Shown here: positions 1-64,000 of the stretch, piece by piece
Numbering within the stretch: the first letter of the stretch is position 1
Layout of the letters: every line of letters starts with the position of its first letter
Source of the DNA: an uncultured Oscillospiraceae bacterium
GTDB taxonomy: Bacteria; Bacillota; Clostridia; Oscillospirales; Oscillospiraceae
Direction of reading: 5' to 3'
DNA length: 64,000 nt
NCBI GenBank assembly: GCA_949841465.1
Contig: CATKZW010000008.1
Span: 1 to 64,000 of the forward strand
Position numbers and translations under genes: made by a program
Notes under the pieces: model-generated
Seen by the model: only the letters and a program-made list of their open reading frames with translations
What the model was told of the DNA's origin: nothing
Database searches by the model: none

Positions 1-63
1 CTGGAACAGGAATATATGACCTACTATCAGGCCATGCAGAAGCGGAATAAAAAGACAGCGTAG
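1..63 (+). CDS. C-terminal end of a CDS that starts before the window
   Basis: Open in frame 1 (LEQEYMTYYQAMQKRNKKTA*), followed by a hairpin terminator. Confidence 0.45.
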   Translation: MEQEYMTYYQAMQKRNKKTA

Positions 64-108
64 CCGAAGCTGCGCCGTCCAAATAGGTAACTTGCCACTT
101 GCGGCCCC

Positions 109-165
109 CGGTTGGGGCAACTTCCTGATGGGAGTTGCCCCAACGAGGGGGGCTGTTTTTCGTTA
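109..165 (+). terminator. Rho-independent terminator-like hairpin
   Basis: ggttggggcaactt...agttgccccaac followed by gaggggggctgttttt. Confidence 0.6.
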
Positions 166-268
166 AGTGAGAGGCAGACGCAGTCTGTATAGACGGAGCG
201 CCCCTGTCCCTCTGCGGGGACGCTCCTCCCGGCTTCAGACGCAACACAAAATTTTTCTGCCCAGCCTA

Positions 269-313
269 TTGACAAACGGCCAATGACGCGCTAATATATG
301 AGCAGATGTTCAT
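269..313 (+). promoter_or_regulatory. Sigma-A-type promoter with overlapping ArsR/SmtB-type operator
   Basis: TTGACA (269-274), 17 nt spacer, TAATAT (292-297); imperfect palindrome ATGAGCA-GA-TGTTCAT (298-313) overlaps the -10/start region, upstream of an ArsR-family gene. Confidence 0.65.
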
Positions 314-342
314 GCGTTTGTCGAATGAGAGGAGCTGATCCA

Positions 343-705
343 ATGGCCGACAACAACGAGATCGAGCGCTGCGGCTTCCTGTGTGTCCATGAAGAGGCGG
401 TGGAGCAGGTGCTGGGCGAGATGCCGGACGACGAGACGCTGTACGACCTGGCGGAGCTGTTCAAGGTGTTCGGCGACTCCACCCGGATTAAGATCCTGTA
501 CGCCCTGTTTGAGGCGGAGCTGTGCGTGTGCGACATCTCCAAGCTGCTGGGGCTGACCCAGTCCGCGGTGTCCCACCAGCTGCGGGTGCTGAAAGGGAGC
601 CGCCTGGTGAAGTTCCGGAAGGACGGGAAGACGGTGTTCTACTCCCTGGCCGACAATCACGTGCGCAAGATCATTGCCCAGGGGATGGAGCATGTCAACG
701 AGTAG
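343..705 (+). CDS. ArsR/SmtB-family metal-sensing transcriptional regulator
   Basis: Winged HTH: LAELFKVFGDSTRIKILYALFEAELCVCDISKLLGLTQSAVSHQLRVLKGSRLVKFRKDGKTVFYSL; RBS ggagctgatcca. Confidence 0.92.
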   Translation: MADNNEIERCGFLCVHEEAVEQVLGEMPDDETLYDLAELFKVFGDSTRIKILYALFEAELCVCDISKLLGLTQSAVSHQLRVLKGSRLVKFRKDGKTVFYSLADNHVRKIIAQGMEHVNE

Positions 706-780
706 CGCCGCTTTGAGGCTCGTTCCTTTTTTGAAAGAAAAAGGGAAGCCCTGTACATTATATGAAAGGAAGTCATCATC

Positions 781-993
781 ATGAAAAAGACCTTCAAGCT
801 CATCGACCTGGACTGCGCCAACTGCGCCGCCAAAATGGAGACCGCCATCAAGAAGCTCCCCGGCGTCACCGACGCCACCGTCAGCTTCCTGACCCAGAAG
901 ATGACCATCGAGGCGGACGACGTGGACGCCCTGATGAAGGACGTGGTAAAGTGCTGCAAGAAGGTGGAGCCCGACTGCGAGATCGTGCTGTGA
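781..993 (+). CDS. Heavy-metal-associated (HMA) domain protein
   Basis: Small ferredoxin-like HMA with DCANCAAKME metal motif; in operon with ArsR and P-type ATPase. Confidence 0.88.
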   Translation: MKKTFKLIDLDCANCAAKMETAIKKLPGVTDATVSFLTQKMTIEADDVDALMKDVVKCCKKVEPDCEIVL

Positions 994-1661
994 GCCGCAC
1001 CTTTTGGGACCGTCATTCGGCTTTGTCGAACGACCGGTCCGGCGGTCCAAGGACCTTTTGGGACCATGTCGCGGGGCTGTACGACCTGGTTGAACGGACC
1101 AACGCCAAGGTGAACGCCGCCGCCTGCGCACGGGTGGCGGAACTGGTCCCGCCGGGGGCCCGGGTGCTGGACTGCGCCGCCGGGACGGGGGAGTTTTCGC
1201 TGGCGACGGCCAGGCGGGCGGACTCGGTGCTGTGCACCGACCAGTCGGAGGCCATGCTGAAACAGGCACGAAAGAAAGCCGCCCGGAAGGGGTTAAGCAA
1301 CATCGCGTTTGCCCAGCGGGACGTGACTGCCCTGTCCGACCCGGACGGCAGCTTTGACGCGGTGATCGCCGCCAACGTGCTCCACCTGCTGGACGACCCG
1401 GAGCCGGCGGTTCGGGAGCTGTGGCGGGTGACCGCCCCCGGCGGGCGGCTGATCCTGCCCACTTATTTGCAGGGGAAGGTTGGGGCGGCCTATGGGACGA
1501 TGATAAAAATTTACCAGGGCGTGGGCTTCCACTATGAGCACGCCTTTACGGCCGAAACCTACCGGGTGTTTTTGGAGCGCCTGGGGCTGGGCCCGGTGAC
1601 GGTGGAAATCATTGACGGCCGGGTGCCGGAGGGCATCGGGGTGATAGAAAAACCCTTATAA
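990..1661 (+). CDS. Class I SAM-dependent methyltransferase
   Basis: VLDCAAGTGEFSLA motif I; GTG start overlaps the HMA stop (GTGA), suggesting translational coupling. Confidence 0.8.
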   Translation: MSRTFWDRHSALSNDRSGGPRTFWDHVAGLYDLVERTNAKVNAAACARVAELVPPGARVLDCAAGTGEFSLATARRADSVLCTDQSEAMLKQARKKAARKGLSNIAFAQRDVTALSDPDGSFDAVIAANVLHLLDDPEPAVRELWRVTAPGGRLILPTYLQGKVGAAYGTMIKIYQGVGFHYEHAFTAETYRVFLERLGLGPVTVEIIDGRVPEGIGVIEKPL

Positions 1662-1716
1662 TTCCGCAGGTGCGGCAAAAAGCGGACTGTACATCCGTGA
1701 TAGGAGTTGATTTGTT

Positions 1717-3654
1717 ATGACCAGAAAGCAAAAAAAGACGCTCATCCGCATTATCGTGGCGGCGGTGCTGCTGATCGCGGTGGTGGTGCTGGATCACAGT
1801 ACGGTGCGGCTGTGGCTGCCGGAATGGCTCAGGCTGCCCTTTGCCGTCCGTGTGCCTGGACAGGACGTGAGCGGGAATTTTGTCACCGGCGATTATCTGC
1901 CCGTCGGCTGGCTGTATCTTATTCCGTACGTTGTAATTGGCTGGGACATCCTCTGGAAGGCCATCCGCAACATCGGCCACGGGCAGGTCTTTGACGAGAA
2001 CTTCCTCATGTGCGTGGCCACCGTGGGCGCGCTGGTGCTGGGGGAGTATTCCGAGGCCGTGGGCGTTATGCTGTTCTATCAGGTGGGAGAGCTGTTCCAG
2101 AGCTACGCCGTAGGCAAGTCCCGCCGCTCCATTGCCCAGCTCATGGACATCCGCCCGGACAGCGCCAACGTGGAGCGGGATGGGCAGATTGTTGAAGTAG
2201 ACCCCGACGAGGTGGCGGTGGGCGAGACCATTGTCATCCGCCCCGGCGAGAAAATTCCCCTGGACGGCATAGTGCTGGAGGGCGCCTCCTCCCTGGACAC
2301 CGCCGCCCTCACCGGCGAGTCCGCCCCCCGGGACGTGGCGGCGGGCAGCGAGCTGCTCAGCGGCTGCGTCAACATCACCGGGCTGCTGAAGGCCCAGGTT
2401 ACCAAGGAGTTCGGCCAGTCTACCGTGGCGAAAATTCTGGATCTGGTGGAGAACGCCTCCTCCAAGAAGGCCAAGGCAGAGAACTTCATCACCAAGTTCG
2501 CCCGGTACTACACCCCCGCCGTGGTGTTCTCGGCCCTGGCGCTGGCCGTCATCCCCTCCCTGGTTACCGGGGACTGGTCCGTCTGGGTGCACCGCGCCCT
2601 CACCTTCCTGGTCATCTCCTGCCCCTGTGCGCTGGTGATCTCCATTCCCCTGTCCTTCTTCGGCGGCATCGGCGGTGCGTCCGCCCAGGGCATCCTGGTC
2701 AAAGGCGGCAACTATCTGGAGCTGCTGGCCAATACCGAGACCGTTGTGTTTGACAAGACCGGCACCCTCACCCAGGGCGTATTCGAGCTGTCCGTGCTGA
2801 ACCCCGCCCCCGGCGTGACGGAGCGGGAGCTGCTGGAAACCGCCGCTCTGGCGGAGCGCCACTCCGGCCACCCCATCGCCCAGTCCCTGCGCCGTGCGCT
2901 GGGCGGGGAGGCGGACCCAAGCCGTGTCACCGACGTGCAGGAGATTCCCGGTCACGGAATATCCGCCCTGGTGGACGGGAAGCGGGTTCTGGCGGGGAAC
3001 GAAAAGCTGATGACCCGCGAAGGGATCAAGGCTCTGCCCTGCAGTCAGGCGGGCACCGTGGTCCATGTGGCCCGGGAGGGCCGGTATCTGGGCTGCGCGG
3101 TCATCTCCGACCGGCTCAAGCCCACCGCCCCCGCCGCCGTCCAAGCGCTGAAGCAGCGGGGCGTCCGCACCGTCATGCTCACCGGCGACAGCCAGGCGGT
3201 GGGCGAGGCCGTGGCGGCCCAGCTGGGGCTGGACGAGGTGCATGCCCAGCTCCTGCCCGCCGATAAGGTGGACCGCCTGGAGGAGCTGCTGGGGCGCAAG
3301 GGCGAAAAGGGCGTGCTGGCCTACGTGGGCGACGGCGTGAACGACGCGCCGGTGCTCAGCCGGGCGGACGTGGGCATCGCCATGGGGGCCATGGGCTCCG
3401 ACGCCGCCATCGAGGCCGCCGACGTGGTGCTGATGGACGACGACCCCGCCAAGCTGGCCAACGCCATGAACATTGCCCGCAAGTGCATGCGCATCGTGCG
3501 GGAGAACATCGTGTTCGCCCTGGGCGTGAAGGGCCTGTGCCTCATCCTGGGCGCGCTGGGCATGGCCTCCATGTGGGTGGCGGTGTTTGCCGACGTGGGC
3601 GTGGCCGTCATCGCCATTCTCAACGCCACCCGCATGCTAAAGGCGAAAGAATAA
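1717..3654 (+). CDS. cadA: Heavy-metal translocating P1B-type ATPase (Cd/Zn type)
   Basis: SCPCAL (CPC), DKTGTLT phosphorylation site, HSGHP(HP motif), GDGVNDAPVL. Confidence 0.95.
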   Translation: MTRKQKKTLIRIIVAAVLLIAVVVLDHSTVRLWLPEWLRLPFAVRVPGQDVSGNFVTGDYLPVGWLYLIPYVVIGWDILWKAIRNIGHGQVFDENFLMCVATVGALVLGEYSEAVGVMLFYQVGELFQSYAVGKSRRSIAQLMDIRPDSANVERDGQIVEVDPDEVAVGETIVIRPGEKIPLDGIVLEGASSLDTAALTGESAPRDVAAGSELLSGCVNITGLLKAQVTKEFGQSTVAKILDLVENASSKKAKAENFITKFARYYTPAVVFSALALAVIPSLVTGDWSVWVHRALTFLVISCPCALVISIPLSFFGGIGGASAQGILVKGGNYLELLANTETVVFDKTGTLTQGVFELSVLNPAPGVTERELLETAALAERHSGHPIAQSLRRALGGEADPSRVTDVQEIPGHGISALVDGKRVLAGNEKLMTREGIKALPCSQAGTVVHVAREGRYLGCAVISDRLKPTAPAAVQALKQRGVRTVMLTGDSQAVGEAVAAQLGLDEVHAQLLPADKVDRLEELLGRKGEKGVLAYVGDGVNDAPVLSRADVGIAMGAMGSDAAIEAADVVLMDDDPAKLANAMNIARKCMRIVRENIVFALGVKGLCLILGALGMASMWVAVFADVGVAVIAILNATRMLKAKE

Positions 3655-3684
3655 GGCAGAATCTTCTCTTTCGGTGAAAGAATA

Positions 3685-3718
3685 ACCAAAGCCCCCCTGA
3701 ACAGGGGGGCTTTTTTGG
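3685..3718 (+). terminator. Rho-independent terminator
   Basis: aaagcccccctgaacaggggggctttttt. Confidence 0.8.
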
Positions 3719-3850
3719 CCTTTCTGGTGATTGACAGATTGGGGCGGGAAAACATATAATACACATATTACGCTAAAGTGATAAAATGCAAGGCAAATCC
3801 CCTGGGCTTGCAAAAAAGCGGCCTCAGGGCAATTCAAGGAGGAAGAGATC

Positions 3851-4936
3851 ATGGGAATGGATCGCGTCTACAATTTTTCTGCCGGCCCGTCCATGCTGCC
3901 TTTGGAGGTGCTGGAGCGCGCCGGTGCGGAGATCACCAACTATCAAGGCTCCGGCATGTCCGTGATGGAGATGAGCCACCGCTCCAAGGTGTTCCAGAAA
4001 ATTTTTGACGACACCAAGGCCAATTTCATCCGGCTGTTCCACGTGCCCGACAACTATAAGGTGCTGTTCCTGCAGGGAGGCGCGTCCGGCCAGTTCTCCA
4101 TGGTCCCCCTGAACCTCATCGGCAGGACCGGCAAGGCGGACTACGCCGTCACCGGCAACTTTGCCAGCATCGCCTGCAAGGAGGCCAAGAAGTACGGCTC
4201 CATCAGCCTGGCCGCCTCCAGCGAGGACCGGAACCACACCTATATCCCTCAGCAGGACCAGCTCAAGCTGGACCCTGAGGCCAGCTACTTCTACTACTGT
4301 GCCAACAACACCATCTACGGCACCGAATGGCAGTACGTGCCCGACACCGGGGACGTGCCCATCGTGTGCGACATGTCCTCCAACTTCCTGTCCCGGCCGG
4401 TGGATGTGTCCAAGTACGGCGTTATCTTCGGCGGCGCCCAGAAGAACCTGGCCCCGGCCGGCCTGACCATCGCTATTGTCCGGGAGGACCTGGCGGGCCA
4501 CGAGCTGCCCTATACCCCGCTGATGATGAACTACAAGACCATGATTGATAAAGACTCCATGTACAACACCCCGCCCTGCTGGTGCATTTACATGCTGGGC
4601 CTGGTGCTGGAGTGGCTGGACGCCCAAGGCGGCGTGGAGGGCATGGAGAAGATCAAGCACAGCAAGGCCGCTCTGCTGTACGACGTGCTGGACAACTCCA
4701 GGCTGTTCACCTGCGCGGCGGAGAAGGACAGCCGGTCCGACATGAACGTCACCTTCCGCTCCGCCAGCGAGGAGCTGGACGCCAAGTTCGTCAAGGAGGC
4801 CACTGCCGCCGGGTTCACCAACCTGAAGGGCCACCGCAACGTGGGCGGCATGCGGGCCTCCATCTACAACGCCATGCCCGTGGAGGGCGTGGAGAAGCTG
4901 GCGGACTTCATCCGGGCGTTTGACAAAAACAACTGA
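3851..4936 (+). CDS. serC: 3-phosphoserine/phosphohydroxythreonine aminotransferase
   Basis: VYNFSAGPSMLPLEVLERA start and FGGAQKNLAPAGLT PLP-lysine region. Confidence 0.96.
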   Translation: MGMDRVYNFSAGPSMLPLEVLERAGAEITNYQGSGMSVMEMSHRSKVFQKIFDDTKANFIRLFHVPDNYKVLFLQGGASGQFSMVPLNLIGRTGKADYAVTGNFASIACKEAKKYGSISLAASSEDRNHTYIPQQDQLKLDPEASYFYYCANNTIYGTEWQYVPDTGDVPIVCDMSSNFLSRPVDVSKYGVIFGGAQKNLAPAGLTIAIVREDLAGHELPYTPLMMNYKTMIDKDSMYNTPPCWCIYMLGLVLEWLDAQGGVEGMEKIKHSKAALLYDVLDNSRLFTCAAEKDSRSDMNVTFRSASEELDAKFVKEATAAGFTNLKGHRNVGGMRASIYNAMPVEGVEKLADFIRAFDKNN

Positions 4937-4977
4937 CCGGCCCTGTAAAAATTTTCGTTTTATCATGAGGTGAAACC

Positions 4978-6144
4978 ATGTTCAACATCAAAACCATGAA
5001 CAAGATTGCGGCGGTGGGCCTGGACCGCCTGCCCGCCGACGGCTATACCATTGGGGACGACGTGACCGGCGAGGACGCCATCCTGGTCCGCTCCGCCAGC
5101 CTTCACGACTACGACTTCCCCGAGAGCCTCTGGGCCATCGCCCGGGCGGGGGCGGGGGTGAACAACATCCCCGTGGAGCGCTGTGCCGAGGCCGGCATCG
5201 TGGTGTTCAACACCCCCGGCGCCAACGCCAACGCCGTGAAGGAGCTGGTGATGTGCGGCATGTTCCTGGCCTCCCGTGACGTGATCGGCGGCGCGGAGTG
5301 GGTGAAGGAGCAGGCCAACACCCCCGGCGTGGACGTGGCCGCCGCGGTGGAGAAGGGCAAGGCCGCCTTTGTTGGCCCCGAGGTGTACCGCAAGACCCTG
5401 GGCGTGGTGGGCCTGGGGGCCATCGGCGCGCTGGTGGCCAACATCGGGCTGAGCCTGGGCATGGACGTGTACGGCTATGACCCCTACCTGTCCGTGGACG
5501 CCGCCCTGCGGCTGGACCGCCACATCAAGGTGGTGAAGGAGCTGGACACCCTGTACGCCAATTCCGACTATATCACCCTGCACCTGCCCTGTATGGACGC
5601 CACCAAGAACACCGTCAACGCCGCTGCCATCGCCAAAATGAAGGACGGCGTGCGCGTTATCAACATGGCCCGGGGCGGGCTGGTGTGCAACGCCGACATG
5701 ATCGAGGCGCTGAACTCCGGCAAGGTGGCCCGCTACGTCACCGATTTCCCGGATAACGAGATCACCCTGGTCCCCGGCGTGGTGGCCACCCCCCACTTGG
5801 GCGCGTCCACCCCGGAGAGCGAGGACAACTGCGCCGTCATGGCCGCCAACCAGGTGAAGGATTTCCTGGAGAACGGCAACATCAAGAATTCCGTCAACTT
5901 CCCCAACGTGATTATGGAGCGCTCCGGCGTCCAGCGGCTGTGCGTGATCCACCGAAACATTCCCGCTGTGCTGGCCAACATCACCACCCAGCTGTCCGAG
6001 GACGGGGTCAACGTGGAGAACATGACCAACAAGTCCAAGGGGGAGTACGCCTACACCATGGTGGACACCGGGTCCGCCGTGGAAGGGAAGGTCATTGAGG
6101 ACATCCGCAAGGTCCCCGGCATCATCCGCCTGCGGGTGATCTGA
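4978..6144 (+). CDS. serA: D-3-phosphoglycerate dehydrogenase with C-terminal ACT domain
   Basis: VVGLGAIGALVANIGLSLGM NAD-binding motif, NMARGGLV, ACT-like C terminus; follows serC. Confidence 0.93.
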   Translation: MFNIKTMNKIAAVGLDRLPADGYTIGDDVTGEDAILVRSASLHDYDFPESLWAIARAGAGVNNIPVERCAEAGIVVFNTPGANANAVKELVMCGMFLASRDVIGGAEWVKEQANTPGVDVAAAVEKGKAAFVGPEVYRKTLGVVGLGAIGALVANIGLSLGMDVYGYDPYLSVDAALRLDRHIKVVKELDTLYANSDYITLHLPCMDATKNTVNAAAIAKMKDGVRVINMARGGLVCNADMIEALNSGKVARYVTDFPDNEITLVPGVVATPHLGASTPESEDNCAVMAANQVKDFLENGNIKNSVNFPNVIMERSGVQRLCVIHRNIPAVLANITTQLSEDGVNVENMTNKSKGEYAYTMVDTGSAVEGKVIEDIRKVPGIIRLRVI

Positions 6145-6405
6145 GTACCTCCGGCGGCTACCTTTTCTTTGAAAAGAAAAGGTAGCGAAATGAAACTTTT
6201 AGAGCGCGGCACCTATGTGCGCCGCAGCTGACGGAAAAAGGCGCGGCTTCTGATACGGGGCCGCGCCTTTGGGCATTTGGAAGAAATTTTAAAATTTGGT
6301 TATGTGGAGAGAAATTTGGACGATAGAAACAATGTGTGCACGGAATTCGCGCAAATAAAGTGGAAAAAGATGCAGGGAGGCACGGCAGAAAGCGAGGACC
6401 TTGAC

Positions 6406-7002
6406 ATGGACTTAAAGACGATTACGTTGGAAAACGGCTGGACGGCCGTTGTGGCGGACAAGCCGTCCGGCACGAGCGGCACGGGAGCGGCGGGATTTGC
6501 CGCAGAGCTGGACCGGGTGGCTCAGGCTGCCTCCGGAGGGGCCGGGACGCAGGCGGTCTATGAAGGGCTGTCTGCGGACGCCAAGGCGGTGCTGGAGCGG
6601 CTGAAGGCGGGAGAAAAGGATATCACTTTGGAAGAGTGGTCCGTGATCCGCCGGGAGCTGCGGGACGCAGGGCTGATTACGCCGGGTGAATTTGCGGACT
6701 CAGACCCCAATATGGTCGTCGTGGGGTATGTGGACGTGAACGGTGATAAGGTTCAGTATCCCTATGCCGCCGATGCCGTTGTGAGCAGTGGGGAAACCGA
6801 CTTCCCTTGGGGAATTGAGTGGCAGGGTGATCCTTTGCAGTATTTGGGGCGGTGGCTGGAATTTGTGCGGAGCCAACGGGACAACCTGAACCTGCTGGCC
6901 CTGAGGGGCGGTCCGGTATATGACACGTCCCACCTGACCCGCAGAATTGAGGCCAACGAAAAGGTAGCCGGTCTGGTGAAGAGCCTGCTGGAGTGCTGCT
7001 GA
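6406..7002 (+). CDS. Hypothetical protein
   Basis: Long ORF between serA and a COG0523 gene; no family recognised. Confidence 0.55.
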   Translation: MDLKTITLENGWTAVVADKPSGTSGTGAAGFAAELDRVAQAASGGAGTQAVYEGLSADAKAVLERLKAGEKDITLEEWSVIRRELRDAGLITPGEFADSDPNMVVVGYVDVNGDKVQYPYAADAVVSSGETDFPWGIEWQGDPLQYLGRWLEFVRSQRDNLNLLALRGGPVYDTSHLTRRIEANEKVAGLVKSLLECC

Positions 7003-7034
7003 GCTTTGCCGCGGCTGGAAGAGCGCAGTGTGAT

Positions 7035-7084
7035 ATAAAAATGGGCCGTCTCCCACCCGAAAGGGTGGGGGACGGCCCTTGACT
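7035..7084 (+). terminator. Rho-independent terminator
   Basis: gggccgtctcccacccgaaagggtgggggacggccctt. Confidence 0.75.
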
Positions 7085-7142
7085 TTCTGGAAAGCCGGTT
7101 GTAAAATAGGTAGAAATTCTAAGTAAAGGAAATGATTTCCCC

Positions 7143-8357
7143 ATGGCAAAAATCGACATTGTGTCCGGCTTTTTAGGGGCCGGCAAGACCACCCTCATCA
7201 AGAAGCTGCTGGCTGAGGCATTCCAGGGCGAGAAGCTGGTGCTCATCGAGAACGAGTTCGGCGAGATCAGCGTGGACGGCGGCTTCCTCAAGGACACCGG
7301 CGTGGAGATCTCCGAGATGTCCTCCGGCTGCATCTGCTGCTCCCTGGTGGGCGACTTCGGCAAGGCGCTCCAGGAGGTGGAGGAGCGCTTCCACCCGGAC
7401 CGCATCCTCATCGAACCCTCCGGCGTGGGCAAGCTGTCCGACGTGGTGGTGGCGGTGCAGAACACCGCCAAGGACGTGCCCGCCCTGCGGCTCAACTCCT
7501 TCGTCACCGTGGCGGACGCCTCCAAGGTGAAGATGTATATGAAGAACTTCGGCGAGTTCTACAACAACCAGGTGGAGAGCGCGGGCACCATCATCCTCTC
7601 CCGCACCCAAAACCTGACCCAGGAGAAGCTAGAGGCGGCGGTGGAGCTGCTCAAGGGGAAGAACCCCAACGCCGTCATCCTCACCACCCCCTGGGACAAG
7701 CTGGACGGCAAAACAATTTTGTCCGCCATTGAGAAGACCTCCCTGGAGGAGGAGCTGCTGGCCCACATCCGGGCGGAACACGAGGCCCAGGAGGCCGCCC
7801 ACGCCCATCACCATCATGACCACGATGAGCACGGCCACCACCACGATCACGACGGGCATGAGCACCATCACGAGCATGGGGAACACCACCACGACCAGGA
7901 GCACGGCCACGGGTGCTGCCACGATCACGAGCATGAGGAGCATGACCATGGGTGCTGCCATGATCACGAGCATGAGCACTGCCATCATGAGCATGAACAC
8001 GGTGAGCACGGGCATCACCATGACCACGGCGATGGGTGCGCCTGCGGCTGTCACGACCATGGCCACGAGGGCCACCACCACGCCGACGAGGTGTTCGCCA
8101 GCTGGGGGAAGGAGACCGTCAAGCCCTTCACGAAGGAGGAGCTGGAGCGCATCCTGGCCGAGCTGGACCTGGGCGAGTGCGGCGCGATCCTCCGGGCCAA
8201 GGGCATTGTCCCGGAGGGGGACGGCAGTTGGCTCCACTTCGACTACGTCCCCGAGGAACACCAGGTGCGCGCCGGTCCGGCGGACTACACCGGCCGGCTG
8301 TGCGTCATCGGCGCGGATTTGAAGGAAGACAAGCTGGCCGCGCTGTTCGGCCTGTAA
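7143..8357 (+). CDS. COG0523/CobW-family GTP-binding metallochaperone with long His-rich insert
   Basis: SGFLGAGKTTLIKKLL Walker A, SSGCICCSL (CxCC), about 100 residue H/E/D/C-rich segment. Confidence 0.93.
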   Translation: MAKIDIVSGFLGAGKTTLIKKLLAEAFQGEKLVLIENEFGEISVDGGFLKDTGVEISEMSSGCICCSLVGDFGKALQEVEERFHPDRILIEPSGVGKLSDVVVAVQNTAKDVPALRLNSFVTVADASKVKMYMKNFGEFYNNQVESAGTIILSRTQNLTQEKLEAAVELLKGKNPNAVILTTPWDKLDGKTILSAIEKTSLEEELLAHIRAEHEAQEAAHAHHHHDHDEHGHHHDHDGHEHHHEHGEHHHDQEHGHGCCHDHEHEEHDHGCCHDHEHEHCHHEHEHGEHGHHHDHGDGCACGCHDHGHEGHHHADEVFASWGKETVKPFTKEELERILAELDLGECGAILRAKGIVPEGDGSWLHFDYVPEEHQVRAGPADYTGRLCVIGADLKEDKLAALFGL

Positions 8358-8373
8358 GGAGCGGGGGCCGCCC

Positions 8374-9306
8374 ATGGATATCCCAGTATACCTGTTCGCC
8401 GGCTTTCTGGACGGCGGCAAGACCACCTTCATCAACGGCATCCTTCAGGACGGCTTCGCCCTGCGGGACCGCACCCTGCTGATCTGCTGCGAGGAGGGGA
8501 CGGAGGAGTACGACCCCAAGGTGCTGCGCAACGTCACGGTGGTGAACGTGGGGGAGGAGACGGAGCTGACCCCCGCCTTCCTCAAGCAGCTGGAGAAGAA
8601 GCACCGCCCCCGGCAGGTTTTGATCGAGTTCAACGGCATGTGGTCCCTGGGCAGGCTGTATCAGGAGGCCCTGCCGGACAACTGGGTGCTCTACCAGATC
8701 ATGACCATGGTGGAGGCGGGCACCTTCGACGTGTACGCTAAGAACCTGGGCCAGATGATGATGGAGAAGCTGACCAACGCGGATCTGATCGTATTCAACC
8801 GCTGTGATGAGGCCCTGCGGGCCTCCCTGCGCCAGCGCAACCTGAAAATGGTGAACCGCCGGGCCAACATCTATTTGGAAAACCTGGACGGCACCAGCGA
8901 GGACTACGCCGACGACACCGTGTGCCCCTTTGACCTGGCACAGGATGTCATCGACATACCCGACGACGATTTTGGCGTGTGGTATGTGGACGTGATGGAG
9001 CATCCGGAGCGGTACGAGGGCAAGACGATCCGGGCCAGAACGGTGGTGTGCCACCTGCCCCAATACCCCAAGAACGTGATCCTGGGCCGGTTTGCCATGA
9101 CCTGCTGTGAGAACGACATCACCTTCCTGGGCCTGGTGGCCGCGGGGGAGGGCTTTGACGCCTACGAGAGCCGCTCCTGGGCCCACGTCACCGGCGTGGT
9201 GCGGCTGGAGCCCCATAAGGCCTATGAGGGGGACGACGGCCCGGTGCTCCACGTCACCAGCCTCAGCCCGGCGGAAAAACCCAGGCAGGAAGTGCTGACA
9301 TTTTAA
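8374..9306 (+). CDS. COG0523/CobW-like GTPase with YcgQ/DUF1980-like C-terminal domain
   Basis: FAGFLDGGKTTFINGIL Walker A; C-terminal VILGRFAMTCCENDITFLGLVAAG...SWAHVTGVV resembles the C-terminal part of YcgQ/TIGR03943 proteins. Confidence 0.8.
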   Translation: MDIPVYLFAGFLDGGKTTFINGILQDGFALRDRTLLICCEEGTEEYDPKVLRNVTVVNVGEETELTPAFLKQLEKKHRPRQVLIEFNGMWSLGRLYQEALPDNWVLYQIMTMVEAGTFDVYAKNLGQMMMEKLTNADLIVFNRCDEALRASLRQRNLKMVNRRANIYLENLDGTSEDYADDTVCPFDLAQDVIDIPDDDFGVWYVDVMEHPERYEGKTIRARTVVCHLPQYPKNVILGRFAMTCCENDITFLGLVAAGEGFDAYESRSWAHVTGVVRLEPHKAYEGDDGPVLHVTSLSPAEKPRQEVLTF

Positions 9307-9311
9307 GAACC

Positions 9312-9348
9312 GGAAAAGGCCGCCCCGGCTGGGGCGGCCTTTTAACAT
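9312..9348 (+). terminator. Rho-independent terminator
   Basis: aaggccgccccggctggggcggccttttaac. Confidence 0.75.
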
Positions 9349-9403
9349 GAAAATTTCCCCGCCCGCATAAAGTAATATCAAATGCAACATGGGAGGGGTC
9401 CAT

Positions 9404-9600
9404 ATGAACGAGACCAAAGTCATTTACCTGCGCCGAAAAGTGATCGCCGCCGGAGCCTGCGCCTTGGCGGCCGTGATGATGTTCTGGGTGGTGAACCACC
9501 CGGCGGTGGTGGGGGCGTCCGCCGCCACCCGGCAGCTGCCCATCTACTGCGTGCAGAAGGACTACAAGGTGCTGTCCATCAGCTTCGACGCGGCCTGGGG
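9404..9600 (+). pseudogene. pdaB: PdaB-type polysaccharide deacetylase, segment 1 of 3 (interrupted by element 1)
   Basis: MNETKVIYLRRKVIAAGACALAAVMMFWVV...YKVLSISFDAAWG: N-terminal TM and catalytic SFDAAW motif; continues in frame at 17851. Confidence 0.88.
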
Positions 9601-9792
9601 TGATGCTATTTTGCGGCACTGCCTTCGGGGAGGCGGACGGCTTGCCGCCCTGGCCCGGCGCCGGACTGGCTGAATATGGATTGCCGGTTGACAAATGTCG
9701 AAATGGGGTGTATGCTGACTGTCTCAGGAATAAATTTGAACCTTTTCGTCCATATGGAGGCAGCCAGCGGTTTTTGACGGGGAAAATTTTTG

Positions 9793-9821
9793 TTGCAATT
9801 TCTTAAATGGAGTGGTATTAT
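9793..9821 (+). promoter_or_regulatory. Candidate sigma-A promoter inside left end of element 1
   Basis: TTGCAA, 17 nt, TATTAT; about 480 nt upstream of the first large cargo gene. Confidence 0.45.
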
Positions 9822-10138
9822 GTATGAGATAACCACAATAGGGCCTTTTTGCTGTCGGACGAATTGCCTGATTTGGAAATGCCTGTGTGATGATTTATTC
9901 GACCATTTTCCTGAAATAAAGGCGAATCAAGATATTTTTGCATTGAAAAAGTGATGGGCTTGCACTGTGAGCCATATAGTTGACAGTAAAGAGGGGATAC
10001 ATCAGATTTGCCGCTTACCGTTGGGCGCTGCCTCCGTTGTCCGGGGGCAGGGCTTTGGCAGCAGCCCTATTGGGTTATGTTTGATCTTGCGTTATTTCTT
10101 TGTAAATAGCGAAAGCACCTTGAAAGGAGGTGATAACC

Positions 10139-10219
10139 ATGGGCGAGAAGCGGGGATTCCTCAATCGCGCGAGGCTTCAGCGCTGCTTTGTGGTGCGGGG
10201 CCCTCCGATGGGGGAGTAG
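10139..10219 (+). CDS. Candidate 26-aa leader/small ORF
   Basis: ATG preceded by strong SD aaaggaggtgataacc; MGEKRGFLNRARLQRCFVVRGPPMGE*. Confidence 0.35.
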   Translation: MGEKRGFLNRARLQRCFVVRGPPMGE

Positions 10220-10306
10220 GGTGCGCTGAATCCATAAAACAGCGATCGCACATGAAAACAACCAGATGAACCAGAATACAACAAATCAGATAGGAGTTAT
10301 GCAATC

Positions 10307-10843
10307 ATGAAAAAGCAATTTCTCGCCAAGCTGCTGGTGCTGGCCATGGTTCTGACCATGGTGCCCGTCACCATCTTGGCTGCCAGCGCTGCTACCAGCA
10401 CCGCTGACAATAACGACTACAGCTACAGCGTCGCCGCCGACACCATTCCCGAGGAGCTGCCTGAGAGCGGCGTGATCGAGGCTCTGCCCCAGGGCGGCGT
10501 CTCCAACGCCGTGATTAGCGCCACCATCGTGGAGGCTCTGCCCATCGACGACGACGGCAACATCGTCCTGAAGCTCGTCACCACCGACGCCAAGAAGGTC
10601 TCCGTGTCCCTGCCCATCTCCGCGCTGACGGAGAAGAGCGACGTTGAGAACGGCCTGTCCTTCGAGTGCTCCCAGGTCAAGATCACCATCCCCGGCTCCC
10701 AGCTGGCGAAGGCGATGAAGGACGGCAAGACCCTGTCTATCGTCGTTGAGACCTCCGCGAATGCGGATGAGCTGCCCACCGTCACCGTGTACGTTGACTG
10801 GAAGGTCGTTAACATCAAGGGTATCACCTTCGATAAGGTGTAA
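10307..10843 (+). CDS. Secreted protein of unknown function
   Basis: MKKQFLAKLLVLAMVLTMVPVTILAASAA signal peptide; good RBS (ataggag). Confidence 0.75.
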   Translation: MKKQFLAKLLVLAMVLTMVPVTILAASAATSTADNNDYSYSVAADTIPEELPESGVIEALPQGGVSNAVISATIVEALPIDDDGNIVLKLVTTDAKKVSVSLPISALTEKSDVENGLSFECSQVKITIPGSQLAKAMKDGKTLSIVVETSANADELPTVTVYVDWKVVNIKGITFDKV

Positions 10844-10950
10844 TCCAGTACTTTAACCCGGAGGAGGGGGCTTCGGCCCCCTCCTTCACCAAACTCCCCG
10901 GCAAAACGGCGGAGAGCTTGGTGAGGGAATCCAAAAAGGGGTGACGTGAA

Positions 10951-13302
10951 ATGGCCCGTAAAGGCAGCGGAATGGCCCATAAAGGTAATCTGCCCGCTTC
11001 GGTCCGGACGGCGTGGCGGTGGGGCGGCCTGGCGCTGGGCGCGGTGCTGTTCTTCCTGGCGCAGTGCCTGTGCGCGGCGTCCACATCAAGGGCGACGGCT
11101 GTCCTGCTGATCCTGCTGGCCCTGTCGGCGGCATTTTTGTTTTATGAACGCCTTCGGGACCGGCTCAAGCCGCCCATGCTGGCCCTGACGCTGGTGGTGG
11201 TGATGGACGGGCTGAGCACCGCCTACGCGGTGTCGGGAAAATTTGCGCTGAACGAGTTTTTGAAAGTGCTGTGCGCCTTCTGCCTGGCGCTGCTCCTGCT
11301 GGCGCTCACCGGCAGGGAGAAGCCGGAGCGGCGGGTGGCGGAGGTGCTGGCGGCCTGCTGTGCCATCGCGGGGCTGGTGAGCATCGACCTGCTGTCCACC
11401 CGATGGATCAGCACGCCGGTGCTGGCGCTTTTGGGGCAGTTCACCCCGGACTTCGGCAGCCTGAGCGTGGTGGAAGAGGGGGTGCGCATGACATCCCTGT
11501 TCATCAACCCCAACGTGTTCGCGGGGTGCATGGGCCTGGGCGTGCTGCTGAGCCTGGGGCTGGCCGCCACCGCGGAAAAGACGGAGGAGCGGGCGGTGTA
11601 TCTGGTCTGCCTGTCCGTCAACGCCCTGGCGTTTATTCTGGCCTTCAGCATGGGGGCGTGTGCGGCCATTGTGCCGGCGTTTCTGGTGTTCCTGGCCCTG
11701 ACCGGGAAGGAGGAGCGGGTCGGCCTGTTGATTCTGATGGTGGAGACGCTGGCCGTGACGGTGCTGGCCGCCTTCCCCATCTCCGTGACCTCCATGACCG
11801 CGTGGGACGGTGTGCGGCCCATCCCCCTGCTGTGTACGGTGGGCGGGGCGGCGGCGCTGTGCGCACTGGACCTGCTGGCGGGGCGGCGTCTGGCCGTCAA
11901 GCTGGCGGGGCACGGCAAGGGCGTGCTATGCCTTGCGGGTGGAATCCTGGCGGCACTGGTGATATTCGTGATTGCCGCGTGTAATCTGACCACCGGTGTG
12001 ACCCTCCAGGGGGGGGAGTCCCTGCGCCGCTCCGCCTATCCGGAGCCGGGGGCCTACACCCTGACGGCGGAGGGGAGCGGCGATCCCACCGTCATCATTG
12101 AGAGCCAGAACCGGGCGGACACCATGATGCACACCAGCTCGGAGCTGTACCGGGGCCCGCTGTCCCAGGCGGCGTTCACCGTGCCGGAGGACAGCATGGT
12201 GGTCTGGTTCAGCTTCCGGACACAGGAGGAAACCCGGCTGGACAGGGTGGAATTCACGGGGGAGAGCGGCTCCAGCGGGGTGCCGCTGGGCTACCGCCTG
12301 CTCCCCGGCTTTATCGCCAATCGCCTCCAGGGCCTGTGGGCCAACCAGAATGCCATCCAGCGGTTCGTGTTCTTTGAGGACGGGATAAAGCTGTTCCAGC
12401 GCAGCCCCATCATCGGCCTGGGGCTGGGCGCCTTTGAAAACGGCGTGCGGAGCGTGCAGACCTTCCGCTATAACACCAAATACGCCCACAACCACTATAT
12501 CCAGACCCTGGCGGAGACTGGGATCATCGGCCTGGTGCTGTTCCTGGGCCTGCTGGCGGTGTCGGCGGTGTCGGTGTGGCGGGCGCGGAAGAAACCCTTT
12601 GCCCCCGCCTTGGGCGCGGCGCTGGTGTTTATGGCGGCACATGGGGCGGTGGAACTGGTCTTTTCCGGGTTCGCCTACCTGCCCATTGCCTTTGGCGTGT
12701 TTGCCATCATCAACCTGTACTGCGGGGACGCGCTCCCCCTCCCCGCCCAGGCGAAGAAGCCCGCCGTCCGCAACGGCCTGGTGCTGGGGATTCTGGCGCT
12801 GGAGGCGGTGTTCGGCGTGCTGCTGGGCTGCAACATCTCAGCCCAGAACATTGCACGCAGAGCCACCACTCTGGGCGAGCTGGAGCAGGCGGCCAGGCTG
12901 GACCCCTTTGAGAAGGCGGACTATATGCTCTCCTACGTGGTCTCGGCCGCCCGGCCTGGGGTGAGCGAGCAGGAGCAGCAGAAGGCGGACGAGTACGCCC
13001 TCCTGCTGGGGAAGATCGACTCCAACACCATTCCCATCTATCTGGCGGAATACTACCTGAAAACGGACCGGGCGGAGGAAGCGCTGGTCCAGGCGGAGCG
13101 GTATGTGCGCTACGTCTCCGCGGACGGCGACGTCTGGCAGGACACCTTTGACCTGCTGGAGAAGTACGAGCAGGACACAGAGACCTACCGGGCGGGGGTG
13201 ACGCGCATCGCGGCGCTGATGGACGCCTGGAATGAGGAGAACATGGGTTATATCGGCGTGAGCGCCCAAACTAAGGCGTTCATAGAGCGGATGAGGACCT
13301 GA
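10951..13302 (+). CDS. O-antigen ligase/Wzy-type polysaccharide polymerase family membrane protein
   Basis: Polytopic membrane protein with Wzy_C-like signature YAHNHYIQTLAETGIIGLVLFLGLLA. Confidence 0.85.
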   Translation: MARKGSGMAHKGNLPASVRTAWRWGGLALGAVLFFLAQCLCAASTSRATAVLLILLALSAAFLFYERLRDRLKPPMLALTLVVVMDGLSTAYAVSGKFALNEFLKVLCAFCLALLLLALTGREKPERRVAEVLAACCAIAGLVSIDLLSTRWISTPVLALLGQFTPDFGSLSVVEEGVRMTSLFINPNVFAGCMGLGVLLSLGLAATAEKTEERAVYLVCLSVNALAFILAFSMGACAAIVPAFLVFLALTGKEERVGLLILMVETLAVTVLAAFPISVTSMTAWDGVRPIPLLCTVGGAAALCALDLLAGRRLAVKLAGHGKGVLCLAGGILAALVIFVIAACNLTTGVTLQGGESLRRSAYPEPGAYTLTAEGSGDPTVIIESQNRADTMMHTSSELYRGPLSQAAFTVPEDSMVVWFSFRTQEETRLDRVEFTGESGSSGVPLGYRLLPGFIANRLQGLWANQNAIQRFVFFEDGIKLFQRSPIIGLGLGAFENGVRSVQTFRYNTKYAHNHYIQTLAETGIIGLVLFLGLLAVSAVSVWRARKKPFAPALGAALVFMAAHGAVELVFSGFAYLPIAFGVFAIINLYCGDALPLPAQAKKPAVRNGLVLGILALEAVFGVLLGCNISAQNIARRATTLGELEQAARLDPFEKADYMLSYVVSAARPGVSEQEQQKADEYALLLGKIDSNTIPIYLAEYYLKTDRAEEALVQAERYVRYVSADGDVWQDTFDLLEKYEQDTETYRAGVTRIAALMDAWNEENMGYIGVSAQTKAFIERMRT

Positions 13303-13325
13303 AATAAACCACCAGAGAGAGATTT

Positions 13326-14717
13326 ATGATTAGAGAAAACCAACAGATGCTCAACCGGCTGCATGTGCTCAGCGACGGGGTTGTGCTGTATGTCTCGCTG
13401 CCCATCGCGTTTTGGATCCGTTTTTACCTGCTGTCCGGCGGCGTGGTCTCCGTGCCGCTGGCCGACTATCTGGCCCTGGGTGTGCTGCTTACCATCGCCC
13501 AATTGTTCACCTATGCCGCCTTTGGGCTGTACCAGTCCTTCCGAAAGGCCCGGCTGCGCCAGGAGCTGGAGCGGCTGTGGCTGGCCAGCGCACTGGTGAT
13601 GGCGGTGCTGCTCAGCTTCCTGTTTGTGCAGCACTACATCGACTTCTCCCGGCTGACCCTGGTCATCTGGTTCTTCCTGAGCACCGGCGTGCTGAGCTTC
13701 AAGCGGGTGGCACTCCGCCGCGTCCTGCGCCATTTCCGGCAGATGGGTTATAACCAGAAGCACGTGCTCATCATCGGCGGCGACGAGATGGCCCAGGCCT
13801 ATTGGGAAACGGTGCGGGCGGACCGTGAGTTGGGCTATGCGGCCATGGGCTACGTATCCGCATATCCGGAAAAGCGCATGGACGGGCTGAGGCGGCTGGG
13901 CGGCTATGAGCAGCTGGGGCGGATTTTGGACCAGCGGCGGCCGGACGAGGCGGTGTGCGCCATCGCCCCGGAGGACTACGGGCGGATGCCGGAGATCATC
14001 GCGGAGTGCGAGAAGTCGGGGACCAAGCTGTCCATCATCCCCTTCTACGCCAAATACATGTCATCCAACCCTCAGTTTGATGAGCTGGAGGGCATCCCGC
14101 TGCTGAATTTCCGGCGCATTCCCCTGGACAACTGGGCCAACGCCTTCTGCAAGCGGGCCATGGATATTGCCGGATCGCTGGCGCTCATTCTCCTGACCTC
14201 GCCGGTCATGCTGCTGTGCGCCGTTGGAGTGAAGCTGTCCTCGCCGGGGCCCGTCATTTTCAAGCAGGAGCGGGTGGGGCGGAACAAGAAGCGCTTTTAT
14301 ATGTACAAGTTCCGCTCCATGCGGGTGAACAGCGGAGAGAAGACGGGGTGGAGCAAGAACCACGACGACAGAAAAACCTGGTTCGGGGCGTTTCTGCGCA
14401 AGTGTTCGCTGGACGAGCTGCCCCAGTTTTTCAACGTGCTGAAGGGGGACATGAGCCTGGTGGGGCCCCGGCCGGAGATCCCCTACTACGTGGAGCAGTT
14501 CAAGGAGGATGTGCCGCTGTACATGGTGAAGCACCAGGTGCGCCCCGGCATCACGGGGTGGGCCCAGGTGAACGGGCTGCGGGGCGACACGTCCATCAAG
14601 GCCCGGGTGGAGCACGACGTGTACTACATCGAGCATTGGAGCCTGCTGTTCGACATCGAAATTCTGCTGACCACGGTGTTCCGGGGGAAGTTTGTCAACA
14701 GCGAGGCTCTGAACTGA
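13326..14717 (+). CDS. Undecaprenyl-phosphate sugar phosphotransferase (WcaJ/WbaP-like, bacterial sugar transferase)
   Basis: C-terminal MDIAGSLALILLTSPVMLLCAVGVKLSSPGPVIFKQERVGRNKKRFYMYKFRSM...SLDELPQFFNVLKGDMSLVGPRPE...RPGITGWAQVNG. Confidence 0.95.
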   Translation: MIRENQQMLNRLHVLSDGVVLYVSLPIAFWIRFYLLSGGVVSVPLADYLALGVLLTIAQLFTYAAFGLYQSFRKARLRQELERLWLASALVMAVLLSFLFVQHYIDFSRLTLVIWFFLSTGVLSFKRVALRRVLRHFRQMGYNQKHVLIIGGDEMAQAYWETVRADRELGYAAMGYVSAYPEKRMDGLRRLGGYEQLGRILDQRRPDEAVCAIAPEDYGRMPEIIAECEKSGTKLSIIPFYAKYMSSNPQFDELEGIPLLNFRRIPLDNWANAFCKRAMDIAGSLALILLTSPVMLLCAVGVKLSSPGPVIFKQERVGRNKKRFYMYKFRSMRVNSGEKTGWSKNHDDRKTWFGAFLRKCSLDELPQFFNVLKGDMSLVGPRPEIPYYVEQFKEDVPLYMVKHQVRPGITGWAQVNGLRGDTSIKARVEHDVYYIEHWSLLFDIEILLTTVFRGKFVNSEALN

Positions 14718-14732
14718 GGAGGGGAGACGCGC

Positions 14733-15863
14733 ATGGCTCGGAAGGTGCTGTTCACCGCCTCTACGTATTCCCACATTGTGAACTTCCATCTGCCCTACCT
14801 GCGCCGCTTCCGGGAGGAGGGGTGGACGGTCCACGCCGCCTGCGGGGGCAAGGCCATGCCCATCCCCTATGCGGACGAGGTGACGGATCTGCCCTTTGAA
14901 AAGTCCATGGGTTCGCCGAAGAACTTCCAGGCGGCGGCGGCCCTGCGGCAGAGGGTCCGGGCGGAGGGCTACGACCTCATCAGTACCCACACGTCGCTGG
15001 CGGCGTTCTTCACCCGGCTGGCGCTGCGGGGGCTGAACAAGCGCCCGGTGGTGACCAATATGGTCCACGGCTATCTCTTTGACGACGAGACGCCTTGGCT
15101 CAAGCGAAATTTACTGCTGACAGCGGAGCGGCTGGCGGCCCCGGTGACGGACCTGGTGCTGACCATGAACCGGTGGGACCATGAGGCGGCGGTCCGGTGC
15201 AGGCTGGGAAAAAAAGTGGTACATATTCCGGGGATTGGGGTGGATTTCTCCCGGTTCGACACGGTGGAGCCGGACGCGCGCCGCCGGCTCAGGCAGGAGC
15301 TGGGGATTGCGCAGGACGCCTTTGTGCTGATGTACGCGGCGGAGTTTTCCGCGAGGAAAAGCCAGGCCGTCCTGATCCGCGCCATGGAGCGGATGCCGGA
15401 GCATGTTGTGCTGGTGCTGGCGGGGGACGGCGTGCTGCGCCCGGAGTGTCAGGCGCTGGCCCGGCAGCTGGGGGTGGACCGGCGGGTGGTGTTTCCCGGC
15501 CATGTGAGTGATATGCCCGCCTGCTGCGCCATGGCGGACGCCGCCGTCTCGGCCAGCCGGATTGAGGGTCTGCCCTTCAACGTCATGGAGGCGATGTACG
15601 CCGGGCTGCCCGTGGTGGCCAGCGAAGTGAAAGGGCACAGCGATCTCATCAGAGAGGGCGAGACAGGGCTGCTGTACCCCTACGGCGACGCGGAGGCCTG
15701 CGCGGAACAGGTCCTGCGGCTGCTGAACTCGGAGAAGCTGCGGCAGACCCTGGCCGGACAGGCCAAGGAGAACGCGGCACAGTACGGCCTGGAGCGGGTC
15801 TTTCCCGTTGTCTGGCAGGAGTACGCCGGACTGTCGGCCGGGGAAGTCCTTGCGCAGCGATAG
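14733..15863 (+). CDS. GT4-type glycosyltransferase
   Basis: Glycosyltransferase group 1 pattern: LVLAGDGVLRPECQALARQLGVDRRVVFPGHV...SRIEGLPFNVMEAMYAGLPVVASEVKGHSDLI. Confidence 0.93.
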   Translation: MARKVLFTASTYSHIVNFHLPYLRRFREEGWTVHAACGGKAMPIPYADEVTDLPFEKSMGSPKNFQAAAALRQRVRAEGYDLISTHTSLAAFFTRLALRGLNKRPVVTNMVHGYLFDDETPWLKRNLLLTAERLAAPVTDLVLTMNRWDHEAAVRCRLGKKVVHIPGIGVDFSRFDTVEPDARRRLRQELGIAQDAFVLMYAAEFSARKSQAVLIRAMERMPEHVVLVLAGDGVLRPECQALARQLGVDRRVVFPGHVSDMPACCAMADAAVSASRIEGLPFNVMEAMYAGLPVVASEVKGHSDLIREGETGLLYPYGDAEACAEQVLRLLNSEKLRQTLAGQAKENAAQYGLERVFPVVWQEYAGLSAGEVLAQR

Positions 15864-15889
15864 TGTCCTTGAAACGGAATATCTTGATT

Positions 15890-15934
15890 GCCGCCCCGCA
15901 GATGGCTGACCACATCTGCGGGGCGGCTTTTTAT
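15890..15934 (+). terminator. Rho-independent terminator
   Basis: gccgccccgcagatggctgaccacatctgcggggcggctttttat. Confidence 0.75.
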
Positions 15935-16022
15935 GCGTCCGGCAAAGGGTCCACGGCTGCTTTGTGCATAATCGGGAGGACAAGCAAATAAAATGAAGTA
16001 TCAAATGGTAGGAGGCTTTGCC

Positions 16023-16286
16023 ATGCAGCATACCAAGCCGCGCCCTGCTGTCCAAGAGGCGTCTCAAGCGGCCACGGCCTACCGGGTGGTGCGCCGCTTC
16101 TGCGGGGAGCGCCGCCCCCGGGAGCTGGTCCGGGACCTGATGAGGGCGCACCCGCAAGAGCCGGGCGCCACGGAAAGGAGGGGCCGCGATGGCCCGGACG
16201 AAGCGAAACACAGCGCTCCCAGCCCCGACCCGGGCCGTCTGGCGGGCCGCGCTTTACACCCGCCTGTCCCGGGAGGACGGGGATAA
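16023..16286 (+). CDS. Small protein overlapping the recombinase start; possible recombinase accessory or directionality factor
   Basis: MQHTKPRPAVQEASQAATAYRVVRRFCGERRPRELVRDLMRAH; 98-nt overlap with 16189 ORF. Confidence 0.45.
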   Translation: MQHTKPRPAVQEASQAATAYRVVRRFCGERRPRELVRDLMRAHPQEPGATERRGRDGPDEAKHSAPSPDPGRLAGRALHPPVPGGRG

Positions 16287-17793
16287 ACCGGAGAGCGACA
16301 GCATTTCCAATCAGCGGGCCCTGCTGGAGGGCTTTGCCGCTCAGCAGCCGGACCTGCTGGTGGTGGGCCATTACAGCGACGACGGCTTTACCGGGACGAA
16401 TTTCCAGCGCCCGGACTATCAGCGGATGATGGCCGACATTGAAGCGGGAAAGATCAACTGTGTGATTGTGAAGGACCTCTCCCGGTTCGGGCGGGATTAC
16501 ATCAATTCGGGGCAGTATCTGGAGCGGTGGTTCCCGGAGCACGGAGTGCGCTTTTTGGCGGTCAATGACCACATCGACAGTGAAAAGGGCCCCTATGACA
16601 TGCTGCTGCCCTTTAAAAACGTATTTAATGAGCAGTATGCCCGCGACATCTCCCACAAGGTCAAAAGCGCCATGCAGGCCAAGCAGCGGCAGGGGCAGTT
16701 CATTGGAGCCTTTGCCTCCTACGGCTACCGGAAGGACCCGGAGGACCACAACAGGCTGCTGGTCGATCCCTGCGCCGCCGCCGTGGTCCAGCGGGTGTTT
16801 GACCTGTATGAGCAGGGGAACGGGAAAATCAGAATCGCCAAGCAGTTGAACGTGGAGGGGATCCCCTGCCCCAGCGAGTACAAAAAGCTGAACGGGGAGC
16901 GGTATCACAACGGCCGGCGGCTGGACAAAACCACCTATTGGACCTATGCCACCATCCACCGGATGCTGAAAAACCAGATGTACATCGGGAACATGGAGCA
17001 GGGCCGCGCCCCCCGGCAGACGATGCACGGCAGGGCGAAGCAGCTGGACCGCAGCCGGTGGACCGTGGTGGAGGGGACCCATGAGCCCATCATCTCCCGG
17101 CGGCAGTGGGACCGGGTGCAGGCGCTGCTGGCAAAGGACACCAGGGCCCCCGCTCTTGAGAAAACCGTCAGCCCGTTTGCGGGCTTCCTCCGCTGCGGCG
17201 ACTGCGGGCGGGCGATGAGCAAAACAAATCATCCGGGCGGCGACTGCTACTGCTGCGGGTCCTATAAGCGCTACGGCGCAGGGGCCTGCACCCGCCACGG
17301 AATCTCCCGGCGGGTGCTGGAACGCACCCTGCTGGACGACTTGAATCGGGTGATCGGGGCGGCAGGTGATTTGAAGACCCTGGCGGAGGAAGCGGCGCCC
17401 AGGCAAAGGCTCCGGAACCTGGAGCGGGAGCGGGACCGGATAAAGGGAAATCTGGAGCGGGTCTACCATCTGAAAAAGGGCGTTTATGAGGATTACCGCT
17501 CAGGTCTGCTGACTCAGGCGGACTATCTTCGCTATAAAGAGGATTACAGCCGTCAGGAGGACGCGCTGTCGCTCCAGCTGGCTCAGCTGGAGCGGGATCA
17601 GGAGGAGGGAGCCCCCGTGCCGCGCCCCTGGACCGCCGCTCTGCTGAAGCATGGGAAGCTCACTGAGCTGGACCGCACCACAATGGCGGAGGCCGTAAAG
17701 GAAATCCTGGTTTTTCAGGACGGCCATATTGAGATTACATACCTGTTTTCCGATGAGCTGGGCATTTTGAACCACCCGGATGAAGACCGCTGA
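16189..17793 (+). CDS. Large serine recombinase of element 1
   Basis: Resolvase domain ALYTRLSREDGDKPESDSISNQ...DDGFTGTNFQRPDYQRMM...DLSRFGRDY; recombinase and zinc-ribbon domains (FLRCGDCGRAM...CCGSYKRYGAGAC). Confidence 0.96.
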   Translation: MARTKRNTALPAPTRAVWRAALYTRLSREDGDKPESDSISNQRALLEGFAAQQPDLLVVGHYSDDGFTGTNFQRPDYQRMMADIEAGKINCVIVKDLSRFGRDYINSGQYLERWFPEHGVRFLAVNDHIDSEKGPYDMLLPFKNVFNEQYARDISHKVKSAMQAKQRQGQFIGAFASYGYRKDPEDHNRLLVDPCAAAVVQRVFDLYEQGNGKIRIAKQLNVEGIPCPSEYKKLNGERYHNGRRLDKTTYWTYATIHRMLKNQMYIGNMEQGRAPRQTMHGRAKQLDRSRWTVVEGTHEPIISRRQWDRVQALLAKDTRAPALEKTVSPFAGFLRCGDCGRAMSKTNHPGGDCYCCGSYKRYGAGACTRHGISRRVLERTLLDDLNRVIGAAGDLKTLAEEAAPRQRLRNLERERDRIKGNLERVYHLKKGVYEDYRSGLLTQADYLRYKEDYSRQEDALSLQLAQLERDQEEGAPVPRPWTAALLKHGKLTELDRTTMAEAVKEILVFQDGHIEITYLFSDELGILNHPDEDR

Positions 17794-17850
17794 GCCGCGG
17801 CTTCATCCGGGTTTTCTCGCCGTCCGGCGCAAAATAGCATTACCATGGGG

Positions 17851-18186
17851 CAACGAGGACACCCAGCAGCTCATTGATATCCTGGGCAAGTACAATATTA
17901 AGGCCACCTTTTTCGTGGTGGGGGAGTGGGTGGACAAATATCCGGAGTCGGTGAAGGCGCTGGCCGATGCCGGCCACGAGGTGATGAGCCACTCCAACAC
18001 CCACGCCCACTTCAACAGCCTCTCATCGGATGAGATCATCGCCGACCTGACCGCCTGCGGGGACAAAATCGAGGCGGTCACAGGGGTGAAACCCACCCTG
18101 TTCCGCTGTCCCTACGGCGAGTACGACGACCACGTCATCAACGCGGTGCGCTCTATGGGCATCGAGCCCATCCAGTGGGATGTAGA
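17851..18186 (+). pseudogene. pdaB: PdaB-type polysaccharide deacetylase, segment 2 of 3
   Basis: NEDTQQLIDILGKYNIKATFFVVGEWVDKYPESVKALADAGHEVMSHSNTH...RCPYGEYDDHVINAVRSMGIEPIQWDV; no stop or frameshift. Confidence 0.9.
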
Positions 18187-18249
18187 ACGTTCCGCAACAG
18201 CTTCAAGCCGTTGGGGCGCAAGGGGTCCGGTGGAGTATCACAGCGCAAA

Positions 18250-18290
18250 AAAGGACGGCTTCCAGCGTAGGAAGCCGTCTTTTTTGTTTG
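18250..18290 (+). terminator. Terminator-like hairpin at left end of element 2
   Basis: aaaggacggcttccagcgtaggaagccgtctttttt; near the end of the convergent ATPase gene. Confidence 0.6.
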
Positions 18291-18294
18291 ACCG

Positions 18295-19554
18295 TCAGAT
18301 GAACCAGACCGGGATTTGGAATACGTTCTCCCGCAGCTTTCCGGGCTGGGGACACAGGCAGATGAGCGCGCCATCCCCCCGCTTTTTGTCGGGCACCTGA
18401 TCCAGCACCGTGAACGCAGAAGTCTGGTCCGCCGTAACTTTGGCACTTTTCTTGATCTCAATGGGGTGAAGGATACCGTTCTCCTCAATAATTAAATCCA
18501 CCTCGCTCTCGGTATTGACCTCCACACCGTCAACCCGAGCTTTCTTTTTGTCTTTTCCCCGATAGTAGGACACACAGTAGCGGTAGTCGATCCCCTGATT
18601 GGAATAGGATTTCAGGATCTCCGAGATGACAAAAGTCTCAAACAAGGCCCCGCTCATAGCGCCATTTGCTAAGGTTTCTGGGGTGAGCCAGCGGGTCAGG
18701 TAGGAGGCCAGCCCGGTGTCCCGGAAATAGACCTTGGGCGTTTTGATGGCCCGTTTCAGCACCGAAGGTGTGTAGGGCTCCAGCAGGTAGACAATGCCGG
18801 TAGCCTCCAGCAGGGACAGCCACCGCTTCACCGTGTTGGCGTCCTTGCTGATTTCGTCGGCAATGTTGGAGTAGTTCAGCATCTGCCCTGTCCTTGCCGC
18901 CACCGCCACCATGAAGCGGCGAAAATCGTCCAGGTCTTGAACCGCCGACAACTTGCGCACGTCCCGCTCGAGATAGGTTTTCACGTAGCTGGAGAAGAAA
19001 GCTGACCACTCCACATCCTGGTTTTGCAGCTCCGGGTAGCCGCCGCGGTGAATGATCTCCCAGATGTTTTCAGGCGCCTTGGCTGTCTGGTTCCGCCGGG
19101 CGATATAGTCCAGGGTGGGGACAAAGGGTTCGTTGAACGCATCCCCGGAAATCTCCCGCAGGGACAGCCCGGACAGCTCCACGACGCACACCCGTCCGGA
19201 CAGGGACTCTGACGCGCTCTCCATCAGCTCCAGGGGCTGGGAGCCGGACAGCAGAAACCGCCCCCGCTCGTCGCTCTCGTCACACTTCATCTTGAGATAG
19301 CGGAACAGGCCGGGGGTGCGCTGAACCTCGTCCAGAAAGACCGGGGGCGGATTGAGCATGAAGAACATATCGGGATTTTCTTTTGCCTGATCTTCCACAA
19401 ACGGGTCATCCAAAGGTACGTACTTATATGAGGGGAAAAGCCGTTTTAGCATGGTCGATTTGCCGGTCTGCCGGGCCCCCGTGAGCAGGACGCACTTGAA
19501 GGTTTTGGAGGCGTGCTCCACGTATTGCTCAATGGCTCGAGGAATATAATTCAT
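18295..19554 (-). CDS. ATP-binding protein (AAA + DUF4143 type)
   Basis: VLLTGARQTGKSTMLKRLF Walker A, VFLDEVQRTPGLFRYLK Walker B, SGSQPLELMESASESLSGRV, YLERDVRKL. Confidence 0.92.
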   Translation of the reverse strand: MNYIPRAIEQYVEHASKTFKCVLLTGARQTGKSTMLKRLFPSYKYVPLDDPFVEDQAKENPDMFFMLNPPPVFLDEVQRTPGLFRYLKMKCDESDERGRFLLSGSQPLELMESASESLSGRVCVVELSGLSLREISGDAFNEPFVPTLDYIARRNQTAKAPENIWEIIHRGGYPELQNQDVEWSAFFSSYVKTYLERDVRKLSAVQDLDDFRRFMVAVAARTGQMLNYSNIADEISKDANTVKRWLSLLEATGIVYLLEPYTPSVLKRAIKTPKVYFRDTGLASYLTRWLTPETLANGAMSGALFETFVISEILKSYSNQGIDYRYCVSYYRGKDKKKARVDGVEVNTESEVDLIIEENGILHPIEIKKSAKVTADQTSAFTVLDQVPDKKRGDGALICLCPQPGKLRENVFQIPVWFI

Positions 19555-19843
19555 AGACAGCCCTCCTTGTACGGCTAATTCGGAATTTGATTCTATATTA
19601 GCCAGTATATGACCTAAGTTCCCATTCGTCAAGAAAATTATGTCGAAGGCATAGAAGCTTTGGGCCGTTGGCAGAGCGTCCGGCACATCCGCTGGCGTTT
19701 TTGGGCCGTATTTTTTCTATGAAATAGCCTCCGGCGTAAGAAAGGACAGTCTTTCTTACGCCGGAGGCTTTTATATGCCACGTAAACGGCAATGGGTGCC
19801 GCAGAGTACCGTTCACCCAATAGCCAGGCTCATTCCAGCCTGG

Positions 19844-20938
19844 TTAGATCTTATTCATAACGTATAGACGGCTTTCCACAGTTGTGTTGAGCCGGAAATC
19901 CCAGAGCACACGCATATCTGATGTGGTTCCGTCGTGCATTTGCCCTATGACTTCATCAGGAGTATCAAATTCCGCCTTTTGATAAAATAAGCAGAGCAGG
20001 GTATAGCCCCCTTCTGGATAACGGTCCTCAATTTCCGTATACCGGATTCGAAGTACATAACAGCCGGTGCTGCTATTCTTGCAGTAGCCGCATATTTTAT
20101 ATGGATGAGTTTCCCCATCCTCCTCAATGACCGCATCCTCCGTAATAGTAATCGTATGCCCGTGATCGTAGGTCCGGTATGTTCCAAACCAGTAATCCTT
20201 TTCTGCCTGAAACATAGAAGGCTCTCCGTCAACAAAGCTGCTCTCCGAAATGCTTTCGAGATTCCAAATCGTATAGGAGTCCCCACTGGCATGGGCGTAG
20301 ATGGAGGACGTACCGCCAAGATAGTAGTCCATAACAGTCATCGCGATAGTGTCATGCCAGGTAGTCTCCCCGTTGGCAGCGGTCGTGCTATATTGCTCAA
20401 TCCCGCTTATCCTGCCAAATACTGTGATCCAATCGCCTTTGATAATCGGAATATCATCATAAGCCCGTGCCGCAATAAAAAATGGATTGGTGAGGTCGCC
20501 GCGCTTGATCAGCATCACAGTTTCCAGCCCCGTGCGTTCTACGTAATCCACTTGACCGCTCATGGCAATGTTATAACCTGTGAGGCCATATGCATTTCGC
20601 AGTGCGTCATTATAAATCGCGTCAATATTATAGCCATGACTTCCGGTGACGGCCAGGTTGACGCCCTCTTTGATACACGAAAGTCGGAAATCCTGACGTT
20701 CCTCAGACATCCCGGCCTCATTGTACCACCTGCTGTCAAAGGTTTCGAGCATTTCATCCCGTGCGCTCATGATATCATCCATGGCATCATAATATTCGTC
20801 ATCGTACGGATCGACCCAATCCGATTCGTCAGGGAACTCAGGCGCAGACTGTGTTTCGTTGGAACCTACCGGGGGCTCCTGCCCGGTTGAAGCTTCCGTA
20901 CTGCATGCGTTGAACGCCAACAGTACGGCCAATGCCAT
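19844..20938 (-). CDS. Putative lipoprotein of unknown function; 5' end uncertain
   Basis: LLAFNACST lipobox-like segment; start appears truncated, see finding on the A-tract upstream. Confidence 0.6.
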   Translation of the reverse strand: MALAVLLAFNACSTEASTGQEPPVGSNETQSAPEFPDESDWVDPYDDEYYDAMDDIMSARDEMLETFDSRWYNEAGMSEERQDFRLSCIKEGVNLAVTGSHGYNIDAIYNDALRNAYGLTGYNIAMSGQVDYVERTGLETVMLIKRGDLTNPFFIAARAYDDIPIIKGDWITVFGRISGIEQYSTTAANGETTWHDTIAMTVMDYYLGGTSSIYAHASGDSYTIWNLESISESSFVDGEPSMFQAEKDYWFGTYRTYDHGHTITITEDAVIEEDGETHPYKICGYCKNSSTGCYVLRIRYTEIEDRYPEGGYTLLCLFYQKAEFDTPDEVIGQMHDGTTSDMRVLWDFRLNTTVESRLYVMNKI

Positions 20939-21002
20939 CAGTGCGCTCAGTATTTTTTATTTTACTATTCATAATTACGGCCTCCAATACTTCAAGGGTA
21001 AA

Positions 21003-22163
21003 TCAGCCAATCCCTGTGGTATTCTTATCCAGCTCAGACCGCATCATTTCCCGTATCTTTTCTTTAAAGGCATCTGTATTCCAGTCCTCCTGCTTCAGCT
21101 CTCCCCGCGCAATCAGCTCCAAAACGGTAATGTACGTCCGGCCCAGCGCGGCGGTAATCAACGCGGCGGTGCCTCCGCTCACAACGGCGCCTAAAACAGT
21201 GCCCACGCCGGGAATCAGCTTTATCGCCCCGGACACAATCGATTTGCCCGCAATGGTGGCGGCTGGAACCCCAATCAGCGCGGTCGCAATGCCTATAATG
21301 GTAGCTTTTTCAAGCTTCATGCCAAATACCGCGGTCAGGTGAGTGCACATTGCAATTTCATTTGCAATCAAAAGCGGCGCGTCCGAAAACGGAAGGGGAG
21401 ACGCCCCCGTGGCCGCGGCGCTGCCGATATAGCCCATCAAATACTTCTGAGCTGTTTTTACCTTAAGGTCAATGCTGATACCCTGGGCATTGACGAACGC
21501 TTTCTTTGCGCTGTCGGGAATGATCTGAAATGTGGCCTTCACCAGCTCCTCCAGACCAAAAGCGGGGTGTCCGGTGGGATCTTCCTCGTCCGCCTTGGCT
21601 AACAGCACATAGCAGCCCTTATACCAGCTCTGGCCGCCAATCGCGTCCTCAATGGTATCCCGCAAGACGTTGGCTACACCTTTCCGGAAGGCCTGCGTAA
21701 TGATAACTATGACCGGTACTCCAACCTCTCCAAGGGAGCACAGCGCTTTGATCCACTCCAACTCCGTGTCCTCCACGCGGTTTGTCCCGCTGTTAACACA
21801 GTACCAGATGGCGTGAATGAGCTCGTCTTGGTTTCCCTTCTTCCATTTCTCCTGAATCAGATCCTGAATCTCGCACAGGGTTTCGCTTTGGGCGTTTGCG
21901 CTGAGTTCCAGGCCCTTGGTGTCATAAATGCGCAGAGGCAGTTCATCGTCCTCATAGCAGCGAGTGCTTTTGGTAACCGGCTGCCCAACCCCAGTCCCGG
22001 CGTCTTCACTGCGGAACACAGCGTTGATCAATGTGCTTTTTCCCGCCCCGGTTTTGCCTGTCACAAGCAAATTGACGTGTCCCATGTCCTGCACCGCCTG
22101 CTCCCACTGTTTTAAAACCTTCGAAAAAATATCCTGTTCACTGTAGGTATACACTTCATCCAT
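21003..22163 (-). CDS. GTPase of the Era/YcjF-like P-loop group with hydrophobic C-terminal (DUF697-like) region
   Basis: NLLVTGKTGAGKSTLINAVF G1, YDTKGLE G3; glycine/alanine-rich hydrophobic C-terminal segment; ATG with RBS aaaggag. Confidence 0.8.
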   Translation of the reverse strand: MDEVYTYSEQDIFSKVLKQWEQAVQDMGHVNLLVTGKTGAGKSTLINAVFRSEDAGTGVGQPVTKSTRCYEDDELPLRIYDTKGLELSANAQSETLCEIQDLIQEKWKKGNQDELIHAIWYCVNSGTNRVEDTELEWIKALCSLGEVGVPVIVIITQAFRKGVANVLRDTIEDAIGGQSWYKGCYVLLAKADEEDPTGHPAFGLEELVKATFQIIPDSAKKAFVNAQGISIDLKVKTAQKYLMGYIGSAAATGASPLPFSDAPLLIANEIAMCTHLTAVFGMKLEKATIIGIATALIGVPAATIAGKSIVSGAIKLIPGVGTVLGAVVSGGTAALITAALGRTYITVLELIARGELKQEDWNTDAFKEKIREMMRSELDKNTTGIG

Positions 22164-22186
22164 ATCTGCCACGCTCCTTTTCTCTG

Positions 22187-22339
22187 TCAAAAGTGAATGT
22201 GTTTGAGGTGTTTTTCAGCAAGACGCGCGGGGATTTTCCATATTGCCCAAATTGCGGACATTGTACCGATGAATTTCATCAGCCGTACGGTATTTGAGGC
22301 GTGTTTTCTCTTTTTCGACACCGACGATTTGATTCTCAT
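22187..22339 (-). CDS. Small basic hypothetical protein
   Basis: MRIKSSVSKKRKHASNTVRLMKFIGTMSAIWAIWKIPARLAEKHLKHIHF, directly upstream of the GTPase gene. Confidence 0.4.
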   Translation of the reverse strand: MRIKSSVSKKRKHASNTVRLMKFIGTMSAIWAIWKIPARLAEKHLKHIHF

Positions 22340-22465
22340 GATGACATCCCTTCTGGTAAAAAGTTTTTCCACCTGAAATGTGGTATAAAGTCATTTTGAT
22401 CTCATATCGTATTATAACACGGGCGTTTTGAATTTACAATATAAAAAACGCTGTGAGGGATCGCC

Positions 22466-22822
22466 ATGGAAATGGAAATTGATTACGCTGCCATTGGAGA
22501 CAGAATCAAGAAATACCGCCTGGAACGCGGCCTTACACAAGAAAATGTTTCGGAGCGGGCTGACCTGACGCCGGCCCATTATAGCCACATCGAACGGGGG
22601 CACACCAAGCCAAGCCTGCCTACGCTGATCCACATTGCCAATGTGCTGAACGTCTCCATTGACGATCTGCTCTGCGATAATCTGGGCAAATCCACCCATG
22701 TACGGGTGAAGGACATCAACGAGCTGTTGGCTGACTGCTCCAGCGCGGAAACAAAGGCACTTGTAGATGTATTGACCGCCGCGAAAAAGGCCCTAAGAGA
22801 CGTGCAAAATAAAACGGAGTAG
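22466..22822 (+). CDS. XRE-family HTH transcriptional regulator
   Basis: IKKYRLERGLTQENVSERADLTPAHYSHIERGHTKPSLPTLIHIANVLNVSIDDLL. Confidence 0.92.
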   Translation: MEMEIDYAAIGDRIKKYRLERGLTQENVSERADLTPAHYSHIERGHTKPSLPTLIHIANVLNVSIDDLLCDNLGKSTHVRVKDINELLADCSSAETKALVDVLTAAKKALRDVQNKTE

Positions 22823-22859
22823 GAAGCAGGGGCAGCGCGTCAGCACAGCCCCTGCCCTT

Positions 22860-23411
22860 TTACGAAAATCCCTTTGCTTTCCGGTAAAATGTACTGGACT
22901 TCATATTCAGCCGCCGCATGGCCTCCGTTGCCGTGATCCTTCCTTCCCGCCATTGGGACACGATCTTGGGAAACTCTGGACGCTCAACAGGCTTCCGGCC
23001 CTTGTAAACACCCTTGTCCTTGGCAATGGCGATCCCCTCACGTTGGCGCTGAAGAATGTACTCCCGTTCCAGTTCGGCCACCGCCCCGAAAATGGTCAGC
23101 ATAAACTTGCCTGTGGGCGTGGTGGTGTCAATGGCCTCCTTCTGGGAGACAAACTCCACCTGCTTGCCGGCCAACTGCTCCACCAAATCCAGCAGGTCGC
23201 GGGTGTTCCGGGCAAAGCGACTGATGGACTCCACGATCACCGTATCGCCCTGCCGTACATAGGTGAGCATTTTCCGCAGTTCCGGCCTGTCCGCGTTTTT
23301 GCCGCTGGCCCGGTCTATGTAGAGTTGGTCAACCCCCAGGCTTTTCATCAAGACCTCCTGCCGGATGGTGTTCTGCTCCTGGGTGCTCACCCGGACATAT
23401 CCAATTTTCAA
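22860..23411 (-). CDS. Small serine recombinase (resolvase/invertase family)
   Basis: MKIGYVRVSTQEQNTIRQ...VIVESISRFARNTRDLLDLVEQL...GAVAELEREYILQRQREGIAIAK; C-terminal HTH. Confidence 0.94.
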   Translation of the reverse strand: MKIGYVRVSTQEQNTIRQEVLMKSLGVDQLYIDRASGKNADRPELRKMLTYVRQGDTVIVESISRFARNTRDLLDLVEQLAGKQVEFVSQKEAIDTTTPTGKFMLTIFGAVAELEREYILQRQREGIAIAKDKGVYKGRKPVERPEFPKIVSQWREGRITATEAMRRLNMKSSTFYRKAKGFS

Positions 23412-23436
23412 AATGCAACGGCCCCCCTTTCTTTTT

Positions 23437-23537
23437 TCCCAATAGGGTCGGTTTCAGAAATGGCACATGCCAAAACCCTGAAACCGACCCTATTGGGATA
23501 TTTTTTGACTGTACCGTTGTGGTACACCCTATTGGGA
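23437..23537. promoter_or_regulatory. Putative res/recombination site with three related motifs
   Basis: tcccaatagggtcggtttcag (23437-23457), its exact inverse complement (23478-23498), and a third half-site ccctattggga (23527-23537), immediately upstream of the resolvase. Confidence 0.65.
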
Positions 23538-23541
23538 CGAC

Positions 23542-24510
23542 TCAGAGCACCCCGAAGTCCGCCATGACCTCTCGAATGCAGCTCTCCCGGAACTGATCGT
23601 CGTGAATCAGCTCTTCCAAGTCCATGGCGTCATACCCAGCATCCACCAGCAATCGAAGCTCGGCCTCTGGCACTCCGTGACGCTGGCCGTATTCCATCAG
23701 CGCCTCCAAATAATCGTTATGCTCCGGCTCAACAGGTGCTGTTTGGCTGTGCCAAATCCAGTCGCAGAAATAACGCGGCCTCCATAGGTGCGTGTCATCA
23801 AACCTGGTGACAGTGCGCTGTCCCTGGGCGTCAACCGTCATGATGTCACCTTGGGTAATGGGAATGTCAGTTTGACGCAGACTGGATAACCTCAAATCAT
23901 CCAAAGTCATGTCCAGGATTTCGCCTGTGGACGCATAGAGATAGCAACCCAGGCGGGGCAGGAAGCGAATGGTCAGCGGGTTATTCCCCCGGACGAAGTA
24001 CATGGTGTTTTCAGCATCCAACACTGTGATTGTGAACGTGCCGTCCAATGACTCGGCCATCCGGGCTAAAGCGTCTGGGCACAGCCTACCGCCCCGCTCT
24101 AAAAGCTGCACCGCCACATAGCTGTCCGTCTCAATTTTTGTGGCGGTTAGACGTTGGGTATGCCGAAGCTGTGCATCATTGCAGAGTACCCCGTTATGAG
24201 CCAAGGCAAAAGATCGCTTTCCGGCCTGACCGGGGAATGGGTGGTTGTTGTAGTTTTTGGAGGCCGCGCCCTGGGTGGTCATACGGGTATGCCCCATGAG
24301 ATACCGGGCCTCCGGGGCAATCCGCCAGCGCATTTTGCCTGCGGGCCTGGGAGCTTTCTGAATTCGTATGGCCCCGCTTTGTACATAGGCAACACCGCTG
24401 GCATCAGTGCCGCGTATTTGTGCGGCATTGGCAAGCTCCCGGAACAGGGCCAGCCGCTGGCTTGGGATGAGCTTGCTCTGAAAATCCAGCACTCCGAAGA
24501 TGGCGCACAT
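23542..24510 (-). CDS. Class II glutamine amidotransferase domain protein
   Basis: MCAIFGVLDF (catalytic Cys2), RGTDASGVA, MGHTRMTTQGAASKNYNNHPF, LAHNGVLCN. Confidence 0.9.
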   Translation of the reverse strand: MCAIFGVLDFQSKLIPSQRLALFRELANAAQIRGTDASGVAYVQSGAIRIQKAPRPAGKMRWRIAPEARYLMGHTRMTTQGAASKNYNNHPFPGQAGKRSFALAHNGVLCNDAQLRHTQRLTATKIETDSYVAVQLLERGGRLCPDALARMAESLDGTFTITVLDAENTMYFVRGNNPLTIRFLPRLGCYLYASTGEILDMTLDDLRLSSLRQTDIPITQGDIMTVDAQGQRTVTRFDDTHLWRPRYFCDWIWHSQTAPVEPEHNDYLEALMEYGQRHGVPEAELRLLVDAGYDAMDLEELIHDDQFRESCIREVMADFGVL

Positions 24511-24512
24511 GG

Positions 24513-25628
24513 TTACACCTCCTCGGCAGCGGCTACGGGTTCGCTGACATAAAGCCGCCGCTCTTTGAGGTACTGCACCAGCTCCGGGGCTGTACAGCCC
24601 GCCGCAAAGTCCGTCCAGGTCAGATCCTGCATCTCCTGATCGGTCAAATAAAGGGCCACATCACAGATGCGGTCAACCATCTGCAATGTGGCAAGGAGGG
24701 TGTTGAGCTTTAACGTGCCCCGGAACATCCGGAACTCGATAGTGTTATAATTGGTCAGGTTCACGCACTTATACCGCTGATAGTGCTCCTTTTTGGCGTT
24801 ATCCAGCACCGCCTTGGGATCGTCTTTCCGGCCATACCGCGCCGCCCACTGTTCCATCTGAGAACGAGAGCGGCGGCTGAACCGCAGCAGCTCGTTCCAG
24901 TGGTTTTCTACGAAAAACAGAATACGGGCAATGACTTCCTCCCGCTCCTCATCTGCGTCGCCAAAGGCGGAACGATTGACATGAACGTGTAAGCCACAGG
25001 TACAGGCTTTGTGGCTGGTGTAGCCCATGCGCAGGGCCTCGGACACCACGTCGCCCCAGGGCATCTCGGCCATGTGATAGGCCAGCGTCATGGGATGGGT
25101 GACGATCTCCATACCGTCATCCAAAGAACCGTCGTGCTTGATGTAAATGTGCTCATGGCCGCTTCTATTAGCAACGTCCAGTAGTTGGCAGGCCCTGTCA
25201 TTCCGTTCTCCGGCCCCGTCAATCTCCAGCTCCACGCCGAAAAAGCGCCCCCCATCTCCGTAGAAAATAGGGTCGGGCTTGTAGTAATAATTGTGGATTT
25301 CCCGGTCTGCGCTCCTCAGCAGGTAGCAGTCATGGCACAGAGGGTCTTCGTCATCTGTATCATCGCTGAGATAATAGGCGCTGTCCATCGGAATTACTGC
25401 ACCGCAGCGGGTGCAGCTGGTATAGTGCCGCTCGTAGCAGTGCTCACACAGGGGGGTATCCTCGTCTCCGGCGTTATCGTCCCGCCAGATGCGCTCCCCG
25501 CAGACGTGGCACACACGTGTCTCCGTGTCCAAGCAGTGGGGGCAAAGCTCCTCATCCTCAAATGTCGTGCGCTCGTGTATCGGGTGAGGCTGCCCGCAAA
25601 TGGAGCACACGAAGGTTTCTTCTGTCAT
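24513..25628 (-). CDS. Amidoligase-family protein with N-terminal zinc-ribbon/LIM-like Cys-rich region
   Basis: CxxC/CxxH pairs at N terminus; FFGVELEIDGAG...YIKHDGSLDDGMEIVTHPMT...CGLHVHVNRSAFG...FRMFRGTLK is the amidoligase (glutamine-synthetase-like) pattern. Confidence 0.88.
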   Translation of the reverse strand: MTEETFVCSICGQPHPIHERTTFEDEELCPHCLDTETRVCHVCGERIWRDDNAGDEDTPLCEHCYERHYTSCTRCGAVIPMDSAYYLSDDTDDEDPLCHDCYLLRSADREIHNYYYKPDPIFYGDGGRFFGVELEIDGAGERNDRACQLLDVANRSGHEHIYIKHDGSLDDGMEIVTHPMTLAYHMAEMPWGDVVSEALRMGYTSHKACTCGLHVHVNRSAFGDADEEREEVIARILFFVENHWNELLRFSRRSRSQMEQWAARYGRKDDPKAVLDNAKKEHYQRYKCVNLTNYNTIEFRMFRGTLKLNTLLATLQMVDRICDVALYLTDQEMQDLTWTDFAAGCTAPELVQYLKERRLYVSEPVAAAEEV

Positions 25629-25738
25629 TGATTTTCCTCCTTGGTCAAATAGTCGATGGCCGCGCAGAGCAGCGCGGCCACAGCAGCAACGAGGACACTC
25701 AGGAGCTTATCCTGGATGCCCTTCCCTCCATCCGTCAT
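25625..25738 (-). CDS. 37-aa small membrane peptide
   Basis: MTDGGKGIQDKLLSVLVAAVAALLCAAIDYLTKEENQ; stop overlaps amidoligase start (ATGA), start overlaps previous stop (TGATG). Confidence 0.6.
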   Translation of the reverse strand: MTDGGKGIQDKLLSVLVAAVAALLCAAIDYLTKEENQ

Positions 25739-25824
25739 CACCCCAGCTTGCAGACCTTCTGGAGCATCTGATCTACAAGCTCCAGGATGATGCCCCGGAT
25801 GACCAGCAAAAGCGTTTTCAGCAT
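25738..25824 (-). CDS. 28-aa amphipathic/hydrophobic micropeptide
   Basis: MLKTLLLVIRGIILELVDQMLQKVCKLG*; coupled to the next ORF by TGATG overlap. Confidence 0.5.
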   Translation of the reverse strand: MLKTLLLVIRGIILELVDQMLQKVCKLG

Positions 25825-25850
25825 GTTTTTTCTCCGTCCTTTCTTCAAAA

Positions 25851-25911
25851 TGATAGAACACCGGAAGCTGCGTTCAGGTGAAAACCATCGGCAGCTTCCG
25901 GTGTTCTATCA
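25851..25911. repeat. 21-bp perfect inverted repeat (hairpin)
   Basis: tgatagaacaccggaagctgc (25851-25871) and gcagcttccggtgttctatca (25891-25911). Confidence 0.85.
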
Positions 25912-25981
25912 AAATAATATGTGTTTGAAAAGGGCTGGGAGGGCAAACAAGGCGCTAAATAACCAAAAGGGGGAATTTATC

Positions 25982-26194
25982 ATGCGTGACGAAGAATATA
26001 TCGAAAATCTGGAGCGGCGCAAGGAAGATCAGATGCCCATCGTGCTGACCCCGGCGGAGGTCATGGACATTTTGGATGTGGGGAAGAACACGATGTACCG
26101 GCTGCTGAACACGGGTGAGCTGCGCGCAGTCCGTATCGGGCGGAGCTGGAGGATTACCGGCGATGCCCTGGAAGAGTACCTTTTGATGAAATGA
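25982..26194 (+). CDS. Excisionase-type HTH DNA-binding protein
   Basis: LTPAEVMDILDVGKNTMYRLLNTGELRAVRIGRSWRITGDALEEYL; helix_turn_helix_17 pattern. Confidence 0.92.
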   Translation: MRDEEYIENLERRKEDQMPIVLTPAEVMDILDVGKNTMYRLLNTGELRAVRIGRSWRITGDALEEYLLMK

Positions 26195-26372
26195 CAGGGT
26201 GACAGGATGACGGGGCAAATGAAAAAGTTCTCTCAGAAGCCGATTTTGTGGCTTGTGAATACTTTTTTCAATGCCCTGTCATCCTGTCATCTCAAAATTT
26301 TGGGGCTGTGACTATGAATGATTGACAGATGTGATATCATAGAATTATGTCATTTTTACACAGATTGGAGCG

Positions 26373-27734
26373 ATGTTTATGGAGAATAGTCTTTGGGAGA
26401 TCATCACCTGTCACACGCCCATCATAGAAAACGCGCTCAACCTCGTAGAGCCCGGTTCAGATGAGGCCAGAAAATTGGGTGAGTGGGGTGAACTGTTTGA
26501 AATTCCTAAGGATAAGGGACTATCTGCAATGGCTATCATGCAGTATGTTTGTAATATTCTACTGGAATTTCCACAATTTGAATTGGGCCCCGCAAGTGAT
26601 ACATCAGCGGGAATGTTGATGAAGTACAATGATGATGAATTCCCCTTGGAAAACGGCATTGTTTATGAGATACTATATCCAAATTTGTACTGTGTACTTG
26701 CATTAGACGCGATTGGTCAGAGATGTCCCGCTGAGCCCCCCAAAACTTTGACCGCCCTTTTGGGGTTGAGCTGCGATGAGAAAACAAAACTTATTGAAGC
26801 GAGCCGTTTCTTATCAAAATACTTTCCTGAGGAGTTGAAAAATCTTTTTAGGGTGGTCAAAAGCAACGGTGCAAATAAGAATCCACCATACGAAATCAAC
26901 ACACAATTTCCAGCATTACTATCCGCCATATTAAAACACGCCCGAACTTCACCTTTGAGTGCAAAAGAATCAACGGCAAATTCCATCATCCTATCCAAGC
27001 GGTTTTACGATACCTGCATAGATGCTATCGCCCCTAATGGCATCTGGTCCAAGCGCAGTTTTGCGGAATACTACTTGTTCGAGCGGGTGTTTCGTCTGAA
27101 CGCGAAGTTTACGCTTTTCTGGGCTGAGTACAATACCTCGCAAAAAAATAAGACCGCGCTCTCTCCGAAAATACTGTCAGACTTTTTCTTTCACTCCCCG
27201 TTGGTCTTATTTCCGCAAATCGCGCAGCATCGGAAGCCCTCATTGGGCAAGGGAAAACTGTTGTTTCTATTCTACAATCAACATGCTGATTATAAGAAAC
27301 AGACAGAATTTCTACATTTTCTAATCCAATTGTCCTCCTATTGGTTTCCTATAGTTCTCAGCATTTTACGCGATTACATGAAGTATCACAACATTACGTC
27401 ATTCAGCGATGTTGAGCGGTTTTTCTTCCCTGAAAATCAAAATGAGATCGAATTTTCCAGTTTTCAGCAGACATATACTCCAGCCACAACAGAGTTTCCT
27501 GACGGCGGAAGTGAACAGGAATCCCCGGGGAACAGGCAAACCAAGCGCAAGCTGCCGCGACCGTTGACAGACGCTTATTCGCAAAATTGGTCAGCCTTTA
27601 GACCATGCTTTGACCACCATTCTAAGGCGTTTGCGCCCAAAAGCTTGGCAGACTGGAGAGATGAAGCAATCCCTGAACATGCTACAGCGGCAGACCACTA
27701 TGCCATGAACGAAATAAAGCAGACTTTGTATTAA
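26373..27734 (+). CDS. Hypothetical protein, AT-richer cargo of element 2
   Basis: 453 codon ORF with own terminator; no family recognised. Confidence 0.75.
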   Translation: MFMENSLWEIITCHTPIIENALNLVEPGSDEARKLGEWGELFEIPKDKGLSAMAIMQYVCNILLEFPQFELGPASDTSAGMLMKYNDDEFPLENGIVYEILYPNLYCVLALDAIGQRCPAEPPKTLTALLGLSCDEKTKLIEASRFLSKYFPEELKNLFRVVKSNGANKNPPYEINTQFPALLSAILKHARTSPLSAKESTANSIILSKRFYDTCIDAIAPNGIWSKRSFAEYYLFERVFRLNAKFTLFWAEYNTSQKNKTALSPKILSDFFFHSPLVLFPQIAQHRKPSLGKGKLLFLFYNQHADYKKQTEFLHFLIQLSSYWFPIVLSILRDYMKYHNITSFSDVERFFFPENQNEIEFSSFQQTYTPATTEFPDGGSEQESPGNRQTKRKLPRPLTDAYSQNWSAFRPCFDHHSKAFAPKSLADWRDEAIPEHATAADHYAMNEIKQTLY

Positions 27735-27737
27735 CGA

Positions 27738-27785
27738 GATTCCCGTGGAACTGGGCATAAGCTCATTCCACGGGAATCTTATTGT
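27738..27785 (+). terminator. Rho-independent terminator
   Basis: gattcccgtggaactgggcataagctcattccacgggaatctt. Confidence 0.75.
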
Positions 27786-27934
27786 CTGACTTTATGCGCA
27801 CGGGCTTGTATTATTTTGCACAATAATATGCGCGGCGGGATAACTGACGATTCGAGGGGTCAAGTGCTATAATTGCGCCATCAGCCGCAGCAAACGTGCG
27901 CAGGCACGAGCGCGGCAAAAAGGAGGACACTGTC

Positions 27935-28450
27935 ATGTTAAATTTCTCTTACAAACCAACACCCCTGATGGAGCAAATCGACAGGCGGCTAAACAAGAAC
28001 CATCATCCCCAAGCCTTTGCCGTTGCCGACTTTGGCGACGGCCCGATGCTGACCTACCGGGGGCGGCATAGCAGAGTAAGCCTGCTGTCCGTCTCGCTTG
28101 TCCACGGCGAACAGCACATTGAGCTCTCCCAGCTCTCCAAGCCTCCGTATCTCATTGCACTGGTTCAGGAGAAGCCGGATCAGCCTATCCTTACGGTGCT
28201 CTATCACTCGGATCCATACCCTGTGCTGGAGCAAAACACGGAGCGCCGGCTAATGGGACAGGTATTCGCTTACGGGCAGTCACAGGACGGAAGCATGCGT
28301 ACTGTTGCTCACGCTGTGTATCTCCCCGAGCACTCCGCCGTTTTCGCCGCTGCGGACAGGTGTAATTCGCTGCTCCTGGAGAGCCACCCGGAGCTATGCG
28401 GCCATCTGTGCGCCTGCGGGGAGATCATTGACAGGCTGCTCGGCCAGTAG
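27935..28450 (+). CDS. Hypothetical protein in element 2 replication module
   Basis: RBS aaaggagg; directly upstream of the helicase gene. Confidence 0.7.
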   Translation: MLNFSYKPTPLMEQIDRRLNKNHHPQAFAVADFGDGPMLTYRGRHSRVSLLSVSLVHGEQHIELSQLSKPPYLIALVQEKPDQPILTVLYHSDPYPVLEQNTERRLMGQVFAYGQSQDGSMRTVAHAVYLPEHSAVFAAADRCNSLLLESHPELCGHLCACGEIIDRLLGQ

Positions 28451-28469
28451 AAAGAACGGGGGTGATTGT

Positions 28470-30008
28470 ATGAACGATTATCCGCATGATGTTCAACAAT
28501 TGGCCGGGCGGGATGCCGCGCCAAAAAACTCCATCTTCTCTCAGTTCGCCGCCCCTATCTCAGAAGTACCGGATGTGCTGCCCGCCAATCTGATGCCATA
28601 CCGGCACTTGGACCCTGTACTGGATGACCCGTCCGCCACCGGGCCTGACTGGGATACAATTTTTGGCCGGGATCTGGAGCTTACCGACACCAAAGAGGGC
28701 CTGCGGAGTCAAAAAGTCAACCGAAACATCGCGGAAATAGCCAGTGCCATCCGTAATCGGTGTGAGTTTCTGCATATCGCCGGGCATCTGGCCGTGTTTG
28801 AACCGCCGTGCTGGAAAATCTTAGGGCACGGGGAAGCCCTTCGGTTTGTGAAAAGGGCGGCGGAAGAGCTGTTTCCCAGTGACGCAAAGTATTTGAACTG
28901 CCGACAGTACGAGGAGATCGTATCTCATCTGCGGCTTGATTTCAAAACCCCGTGCCAGAAAGAGATCCCGACTCCGGATTACCGCTATCTGTGCTGCCGG
29001 GATTATATGTATGATTGGCGCACGGGCAGGTGCCTGCCCCACAACAGCAAATACCAGTACTTCTCCTACCTCGACATAGACGCGGAATCCATTGGGTCCT
29101 GCGACGGCGCGCACTGGGAGATGTTTCTGGATGACATGACCGGGGGAGATAGCATACTGCGCCAGCGCATCCTGGAGATGCTCGGCGTCATTCTCTCCGG
29201 CTACCCCAGCAAATCGTTCTTCTTCCTGACGGGGGAGAGCGGGACGGGGAAAAGCCAGCTCGTGAACTTTTTGCGAGATGTGCTGGGCACAAGCGCCTGC
29301 GTCGCGCTGAACGACATTTCACAGCTGGGACAGAAATGGACGACAGGCTCCGTCTTTGGCAAGCTGCTCTGCCTTTGCGGGGATGTGCCCGACGCCCCGT
29401 TGGACAGCAGGACCATTGGCACAATCAAGCAGCTGACCGGTGACGACCTGATTCGGGGGGAGTTCAAATACAAGGACGCCTTTATGTTTGACAACATGGC
29501 AAAGCTGCTGTTTGTCTCCAACTACCCGCTCCGGATTCCAAATCCGGAGCGGGAACAGGCCCTGCTGGAGCGACTGGTGGTTATCCCCTGCCGAAACCCT
29601 GTGGCAAGGGAATGTCAAATTCCAAATCTTCACGAACTGCTCTACGAGGAGGCGGGTTACATCGTTGATCTGGCCATGAGAGCGCTGGCCGATCTGGATG
29701 ACAGAAATGGGGTTTTTACCTCACTGCCCGAAGATTTTGGCTGGGAACCAGCACAGGTTTCCAATATGGATCGTGCTATCATGGAGTTTGTCCATAAATA
29801 TTGTGTGCGGGAAGAAGGGGCTTCCTGCTGGGTAAGCGAGGTGTTTCAAGCATTCCAAGCTCACTTTCCCGAGGAAAACCTCCGGGACTCGCAGTTCAGT
29901 AAGGCGCTCTTACGCCTGTTCCCGGAGGTGAAAAAGGTGCGCAGCAGCAGCGGGAGAAAGTACAACGGCCTGTGTCTGGCGGAAACCGACTATGGAAACC
30001 CGTCATAG
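28470..30008 (+). CDS. Phage/plasmid primase-helicase, D5/DUF5906-like P-loop ATPase
   Basis: FFLTGESGTGKSQLVNFLRDVLG Walker A, LCLCGDVPDAPLDSRTIGTIKQLTGDDLIRGEFKYKDAFMFDNMAKLLFVSNYPLRI. Confidence 0.9.
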   Translation: MNDYPHDVQQLAGRDAAPKNSIFSQFAAPISEVPDVLPANLMPYRHLDPVLDDPSATGPDWDTIFGRDLELTDTKEGLRSQKVNRNIAEIASAIRNRCEFLHIAGHLAVFEPPCWKILGHGEALRFVKRAAEELFPSDAKYLNCRQYEEIVSHLRLDFKTPCQKEIPTPDYRYLCCRDYMYDWRTGRCLPHNSKYQYFSYLDIDAESIGSCDGAHWEMFLDDMTGGDSILRQRILEMLGVILSGYPSKSFFFLTGESGTGKSQLVNFLRDVLGTSACVALNDISQLGQKWTTGSVFGKLLCLCGDVPDAPLDSRTIGTIKQLTGDDLIRGEFKYKDAFMFDNMAKLLFVSNYPLRIPNPEREQALLERLVVIPCRNPVARECQIPNLHELLYEEAGYIVDLAMRALADLDDRNGVFTSLPEDFGWEPAQVSNMDRAIMEFVHKYCVREEGASCWVSEVFQAFQAHFPEENLRDSQFSKALLRLFPEVKKVRSSSGRKYNGLCLAETDYGNPS

Positions 30009-30064
30009 TCCCTCAACCCAGCCGCATATTATTCCAATGAGACTTTGATAAGGAGGGACAACCC

Positions 30065-30211
30065 TTGTACATCCAACATATGCATCCCACCGCTGAAACA
30101 CCGGAGGCAACGACGGAAGCGCTGTCCGCCCTCTACCGTGCCTGCGTCCGCAAGCTGCACGCGGCAGCCTGCCCACCCCAGCGCGGGACTCCCGCGCCCA
30201 ATGCCCAATAG
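30065..30211 (+). CDS. Small hypothetical protein (48 aa, TTG start)
   Basis: aaggagg SD upstream; open to TAG at 30209. Confidence 0.35.
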   Translation: MYIQHMHPTAETPEATTEALSALYRACVRKLHAAACPPQRGTPAPNAQ

Positions 30212-30245
30212 CGTCTAAGCCCTAAAGAGAAAGGAGGTATCCGCC

Positions 30246-31703
30246 TTGGACGCAATCTATGCCCGTCAGTCTGTGGACAAGGCGGACAGCCTCTCTATTC
30301 AGGGACAGATCGACCTGTGCCACAGAGAAACAGGAGAGGAGGTAAAAATCTATCAGGACAAAGGCTTCTCCGGCAAAAACACCAATCGTCCGGCGTTCCA
30401 GCAGCTGATTGAGGACGTGGAAAAAGGCATCATCCAGAAGATCGTGGTCTACCGCCTGGACCGCTTTTCCCGCTCCATCGCCGATTTCGGGCGGCTCTGG
30501 GAGATCCTGAAACGGCATGGAGTGGAGTTTGTCTCTATCAACGAGACCTTTGACACCTCCACCCCCATGGGCCGGGCCATGCTGAACATCATCATGGTCT
30601 TTGCCCAGCTGGAGCGGGAAACCACCGCCGAGCGGGTGCGGGACAACTACTACCAGCGGGCCAAGCTGGGCTCCTGGCCGGGTGGTCCCGCTCCCTACGG
30701 CTTCACCATCGGACGGCTGCCCGGAGCGGACGGCCACCTGGCCCCCGGCCTGGTCCCTACGGAAAACATTGCCGTTGTGGAGCGTATCTTCTCCGCCTAC
30801 GCGCTACAGGCGGCCACCCTGGGCAGCGTGGCCCGTTCGCTGAACGCAGACGGTATCCCTGCCCCCCGGCGGGCCACCTGGGATAATGTAACACTGTCCC
30901 GCTTATTACATAGCCCGCTGTACGTGATGGCGGACGAGGACATCTATCTCTATTATAAGGCAAAGGGTCTGCAATTTGCAAATACTTTAGAGGAATTTGA
31001 CGGAATTCACGCCGGAATGATTATTGGCAAGCGGGACCGCAGTGCAAACAAGTATCAAGATCTGAAAGACCAGCACTTTTCCCTGGCAAGTCACTCCGGC
31101 ATCATTCCCTCAAAGCTGTGGCTTGCCTGTCAATATAAGCTGGACGAAAACCGCCAGCTGGGCAATGCGGGGCGGGGCAAGCACACTTGGTTGTCTGGAT
31201 TGATGAAGTGCGCAAGCTGTGGGTACAGCGTCAAAGTCAACCGGGACAAAGAGAAATTCTACCTGTTTTGCAGCGGGCGTTCCAACATGGGCGTGTGCAG
31301 TCAGTCTATCCACGTTGATTTGCGTGGCCTGGAACGCTCGGTGGCCGCAGAGCTGGAGCGCCTGCTGGCTCAGTGCCCAGACGAGGCGGTCCAATCCCAG
31401 GAGGGACAGGAGCTGGCCCAGGAGCTATCCGCCATCGACCAGAAGATCGAGCGCCTCATGTCCGCCCTGGCCGAGAGCAGCGACGTGTCCATGCCCTACG
31501 TCAACCGCACCATCGCCCGGCTGGAGGAGCAGCGTCAGGCCCTCTTGGACGAGCAGTCCAAACGCCAAGCCCGGCCCCGTCCCAAGCTGGAGCACCTGAG
31601 ATTTGAGCCGCTGGAGTTTGAGCAGAAAAAGCTGGTGGCCGCTCAGTTCATCCAGGAGATCCGCCTGGCGGACGACACCGCCACCGTCCTATGGAAGGTA
31701 TAA
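30246..31703 (+). CDS. Large serine recombinase of element 2
   Basis: IYARQSVDKADSLSIQGQID...GFSGKNTNRPAFQQLIEDV...YRLDRFSRSIADF; recombinase zinc ribbon LMKCASCGYSV...FCSGRSNMGVC; TTG start with SD aaaggaggt. Confidence 0.95.
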   Translation: MDAIYARQSVDKADSLSIQGQIDLCHRETGEEVKIYQDKGFSGKNTNRPAFQQLIEDVEKGIIQKIVVYRLDRFSRSIADFGRLWEILKRHGVEFVSINETFDTSTPMGRAMLNIIMVFAQLERETTAERVRDNYYQRAKLGSWPGGPAPYGFTIGRLPGADGHLAPGLVPTENIAVVERIFSAYALQAATLGSVARSLNADGIPAPRRATWDNVTLSRLLHSPLYVMADEDIYLYYKAKGLQFANTLEEFDGIHAGMIIGKRDRSANKYQDLKDQHFSLASHSGIIPSKLWLACQYKLDENRQLGNAGRGKHTWLSGLMKCASCGYSVKVNRDKEKFYLFCSGRSNMGVCSQSIHVDLRGLERSVAAELERLLAQCPDEAVQSQEGQELAQELSAIDQKIERLMSALAESSDVSMPYVNRTIARLEEQRQALLDEQSKRQARPRPKLEHLRFEPLEFEQKKLVAAQFIQEIRLADDTATVLWKV

Positions 31704-31705
31704 CG

Positions 31706-31746
31706 CGCAGAGTCGAACCAAAAATTCGACTCTGCGTGTTTTTCAA
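31706..31746 (+). terminator. Rho-independent terminator after element 2 recombinase
   Basis: cgcagagtcgaaccaaaaattcgactctgcgtgttttt. Confidence 0.8.
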
Positions 31747-31779
31747 CTTTTTTCGCCATGAATTCATCAAGGAAAGTGA

Positions 31780-32029
31780 CAGCCTGGACTGGAAAGACCT
31801 GTCCGCGTCGGAGATCACCAAGCGGGTGACCTCCAAGGTTCAGCCTGGCTCCATCGTGCTGTTCCACAACGCCGCCCTCCACACGCCGGAGGCTCTGCCC
31901 GGCATCATTGAAGCAATGCTGCAGCAGGGCTATACCTTCGTGCCCATCTCTCAGCTCATCCTGCCTGGGACCTGCGGACAGGATTATACCATCGACCACA
32001 CCGGGCGGCAGTGCCCCGGCGGGGCGTGA
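31780..32029 (+). pseudogene. pdaB: PdaB-type polysaccharide deacetylase, segment 3 of 3
   Basis: (D)SLDWKDLSASEITKRVTSKVQPGSIVLFHNAALHTPEALPGIIEAMLQQGYTFVPISQLI...*; continues segment 2 in frame. Confidence 0.88.
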
Positions 32030-32143
32030 CAGAGACGATATCGCAGAGGCCGTTTTCGTCGGTCTCTGCGATATTTGTGCAAAGGGGTTGAAATTTCAGG
32101 CAGAGTATTGTATAATATACACAAAGAAGAGAGGGGGCAGATC

Positions 32144-32665
32144 ATGACAGCCATATACGGCGCGGCGGGGGAGGACGGACGGCGGCTGGCCTGGCCGCTG
32201 CTGAAGCAGGCGGTCCGCCTGTGCTGGGGCTGGACCACCCTGCCTCCGGTGGAGCGCTCCCCACGGGGCAAGCCGTTGTTCACGGGTCTGGACGGCAGGT
32301 GGTTTTCCCTGTCCCACAGCGGCGGGCTGGCCCTGTGCGCCCTGTCCGAGAGTCCGGTGGGGGTGGATGTGGAGCTGATCCGCCCCCGGCGGGAAAAGCT
32401 CCCCCAGTGGGCGCTGAGCGAGGGGGAGCTGGCCGCTTTTGACGGCACCTGGGAGGACTTTTACCGCCGGTGGACGCTGAAGGAGAGCTGGTGCAAGCTG
32501 GGGGATACGCCTCTCTATCCGCCCCGGTCGGTGGAGACGCCCCCCCCCTGCCCCCATCAAAGCTACGCCGGGGAGGGCTGGCAGGCGGCGGTGTGCTGCC
32601 ATGACGCGCCCCCCGCGGGAATCATCTGGTTGGAAATAGACAGCGAAAAGGAGGGTTCTGTATGA
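32144..32665 (+). CDS. 4'-phosphopantetheinyl transferase
   Basis: RGKPLF...WFSLSHSGGLALCALSESPVGVDVELIRPR...FYRRWTLKESWCKLG. Confidence 0.92.
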   Translation: MTAIYGAAGEDGRRLAWPLLKQAVRLCWGWTTLPPVERSPRGKPLFTGLDGRWFSLSHSGGLALCALSESPVGVDVELIRPRREKLPQWALSEGELAAFDGTWEDFYRRWTLKESWCKLGDTPLYPPRSVETPPPCPHQSYAGEGWQAAVCCHDAPPAGIIWLEIDSEKEGSV

Positions 32666-33282
32666 GCAAACAGATCATCACCATCAGCCGAGAATTCGGT
32701 TCCGGCGGCCGGTCGGTGGGCCACCGGGTGGCCCAGCTGCTGGACGTGCCCTACTACGACAAGGAGCTGGTGAAGCAGGTGGCGGTGGAGACCGGCTTTG
32801 ACGAGAAGTTTATCGAACAGGAGGGGGAGTACGCCTCCCCCTGGCAGAGCCTGCTGTCCTACGCCTTTTCGGGGAACGGCTCCCGGCAGCACATGAACGG
32901 CCTGTCCACCGCCGATTTCCTCTGGGTCATCCAGTGCCGGGTGATTCTGGAGCTGGTGGAAAAGGGCCCCTGCGTCATCGTGGGCCGCTGCGCCGACTAC
33001 ATCCTCCGGGAGCGGGAGGATGTGCTCAACGTGTTCATCCACGCCCCCATCGGCTTCCGGGCGGACCGGGTGGTGCGGCTGTACGGCGAGTCCGACGTGG
33101 CCCCGGAAAAGCGGCTGGAGGAGAAGGACAAGCGCCGCCGGGCCTACTACAAGCACTACGCCGACCGGGACTGGGGCATGAGCCAGAACTACCACCTGTC
33201 CCTGGACTCCAGCCTGGTGGGGGTGGAGCGGTGCGCCCAGCTCATCCTGGACGTGGTCCGCAACCCAGAGAGGCCGGAGTGA
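32662..33282 (+). CDS. Cytidylate kinase-like family protein
   Basis: IITISREFGSGGRSVGHRVAQLLDVPYYDKELV; start overlaps PPTase stop. Confidence 0.92.
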   Translation: MSKQIITISREFGSGGRSVGHRVAQLLDVPYYDKELVKQVAVETGFDEKFIEQEGEYASPWQSLLSYAFSGNGSRQHMNGLSTADFLWVIQCRVILELVEKGPCVIVGRCADYILREREDVLNVFIHAPIGFRADRVVRLYGESDVAPEKRLEEKDKRRRAYYKHYADRDWGMSQNYHLSLDSSLVGVERCAQLILDVVRNPERPE

Positions 33283-33302
33283 CTGCACCTCTTCTGAGAT
33301 GA

Positions 33303-33336
33303 AAAGACCGCCCTCCCCGGTGGGGAGGGCGGTTTC
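33303..33336 (+). terminator. Terminator-like hairpin
   Basis: gaccgccctccccggtggggagggcggtttcct. Confidence 0.6.
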
Positions 33337-33341
33337 CTGTC

Positions 33342-35009
33342 TCAGTGATAGGCCCGGTAGAGGAAGGCCGCGATCTGGGCCCGGCTGCAGATGCCGCCGG
33401 GGTTAAAGGTGACCTCGGTGTCGCCGGTGGTGACTCCCCGCTCCAGCGCCCAGCCCACCGCTTGGGCGTAGGGGGCGTCGGAGGGCACGTCGGTGAAGGC
33501 GGAGGCCTGGGCGGAGGGCCGCTCAAACGCACACCAGATGTACTGCACCGCATCCGCCCGGGTGCAGGCCTGATTGGGGTCAAATTCTGCCTGATCGATC
33601 ATGCCCATGCTGTCCGCCCAGAGGATGGCGGCGCGGTATGCCTCGGCCACCTCCGGGATGGTGAGCTGTCCCTCGGCCTCCGGCCTCCTCGCAGCCCGCC
33701 ACAGGAAGGTGAGGATCTGGGCCTGGGTGCAGTCCTGGCCGGGGGAGAAGGTGGTCTTAGTGGTGCCGTTGGTAATCCCCTGCTCCACCGCCCAGGCCAC
33801 GTAGTCCACATAGTAGGCGTCCGCCGCCACGTCGGTGAAGGCCGGAGCGGAGCCGATGCCGGTGCCCTCAGGCGGCGTGGTGGAGGGCGGCTCCACGGTG
33901 ATGGTTGGCACCTCAGCGCCGTCGGAGGGCGGCGCGACGGTGATGGTGACGGGAGGCCGGTCCACGTAGTCCTCCTCGCTGATGACCAGGTAGCCGTCAG
34001 TAAACAGCTCCTGTTGGCTTTCCCTGTAGGTGTAGACCGCCCGGCACTGCCCCTTGGAGACCACGCAGGTCCGGCCGCTGTCGCCGCTGGTCCCTCCGGC
34101 GAGGAACAGCTTGTCGTCCGCGCCGATCATGCCGCTGTCGCAGTTGGTCACGTCCACCAGATAGTTCCGGCCGTCCCCCATCCGGACCACGTTCCACATA
34201 TGACCGCCGCCCCCCATCGTACCGCTGACGGTATAGCACGTCACGTCCCCGGTGAAGTCGGACAGATCGCACAGGTACTTGAAGGCCTTGGCGTAGCCCT
34301 CGCACACCACGTTGGTGTCCGGGTCGCCGTCAAAGACGTACACCAGCTGCCAGGGGTCGCCGTAGGGCGCGTCGCTCTCGTAGGTGTCCACGTCGTAGGA
34401 GGTCAGGCGGCAGATCTCCTCCCGGTAGGCGATCAGCTTTTCGTAATCGGACCGGTCCTTGTACTTGGCCACAATGGCCTTGGCATTGTCCGTCGCCTTT
34501 TTCGCCTCAGACACCCTGGCGGCGCTGACGGTGCTGCTGTCGCTGCCTCGGTAGGACGGGGCGGCCTGGAGGTAGACGGTGAGGTCCTCAATGCTGACCC
34601 AGCCGCCCTGGCGGACGGAGCTGTAGCCCCAGGTGAACTGGCTGTCGATCCAGTACAGCTCGTAGGGGCAGTCGGCCAGCAGGGCGTAGAAGATGGCGTT
34701 CATGTGGACGGACTGGTTGAATTTGTCCTCCAGCTTTTTCAGCACGTCCTCCCCGCTGCCCTCCTTGATGCCCAGCTCCTCCAGGGACCAGGAGAGGGCG
34801 CTCTGCTTCGGAATGCGGATGGTGGTGCCGGTCCTGGTGCCGTTGGCGATCTTGGCCGCCTCCGTCCGGAGCGTCTGGTACACGGCCAGGTCCGTGCCGG
34901 TGAGGCGGGAGCCTGCGGAGCGGTCGGTCGGGGCGGCGTGGGCCGTCCCCGGCAGCAGCGCGGCCGTCAGCATCAGCGCCAGCAGCGCGGCCGTCCATCG
35001 TTTTTTCAT
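33342..35009 (-). CDS. Secreted transglutaminase-like protein with C-terminal SLH domains
   Basis: Signal peptide MKKRWTAALLALMLTAALLPGTAHA; CEGYAKAFKYLCD...GHMWNVV...DVTNCDSG; SLH repeats FTDVAADAYYVDYVAWAVEQGITNGTTKTTFSPGQDCTQAQ. Confidence 0.92.
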   Translation of the reverse strand: MKKRWTAALLALMLTAALLPGTAHAAPTDRSAGSRLTGTDLAVYQTLRTEAAKIANGTRTGTTIRIPKQSALSWSLEELGIKEGSGEDVLKKLEDKFNQSVHMNAIFYALLADCPYELYWIDSQFTWGYSSVRQGGWVSIEDLTVYLQAAPSYRGSDSSTVSAARVSEAKKATDNAKAIVAKYKDRSDYEKLIAYREEICRLTSYDVDTYESDAPYGDPWQLVYVFDGDPDTNVVCEGYAKAFKYLCDLSDFTGDVTCYTVSGTMGGGGHMWNVVRMGDGRNYLVDVTNCDSGMIGADDKLFLAGGTSGDSGRTCVVSKGQCRAVYTYRESQQELFTDGYLVISEEDYVDRPPVTITVAPPSDGAEVPTITVEPPSTTPPEGTGIGSAPAFTDVAADAYYVDYVAWAVEQGITNGTTKTTFSPGQDCTQAQILTFLWRAARRPEAEGQLTIPEVAEAYRAAILWADSMGMIDQAEFDPNQACTRADAVQYIWCAFERPSAQASAFTDVPSDAPYAQAVGWALERGVTTGDTEVTFNPGGICSRAQIAAFLYRAYH

Positions 35010-35127
35010 GTGGTGTTCCCCTTTGTCGTTTCTCGGTTGGATTGTGTGCCGTTTCATTCTACCAGATCGGGCAGGAAATGACAAGGGAGTAAAGGGGCCT
35101 TGCGACCAAAAAGCCGGGAGGGAAATG

Positions 35128-35808
35128 TTACCGCTTCAGCCGCCGGATCACCGCCTGCTCCAGCCGGTCGCCGTATTTCATAGCCAGCAGGAACGCGGCC
35201 AGCCCGGCCGCGCCCAGCAGGACCATGCCGTACAGGGGGATGGTCACGGTGGCGCTGCCCACCGCGCAGGCCACCAGCAGCCCCCAGGGCCGGGCCAGCA
35301 CCACCAGCAGGAAGAAGCGCCGGAAGGAGATGTCCGTCAGCCCGGCCAGGATGCACAATAGGTCGTCGGGGAAGAAGGGGAACAGGAAGGCAAGGGCCAG
35401 AAAGGTGTCCCGCTTGCGCCGGATCAGGTCCAGGTATTTGTCTGACAGCTTTTCGCTGACGAATTTCCCGGCAAACTGCTGGCCCAGTGCCCGGGCCAGG
35501 GCGAAGACCAGGGCGGAGCCCAGGCTCACCGCCCCCCAGGTCAGCAGGAAGGAGGGCCACAGCCCGAACAGATACGCCCCCGCCGCCGCGGTGATATTGC
35601 TGGGGATGGGCGCTATGACCACCGACACCAGCTGCACGCCGAAGTAGGCCAGGTGGGACCAGGGGGCGCAGCGGGCGATGTATTCCCCCATTCGCTCCGG
35701 GGAGCCTGCGGCCTCAAAAAAGCCGGTGGCGTACAGCGCCCACACGCAGCCGCCCAGGATGGCGGCGGTGAGAATCCACAGCGTGATTTTGCCTCGTTTG
35801 TCTTCCAT
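35128..35808 (-). CDS. TVP38/TMEM64 (VTT domain) membrane protein
   Basis: Polytopic protein with APIPSNITAAAGAYLFGLWPSFLLTWGAVSLGSALVFALAR...FPFFPDDLLCILAGLT. Confidence 0.88.
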   Translation of the reverse strand: MEDKRGKITLWILTAAILGGCVWALYATGFFEAAGSPERMGEYIARCAPWSHLAYFGVQLVSVVIAPIPSNITAAAGAYLFGLWPSFLLTWGAVSLGSALVFALARALGQQFAGKFVSEKLSDKYLDLIRRKRDTFLALAFLFPFFPDDLLCILAGLTDISFRRFFLLVVLARPWGLLVACAVGSATVTIPLYGMVLLGAAGLAAFLLAMKYGDRLEQAVIRRLKR

Positions 35809-35992
35809 GGGGCACGATCCTCTCTCAATCGAAAATTGTTTCTGATGCTATTATAGCGATAAATCAAAAAATGGCAACAAAGGTCCCCTTAGGAAATTTT
35901 GAAGATTTCCTTTAGGCATTGCACATCATAGAGTAAATGTGCAAAAAGACTGAAATTTATCTTTTACTTTATGTCATAAATATGTTATAGTA

Positions 35993-36247
35993 ATGTCAAT
36001 CAACTGGGAAAGGGCGGTGAGTTCGGTGGCCGGCAAGGACAAGTACAAATTTGAGAGCAAAATTCACGTCTACCGGGCCTCCCGGCGCATGACCCAGCAG
36101 GAGCTGGCCGATCTGGTGGGCGTGTCCCGCCAGACCATCATGCAGCTGGAGCGCAGCCGCTACAATCCCTCTATGCTGCTTGTGTACTCCATTGCTCAGG
36201 TGTTTGGCGTGACCATTGAGGAGCTGTTCGACTTTTCGGAGGTGTGA
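35993..36247 (+). CDS. XRE-family HTH regulator
   Basis: YRASRRMTQQELADLVGVSRQTIMQLERSRYNPSMLLVYSIAQVFGVTIEELFDF. Confidence 0.92.
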   Translation: MSINWERAVSSVAGKDKYKFESKIHVYRASRRMTQQELADLVGVSRQTIMQLERSRYNPSMLLVYSIAQVFGVTIEELFDFSEV

Positions 36248-36250
36248 CCT

Positions 36251-36631
36251 ATGGATTATCAGGACTATTATGAGAAAGCCTTTGAGATCAGCAATCCACT
36301 TTACGATAACCCCGTCTACCAGACGGTGCTGGAGCTGCTGAACAGTGAGTGGCTCGTCTGGATCAACTGGGTGCTGTGCTTTGTCACCCTTATTGCATTT
36401 GCAGTTTACTGTCTGTCAAAGGAAGGGCGGGACGAGCATGGACGGGCCATCATCGGAACGGCCTGCATGTATGGGACGGCAGCGCTGGTCATTCTGATGA
36501 ACGTCCTCGGATTGTTCTCCCAGACGGCCATAACAAATCTGGCCATATTTACCAATTGCCTGCGCATCGTCTGTAACGGCTATTTTCTCACTGTGCTAAT
36601 CTCCATCGCCATTTTGCGAAAGATCCGGTAA
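36251..36631 (+). CDS. Small membrane protein of unknown function
   Basis: Directly downstream of XRE gene; four hydrophobic segments. Confidence 0.7.
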   Translation: MDYQDYYEKAFEISNPLYDNPVYQTVLELLNSEWLVWINWVLCFVTLIAFAVYCLSKEGRDEHGRAIIGTACMYGTAALVILMNVLGLFSQTAITNLAIFTNCLRIVCNGYFLTVLISIAILRKIR

Positions 36632-36799
36632 ATTGTTTCGCCCGCCTGTGAAGAGAGTTCTCTCAAAGGGCGGGCGAATTTATTTCTTCCCAAAAGAAAG
36701 AAATACTTGACATATAGGCTGGAATATATTATACTGCCCATTGTAGAAAGGCGGCAGGGCAATGCCAAAATCAGAGCCGCCTGAGAAAGGAGCATCCGC

Positions 36800-37096
36800 A
36801 TGAATATTTGGAAGGTTGCCGAAGCCGCGTTTATCCTCTTGATGCTGGTTAGCCTGTGCTATCTGGAGAAGAAGGACCCGGAGCGGGCCCGCATGGTGCT
36901 GGCCAACACCGCCATCTGGTCGCTGGGGGCTATGCTCCCCCTTGCGCTGATTGAGACGCTGGCCTCCTTCGGGATCCATCTGCTTGACGTCTCCTGGGCC
37001 TTCACCCCGCTGGACGGCATGAGCCTAATCGCCATGATGGCCCTGCTGGTGCTGTCCGGAAAGAAGCTGCTCGGCTTCATCCCGGCAAAGAACTGA
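36800..37096 (+). CDS. Small membrane protein of unknown function
   Basis: RBS gaaagga; hydrophobic segments; terminator downstream. Confidence 0.7.
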   Translation: MNIWKVAEAAFILLMLVSLCYLEKKDPERARMVLANTAIWSLGAMLPLALIETLASFGIHLLDVSWAFTPLDGMSLIAMMALLVLSGKKLLGFIPAKN

Positions 37097-37137
37097 AAAA
37101 ACCCCCCGGAGCGGCGCTCCGGGGGGTTTCTTGATAT

Positions 37138-37380
37138 TCAGTCGGTGACGTAGGGCAGCAGGGCCACGTGACGGGCGCGCTTGATGGCGTCGGTCAGCTG
37201 GCGCTGGTGCATGGCGCAGGTGCCGGTGGTGCGGCGGGGCAGGATCTTGGACCGCTCGGACAGATACCGCTTCAGCTTCTGGGCGTCCTTGTAGTCGATC
37301 TGTTCCACCTTGTCAACGCAGAACGCGCACACCTTGCGGCGCTTGCGATTGCCGCGGGGCTTCGCATTATCCATAGCCAT
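37138..37380 (-). CDS. rpsR: 30S ribosomal protein S18
   Basis: [62 protein letters not shown]. Confidence 0.97.
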
Positions 37381-37417
37381 AATTGGCAGACCTCCTTATG
37401 TTGAGATGGCCCTTTCC

Positions 37418-37918
37418 TCAGAAGGGCAGTTCGCCGTCGTCGTCGGCCAAGTCGGAGAACTGGTCGCCGCCGGACGGGATACCGTAGTCGGCGGGGGCGG
37501 AGGGAGCGGCCGGCCGGCCGCCGTAGCCGCCGCCGGAGTAGCTTCCGCCACGGTCTCCATAGCTGCCGCCATAGCTTCCGCCGCCGTCGCCGTCCCGCTT
37601 GGAGTCGCCGAAATAGACATTGTCGGCCACCACCTCGGCGGCGGTGCGGCGGTTGCCGTCCTTATCGGTCCAATCGCGGATCTGGAGACGGCCCTCCACC
37701 ACGGCCATGCGGCCCTTGGCGAAATAACGGCTGACGAATTCGCCCGTGCCGCGCCATGCCACCACGTCGATCCAGTCGGTTTGGCGCTCGCCGGTGTTTT
37801 TGTCCTTGAAGTCACGATCCACCGCCAGGCGGAAGCTGGCGACGGGGGTGCCGGACTGGGTGTGGCGCAGCTCCGGGTCACGGGCCAGGCGGCCCATGAT
37901 GACGATATGATTGAGCAT
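37418..37918 (-). CDS. ssb: Single-stranded DNA-binding protein
   Basis: MLNHIVIMGRLARDPELRHTQSGTPVASFRLAVDRDF; acidic tip DLADDDGELPF; between rpsF and rpsR. Confidence 0.97.
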   Translation of the reverse strand: MLNHIVIMGRLARDPELRHTQSGTPVASFRLAVDRDFKDKNTGERQTDWIDVVAWRGTGEFVSRYFAKGRMAVVEGRLQIRDWTDKDGNRRTAAEVVADNVYFGDSKRDGDGGGSYGGSYGDRGGSYSGGGYGGRPAAPSAPADYGIPSGGDQFSDLADDDGELPF

Positions 37919-37931
37919 GTTTTTCTTCCTC

Positions 37932-38228
37932 TCAGGCGTCCTTTGCCACGATGATGGAACGCATGACGCTGACGTTAATGCGCATCAGACGGTCCAGCTC
38001 GGCGGGGAACGCGGGGTCGGAGGAGAAGGTCATCAGGACGTAGTAGCCCTCCTCCAGGTCGTTGATGGGGTAGGCCAGACGGCGCTTGCCCCACTCGTCC
38101 ACCTCGGTCACGGTGCCGTGACCCTCAGCCAGGTCCTTGAAGCGGGCCACCAGGGCGGCGGTCTCCTCCTCGCCCAGGCTGGGGTTGAGGACGTAGAGCA
38201 CCTCGTAATTTCCACTCACTTTAGCCAT
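37932..38228 (-). CDS. rpsF: 30S ribosomal protein S6
   Basis: NYEVLYVLNPSLGEEETAALVARF...WGKRRLAYPINDLEEGYYVLMTF. Confidence 0.97.
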   Translation of the reverse strand: MAKVSGNYEVLYVLNPSLGEEETAALVARFKDLAEGHGTVTEVDEWGKRRLAYPINDLEEGYYVLMTFSSDPAFPAELDRLMRINVSVMRSIIVAKDA

Positions 38229-38382
38229 TGTGTTTGCACCTCCTTATGGTCTTATGGCCTCCGGTCTCGCCGGAGGCAAGGATGGTTTGCCGCAATTTTA
38301 TCAGGCGGCAGACTAACCTATGATACAGGATGATTTCCAAAATGTCAAGGGCTTGGCCGTTGTTTTGCGGCGGTTTTTTCCG

Positions 38383-40788
38383 TTATTCTGGGTTTTCCGG
38401 GGGCGGCTCCCCTTCTCCCGGCCTGGAACGTTGGGGCATTCCCCAAAGGAGGCGGAACACCAGCCGCTCCACCGGTTCCAGGACGATGCACAGCCGTTCC
38501 CGCTCCCCGTCCACGAAGCCGCGCAGCTCGGCCAGCTCCTCCGGGGTGAGGGTGTGCTGGCTGAATTTCGCCTTCTGGGCCAGCTCCACCGCCCGCTCGC
38601 TGACCCGCCCGCCCCAGCGCTCCATGCGCCTCAGGCAGCGGTAGCCGTACAGGGCGGCGCGGTTGCGGTCCGGGTCGGACAGCTTTTTTTCCCGGAACCG
38701 CTTGGGCAGGTACTGGACCAGCCACAGCAGGACAAACACCCCAACTGCCGCCGCCAGCCCCTTGAGCAGCTCCACAGGTATGGTGAAGGCCGGGCCGCCG
38801 CCCTCCGTGGGCGGCGTGTCCCCGTCCTCCCCCTGGGGGCCGCCGGTGGGCTGCTGGGTGGCCTCCGGGCCCTGGGAGGGCGCGGGGGTGGGCGTTGGCG
38901 CAGGCTCGGGGGCCTCGCTCTCCGGCAGAGGCTCGGAGGACGCCTCCACAGGGTCAACAACCCCCTGCTCATACCACGTGAAAGCCGCGGCGGGGGTGAC
39001 CTCCACCGGATACCAGCCGAAGCCGGACACCCACACCTCCACCCAGGCGTGGGCCGCCCGGTCGGGGACGTCCGCCTGTTTCCCCGGCACGCACTCCGCC
39101 GTGAAGCCGCTGACATACCGGGCGGGCACGCCCAGGGAGCGCAGCATCAGGGTGGCGGCGGAGGCAAAGTGCATGCAGTAGCCCCGGCGGCCTTCTGAGA
39201 GGAACCAGACCACCGGGTCTATCCCATCCGGGGCGGCGGGGGTCTCCGGGTCGTACTCGCACAGCTCGTCCAACAGGGCGGCGATGTCATAGGCAGCCTG
39301 AACAGGGTCGTAGCCTTCCCCGTACCGGGCCGCGCTGGAGGCTCCGCTTTCCACGCAGAGGCGGGCCAAATACTGCCCCAGCTCCGATTCCACGTCTAAT
39401 AAATAGTGGGCAAGCACGTACTCCTCCCGGTAAGCGTCGGCCTCCGGAGGCGCATAAAAGATAATGCCCAAAGGGGACAGCTCGTTGATAAACTCGGTGA
39501 TGCTGGCGCCGAAAGGGTGCAGGTCGGTGAAGGTCATGGTGTGGGTCCACTGCCCCCTGAGCCGGGCCAGGTACGCATCCTCCACCGGCAGCATCCCCGC
39601 CGCCTCCCAATCCTGATCCGCCAGGTAGTAGGGGGCGTACACACAGGCCCCCACCGCCCCCACGTTGTCCACCGTGGCGGTGTATTCCCCGCCGTGCGGA
39701 AGAGTCAGGGAGGGAAAAATCAGAGGGAAAACGCTGTCGTCCGGGTCGGGCAGGGCGTTCTGATACTCCTGCCAGGTCCCGGCGGGGAGAGCCGACCACC
39801 GCCCGTCTTCATAGACGGCCAGGGAGGAGCCCCGGAGGTACAGCCGCCCATGGTAATCGGTGGTCACCCGCAGCACCGTCCGCCCGGAGTAGCGCAGGGG
39901 CCCGGCGCCGGCCAGATCCGCCTCCTCCGCCGCCCCCACGTAGGTGACGGTGGATTGAAGGGGGCCGTCGAACAGGGTGAAGAAGTCGGACAGACGGTTT
40001 CCAACGCCGTTCAGCTCCGTCTCGGCGCGCAGGGCCCAGGCGGGGCGGGTATAGCCCTCCCTGGGGAAGAGCAGGGTGACGGCAGTGAGCACCACGGCCA
40101 CGCAGGGCAGCACCGCCAGGGTGAGCAGGCCCCGGCGGTCGGGGGCGGCCCACTTGCACAGATCGCACAGCAGCATGGCGCACCAGCACAGGGCCAGCGC
40201 CATGAAGGGAGGCCAGCCGGGGTAGAGGTCGGCCAGCAGGCCGGGGAGCAGAGGGGGCAGGGTGAGCAGCAGCACGATCCACCACCGCCTTGCCCGCACC
40301 ACCGCCCAGCCCAGCGCCAGGGCCAGCAGCGCCAGAAACAGGGTGAAGAACAGTCCGGCGGCGTTCCCCTCCTTGGCCAGGGTGAGGCCGGATTCATAGG
40401 GGAAAGCGCGTCCCCAGCTTACCCGCTGGGCGAACAGGTCGGCAACGGTGCGGACGGTCACCGCCCCGCCCTGCACCACGCTGTCCCAGTTGAGGAAGGC
40501 AAGCAGGCCCCACAGGGCGGCCAGCCCGCCCGCGGCCAGGCCCCGGTACCGGGGCAGCGACCACGCGCCCAGGCTGATCAGGGCAAACAGCACCGCCAGA
40601 AACAGGAAGCCTCCCGCCTGGCCGGCGCACAGGTCCAGGGGGGTGGGGTCAAGGTCCACGAACTGCCTGAGCGGCTCGCCGCCGTACAGGGACAGGAAGG
40701 ACAGGGCGAAGCCCGCCGTGGCGCACAGCAGCAGGATGCCGTCCCCCAGCGCGGTGAGGGGGGAGGACCGGGCGTCACGCTCAGCCAT
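38383..40788 (-). CDS. Membrane-anchored transglutaminase-domain protein
   Basis: Multi-TM N terminus; GYCMHFASAATLMLRSLGVPARYVSGF...HAWVEVWVSGFGWYPVEVTP. Confidence 0.93.
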   Translation of the reverse strand: MAERDARSSPLTALGDGILLLCATAGFALSFLSLYGGEPLRQFVDLDPTPLDLCAGQAGGFLFLAVLFALISLGAWSLPRYRGLAAGGLAALWGLLAFLNWDSVVQGGAVTVRTVADLFAQRVSWGRAFPYESGLTLAKEGNAAGLFFTLFLALLALALGWAVVRARRWWIVLLLTLPPLLPGLLADLYPGWPPFMALALCWCAMLLCDLCKWAAPDRRGLLTLAVLPCVAVVLTAVTLLFPREGYTRPAWALRAETELNGVGNRLSDFFTLFDGPLQSTVTYVGAAEEADLAGAGPLRYSGRTVLRVTTDYHGRLYLRGSSLAVYEDGRWSALPAGTWQEYQNALPDPDDSVFPLIFPSLTLPHGGEYTATVDNVGAVGACVYAPYYLADQDWEAAGMLPVEDAYLARLRGQWTHTMTFTDLHPFGASITEFINELSPLGIIFYAPPEADAYREEYVLAHYLLDVESELGQYLARLCVESGASSAARYGEGYDPVQAAYDIAALLDELCEYDPETPAAPDGIDPVVWFLSEGRRGYCMHFASAATLMLRSLGVPARYVSGFTAECVPGKQADVPDRAAHAWVEVWVSGFGWYPVEVTPAAAFTWYEQGVVDPVEASSEPLPESEAPEPAPTPTPAPSQGPEATQQPTGGPQGEDGDTPPTEGGGPAFTIPVELLKGLAAAVGVFVLLWLVQYLPKRFREKKLSDPDRNRAALYGYRCLRRMERWGGRVSERAVELAQKAKFSQHTLTPEELAELRGFVDGERERLCIVLEPVERLVFRLLWGMPQRSRPGEGEPPPENPE

Positions 40789-41782
40789 GGCCGTCGCCTC
40801 CCTCCGGTGTGATGTGGATGCGGAACGACGCGCCGCCGGCGCCCCGGAGCAGCTCCGGCTGGTCGTCCAGAGCGGGGCCCACCGGGGGCGCAAAGGAGCC
40901 CAGCAGGTCGTGCAGGCAGTCGATCTGCTGCTTTTCGTCGGAGACGGTGCGCAGCTGCGGCTGACCGTCCCCGTCCAGCCACAGCATGGCGTGGGGCCGC
41001 TGGACGGCCAGCAGGGCGCGGCTCATGCCCAGCGCCCGGTCCAGCAGCCGGTCCAGCGTTTCAGGCGGTCCAAAGCGGTCCAGGGTGAGCAGGGGCAGGG
41101 GGACCAGGGTGTCCGCCCGCTCCCGGACGATGAGCTCGTCCCACTTGGAGGACAGCTTCCAATGCACCGCCCGCATGGGGTCGCCGGGGCGGTAGTCCCG
41201 CAGGTCGCACTCCTCCCCCGGGCCCATGCGGGCGGCGCTGACGGGGGAGGGACGAGCGCCCAGGCCCTCCGGGATGGAGGGGGGCTCCATGTGGACGGGG
41301 ATGGGCCGGACCAGCATCCGGGCGGGGTGAGGCAGCGCCACCCCCAGGGAGAACAGGCCCAGATAATCGTACACCCAGGCCCGGTCCGCCCGCAGCTCCA
41401 GCAGGCCGCAGTGGGCGGCGGAGACGGTCAGCTCCACCGGACGGCGGCGGGCCACCCCGGACAGCACCAGCTTCCGGCGCTCCTTCTGGCCGGTGAGCAG
41501 GTTTTCCCCGGTGAGGCGGACAGTGAGCCGGGACAGGGGCAGGCCGTTGGGGGACTCTACAGAGGCCAGCCACCGGCCGTCCCCGCCCCGCTCCAGGGCG
41601 GGCGGGGCGGCGGACAGCTCCAGCCTGCACCCCAGCATGCCCGGCAGGGACAGCGCCAGCGACAGCAGGGGCAGGGCAACACACAGGGCCAGCAGGAACT
41701 GGGCCAGGTAGTTTTCGTTGGTGATATGAAACAGCAGCACCCCGAGAAGGGCGAGGCCGTATAATACGCGGCGGAGGATCAT
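40781..41782 (-). CDS. DUF58 domain-containing protein
   Basis: LRDYRPGDPMRAVHWKLSSKWDELIVRE signature; between MoxR and transglutaminase genes. Confidence 0.92.
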   Translation of the reverse strand: MILRRVLYGLALLGVLLFHITNENYLAQFLLALCVALPLLSLALSLPGMLGCRLELSAAPPALERGGDGRWLASVESPNGLPLSRLTVRLTGENLLTGQKERRKLVLSGVARRRPVELTVSAAHCGLLELRADRAWVYDYLGLFSLGVALPHPARMLVRPIPVHMEPPSIPEGLGARPSPVSAARMGPGEECDLRDYRPGDPMRAVHWKLSSKWDELIVRERADTLVPLPLLTLDRFGPPETLDRLLDRALGMSRALLAVQRPHAMLWLDGDGQPQLRTVSDEKQQIDCLHDLLGSFAPPVGPALDDQPELLRGAGGASFRIHITPEGGDGHG

Positions 41783-41785
41783 GGC

Positions 41786-42724
41786 TCAGCGCAGGCGGGG
41801 GGCCCGGGTGGCGTTGAGGACCTCCAAGGCGATGTCCACGGCCCGCTGGGGGCCTCCCGCTGCCCCGGCGGGGAGAACCAGCCGGTGGGCGATGGCGTCC
41901 GCCCAGACGAACTTCACGTCCTCCGGGATCACGTAGTCCCGCCCCCGGAGAAAGGCGGAGGACCGGCACAGATTGGCCACCGAGATGGCCGCGCGGGGAC
42001 TTGCCCCTTGGGCCAGCCCCGGATGATCGCGGGTGGCCCGGACCAGCCGGAGGATGTAGTCCAGCACGGCGTCGTCCACAAACACCCGGTCCACCTGGTC
42101 CCGGAGGGCGGCCAGCTGTTCCCGGTCCGCAGCCTGCCGCACCGTGTCCATCAGGCTGCCCCGCATCTTGCGCTGGAGCAGCTCCATCTCGTCCGCCGGA
42201 GCGGGGTAGCCCATGGTCAGGCGCAGGGCGAAGCGGTCCAGCTGGGAGTCGGGCAGCAGCTGGGTGCCGGAGGCCCCGGTGGGGTTCTGGGTGGCGATAA
42301 CCAAAAAGGGGTCTGGGATGGGGTGGGACACGCCGTCCACCGTCACCCGGCCCTCCTCCATGGCCTCCAGCAGGGCGGATTGGGTGCGGCTGGTGGCCCG
42401 GTTCAGCTCGTCGGCCAGGAACAGGTTGCACAGCAGCGCGCCGGGCTGGTACTCCATCTGGCCCGTAGCCTTGTTGTAGAGGGAGAAGCCGGTGAGGTCG
42501 GAGGGCATCACGTCGGGGGTGAACTGCACCCGGCTGTATTTTAGGCCCAGGGCTTTGGAGAAGGCGATGGCCATGGTGGTCTTGCCCACGCCGGGGATGT
42601 CCTCCAGCAGGACGTGCCCCCGGGCCAGCACCGCCATGAGGGTCTTGGCCACGATTTCGTCCTTGCCCACCACGGCCTTTTTTACCTCGCCCACCACCTG
42701 GACGGCCAGTTGATTGTCGTGCAT
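41786..42724 (-). CDS. MoxR-family AAA ATPase
   Basis: HVLLEDIPGVGKTTMAIAFSKALGLKYSRVQFTPDVMPSDLTGFSLYN...ADELNRATSRTQSALLEAMEEGRVTVDG. Confidence 0.96.
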   Translation of the reverse strand: MHDNQLAVQVVGEVKKAVVGKDEIVAKTLMAVLARGHVLLEDIPGVGKTTMAIAFSKALGLKYSRVQFTPDVMPSDLTGFSLYNKATGQMEYQPGALLCNLFLADELNRATSRTQSALLEAMEEGRVTVDGVSHPIPDPFLVIATQNPTGASGTQLLPDSQLDRFALRLTMGYPAPADEMELLQRKMRGSLMDTVRQAADREQLAALRDQVDRVFVDDAVLDYILRLVRATRDHPGLAQGASPRAAISVANLCRSSAFLRGRDYVIPEDVKFVWADAIAHRLVLPAGAAGGPQRAVDIALEVLNATRAPRLR

Positions 42725-43064
42725 CGCTGTCACTTCCTTGGGAAAAGTCGGGTATTATTATACCAAAAAAAGCGGGGCTTGAACAGCCCCCTTTATTTCG
42801 TCCGCATGCCCGTCTCATAAAAGGAGGTATAATGCGGTGATAGCAAAGGAAGAAATAAGGGCGCGGATGTCAGAAATAAAGGACCCCAGACACTGGAGCT
42901 ATGCGAAATATCCGTTGGCGGATATCAAAAGTCCATTCATGAAAAGACATGAGACGGACGTGAAAAAATCTCCCGCCCCCATTGGCAGGGCGCGGAAGGT
43001 GTGGTATAATAAACTAAATAACCACCACAGCCGTCCCAATCCCAAATACAAAGGAGCTGCCGAT

Positions 43065-43697
43065 ATGAACGAAAAAGTACACGTAGTGGACCACCCCCTC
43101 CTGTCCCACAAGCTCACCATCCTGCGGGACAAGAACACCTCCACCAAGGACTTCCGAGAGATCGTATCTGAGATCGGGATGCTGCTCACCTATGAGGCCA
43201 CCCGGGACCTCCCCCTGACCACCAAGGAGATCGAAACCCCCATCTGCAAGATGGAGGCTCCCACCCTGAAGGGCAAGAAGTTCGCCGTGGTGCCCATACT
43301 CCGGGCGGGCCTGGGCCTGGTGGACGGCGTGCTGCGCATGGTGCCCTCCGCCCGTGTGGGCCACCTGGGCATGTACCGGGATGAGGAGACTATGGTCCCC
43401 GTGCAGTATTTCTGCAAGATGCCCCGGGACATCGCCGAGCGGGATGTGCTCATCGTGGACCCCATGCTGGCCACCGGCGGCAGCGCCGACGCCGCCATCC
43501 AGATCATCAAGGGCTACGGCTGCCGGAACATCAAGCTGATGGTGCTGGTGGCGGCTCCCAAGGGCATCCAGGTGGTGCAGGACAGCCACCCCGACGTGGA
43601 GATTTACTGCGGCGCGGTGGACCAGGGGCTCAACGAAAACAGCTACATCGTCCCCGGCCTGGGAGACGCGGGCGACCGCATTTTCGGCACGAAGTAA
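43065..43697 (+). CDS. upp: Uracil phosphoribosyltransferase
   Basis: [40 protein letters not shown]...[15 protein letters not shown]...[11 protein letters not shown]. Confidence 0.97.
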
Positions 43698-43704
43698 GAC
43701 AAAC

Positions 43705-43740
43705 AGGAGCCCGCCGGATAACCGGCGGGCTCCTTCTTTG
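43705..43740 (+). terminator. Rho-independent terminator
   Basis: gagcccgccggataaccggcgggctccttcttt. Confidence 0.75.
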
Positions 43741-43748
43741 CCTGCATT

Positions 43749-43910
43749 CTATTTGTTCTGCCTATACAGCTTTTTGAGCTGCTTTTCCGTGTATTCCGTT
43801 CCGTAATACATGTTAATGAACCGCGCCGATCTGTTCCAGCTCCAGTGGTACTGGTCCCTGTACCGGACCAGGGTGGGGAGGATGTACTCGTCCATGATGA
43901 TCGCCGTCAT
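43749..43910 (-). CDS. Small hypothetical protein
   Basis: MTAIIMDEYILPTLVRYRDQYHWSWNRSARFINMYYGTEYTEKQLKKLYRQNK; start uncertain. Confidence 0.45.
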   Translation of the reverse strand: MTAIIMDEYILPTLVRYRDQYHWSWNRSARFINMYYGTEYTEKQLKKLYRQNK

Positions 43911-44099
43911 GTGCAGGGCTCCTTTCACGCCGTGTACCATCTGTCGGGCGACCGGTTCCGACGTTGTTTGATGGATTCTATTGTAGCACCGTTTCCACCG
44001 GAATATCAAGACAGGCACTCAAATTTTGGGTAAGCCAGGCGAAAAGAAGGGGGAACAGGTCTCCCCGTTCCCCCTTAAGCAGACTTAATTCTGCGGCGC

Positions 44100-44276
44100 T
44101 TACTTCTTGAACTGCTCCACCAGCTCGGCCACCTTGTCCACGCAGCCGCCGCAGTGGGTGCCGGCACCGGTGGCTTCCTGGACGGCCTCCAGGGTGGTGT
44201 GGCCGGCCTCGACGGCGGCCTTGATGTCACCTGCGGTGACGCCGCCGCAGAAGCATACGGTCTCGTTGAGATCCAT
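44100..44276 (-). CDS. BFD-like [2Fe-2S]-binding protein
   Basis: MDLNETVCFCGGVTAGDIKAAVEAGHTTLEAVQEATGAGTHCGGCVDKVAELVEQFKK: CxC...CxxC Fer2_BFD pattern. Confidence 0.85.
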   Translation of the reverse strand: MDLNETVCFCGGVTAGDIKAAVEAGHTTLEAVQEATGAGTHCGGCVDKVAELVEQFKK

Positions 44277-44297
44277 CAGATATACCCTCCGGACGAC

Positions 44298-44570
44298 TTA
44301 CTTAAAGTACCGCTCCAGCAGGCCCTTCAGCGCCTTGCCGTGGCGGGCCTCGTCCCGGGCCATCTCGTGGACGGTGTCGTGGATGGCGTCCAGGTTGTTC
44401 TTCTTGGCGCAGGCGGCCAGGTCAAACTTGCCCTTGGTGGCGCCGAACTCGCAGTCCACCCGCCAGGCCAGGTTCTTGGCGGTGTCGGTGGTCATGTTGG
44501 GCTCCAGCTCCTCGCCCAGCAGCTCGGCGAACTTGGCGGCGTGCTCGGCCTCCTCATAGGCGGCCTTCTC
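44298..44570 (-). pseudogene. Displaced native 3' end of the rubrerythrin gene
   Basis: [90 protein letters not shown], near-copy of the end of the 55338-55925 gene. Confidence 0.88.
44509..44570. repeat. 62-bp direct repeat, left copy (att core region of element 3)
   Basis: tcctcgcccagcagctcggcgaacttggcggcgtgctcggcctcctcataggcggccttctc, identical to 55549-55610. Confidence 0.92.
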
Positions 44571-44719
44571 TGCCAAAACGACAAACGCCGTTCCCGGCGT
44601 TTGTCGTTTCAGCGCCGGGTTGCTCACATGCCCCAGGGCAGTTGCACAAGTGCAAGTTTTCACATGGAATATTTGGATAAAAGTTGCACTCGAAATTACA
44701 CATTTCGGGAGGCAACAAC

Positions 44720-45931
44720 ATGGGAAAGCAAAATGACGCGGGAGTATTCCAGTTGGAAAGTGGGCTGTGGGCTTTTCGTTATACGTTCACCCGTGACGGG
44801 AAACGCATATCGAAACAGGGTAGCAAGGACGAAAACGGCTGTCCGCTGAAAACAAAACGGGCTGCAATCAGGGCGCGGCAAAAGGCGGTGGATGATGAAC
44901 AGAACGCCCGCAAGCCAAAGCCCACGGTCAGAAAGACGGTGGCGGAGGTCTATCAAGAGTATTGCGAAAAGGGGCGGAGCGGCAAAGCATACAATACCAT
45001 TCGCAAGCAAGAAAGCCTGTGGGTCAATCACCTGTGCGCCGCTTTTGGTAAACGGTACATTGATGAAATCAGCGCGGCGGAGGTTGTAGACTACTTGACC
45101 GAACTGTACTATAACCGGGGGCTGTCCTATCGCTATGTAGAAAGTTTCTTGAAAATGTTCTACCTGATTTTCGGTCAGGCGTATTCCCGTAACTATCTGG
45201 CTGTGGATAGCTACAATAAGCTGTGTGCCAACAAGGACACGAAAATCCACATGCCAAAGCTGAAAACCGATGATGATATTGATATTGTGGCGTTCAGCCG
45301 GGAGGAACTTGTGATTTTGGATGATTATTTCCGGGGGACGAACGCGGAAACGGCTTACATGCTGGGGCGGTTCTGCGGGCTGCGTATCAATGAGTGTTTC
45401 GGGCTGAAATGGGAAAATGTAGATGTGGAGGGCGGCACGATTTTGATTGACCGTCAAATGCAATACCAGGATGGGCTTATCAAGCTGGTGCCGCTGAAAA
45501 CCCGCAACGCCAGACGGACGATCTACATGTGCGACAAATTGAAAGTGTATTTCAAGGAATTGGCGCGGCGGCGGTCAGAGGATGAAATTCAATTTGCCGC
45601 GCTGCGGGAACAGAATCGGCGGCAGATTGAGGACTTGGGCGGCAAGCAGATTTTTTCCACGGAGCTTGTCAACTGTCTGCCTAACGGGAAAATCCAGACG
45701 GTAAACTCCATGAAATACCCCACGCGGGAAATCAAGGCCCGGTTTCATATTGACTTCAAATATCACCACCTGCGGCACACCTACGGCACGTTGATGGCGG
45801 AAATGAATACGCCCACCCATTTACTATGCAATCAGATGGGGCACGGGAATATACAGGTGACGCAACGGTATTATATCGCCGTGTCAAAGTCGGGGGTCAA
45901 TATCCTGCAAGGCAATTTGAACATGCTCTAA
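44720..45931 (+). CDS. Tyrosine recombinase (phage-type/Tn916-like integrase)
   Basis: [20 protein letters not shown]...[40 protein letters not shown]...HxxR...H...Y catalytic pattern. Confidence 0.95.
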
Positions 45932-45992
45932 GAACTTCCTACAAGAAAGCAGATAGAAACGGAAAGTTTCTATCTGCTTTCATCATCCTTTA

Positions 45993-47018
45993 TCAAGTTT
46001 CGTATCTCTCGGAAATGTCTTTCAAGAACTTTTGCATATCCTCCACCACATCGGGGGGATTGATAATCTTGGCCCTTTTCCGAAAACCACACACCCATGA
46101 AAAGAATTGGTCGCTTATCTCTACATCGGCGGTCACTACAAAATGCCGCTCCCCGTCTGGCCTGTAAAATACATCGGGGGCCGTTCCAAACCGTTCTATT
46201 GCGGTGTCCAACAGAGGATTGATAAAGCGCACACTGACGCGCTTTTGCTGGCCTCCATACATGGAGAACGTGCGGCGGGTGTATGTTTCCATGTCGATAG
46301 CTGCAAAGGCTTCTGCGCCCTCTCTTGGCTCGTCCAGGGCCTTTACTTCTTTCATGCGGTCAACACGATATGTCCGCATATCCTGGGCCGTATCGTCATA
46401 GGCCAGCAGATAATAATTGCCCTCGTTAATCAGCAGCTTATAGGGGCTGACCTTGTAGGCGGTTCCCCTGCGGCGTTCCACTTGGGATTTGTCATTTTGT
46501 AGGGTGTACTTCAAATATTTGAAACTGATTTTCTGCGGGGGCTTGGGTTTGCCATTCTCTTTGGCAGACATGGCAGCTTGGATAATGCCGATAATCAACA
46601 GAATATCTTTGCGGGTGGTCTTTACCCGGTCGCATAGAAAAACTTCCCGTTGTAATTCCTCGGCCTGGTAGCCGCTGCAAAATTCGGCTATCGTGGAAAC
46701 AAGCTCTTTCGCCTTGGAGGCGGAAATAAACTTTGCTGCATGAACACATTCCGCCAGTAGCCGTAAATCATCAAATTCAAATTGTCGGGATAATAGGCGG
46801 TATTTTCCGCCTTGGCCCCCAGCTATGTCCATGCCGAACACATCACGGAGGGCGGCAATATCGCGGTAAATGGCGCGGCGTTCTGATTCAATACCACATT
46901 CGTTTTTAAGATAGTCGGTAATGTCCCCGGCTGTGACGGGGTGGTTTTCGTCTGAATTTTCCAAAAAGAATTTAGCTACATAAAGCGTTTTCACTTTTTG
47001 ATTTTCCGATTTTGCCAT
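45993..47018 (-). CDS. WYL-domain transcriptional regulator
   Basis: N-terminal HTH (VTAGDITDYLKNECGIESERRAIYRDIAALRD), WYL-like YKLLINEGNYYLLAYDDTAQDMRTYRVDRM. Confidence 0.92.
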   Translation of the reverse strand: MAKSENQKVKTLYVAKFFLENSDENHPVTAGDITDYLKNECGIESERRAIYRDIAALRDVFGMDIAGGQGGKYRLLSRQFEFDDLRLLAECVHAAKFISASKAKELVSTIAEFCSGYQAEELQREVFLCDRVKTTRKDILLIIGIIQAAMSAKENGKPKPPQKISFKYLKYTLQNDKSQVERRRGTAYKVSPYKLLINEGNYYLLAYDDTAQDMRTYRVDRMKEVKALDEPREGAEAFAAIDMETYTRRTFSMYGGQQKRVSVRFINPLLDTAIERFGTAPDVFYRPDGERHFVVTADVEISDQFFSWVCGFRKRAKIINPPDVVEDMQKFLKDISERYET

Positions 47019-47096
47019 TCCGGGGCCTCCCCTCCCTGTACTTTATATGGTACATCATACCCCCAAACCGCCGATATGTCAATGAACGGGGGCCGC

Positions 47097-47696
47097 TCAT
47101 GCAGAGCGGTCCCCGTTTATCATGCCGATATACTTATAAACCGTTGTGCGGCTCAAATTGCACACCCGCGCTAACTCGCTGACGTTCAGACTTCCAGCGG
47201 CAAAGGCGGGATAATGGCGGAAGAAGATGGGCGGTATATCCTCGGCGGTGGTCTGTGGCCTCCCGATTTGTTTCCCTTTGGCTTTTGCATTTGCCATTCC
47301 AGATCGGACGCGGGCGCGTATCATGGAAAGTTCTAACTGACTGAATACCCCAGCCATTTGCAAAAATGCCTCGCTCATGGGGTCGGCCTGTCCGTTACGG
47401 CAATCAAGGGTGATACTGCCTATAATTTGCAATCGCAGGTGTTTTGTGCTCACCGTGTCGATAATCTCACATAGCTGCTGTGTGCTGCGGGCCAGCCGGG
47501 GGACTTCCAGCGTGATAATACTGTCCCCGGCCTGGGCCTGTTCCAGCATGGCCCGCTGCTGGCTCTTGATTTTGCTGTCCCCGTGTTCGTACTCCAAAAA
47601 TATCTGTTCTGCTCCCGCCGCTTTCAATTCGCGGACTTGCCTGTTTATGTCCTGTTTGCTCTCATTGGTGGAGCAACGCGCATATCCGTATATCAT
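47097..47696 (-). CDS. Small serine recombinase (resolvase/invertase family)
   Basis: MIYGYARCSTNESKQDINRQVRELKAAGAEQIFLEYEHG...ITLEVPRLARSTQQLCEII; C-terminal HTH. Confidence 0.94.
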   Translation of the reverse strand: MIYGYARCSTNESKQDINRQVRELKAAGAEQIFLEYEHGDSKIKSQQRAMLEQAQAGDSIITLEVPRLARSTQQLCEIIDTVSTKHLRLQIIGSITLDCRNGQADPMSEAFLQMAGVFSQLELSMIRARVRSGMANAKAKGKQIGRPQTTAEDIPPIFFRHYPAFAAGSLNVSELARVCNLSRTTVYKYIGMINGDRSA

Positions 47697-47745
47697 ATTA
47701 TGTCCCCCTTTACGGGGGCGGGGATTGCTCCCCGCCCTGTGTATG

Positions 47746-48393
47746 TTACCCGGCAACTACCATTTGCGCGTCACAGTCTAAACAAGCGATATTGACCGTT
47801 TTCGTGGCCCGGACAGAATTTCCGCAACAGGGGCAAATATACTTTCTCGTGCTGGACGGTCGGCGCGGCGGGGTCGTTCCTGTGCCGCTGTGCATCCCCG
47901 TCCCGGTGACTTGAAAACCGCTGTATTCGTTTCTGTTAATCAGAATGTCGGTCAAGCCATTTTCAAGGATGAAGTCTAACAGGGCTTCGCCGGGGGCGGT
48001 ATGTGACCAACCGTATTTGTCGCTGTGGGTAACAATCAGGCCGTGGGCCTCGGCTGCGGCCTTAAACTTTTTGTTGTGGTATGTGTTCCCACGGCTGCAA
48101 TCCTGTATCCCGTTCTCATAATTGAAATAGTGTACCATTTCATGTAACAGGGTGGCAGCTACTTCTTCGATGGGCCGTGCCAGCGTTCCCGCGCCGATGT
48201 TGATTTCGTGCGTATCGCCAACGGCGGAAACCCATGTATTGTCACGCAGGGAAAAGTGACCGTATGCGCGGGGTGTGGACTGAATGGTGATGGTGGGCCT
48301 TGAAAGCGTACCTTCAAAAAATTCGGCGTTCAGCATGTCGAACATTTTATTGAGATACCCGGCTACCCGATTATAGCTTGTCAACTGTTTCAT
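47746..48393 (-). CDS. SprT-like zinc-metalloprotease domain protein
   Basis: FDMLNAEFFEGTLSRPTITIQ...EEVAATLLHEMVHYFNYENGIQD (HExxH); C-terminal zinc ribbon YICPCCGNSV...CLDCD. Confidence 0.88.
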   Translation of the reverse strand: MKQLTSYNRVAGYLNKMFDMLNAEFFEGTLSRPTITIQSTPRAYGHFSLRDNTWVSAVGDTHEINIGAGTLARPIEEVAATLLHEMVHYFNYENGIQDCSRGNTYHNKKFKAAAEAHGLIVTHSDKYGWSHTAPGEALLDFILENGLTDILINRNEYSGFQVTGTGMHSGTGTTPPRRPSSTRKYICPCCGNSVRATKTVNIACLDCDAQMVVAG

Positions 48394-48524
48394 TTCTGAT
48401 TTTCTCCTTTATATCTTGATTTTTGGGAGAGGGCAAGCTATAATGTTTCTTGCCCTCTCCATGTTCGGCGGGGGTGGGGCCTCTTGCGTGGTGCTTTGGT
48501 CGGCTGTCACGCAAGGGCCTTTTC

Positions 48525-48803
48525 TCATGCGCTGATAGAAAAGCGGCGGCTGGAAACGGCTTTCGTATAGGCTTTGTAAACGTCCGGCATAACCTTTTTG
48601 AAAGACGTGGTATCGAACCGATTAGAGATAACGGAAGTCCAGCGGACGATATACTGTCCAGCGGTCAATTCCTCTGTTTCCTGTTCCAGCATTTCAGCCT
48701 TGATACTGTCGCGGATGGCTTCGGCCTCGGCCTTGGCTTCTTCAATGACGGCCTCCCATTCGTTGAGGGCTTCAATCTTGGCTACCAATTCATTTCTGCT
48801 CAT
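48525..48803 (-). CDS. Small hypothetical protein
   Basis: MSRNELVAKIEALNEWEAVIEEAKAEAEAIRDSIKAEM...; RBS aaaaggag. Confidence 0.65.
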   Translation of the reverse strand: MSRNELVAKIEALNEWEAVIEEAKAEAEAIRDSIKAEMLEQETEELTAGQYIVRWTSVISNRFDTTSFKKVMPDVYKAYTKAVSSRRFSISA

Positions 48804-48854
48804 GTTCAAATCTCCTTTTGTTTTATTGGGGTGTTCCCCTTAACTGATTATTAT

Positions 48855-48945
48855 TTTACACTATTTTCTGTGTAAATGCAATTCGCAATTTACACAAAAT
48901 TCTGTGTAAATCTTTGTTGATATTTTACATTGATTTCTGTGTAAA
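48855..48945. promoter_or_regulatory. Three operator-like 22-bp repeats
   Basis: tttacactattttctgtgtaaa (48855-48876), tttacacaaaattctgtgtaaa (48889-48910), tttacattgatttctgtgtaaa (48924-48945), spaced 34-35 bp start to start between divergent genes. Confidence 0.8.
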
Positions 48946-49015
48946 TCTGTGCTACAATAAGGACAATGGAAAAGGGCCGCAATTTTTCAGCGGCCCCCGA
49001 ATGGGAGGAAATACA

Positions 49016-49225
49016 ATGGGTATCAAATACAAGATTGACATTATCGCCGCTCTGAAAAAAGCGGGGTACAATACCAGCACTTTACGAAAAGATAAATTGC
49101 TGTCGGAGGGCGTGATACAGGCCCTTAGAGAAAGCAAGTATATTTCTTTGCAGAATGTTTCCAAAATCTGTGAACTGCTGGACTGCCAACCGGGGGACTT
49201 GCTGGAATACGTCAAAGAGGGGTAG
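49016..49225 (+). CDS. Cro/CI-type (XRE) small HTH protein
   Basis: YKIDIIAALKKAGYNTSTLRKDKLLSEGVIQALRESKYISLQNVSKICELLDCQPGDLLEYV. Confidence 0.9.
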   Translation: MGIKYKIDIIAALKKAGYNTSTLRKDKLLSEGVIQALRESKYISLQNVSKICELLDCQPGDLLEYVKEG

Positions 49226-49252
49226 TGTTCACAAAAAGGCTGCTTTGTTTTC

Positions 49253-49489
49253 GTGGACAAAATCGCCCCTAATACCGGGGATATTTGCCCCGTTTCCGCC
49301 CTTGTGCAAGTGTTCACAAAACCATCTGTTTTATTGAACAGGCTCCGCGCCGCTGCGCAGCCTGTCAGAATGGAGGATTGCCCCATGTTTTCAGATACAG
49401 ACTTGCCCCTTGCCCTTATCATGGAAGAAATTCTTGGATGGGAAAAGAAAGAAGATAGCGACACGGAAAAAGAAGATTCTGCAAGTTAG
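49253..49489 (+). CDS. Hypothetical protein (doubtful)
   Basis: Open frame downstream of the HTH gene; no recognisable domain. Confidence 0.35.
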   Translation: MDKIAPNTGDICPVSALVQVFTKPSVLLNRLRAAAQPVRMEDCPMFSDTDLPLALIMEEILGWEKKEDSDTEKEDSAS

Positions 49490-49646
49490 CAACATCTTTC
49501 TACAAGAAATAAGAAGTCGGCGGGAGATTGTTACATCTTCCACCGACTTTTAATTTGTGTAGTTCAAAACGACCAGTTCACTTTACTGTTATGTTGATTT
49601 TCTTTGCTGCGCTCTGTATTGACTTTCCTAATTGTTCGGCTATTCC

Positions 49647-49787
49647 CTATTCATACCGCTTAAACTCAATACCTGGGGCCTGTCCCCGCTGCAATCTATA
49701 TAGATAATGGGAAATGGCGTTGTTTTGCTCCTTATTTTCTCTGTTCCCTGCCATAAAAGCAAGGATAGGGGCGATTTCACTAAACAC
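49647..49787 (-). CDS. Small hypothetical protein (46 aa, GTG start)
   Basis: VFSEIAPILAFMAGNRENKEQNNAISHYLYRLQRGQAPGIEFKRYE*; SD aaaggagg. Confidence 0.4.
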   Translation of the reverse strand: MFSEIAPILAFMAGNRENKEQNNAISHYLYRLQRGQAPGIEFKRYE

Positions 49788-49929
49788 GGCTACGCCTCCT
49801 TTCTCCACATGGGGGTGTTATCTATGTAAACAGGCGGCAGCTCTGCGCCGTTCTTTCCCGGAGCGGCTTGCCTGATATGCCTTTTTAGGTTTCAATACCT
49901 CGGCGGCGTGGGTGGGAAATTACAGGGTG

Positions 49930-50008
49930 AAAATTCTTGTCCTTAATTACCACTTTATGACGAAAAATATCTAAGTATCATAAAATGGTAATTAAGGACA
50001 AGAATTTT
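49930..50008. repeat. 31-bp inverted repeat with 17-nt loop
   Basis: aaaattcttgtccttaattaccactttatga (49930-49960) and tcataaaatggtaattaaggacaagaatttt (49978-50008), one mismatch. Confidence 0.88.
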
Positions 50009-50040
50009 TGATGTGTATTTTTCAAGTGTGATACACCTAA

Positions 50041-50385
50041 TCAGATATTTTCCAGCACATACCGCTTTACGCCCACCTCTTTTATCACGCCCTTTCTAAG
50101 TCGGGTTATTACGTTCTTGGAGTAGCCCCAGGCGTTCAAATCCGCTGTTGTAAACTCCTGTCTATCATCCTCCAAACGTGAACGGATAGCGGCCCAATCC
50201 TTTTTTGATTTTGCCGTCATTCTGGCCTGTGCTAATTCGGTTTTCTGTTCTCTGTTCCGTTCCCCCAGGGCCTTGCCGCTGTCGATGTATTCCACATCTT
50301 CACTGTCGAACATTACCGTAAATTCATAATCACCATCAGGCGTTACCCCTTGGAGGGGGAAGTCTCCACGGCAACCGCCCAGCAC
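50041..50385 (-). CDS. Hypothetical protein downstream of the replication protein
   Basis: ORF on same strand; C-terminal winged-helix-like RLEDDRQEFTTADLNAWGYSKNVITRLRKGVIKEVG. Confidence 0.5.
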   Translation of the reverse strand: MLGGCRGDFPLQGVTPDGDYEFTVMFDSEDVEYIDSGKALGERNREQKTELAQARMTAKSKKDWAAIRSRLEDDRQEFTTADLNAWGYSKNVITRLRKGVIKEVGVKRYVLENI

Positions 50386-50397
50386 CCAGGATTGAAC

Positions 50398-52323
50398 CTA
50401 TTGATAATCTTCGGCGACATACGTCATGCGGCACACTTCGCCGCGCTGATATTGACAGTACATAGCGGGGCGAACCTTGTCCCATAGTTTAGCGTTCTTT
50501 TCACGCAAATAATCGTTGTACGCCGTTTCTATTCCATAGGCCCATAGGCTCCAATCCAGGGTAATGCCTCTGTACCTGTTACCGCCCTTTACACTCTCTT
50601 TTGTATAGCACCATGTAAATTCAGCGGCCCCGGTCTGATGTCTGCCCGCGCCAAAGGTAGCAACCTTTTTTGCACCATCCACAAGATTTAAGCGGCGTAG
50701 TGTTTCCTTTGCTGTTGAACAATCATCCGATGCAAAGAACGCAAACAATTCTTTTTCGTCCTGTTCATCAACAAAAACCAATTTGTCAATGTGCCTGTGA
50801 TAGAGCGCGTCATATTCAAGGGCTGTGCGCTGTCCCATTGTCAGCCTCAAAACGTTGTTCGCCGCTGCGCCCTTGAATATCGCTTTTTCCCTGATTTTCT
50901 TATAATCTTTGCCCCATATAGCCCTAAAAAAATTGTCTCGTTTGTATTTGCCAGCACCCCATAAAATTCTGTGGTGTGCATTACCGCTCTGTTCTTCTTC
51001 GTCTAAAGCGTTGTCAGCACTTACATTTTCATGTTCCCATTGAATAGGCAAGCCCCGGAACGTTAGAGGCTCGGCGGTTGATAAATTTGTATCTACACTT
51101 TCAAAATCGAGCGGGAGCGGGAGTGTCGGATTATCGGCTGGCATTTTCGCTTGCCGCTCCGCCTGTATTCTCTCGCCTAATTCCTTTAGCTGCTGCTGAA
51201 TTTCCGCTTGCCGCTGCGCTTCTTCTTCACTAACAATTCTATCAAGCCCCATAATGGCCCGCCAGCGATTATTACGCAATTCGGGGTCTTCTTTGTTGCA
51301 CACGCTTTCCCATTTACTAAAACATTGCTGTTTGCTAAATTTATGTTTTGTATATGGTTTACTCCACCAGAAAAATACTTCGCCGCCCAGATCGGCACCA
51401 AAGACACAGTAAATGTCTATCCCTGTGTAATACCATTGTGAATAGGTGCAGTCCGTCGAAATAGTTTTAAGGTCTGCAAAAATCTCTTTTTGCTTTTCGT
51501 CCATCTTTGCAAAAAGTTCAGATTCTTTTAATTCCGCAATTTCTACATGTTTACGCGGTGCGCGTGGTGCTTTGGGTGTTTTGTTGGCCTTTTTGGTGCG
51601 CTTGACTTTTGCTTCTCTTTTTTCAAAATGGCAAAAGTCAAAATTATCCCGTATCAGTTCATAAAGTTCTTGTGTTTTATCAGTTAAGCCTTTGGTAATA
51701 TCCCATTCTTGCTGTTCGTAAATAAGGCGCGGAGTATCACAGAAGAAATCGACTTTAATTCTTCCGTCTTTTGTGATTGCTCCCGTCTTACAAATATAGC
51801 TTTGAGCGCCACTACTCACCAATAAGTTAATGATGGCAAATAGCCGTGTTGCTTTCTCCTTATTTATGGCAAAGTACATGTGATATCCGCCGCTTTTTGA
51901 CATTGTTATATAATCTGCGGCTTTTTTGGCATTGATGAAAAACGGTGCTTCTGTGTCTATGGGCTGTTTTTTGCCGTTTTCATCCTTCATTTTGTCAAAG
52001 TCTATAACAAATATAAACAAATCATTATACTTTGCGTTCTCTAAGTAAAGACTTGGACTTAAACTTGGACAATCTCCATGTGTGTGTTTATAATATGCTG
52101 CCATATCCGCCACAATTTCAAAGGTTTGATGATAGTGTAAATAATAGTCTCTTTCATTACCGTTTTTATTCGCTGGTACTAAGTTATCCCAACTGTCTAC
52201 ATAGTAAACCATTTTATTTTGCTGTGCAAGGCAAAAACAATCGTTATAACCTTGCTGCTTTTCCGCCAGTAACGGAACCGCTGGTGTTTCCATGATAAAA
52301 TCCCTCCTTATAGATTTTGACAA
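50398..52323 (-). CDS. Replication protein with AEP-type primase and PriCT-2-like regions
   Basis: FIFVIDFDKM (hhDhD) and MSKSGGYHMYFAI (SGGxH) resemble AEP primase motifs; DCTYSQWYYTGIDIYCVFG...FFWWSKPYTKHKFSKQQCFSKWESV resembles PriCT-2. True start probably at the ATG near 52293. Confidence 0.7.
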   Translation of the reverse strand: MSKSIRRDFIMETPAVPLLAEKQQGYNDCFCLAQQNKMVYYVDSWDNLVPANKNGNERDYYLHYHQTFEIVADMAAYYKHTHGDCPSLSPSLYLENAKYNDLFIFVIDFDKMKDENGKKQPIDTEAPFFINAKKAADYITMSKSGGYHMYFAINKEKATRLFAIINLLVSSGAQSYICKTGAITKDGRIKVDFFCDTPRLIYEQQEWDITKGLTDKTQELYELIRDNFDFCHFEKREAKVKRTKKANKTPKAPRAPRKHVEIAELKESELFAKMDEKQKEIFADLKTISTDCTYSQWYYTGIDIYCVFGADLGGEVFFWWSKPYTKHKFSKQQCFSKWESVCNKEDPELRNNRWRAIMGLDRIVSEEEAQRQAEIQQQLKELGERIQAERQAKMPADNPTLPLPLDFESVDTNLSTAEPLTFRGLPIQWEHENVSADNALDEEEQSGNAHHRILWGAGKYKRDNFFRAIWGKDYKKIREKAIFKGAAANNVLRLTMGQRTALEYDALYHRHIDKLVFVDEQDEKELFAFFASDDCSTAKETLRRLNLVDGAKKVATFGAGRHQTGAAEFTWCYTKESVKGGNRYRGITLDWSLWAYGIETAYNDYLREKNAKLWDKVRPAMYCQYQRGEVCRMTYVAEDYQ

Positions 52324-52434
52324 GTCACAGATAACGTGTTACTGGCACTAAGCGGAACCGTGGAGGAACGAGCGGCGCGGCTCCATCATGGAAAACGGCC
52401 CCGCTGTTCAATCTGCGACTTGTCAAAACCTATA
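52309..52434. repeat. 24-bp imperfect inverted repeat enclosing ~78 nt, upstream of the replication gene
   Basis: tatagattttgacaagtcacagat (52309-52332) and atctgcgacttgtcaaaacctata (52411-52434), 22/24 paired. Confidence 0.8.
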
Positions 52435-52900
52435 AGAATATTTCAGTGATTGTGTTTCCTTATTTTGTAATTCTATTATACCTCAAAAAATTTTTTGCAG
52501 CAAGGAACGCGAATAACGCTCGATTTTTCGATATTCTAAAACATTCTTGCAGCTTTCATGTAAAAACATGTTGCCGCCACACAAAAAGACGTTGCAGCTT
52601 CCTGGAAGATATTGCTTTCACGCCCTGTTTTCTTTCCCTGGCTTGGCGGCTGGCAAAATTGTATCTACACTTTCAATTTCGAGCGGGGGCGGGACTACCC
52701 CATACCTCAACGGGGCAGCAGCCCGTTCCCCACCGGGGGGATGGATTTGGGAAAATCGCATTTTGATTTTTCAATGCTGGTTTTCTCGGCGGATTTCCCG
52801 ACCGACACAAAATCACGGCGGAAACGGCCGAAAACGGCGGACGCGGCGGAGGTACTCCTCATAACAAAAAGCAAGCGTGGCTTTCCAGTAGCCGCGCTTG

Positions 52901-53260
52901 CTATCTTTGTTCAAAATATCTTGAGAAGTCATGTATCACGTTAGATATTAGCGATAACTCTTTTACTTCATACTCATTTAGTGCTTTCATAATCCGCGCA
53001 ATCTCTAAATCGCGTTCTGTGGCGGGAGAATTGCCGCTAATGCTTTTCTTTTCGGCGGAGGCTCCTAACAAATAGTCAATAGACACATTGAGGGTAACAC
53101 CTAAATTGAAAAGTGTATTCAATGCGGGGGCCTTGCGTCCGGCCTCTATTTCCCAAAGGTAGTTTCTGGATATTCCTATTTGTTCCGATAGCGTTTCCAG
53201 CGTCAAGTTAAGCCGTTTTCGCTCTGCTTTGATTTTGCTGCCCATAAGCGATAAATCCAT
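52901..53260 (-). CDS. XRE-family HTH regulator
   Basis: GSKIKAERKRLNLTLETLSEQIGISRNYLWEIEAGRKAPALNTLFNLGVTLNVSIDYLLG. Confidence 0.92.
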   Translation of the reverse strand: MDLSLMGSKIKAERKRLNLTLETLSEQIGISRNYLWEIEAGRKAPALNTLFNLGVTLNVSIDYLLGASAEKKSISGNSPATERDLEIARIMKALNEYEVKELSLISNVIHDFSRYFEQR

Positions 53261-53465
53261 TGTGTTACCCCTCAAATGTCTTATTGATAGATTTTACAAC
53301 ACACAGCCAGAAATTAAACATGCTAATTGATAGAAAAGTGAAAATATTTCTTGCAATTGGCCATAAATTAGAGTATAATAATCTCACTGTACGGCTGGTG
53401 GCAAGACCATGACAAAGACACGGGAAAATGACCCGCCAAGTGCGGGAGAAAGAAAGGAAATTATT

Positions 53466-53975
53466 ATGGAAGAAAAGGTAATAGTAAAAAGCACTCCTTC
53501 TGCCCTTTTAGGTACATTGGCACGTTGTTTTGCAGTGCCTGTAGTAGTTCTTATCGTTACCATCGTGTTTTACTACGCATATGCTCTGCCTCAAGTACAA
53601 CAACATATGTACACTTTGAACATTAGTCTCCCCCTTTTCCTTGTATCAACCCTTATTTTCGACAGTACTGCGACGCGTTCAATAGCAATTTCGGTCTTTG
53701 TTTATTTTGGTATTGTTGCTTTAATCTGGGGTATCGTAAACTTCTTGAAGAACAAAGACAACGCTTTAACGGTGACTAATAAGCGCATCTATGGTCGTAG
53801 TAGCTTTGGAAAGCAAGTTGATTTGCCGCTAAATTCAATTAGTTCTGTCTCATCTTCGGGCAAAACGACACTTCATTTTTTAACGTCATCTGGAAAAGTT
53901 TCCTTTGGAAATATGGAAAACAGTGACGAAATATTTCAGATTGTTAGTAAAATGCTTGTTGAGCGGCAAGGATAA
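53466..53975 (+). CDS. Membrane protein with PH-like (bPH2) domain
   Basis: Three TM segments then NALTVTNKRIYGRSSFGKQVDLPLNSISSVSSSGKTTLHFLTSSGKVSFGNMENSDEIF. Confidence 0.75.
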   Translation: MEEKVIVKSTPSALLGTLARCFAVPVVVLIVTIVFYYAYALPQVQQHMYTLNISLPLFLVSTLIFDSTATRSIAISVFVYFGIVALIWGIVNFLKNKDNALTVTNKRIYGRSSFGKQVDLPLNSISSVSSSGKTTLHFLTSSGKVSFGNMENSDEIFQIVSKMLVERQG

Positions 53976-54090
53976 CACAATTATAGACAACTGGACGGAA
54001 CCAATCCTTTCCTGTACCGTTTCAATAGGTTATACTAATAATAGAGGGGCGGCACATCAACGTGCCGCCCCTCTTGCGTTTATTCCCCTA

Positions 54091-54309
54091 TCAGCCCCGT
54101 TCTTCCAGAATTTCCATTCTGTCCGCTTCATAATCCCTTTTGGCTTCCTGGTCATTCTCATACCTGATTGCTTCCAAGGTATAATACAATTCTTCATCGG
54201 TCATGCTTTCCAACTCGGCCTTTTCCTTTTCGCGCTCGGCCTCTGCGTCCTCCGGGTAGCGAGACAGCAGCAGAGCAATCGTGTTGCGGCGTTCATCGTT
54301 CATGTTCAT
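54091..54309 (-). CDS. Small hypothetical protein
   Basis: Acidic small ORF with RBS aaaaggag. Confidence 0.55.
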   Translation of the reverse strand: MNMNDERRNTIALLLSRYPEDAEAEREKEKAELESMTDEELYYTLEAIRYENDQEAKRDYEADRMEILEERG

Positions 54310-54414
54310 AGTCAATTCTCCTTTTCAAATTTTTGTTGAGTGTATTTCAAAAAGCTGATTGCTTTTTGTTACTGATTAACGGCCCTTGTAAAGTTGATAT
54401 GCTCGGCGGAAATT

Positions 54415-54837
54415 TCATCCCTCGGCGACAGTGCTGCGCTCGGCGGGGACATTGGCGGTCTTGTCCTTGTCCAAATCCGCAAAGAACTGCTTGTAATCGT
54501 CATAGTTGGGGAACTTATCGAGGAACCAGGCCAGCACCGCACGATAGGGGTTTTCCTGAGCTTTGGCAGATTTCTTCTCGTCCTCAAATTTGTCCAGCAG
54601 TTGGGGATTGTGCACAGAGATAAACAACTCCATGTTGACATAGGTCAGGTTGCGATAGGTACGCTTATTCGTGTTTCGCGTGATGGTCTTAGTTGCCATC
54701 TTAGCACCGGGGAAGTCCTGGCGGTAGGCTTTCCACATTTCATATTCGGGAGTGCCAAAAATGCGGGCCTGCTTCTGAAAAGCCTTGGTGACGCGGGCGG
54801 TAGTCTCGTCAATGGTAATGATAGCGTTCTTCTTCAT
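54415..54837 (-). CDS. Hypothetical protein
   Basis: MKKNAIITIDETTARVTKAFQKQARIFGTPEYEMWKAYRQDFPGAKMATKTI...; RBS aaaaggag. Confidence 0.65.
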   Translation of the reverse strand: MKKNAIITIDETTARVTKAFQKQARIFGTPEYEMWKAYRQDFPGAKMATKTITRNTNKRTYRNLTYVNMELFISVHNPQLLDKFEDEKKSAKAQENPYRAVLAWFLDKFPNYDDYKQFFADLDKDKTANVPAERSTVAEG

Positions 54838-55278
54838 GGTGATAATCTCCTTTTCATTTTTGATTTTGTTTTTCCAAGAGGCTGTGTCTCTCGCTCTTTC
54901 TGGATTTAGTATAGCATGGGGCAAAGAAAAAGCTGTACTTTAACAACGACATGTGCTATAATGAAGAAAAGAAAAAAGCAGACTTATAAAAAGTCTGCAA
55001 AATCCAGAAAGAAACGGCGATTTTAGCGGCGGAGGTAGATTATTTTTGGTTCGGCGGCTTGAAAACTTGTAAAAAGATGTTACATCTTGCCTCGAACTTC
55101 TTATTTCTCGCGGCAAAGTCGTAAATTCTTATCAAAAGTTGTCCATTTTATCTAATTTCTTTGCGATTAGGCGGTAAAACGCTTAATATGAGTGCAATTC
55201 TATTCAAGTTGCACATGTGAAAGTCAAACAAGTGAATACCGGGCGGGAGTTGCACACTGACTTGCACATTGGTACAAA

Positions 55279-55312
55279 AAAGAGGGGAACAGGTCTCCCC
55301 GTTCCCCTCAAA
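55279..55312 (-). terminator. Terminator after the element-supplied rubrerythrin 3' end
   Basis: gaggggaacaggtctccccgttcccctc, closely similar to gggggaacaggtctccccgttccccc at 44049-44074. Confidence 0.65.
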
Positions 55313-55337
55313 AAACGCTGAAATTGTGGCAAAAATC

Positions 55338-55925
55338 TTACTTGAAGTATCTCTCCAAAAGTCCTTTGAGGGCTTTTCCGTGGCGGGCCTCGTCGCGGGC
55401 CATCTCGTGGACGGTGTCGTGGATGGCGTCCAGGTTGTTCTTCTTGGCGCACAGGGCCAGGTCGAACTTGCCCTTGGTGGCGCCGAACTCGCAGTCCACG
55501 CGCCAGGCCAGGTTCTTCTTGGTGTCGGCGGTCATGTTGGGCTCCAGGTCCTCGCCCAGCAGCTCGGCGAACTTGGCGGCGTGCTCGGCCTCCTCATAGG
55601 CGGCCTTCTCCCAGTACAGGCCGATCTCGGGATAGCCCTGGCGATGGGCGATGCGGGCCATGCACAGGTACATGCCCACCTCGGCGCACTCGCCGTTGAA
55701 GTTGGCCATGAGCTGCTCAAAGATGTACTTCTTGTCCTCGTCGCTGATGTCGGGGTTGTTCTTCACGGTCTTGGCATAGATGCCGAACTCGTGCTCGGCG
55801 GCCAGCTTCATCTCGCCGGTCTGCTCCACGAACTTGGAGCCGGGGACGTGGCAGGCGGGGCACTCAGCGGGGGGATTCTCGCCTTCGTAGACGTAACCGC
55901 AGACAGGGCAGATCCATTTTTTCAT
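55338..55925 (-). CDS. Rubrerythrin / rubredoxin-ferritin-like protein (3' end supplied by element 3)
   Basis: [32 protein letters not shown] rubredoxin-like domain followed by ferritin-like helices. Confidence 0.95.
55549..55610. repeat. 62-bp direct repeat, right copy (att core region of element 3)
   Basis: Identical to 44509-44570; lies inside the rubrerythrin gene. Confidence 0.92.
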
Positions 55926-55944
55926 GATAGTATTCCTCCAATGT

Positions 55945-56352
55945 TTAAGTTTGAGCGTCGGACTGCCGGTCCAAGCAGTACCGGCACAGGCCGCGGACGA
56001 TGAACTCACAGCCCTCCGCCCGGAATCCATATTGCACGCCGGCGGCGTCCAGCCAGTCCTGATCCGGAGTCTGCCCGGGCAGGTCGATAATGGCGCCGCA
56101 GCCGTTGCAAATAAAGTGAGAGTGGGGCTCCGTCACCCCGTCGTAGCGCTCCTGGCCGTTCACCGTTCCCACCCGCCGGATCAGCCTCCGGTCGCATAGA
56201 AGGTTCAGGTTGCGGTATACGGTGCCCAGGCTCAGGTCGGGGAATTCAGCCCGTATCCGATGATAGACCCAGTCCGCCGAAGGATGGCAGTCGGTTTGCC
56301 GCAGCAGGGCCAGCATGGCGTCCCGCTTTTTGCTCTGTCGGACGTTGTTCAT
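55945..56352 (-). CDS. Fur-family regulator (PerR-like)
   Basis: [53 protein letters not shown]...[15 protein letters not shown]. Confidence 0.92.
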
Positions 56353-56525
56353 GAGCGCTCCTTTACGAATTGTTGATAATAGGAATGATTACTGCTAATA
56401 AAATAGCATACTTTGTTTTCTTTGTAAAGGGGCTTTTCTCAAAAAATCGGAAAATTTTCAGCTCTGTTTGCGGGAATCGGCGGGGTGTGGTATAATAGCG
56501 GGCAAAGGAATTTGACTTTGGCCGT

Positions 56526-57782
56526 ATGGCGGGAAGGGGCCCTGCGATGCTGAACAAGCTGCGCTGGAAATTTGTGGCCATCCTCATGACGCTGCTGGGG
56601 CTGGCGCTGGGAGCGGCGCTGGCGGTGCAGACCGTCTCCAGTCTCCGGCAGTACCGGGAGGAGACGGACCGGGTGCTGACGGCGGCGCTGGACCGGACCC
56701 AGTCAACGCTGGACCCCCTGCACCGGCCTGTGGAGGGCTTCGCCCAGGACGGGGAGCTGTACACCACCATCCCGGCCTTCTGCGCCGTGCTGGACCGGGA
56801 GGGGCGGGTGGTGCTGGCCCTGTCCTTTAACGCCTGGGTGGACGAGGAGGACGTGACCCGCGCAGCGGCGGAGGCCCTGGCCGCCGGGACGGACAGCGGG
56901 CAATTGAGGGAGCAGAACCTCCGCTTCCGGATGGAACGCCGGGGGCTGTGGCTGGAAATCGCCTTTGCCGACCTGAGCTGGGAGCAGAGCGCCGGGGGGC
57001 GGCAGGTGCTGACCGCCTTGCTGGTGCTGGGGGCGGCGCTGGCAGGGTTCTTTGTGGTGAGCGCCGCCCTGGCCCGATGGCTGGTGCGCCCGGTGGAGGA
57101 GAGCTGGAGACAGCAGCAGCAATTTGTGGCCGACGCCTCCCACGAACTGAAAACGCCGCTGACCGTCCTGCTGGCGGACGCGGACATCCTGCTCAGCCAC
57201 CCCGGCGACACCGTGGGCAGCCGGCGGCGGTGGGTGGAGCATATCCGGGACGAGGGCCTGCGGATGAAGGGTCTGGTGGAGGACCTGCTGTTCCTGGCCC
57301 GGGGGGACGCTGCCGGGCAGGCGCGGCCCCAGGGGCGGGCGGACCTGTCCCAGCTGTGCGGCGAATGTGTGATGTCCTTTGAGCCGGTGGCCTTTGAGGC
57401 GGGGCTGACGCTGGACAGTGAGCTGGCCCCCGGCGTAACGGTCCACGGCGGCGGGGAGGAGCTGCGCCGCCTGTGCGCCATCCTGCTGGACAACGCCTGC
57501 AAATACTGTGAGCCGGGCGGGGCGGTGACCGTCACCCTCGCCGCCGGGGACAAGGCGGTGCTCACCGTCCACAACACCGGCGAGCCCATCCCCGCCCAGG
57601 CCCAGCCCCACCTCTTTGAGCGGTTCTATCGGGCGGACGCCGCCCGCACCCGGGAGAAGGGGGGCAGCGGCCTGGGGCTGGCCATCGCCGCGGCCATTGT
57701 GGAGCGCCACCGGGGGAAGATCACGGTTCATAGCGCCGAGGGAGAGGGGACGGCCTTCACCGTCACCCTGCCTTTGGGGTAG
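56526..57782 (+). CDS. Sensor histidine kinase
   Basis: FVADASHELKTPLTVLLADADIL H-box, LLDNACKYCEPGGAV N-box, GGSGLGLAIAAAIVERHRGKITVHS; start could be 56547. Confidence 0.93.
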   Translation: MAGRGPAMLNKLRWKFVAILMTLLGLALGAALAVQTVSSLRQYREETDRVLTAALDRTQSTLDPLHRPVEGFAQDGELYTTIPAFCAVLDREGRVVLALSFNAWVDEEDVTRAAAEALAAGTDSGQLREQNLRFRMERRGLWLEIAFADLSWEQSAGGRQVLTALLVLGAALAGFFVVSAALARWLVRPVEESWRQQQQFVADASHELKTPLTVLLADADILLSHPGDTVGSRRRWVEHIRDEGLRMKGLVEDLLFLARGDAAGQARPQGRADLSQLCGECVMSFEPVAFEAGLTLDSELAPGVTVHGGGEELRRLCAILLDNACKYCEPGGAVTVTLAAGDKAVLTVHNTGEPIPAQAQPHLFERFYRADAARTREKGGSGLGLAIAAAIVERHRGKITVHSAEGEGTAFTVTLPLG

Positions 57783-57820
57783 AAGCGCCGCGCCCCGCCG
57801 GCTTTCCGGCGGGGCGCTCC

Positions 57821-58570
57821 TCATTTTTTGTTGCGGGCGAAGGCGGTGTCCTGATTGTTGGACCCCTTCCGGCTCTGGAGCTCGAATACGTCGTCCAGCG
57901 CGGCGATGAGCTTGGACAGCTTGGAGTAGCCGTAGTTGCGGGGGTCAAAATCGGGCTGCTTTTTAATGAGCAGGTTGCCCAGGGCGCCCAAATGGGCATA
58001 GCCGTCCTCGTCGGCCAGGTCTTCGATGGACTGGGCGATAAGGTCGCGGACGGACTGGGTAGCGGGCTCCGCGGGCGGCGGGGATTTTTTTTTGCCCGCC
58101 TTGCCCGCCGGGGCGGGGGCCTTGACCTCCTCGGCAGCCCGGAGGGCCTCGATGTACACAAATTTGTCGCAGGCCACGATGAAGGGCTTGGGGGTCTTTT
58201 TCTCCCCCACGCCGTACACCTTCATCCCCGCCTCCCGGAGGCGGGTGGCCAGGCGGGTGAAGTCGCTGTCGCTGCTCACCAGCACGAAGCCGCCGCAGTT
58301 GCCCGAGTACAGGATGTCCATGGCGTCGATGATCATGGCCGAGTCGGTGGCGTTTTTGCCGGTGGTGTAGCTGTACTGCTGGAAGGGGGTGATGGCGTGC
58401 TCCAGCAGCAGGGGCTTCCAGCTGGCCATGTTGGGGGCGGTCCAGTCGCCGTAGATGCGCTTGATGGTGGCCGAACCATACACCGCCACCTCCGCCATGA
58501 TCTCCTTCAGGGCGGTGCGGGGGGCGTTGTCCGCGTCGATGAGGACGGCAAGGCGCAGTTCATTTTCCAT
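57821..58570 (-). CDS. NYN-domain (LabA/DUF88-like) putative RNase with OST-HTH-like C terminus
   Basis: LRLAVLIDADNAP...KNATDSAMIIDAMDILYSGNCGGFVLVSSDSDFTRLATRLREAGMKVYGVGEKKTP. Confidence 0.92.
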   Translation of the reverse strand: MENELRLAVLIDADNAPRTALKEIMAEVAVYGSATIKRIYGDWTAPNMASWKPLLLEHAITPFQQYSYTTGKNATDSAMIIDAMDILYSGNCGGFVLVSSDSDFTRLATRLREAGMKVYGVGEKKTPKPFIVACDKFVYIEALRAAEEVKAPAPAGKAGKKKSPPPAEPATQSVRDLIAQSIEDLADEDGYAHLGALGNLLIKKQPDFDPRNYGYSKLSKLIAALDDVFELQSRKGSNNQDTAFARNKK

Positions 58571-58912
58571 GATGGGTTCTCCTTTCGGGGGTGTTCTTTT
58601 TCTTACTAAAAGAAAAAGAACCAAAAAGAATTTAAGACCGCTTCCATCCGGGCGGCCATCCGGTGTTTTCGTCCGGCCGCGGGGCGGGCGGTTTCTCTGT
58701 CTGGGAAATATAGTATATCATATGCGGGGCGGAAAGGCCAGAGCAAAAAATTTTTGCGCCAGTGCAACGATTTACCCTGCCAGGGCGTGTTATAGGCAGA
58801 AGGGGCCCCACAAAGCCGCCCCTTCAGGCTTTGTGGGAGAGGAGGCGCAGGGGAGCGAACGACGTTTTCGCCGCAGGCGGAAACGGAGCTTCGCGGACTT
58901 TGCGGCGATGCT

Positions 58913-59389
58913 ATGGACCACTCCAACCGGTTGGAAAATTTGGTGAACAAGCATGAACACACCCTGTACCGCGCCGCTCTGGCCATCCTGGGGGACCCCC
59001 AGGATGCGGAGGACGCGGTGCAGGAGACGTATCTGCGCTATCTGGAAAAGCGCCCGGAGCTCCGGGACAGCGACCATGAGAAGGCGTGGCTGTTAAAGGT
59101 GACGGCAAACCGCTGCAAGAGCATCCTGCGCACCCGAAGGCGTCACCCGGCGGTGGAGCTGCTGGACGTGTACCCGGCCCCGGACACGGACTGCCGGGAG
59201 CTGATGGAAGCCATCCTGGCCCTGCCCGCCAACCAGCGGGCGGCGGTGCACCTGCACTACTATGAGGGCTACACCTCCGAGGAGATCGGGGCCATCCTGG
59301 GCCAGCGGCCGGGGACGGTGCGCTCCCATCTGAGCCGGGCCCGGGACGCCCTGCGGCGCTATCTGACGGAAGGGGAAGAAGGAGAATAA
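58913..59389 (+). CDS. ECF-type RNA polymerase sigma factor
   Basis: LYRAALAILGDPQDAEDAVQETYLRYLEKRP...LPANQRAAVHLHYYEGYTSEEIGAILGQRPGTVRSHLSRARDALRRYL. Confidence 0.93.
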   Translation: MDHSNRLENLVNKHEHTLYRAALAILGDPQDAEDAVQETYLRYLEKRPELRDSDHEKAWLLKVTANRCKSILRTRRRHPAVELLDVYPAPDTDCRELMEAILALPANQRAAVHLHYYEGYTSEEIGAILGQRPGTVRSHLSRARDALRRYLTEGEEGE

Positions 59390-59393
59390 TATC

Positions 59394-60899
59394 ATGAAAA
59401 AATACAAGGAGTATATGGACAGCGTGAAAGCCCCGGACACCCTCCACCGGCGGCTGCGGGAGCTGAAAGCGCCGAAAAAGAAGCCCGCCTCCTGGACCAG
59501 GTACGGCTCCATGGCGGCGGCGCTGGCGCTGGTGTGCGGCCTGGGGGGATTTTTGGCCTGGACGGGGGATGTCAACAGCCGGACCAGCCCAATCCCATCC
59601 TATCCCATTGGCCATCAGGAATCTGCGGCTGAAATTACCGATGCCTCCCAACCAGATATTGCCATCGTGGAGCCCGGCGATGTGACGGAGCCGGGGGAAA
59701 AGACCCTGGGGGGCTATGATGTGACAGGAGGCGGAGTGACGGCCCACTATATCCTGCCCTATATCGAGTACGGCGACACCTATGGGGCGGCCGAGACGGT
59801 CATGGACTGGGATATCCCCGCGGGGGCGGTGAAGCGGGAGCTGACCCGGGACGAGATCGCTGCCCTGATGGGCGGCGAGGACGCGGTGGACACCCATCTG
59901 GACTGGGGCGGGTACGAGCTGACCGGCTGGGCGGCGTGGTACGAGGACGGCTCCTTCTGGGGCGCGTATCTCTACGGCTGCCGGGGGCCGCTGGACCACT
60001 TTGAGTTCGCCGTCACCGCCGGGCAGCTCCCCCCCACCTGCGTCGCCTATGCCAACAGCGTGACCCAGGAGATCCGGGGGCTCACTGTCACCGCCGACGG
60101 ATATGACGGCAAAGGCGGCTGCGGCCGCCGGATAAGCTTCATGAAGGACGATTACGGCTATCGTTTTGACCTGACCGCCACCGACACCGAGCAGGCGGAG
60201 CTGCTGGTCAGCCGCCTGGTGCGCCGCGTGGCGGACAAAGGGCTGGAGCTGTCCGCTGTCGGGGCGGCCCAGGCCGACGGGAGCTACACCTGCTCCGTCT
60301 GTGGGCGGACCGTTCAGGAGGGCGCGGAGCATGTCCACAGCAACACCTTCATCGGCGTGGGCGAGCCCTGCTATGAGGACGGCGGGGCCTCCACCGAGCC
60401 TTATGATCCGGCGGCGTCCGGGGAAATCTGCGGACTGCCCCTCGCCGACGATCCCATCTGGAGGGAGACACGGGCTCCATCGCCCCCCGCGCAATGCCAG
60501 TCCGAGCCGCCCACTCTGCGGGTGCTGTGCTCAGAGGGCTCGGCGGACGGCCGCAGCAGCAATTACGAGTGGACCTATACCGACACTGCCCGCGGTGAAG
60601 GCGGCTCCGTCATCGCCTGCGGCCTCCACCCCCTGGACTACCGGGACGCCCCCAGCCTGACCACGGCGGACGAGACGGTGCGGCTGAACTTCCTCGACCT
60701 GCCCGACCGGGTGAGCGTGGTGTGCTGGCCGGACAGCCAGTGGGGGAACACCTCCGCCGCCAGCCAGGCCGCTCAGGCCGGCCATGGGGAACATGCCTAT
60801 GACCTGACGCTGAACGAGGGGGGCTGGGTCTATGAGATCAGCGCCCAGTGGGACGATCTGGGCAGGGCCGCCTACGTGTTCCACCTCACCAAAACCTGA
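59394..60899 (+). CDS. Probable membrane-anchored anti-sigma/accessory protein
   Basis: Follows sigma gene by 4 nt; short cytosolic N terminus, single TM, large extracellular region with YTCSVCGRTVQEGAEHVHSN zinc-ribbon-like patch. Confidence 0.65.
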   Translation: MKKYKEYMDSVKAPDTLHRRLRELKAPKKKPASWTRYGSMAAALALVCGLGGFLAWTGDVNSRTSPIPSYPIGHQESAAEITDASQPDIAIVEPGDVTEPGEKTLGGYDVTGGGVTAHYILPYIEYGDTYGAAETVMDWDIPAGAVKRELTRDEIAALMGGEDAVDTHLDWGGYELTGWAAWYEDGSFWGAYLYGCRGPLDHFEFAVTAGQLPPTCVAYANSVTQEIRGLTVTADGYDGKGGCGRRISFMKDDYGYRFDLTATDTEQAELLVSRLVRRVADKGLELSAVGAAQADGSYTCSVCGRTVQEGAEHVHSNTFIGVGEPCYEDGGASTEPYDPAASGEICGLPLADDPIWRETRAPSPPAQCQSEPPTLRVLCSEGSADGRSSNYEWTYTDTARGEGGSVIACGLHPLDYRDAPSLTTADETVRLNFLDLPDRVSVVCWPDSQWGNTSAASQAAQAGHGEHAYDLTLNEGGWVYEISAQWDDLGRAAYVFHLTKT

Positions 60900-60900
60900 C

Positions 60901-60935
60901 AGGAAACCGCCCCGGCACGGCCGGGGCGGTTTTGT
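60901..60935 (+). terminator. Terminator-like hairpin
   Basis: aaccgccccggcacggccggggcggttttgtctt. Confidence 0.7.
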
Positions 60936-61023
60936 CTTGCGCCTCCGCCGGACATCTGCTATAATATCCCAAAATATAGGACTTTTCCTATGTTAGGATA
61001 TTCAGTGGAAGGAGGGGTTTGCC

Positions 61024-62058
61024 ATGTCACAGACCGCCAATTACAAGCGCAAGCTGCTCATACTGGCCCGGCTGCTGCTGGAGCGCAGCGACGAGGAGCA
61101 CCCGGTCTCCCGTCAGGAGATGCAGGAGGAGCTGGCCCGGTGGGATCTGTCCGCCGAGCGCAAGAGCATTTACGACGATATGGAGCAGCTCAGGGAGCTG
61201 GGCCTGGACGTGCAGAGCCGCCGGGGCCGCGGCGGCGGGTGGTACATCGGGGAGCGGGATTTTGAGCTGGCGGAGCTGAAGCTGCTGGTGGACGCGGTGC
61301 AGTCCAGCCGGTTTCTCACCAAGCGGAAGAGCGACGCGCTCATACGCAAGCTGGAGGGGCTGGCCAGCGTCCATCAGGCCCGCCAGCTCCAGCGGCAGGT
61401 GTATGTGGACCGGCGGATCAAGACCATGAACGAGAGCATCTTCTACAACGTGGACAAGCTCCACGGGGCCATTGCCGCCAACCGGGTCATCACCTTCCGC
61501 TATTTTGAGTACAACGGCCGGCGGGAGCGGGTGTTCCGCCGGGACGGGGCCCGGTACAAGCTCACCCCCTTCGGCCTGATCTGGGACAGCGAGAACTACT
61601 ACCTGGCCGGCTGGGACGAGCTGCACAAGGAGCTGCGCCACTACCGGGTGGACAAGATGACCGACATCTCCGTCACCGGCATGAAGGGCGCCTCCCGGGG
61701 GGACTGGACGCCGGAGGGCTACGCCCGGCGGCACTTCGGGATGTTCTCCGGCGTACCCTGCCGGCTCCGCCTGCGGTGCGAGAACCGGCTGGCCGGGGTG
61801 GTGATCGACCGCTTCGGGCTGGAGGTGTCCCTGGTTCCCGACGGGGAGGGCCGCTTCACCGCCGCCCTGGACGTGGTGGTCAGCCCGCCGCTGTGGGGCT
61901 GGCTGTTCGGACTGGGCGCCGGGGTGGAGGTGCTCAGCCCGGACTGGGCGGTGGAGGACTTCCAAAGCCACCTGGAGCGGGTGGCGGCGCTGTACCGCCA
62001 TCCCTGTGAGGAGCCCGCCGGGGAAGAAGGGCCCAAGGAGGACGCACAGGAGGAATAA
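61024..62058 (+). CDS. WYL-domain transcriptional regulator
   Basis: HTH DEEHPVSRQEMQEELARWDLSAERKSIYDDMEQLREL; WYL-like LTPFGLIWDSENYYLAGWDELHKELRHYRVDKMTDI. Confidence 0.93.
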   Translation: MSQTANYKRKLLILARLLLERSDEEHPVSRQEMQEELARWDLSAERKSIYDDMEQLRELGLDVQSRRGRGGGWYIGERDFELAELKLLVDAVQSSRFLTKRKSDALIRKLEGLASVHQARQLQRQVYVDRRIKTMNESIFYNVDKLHGAIAANRVITFRYFEYNGRRERVFRRDGARYKLTPFGLIWDSENYYLAGWDELHKELRHYRVDKMTDISVTGMKGASRGDWTPEGYARRHFGMFSGVPCRLRLRCENRLAGVVIDRFGLEVSLVPDGEGRFTAALDVVVSPPLWGWLFGLGAGVEVLSPDWAVEDFQSHLERVAALYRHPCEEPAGEEGPKEDAQEE

Positions 62059-62125
62059 CCTGGACGTAAAATGGGGAGACTTTTCCAAAACGGGCCGCTT
62101 TGGGCCCGGTCAGGAGGGACTTCCT

Positions 62126-62785
62126 ATGGATCGGACGCGGTTGGGACGGGAGTTTTATGAGCTGGGCCTGCGCCTGGGCGGGCTGGGCACGGTGCTGATC
62201 GGCAGCGCCGGCGGGTCGCTGGCCAAGGCGCTGGCCCGGACTGCGGGCTGCGGAGCGGCCCTGGCAGGGGGCGAGGCCCGCTTCCACGACGGCGCCTGCG
62301 CCGCCTGCGGCGCGTGGCTGGCGGAGTACTACCAGCTTCCCGCCTCCCTGTTTATCCGGCAGGAGGGGGATCAGGTGGAGCTGTTCCTGTCCGACGGGCA
62401 GGGAAAGCGCTTTACACCCGCTGAGTGGAGCGGTCCCGCCCCCGCCTGCACGGGGGAGTGGGACCTGCTTGCCGGGGCGGACTGCGCCTGGGCGGCCAAC
62501 CGGGCCGGGGATTTCCGGGGGGAGCGGGGTCCGGCCTTTGCCAGCGGCCCGGCGGCCCTGACCCTGGCCCTGGAGCGGCTGGGGTACACGGCGGCGGACC
62601 GCCCCGTACCCGGCGCGCCCCGGTTCGAGGCGGACCGGGAGGGGTTCACCCTCCAGGTGACGGAGGGGGCCGTAACCCGGACGCTCCGGGGGGCGGACGC
62701 GCTGGCGGCGCTGGCGGACTACGTTCCGGAGCCCCAGGCGATGCCCGCCTTCCGGACGGAGGACGGTCAGATCAAGCAGAGCTGA
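62126..62785 (+). CDS. Hypothetical protein
   Basis: Long ORF with RBS caggagg; no confident family. Confidence 0.55.
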   Translation: MDRTRLGREFYELGLRLGGLGTVLIGSAGGSLAKALARTAGCGAALAGGEARFHDGACAACGAWLAEYYQLPASLFIRQEGDQVELFLSDGQGKRFTPAEWSGPAPACTGEWDLLAGADCAWAANRAGDFRGERGPAFASGPAALTLALERLGYTAADRPVPGAPRFEADREGFTLQVTEGAVTRTLRGADALAALADYVPEPQAMPAFRTEDGQIKQS

Positions 62786-62902
62786 GCAGGCCGGGAGGGG
62801 CGTCTGTACTGCGCCCTGTCAAAAGGGCGGGAGAAAACGATAGAATTTTAAGATGGGCGGCAGCTTCCGCTGCAGGAAATCTGTCACGGGAAGGCCCGGT
62901 TT

Positions 62903-64000
62903 CTATGTCCGGATAAAGCCTTTTGCCTTCCACCTGCCCGACTGCCAGCGCAGAACCATGCACACCGCGCGCACGCACTCGTCGCCGGCCAGGGCGATGT
63001 ACGCCCCTACCGCCAGCAGATTCAGGCTGATGCCAAAGAACCACGTGCCGCCCACCATGCACAGGTACATGAATACCACCGCGACCACCGTGCTGAACAG
63101 GGCGTCCCCGCTGGTTTTGAGGGCGCTGCCGAACACCAGGTTCGTCACCCTGCCCACCTCCAGCGCAATGTCGATGGCCAGCAGCTTTCCCACCAGGGCG
63201 ATCATCTCCGCGTCGTCGGTGAACAGCCCCACCAGGGGCTTGTAATTCAGCGCGAACAGGACCTCCAGCCCCGCCGCCACGCAGATGCCGATGGCGGCGG
63301 CCCGCTTGGTGCCCCTTTCACAGGCTTCGTAATCTCCCTCTCCGATCCGCCAGCCCGTCATGATGGCATTGGCCTGGGCCAGCGCCGCCCCTGCGCAGTA
63401 GGAAAAGTTGGCAATCTGGGCCGCGTAAGCCCGGGCCGTCACGTTCAGCCCCGCCTCGTCCATCTGGTTCAAAAAGCGGATGGTGAGCGTCATTGCCACG
63501 TTGTAAAGGGCGGTCTCCAGGGCGGAGGGCAGGCCGACTTTGATGATCTGGGCAAAAACCGCGCTGTTTTTCAGCCGCTCCGGGTCCTCCTTGGCGTGGA
63601 TCAGCAGCCTGGACGCCGCGGCCACCATCGCCAGGTTCAGCGCCTTGGAGATGACGGTGGCAATGGCCACCCCCTCCACGCCCCAGTGGAGCACAAACAG
63701 GAACACCGCGTTGAGCCCCAGATTGACGGCGTTGCCCAGCAGCGAGGCGATCAGCGACTCCTTCATATGCCCGAAGGCCCGCAGATAGCAGGAGAAAATG
63801 GGAATCAGCGCGTTCAGGAAGCAGGCGCCCCCCACGATTCTCAGGTAGGCCTTGGCGTAGTCCATCAGCAGGGGCGCTATCCCCACGACCTCCAGAATCT
63901 TCTCCGAAAAAACGCCCAGGAACAGGGAGAGCAGCACACCCAGCGCCAGGTTGAACACCGCCCCCAGCTGCCGCGCCTGGTAGGCCACGCCCACCCGCTT
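62903..64000 (-). CDS. MATE-family efflux transporter (partial, runs off the window)
   Basis: Polytopic; AGLNVTARAYAAQIANFSYCAGAALAQANAIMTGWRIGEGDYEACERGTKRA pattern. Confidence 0.9.
   Translation of the reverse strand, partial: KRVGVAYQARQLGAVFNLALGVLLSLFLGVFSEKILEVVGIAPLLMDYAKAYLRIVGGACFLNALIPIFSCYLRAFGHMKESLIASLLGNAVNLGLNAVFLFVLHWGVEGVAIATVISKALNLAMVAAASRLLIHAKEDPERLKNSAVFAQIIKVGLPSALETALYNVAMTLTIRFLNQMDEAGLNVTARAYAAQIANFSYCAGAALAQANAIMTGWRIGEGDYEACERGTKRAAAIGICVAAGLEVLFALNYKPLVGLFTDDAEMIALVGKLLAIDIALEVGRVTNLVFGSALKTSGDALFSTVVAVVFMYLCMVGGTWFFGISLNLLAVGAYIALAGDECVRAVCMVLRWQSGRWKAKGFIRT

Follow-up and report, generated by a model that had tools for sequence, protein, structure and literature searches.

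Gene pairs encoding an Amidoligase_2 ligase (PF12224) and a class II glutamine amidotransferase (GATase) were reportedly predicted in phages and mobile elements by Iyer et al. in 2009. A similar combination occurs in the ergothioneine pathway, in which EgtA is a GCS-fold ligase and EgtC an enzyme of the Ntn class II GATase fold. Ligase domains homologous to the one described below, with about 30% identity, are found in gp105 of Mycobacterium phage Marvin and in amidoligases of C. difficile plasmids. A role in superinfection has been proposed for phage amidoligases (PMC11318856), and gamma-glutamylcyclotransferase/AIG2-like genes are listed beside other mobile-element amidoligases (PMC3485107; PMC11318856). 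MurT-GatD is a co-transcribed ligase/GATase pair that amidates peptidoglycan; MurT has a Mur-ligase fold and GatD is a GATase of the CobB/CobQ type (PMC3267633). We found no paper reporting a substrate for mobile-element amidoligase-GATase pairs.

The window, the whole 64,000-nucleotide stretch of DNA analysed here, contains such a pair as the last two genes of a four-gene operon in an integrative element of a gut bacterium:

18187..31779, whole integrative element, 13.6 kb, interrupting a pdaB-like sporulation gene at a GA dinucleotide
25738..25824, minus strand, pep1, first gene of the operon; 28-aa cationic amphipathic micropeptide, MLKTLLLVIRGIILELVDQMLQKVCKLG, recognised by its ORF and conservation
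25625..25738, minus strand, pep2, 37-aa single-transmembrane micropeptide, MTDGGKGIQDKLLSVLVAAVAALLCAAIDYLTKEENQ, with the core LLAAAAALLCAAIDY.xKE; translationally coupled to pep1
24513..25628, minus strand, amidoligase, 371 aa; predicted GS/GCS-like carboxylate-amine ligase with six N-terminal CxxC pairs resembling LIM-like zinc ribbons
23542..24510, minus strand, GATase, 322 aa; predicted class II (Ntn) glutamine amidotransferase that carries a helical extension at its C-terminus

The first-pass annotation had placed all four ORFs exactly and had described their junctions correctly: TGATG joins pep1 and pep2, ATGA joins pep2 and the amidoligase, and 2 nt precede the GATase. Its identification of an amidoligase and a class II GATase also stands, the two genes forming an intact pair within the 13.6-kb element. 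The operon resembles the pairs of the 2009 prediction in ligase family, GATase class, gene adjacency and mobile-element context, but differs in its array of six CxxC pairs, its two conserved micropeptides, a covarying leader hairpin and the sharing of the peptides with unrelated cargo. The Marvin and C. difficile amidoligases, by contrast, have other zinc-binding N-termini or none and different neighbours, and pep1/pep2 were not found upstream of them. With MurT-GatD the window pair shares the two-gene logic of a ligase plus a glutamine amidotransferase, whereas neither protein matches its counterpart in fold or type. With EgtA-EgtC it shares the combination of a GCS-fold ligase and an enzyme of the Ntn class II GATase fold, the likeness to EgtC coming from Foldseek, but the element has no other Egt genes and the window GATase is nearer in sequence to GlmS/PurF. 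We favour, at a probability of roughly 55%, a reading in which a glutamine-dependent ligase is co-expressed behind a conserved pair of amphipathic and transmembrane micropeptides that would act at the membrane on behalf of the element; these functions are read from sequence.

The amidoligase and GATase genes are close to inseparable, the gap between them lying between -1 and +4 nt at 44 of 46 loci. The amidoligase scored 39.2 bits against PF12224 (cut-off 22, residues 166-318), and its motif residues ELE, DGS, HxH and TxExRxF were invariant. An AlphaFold2 model built from eight rows reached moderate confidence overall (pLDDT 72), with its lowest values in several ligase-domain loops; in a Foldseek search of the PDB it matched YbdK (E 1.8e-5), glutamine synthetase (GS) and PafA, with low TM-scores to YbdK and GS (0.3-0.4). 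Foldseek matched the N-terminus to LIM domains. This is the multi-CxxC region already singled out as unusual on first inspection, and its six CxxC pairs were nearly invariant across the family. Searching solved structures by amidoligase sequence gave no credible match. Profile score, motif residues and model fit an Amidoligase_2 member of GS/GCS-like fold, for which ATP-dependent formation of an amide bond is predicted. The GATase matched the profile PF13522 (E 8e-14), was nearest by sequence to the GlmS/PurF glutaminases and was placed by Foldseek with PurF, GlmS and EgtC. All class II catalytic residues (C2, R76, N106, G107 and D129) were invariant in 30 sequences, and with its N-terminal Cys, Arg, Asn-Gly oxyanion and Asp, together with an adjacent synthetase partner, the protein fits class II. 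PADLOC returned no credible defence-system match for the enzyme pair, and no viral contig carrying a close amidoligase was found.

Relatives were drawn from named genome contigs and from whole genomes belonging to the same family, order or class or to selected genera; the peptide pair was present at 29 non-redundant loci. Both peptides showed more synonymous than nonsynonymous change when eight independent close pairs were compared, a pattern of purifying selection (pep1, pN/pS 0.39, Fisher p 1.8e-7; pep2, pN/pS 0.30, p 2.1e-15). Because they recur upstream of diverged amidoligases and are under purifying selection, pep1 and pep2 are genuine genes and not chance ORFs. A lack of conservation of the micropeptide frames had been named beforehand as what would refute the first-pass annotation, and when this was put to the test the frames proved conserved. 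Nearly all pep1 members keep ML, L6 and (I/L)R, and at most loci the peptide forms a cationic amphipathic helix (helical moment 0.49, p 0.01). In pep2, residues A18, A22, C25, I28 and D29 are invariant within a core A...A..C..ID; a mean hydropathy of 2.3 over 19 aa corresponds to one transmembrane segment, and the tail is rich in Glu/Asp. Neither peptide had a credible family in Pfam or NCBIfam or a match in PHROGs, and no characterised example of the pair was found in the open-access literature. Searches with pep2 found no carriage of the peptides in viral contigs, phages or plasmids, although their power is low for 37 aa. Two conserved micropeptide families of this kind provide a testable genetic context for the enzyme pair.

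The coupling of the genes had been taken at first to suggest that the peptides are substrates or dedicated partners of the enzymes, a claim that the distribution of peptides and cargo does not support. Behind the peptide pair lay an amidoligase-GATase pair at 21 of the 29 loci (two with a truncated amidoligase and three with an intervening DUF3846), a DUF932-YqaJ recombination operon at six, where both identities were confirmed, and neither at two. On the enzyme side, 28 of the 47 close amidoligases (330 aa or longer) placed in a tree were without the peptides, and the linkage changed about 8 times, of which well-supported branches force at least 4. A sensitive HMM scan reaching up to 1.5 kb upstream of the amidoligases recovered the peptides at every positive locus, with scores below 9 bits elsewhere. 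Asp29 of pep2 was equally invariant in loci without an amidoligase. Furthermore, an HTH gene and usually a resolvase accompanied the peptide pair across cargo types. Cargo swapping and patchy linkage ruled out dedicated substrates as the leading model, and the peptides probably do not serve the enzymes in that role. Thus, of the original proposal of a peptide-modification system, the conserved, coupled micropeptides and the intact enzyme pair survive, but a dedicated substrate or partner role is not supported. The peptides look instead like a leader module within an element backbone that runs from the HTH gene through the peptides and a variable cargo to the resolvase, the commonest cargo being amidoligase-GATase. 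Some functional tie between peptides and amidoligase may nevertheless exist, since an amidoligase is present at most of the peptide loci. Given that cargo is exchanged behind the same peptides, experimenters should not presume that these are the substrate.

Stand-alone multi-CxxC (LIM-like) domains were observed beside other cargo (L047:9422-9736, L049:1418-1765 and L050:9439-9804). L047 is a DUF932 locus that keeps a stand-alone LIM-like protein, which hints that the peptides and the zinc array may act together.

Upstream of pep1 lie three further features, of which the hairpin and the TATTAT box were absent from the earlier annotation:

25851..25911, minus strand, perfect 21-bp inverted repeat forming a 5' leader hairpin, starting 2 nt past the -10-like box
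25914..25919, minus strand, TATTAT -10-like box, at a spacing similar to that in relatives
25982..26194, plus strand, divergent HTH_17/excisionase-type DNA-binding protein (PF12728 E 4e-16, TIGR01764)

The HTH gene was found upstream of pep1 in almost all relatives. The window hairpin is strong (dG -41.3, z -8.9), and at least 21 of 28 peptide loci have a hairpin whose arms measure about 15-25 nt and which begins 2-12 nt past a TAT(T/C)AT box, often with T-rich sequence after it. Among eight comparable loci, 7 of 16 pairs had changed on both sides, 95% of cells pair and 0 of 500 shuffles matched this; the stem was defined from the same eight-locus sequences, so that slid controls somewhat favour the hairpin and the double changes are the direct evidence. 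Because the hairpin follows the box so closely, we infer that the transcript begins about at the hairpin, which may act as a leader terminator or a 5' stabiliser. Rfam gave nothing beyond sub-threshold microRNA matches to inverted repeats, which we judged to be chance. By eye, hairpins also occupy the same place in some peptide-less amidoligase operons. Promoters of peptide loci share a conserved upstream motif, TTATTTAACACCTTGTTTG or GTTTGGCGTTAT (for example, in window 25914-25980), more than 17 nt from the -10-like box, a spacing that suggests a regulator-dependent promoter.

Under the favoured reading of a co-expressed ligase and membrane peptides, the locus would consist of two units. One would be the bicistronic module of pep1 (amphipathic helix) and pep2 (transmembrane helix), part of the element backbone and expressed first, from a divergent promoter, on a transcript that would open with the strong conserved hairpin. 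The other would be a two-subunit enzyme, conserved in sequence and predicted to be active. Its Ntn glutaminase, with Cys2 as the nucleophile after removal of Met, would bind and cleave glutamine; ammonia or a gamma-glutamyl group would be exchanged between the GATase and the GS/GCS-fold amidoligase; and the amidoligase would activate a carboxylate with ATP to form an amide. The LIM-like zinc array would probably dock a substrate or partner, and the amidated target might lie among cell-wall peptides, host proteins or small metabolites. As they also precede alternative cargo, the peptides would most likely be a membrane-associated accessory to, or regulator of, the element's programme of expression or establishment rather than a dedicated substrate.

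Four other explanations were weighed against this. Were pep1 and/or pep2 ribosomal precursors, with the amidoligase-GATase amidating or extending their Asp/Glu side chains or C-terminus, one could account for the tight translational coupling in the window, for the 21 peptide loci with an amidoligase and for an invariant Asp in pep2, a natural amidation acceptor, beside a Glu/Asp-rich tail. That Asp is still kept, however, at the six loci with DUF932-YqaJ instead, and more than half of the amidoligases (28 of 47) lack the peptides, so that the strict co-occurrence of precursor and enzyme seen in RiPP-like systems was not found here; nor did profile searches of the operon and of the element genes examined yield a protease, a transporter/exporter or a leader/core signature. 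We regard this explanation as quite improbable. A gamma-glutamyl cycle like that of EgtA/EgtC in ergothioneine synthesis, in which the amidoligase, as is usual for GCS-fold ligases, would produce gamma-glutamyl amides and the Ntn protein would act as a gamma-glutamyl hydrolase or transferase and not as an ammonia donor, seems to us unlikely, if possible. It is consistent with the Foldseek proximity of the ligase to YbdK and of the GATase to EgtC (also to PurF/GlmS), and with the gamma-glutamylcyclotransferase/AIG2-like neighbours of mobile-element amidoligases elsewhere, but GlmS/PurF glutaminases are the closest sequence matches of the GATase, and the element showed no further genes for ergothioneine or glutathione.

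Superinfection exclusion by cell-wall modification would have the pair amidate peptidoglycan or its precursors, functionally like MurT-GatD, while pep1/pep2 tether or sense at the membrane. The precedent of MurT-GatD, the role suggested for phage amidoligases and the membrane peptides of the operon all point this way; yet we found no relation to MurT/GatD in sequence or fold, and we consider the proposal, with its putative wall substrate, rather doubtful. The micropeptides might also be unrelated to the cargo and constitute a small toxin/addiction module, a membrane-active pair under leader-hairpin control that stabilises the element. Their small size, their cationic amphipathic and transmembrane character, their conservation whatever the cargo and the strong leader hairpin would all suit such a module. 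We give it little credence, as neither an antitoxin gene nor an antisense RNA was identified, no known type I toxin family matched in Pfam, NCBIfam or PHROGs, and the peptides are coupled to cargo as in an ordinary operon.

How pep2 is started varies among loci. The pep2 of the window, like that of about a dozen relatives, has a GTG/ATG start overlapping the pep1 stop; an alternative GTG at -4 of that stop (GTGA) is the sole start in several relatives. No suitably placed in-frame ATG/GTG/TTG was present in L042, L043, L045, L046, L051, L076, L077, L107, L115, L116 or L119. Most of these loci have a strong SD with an in-frame ATC/ATT/ATA close by, and most have an out-of-frame ATG about 10 nt past the SD that opens a three-codon ORF (ATG ATA AAC TGA, ATG GTA AAA TGA or ATG CGA CAG TAA). 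Conservation of this decoy ORF is weaker evidence than it appears, because much of it follows automatically from the conserved NDKL of pep2. AUH initiation or frameshifting could explain the start-less pep2. Two routes were not adopted: read-through of the pep1 stop into pep2 would be in frame in L042, L045, L046, L077 and L115, whereas L076, L116, L119 and the coupled loci have the two genes in different frames, and for -1 slippage within the mini-ORF no slippery sequence in common was seen by eye. Natural variants pose a concrete translation question in the pep2 start codon. It is conceivable, though we advance it only tentatively and think it unlikely as a whole, that pep1 and pep2 form an uncharacterised, bicistronic system of membrane micropeptides in integrative elements of the Oscillospiraceae, with control by a leader hairpin at +1, non-canonical pep2 initiation in several lineages (an AUC/AUU/AUA start or a -1 shift around the three-codon decoy ORF) and interchangeable enzyme cargo, most commonly amidoligase-GATase.

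The element's ends were set by split alignment against a related gene in L045, which is unbroken across the junction; the interrupted pdaB-like gene was recognised by TIGR02764. Other features of the element are:

30246..31703, plus strand, putative integrase of the large serine recombinase type, at the element's right end (PF00239, PF07508 and PF13408)
28305..30008, plus strand, P4-family primase-helicase (TIGR01613, 108.9 bits, cut-off 108.7)
22860..23411, minus strand, small serine resolvase that closes the module (PF00239), its downstream position conserved in relatives
23437..23537, res-like or operator region with three TCCCAATAGGGT / ACCCTATTGGGA repeats, two of them inside a 21-bp perfect inverted repeat

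Lying just upstream of the small resolvase gene, the repeats at 23437-23537 are likely a res site or operator. No relaxase was found among the element genes examined. The pdaB-like sporulation deacetylase gene (16189-18186 and 31778-32029) has been interrupted twice, the 13.6-kb element being one hit; a second large serine recombinase (16189-17793) lies on sequence that interrupts its N-terminal side. The same pdaB-like gene is adjoined in L045 by a peptide-amidoligase element whose recombinase is homologous (65%) to this second one; the gene is possibly a skin-like sporulation-gene target. The interval separating the HTH gene from the replication genes holds, at 26200-26289, a 36-nt imperfect inverted repeat with TGACAGGATGACAGGG motifs, a possible origin or terminator. 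Further cargo of the element, at 18295-19686 and 21003-22190, comprises a DUF4143 ATPase, which matched the PADLOC candidate PDC-S01 (E 1e-100), and a GTPase weakly similar to LeoBC.
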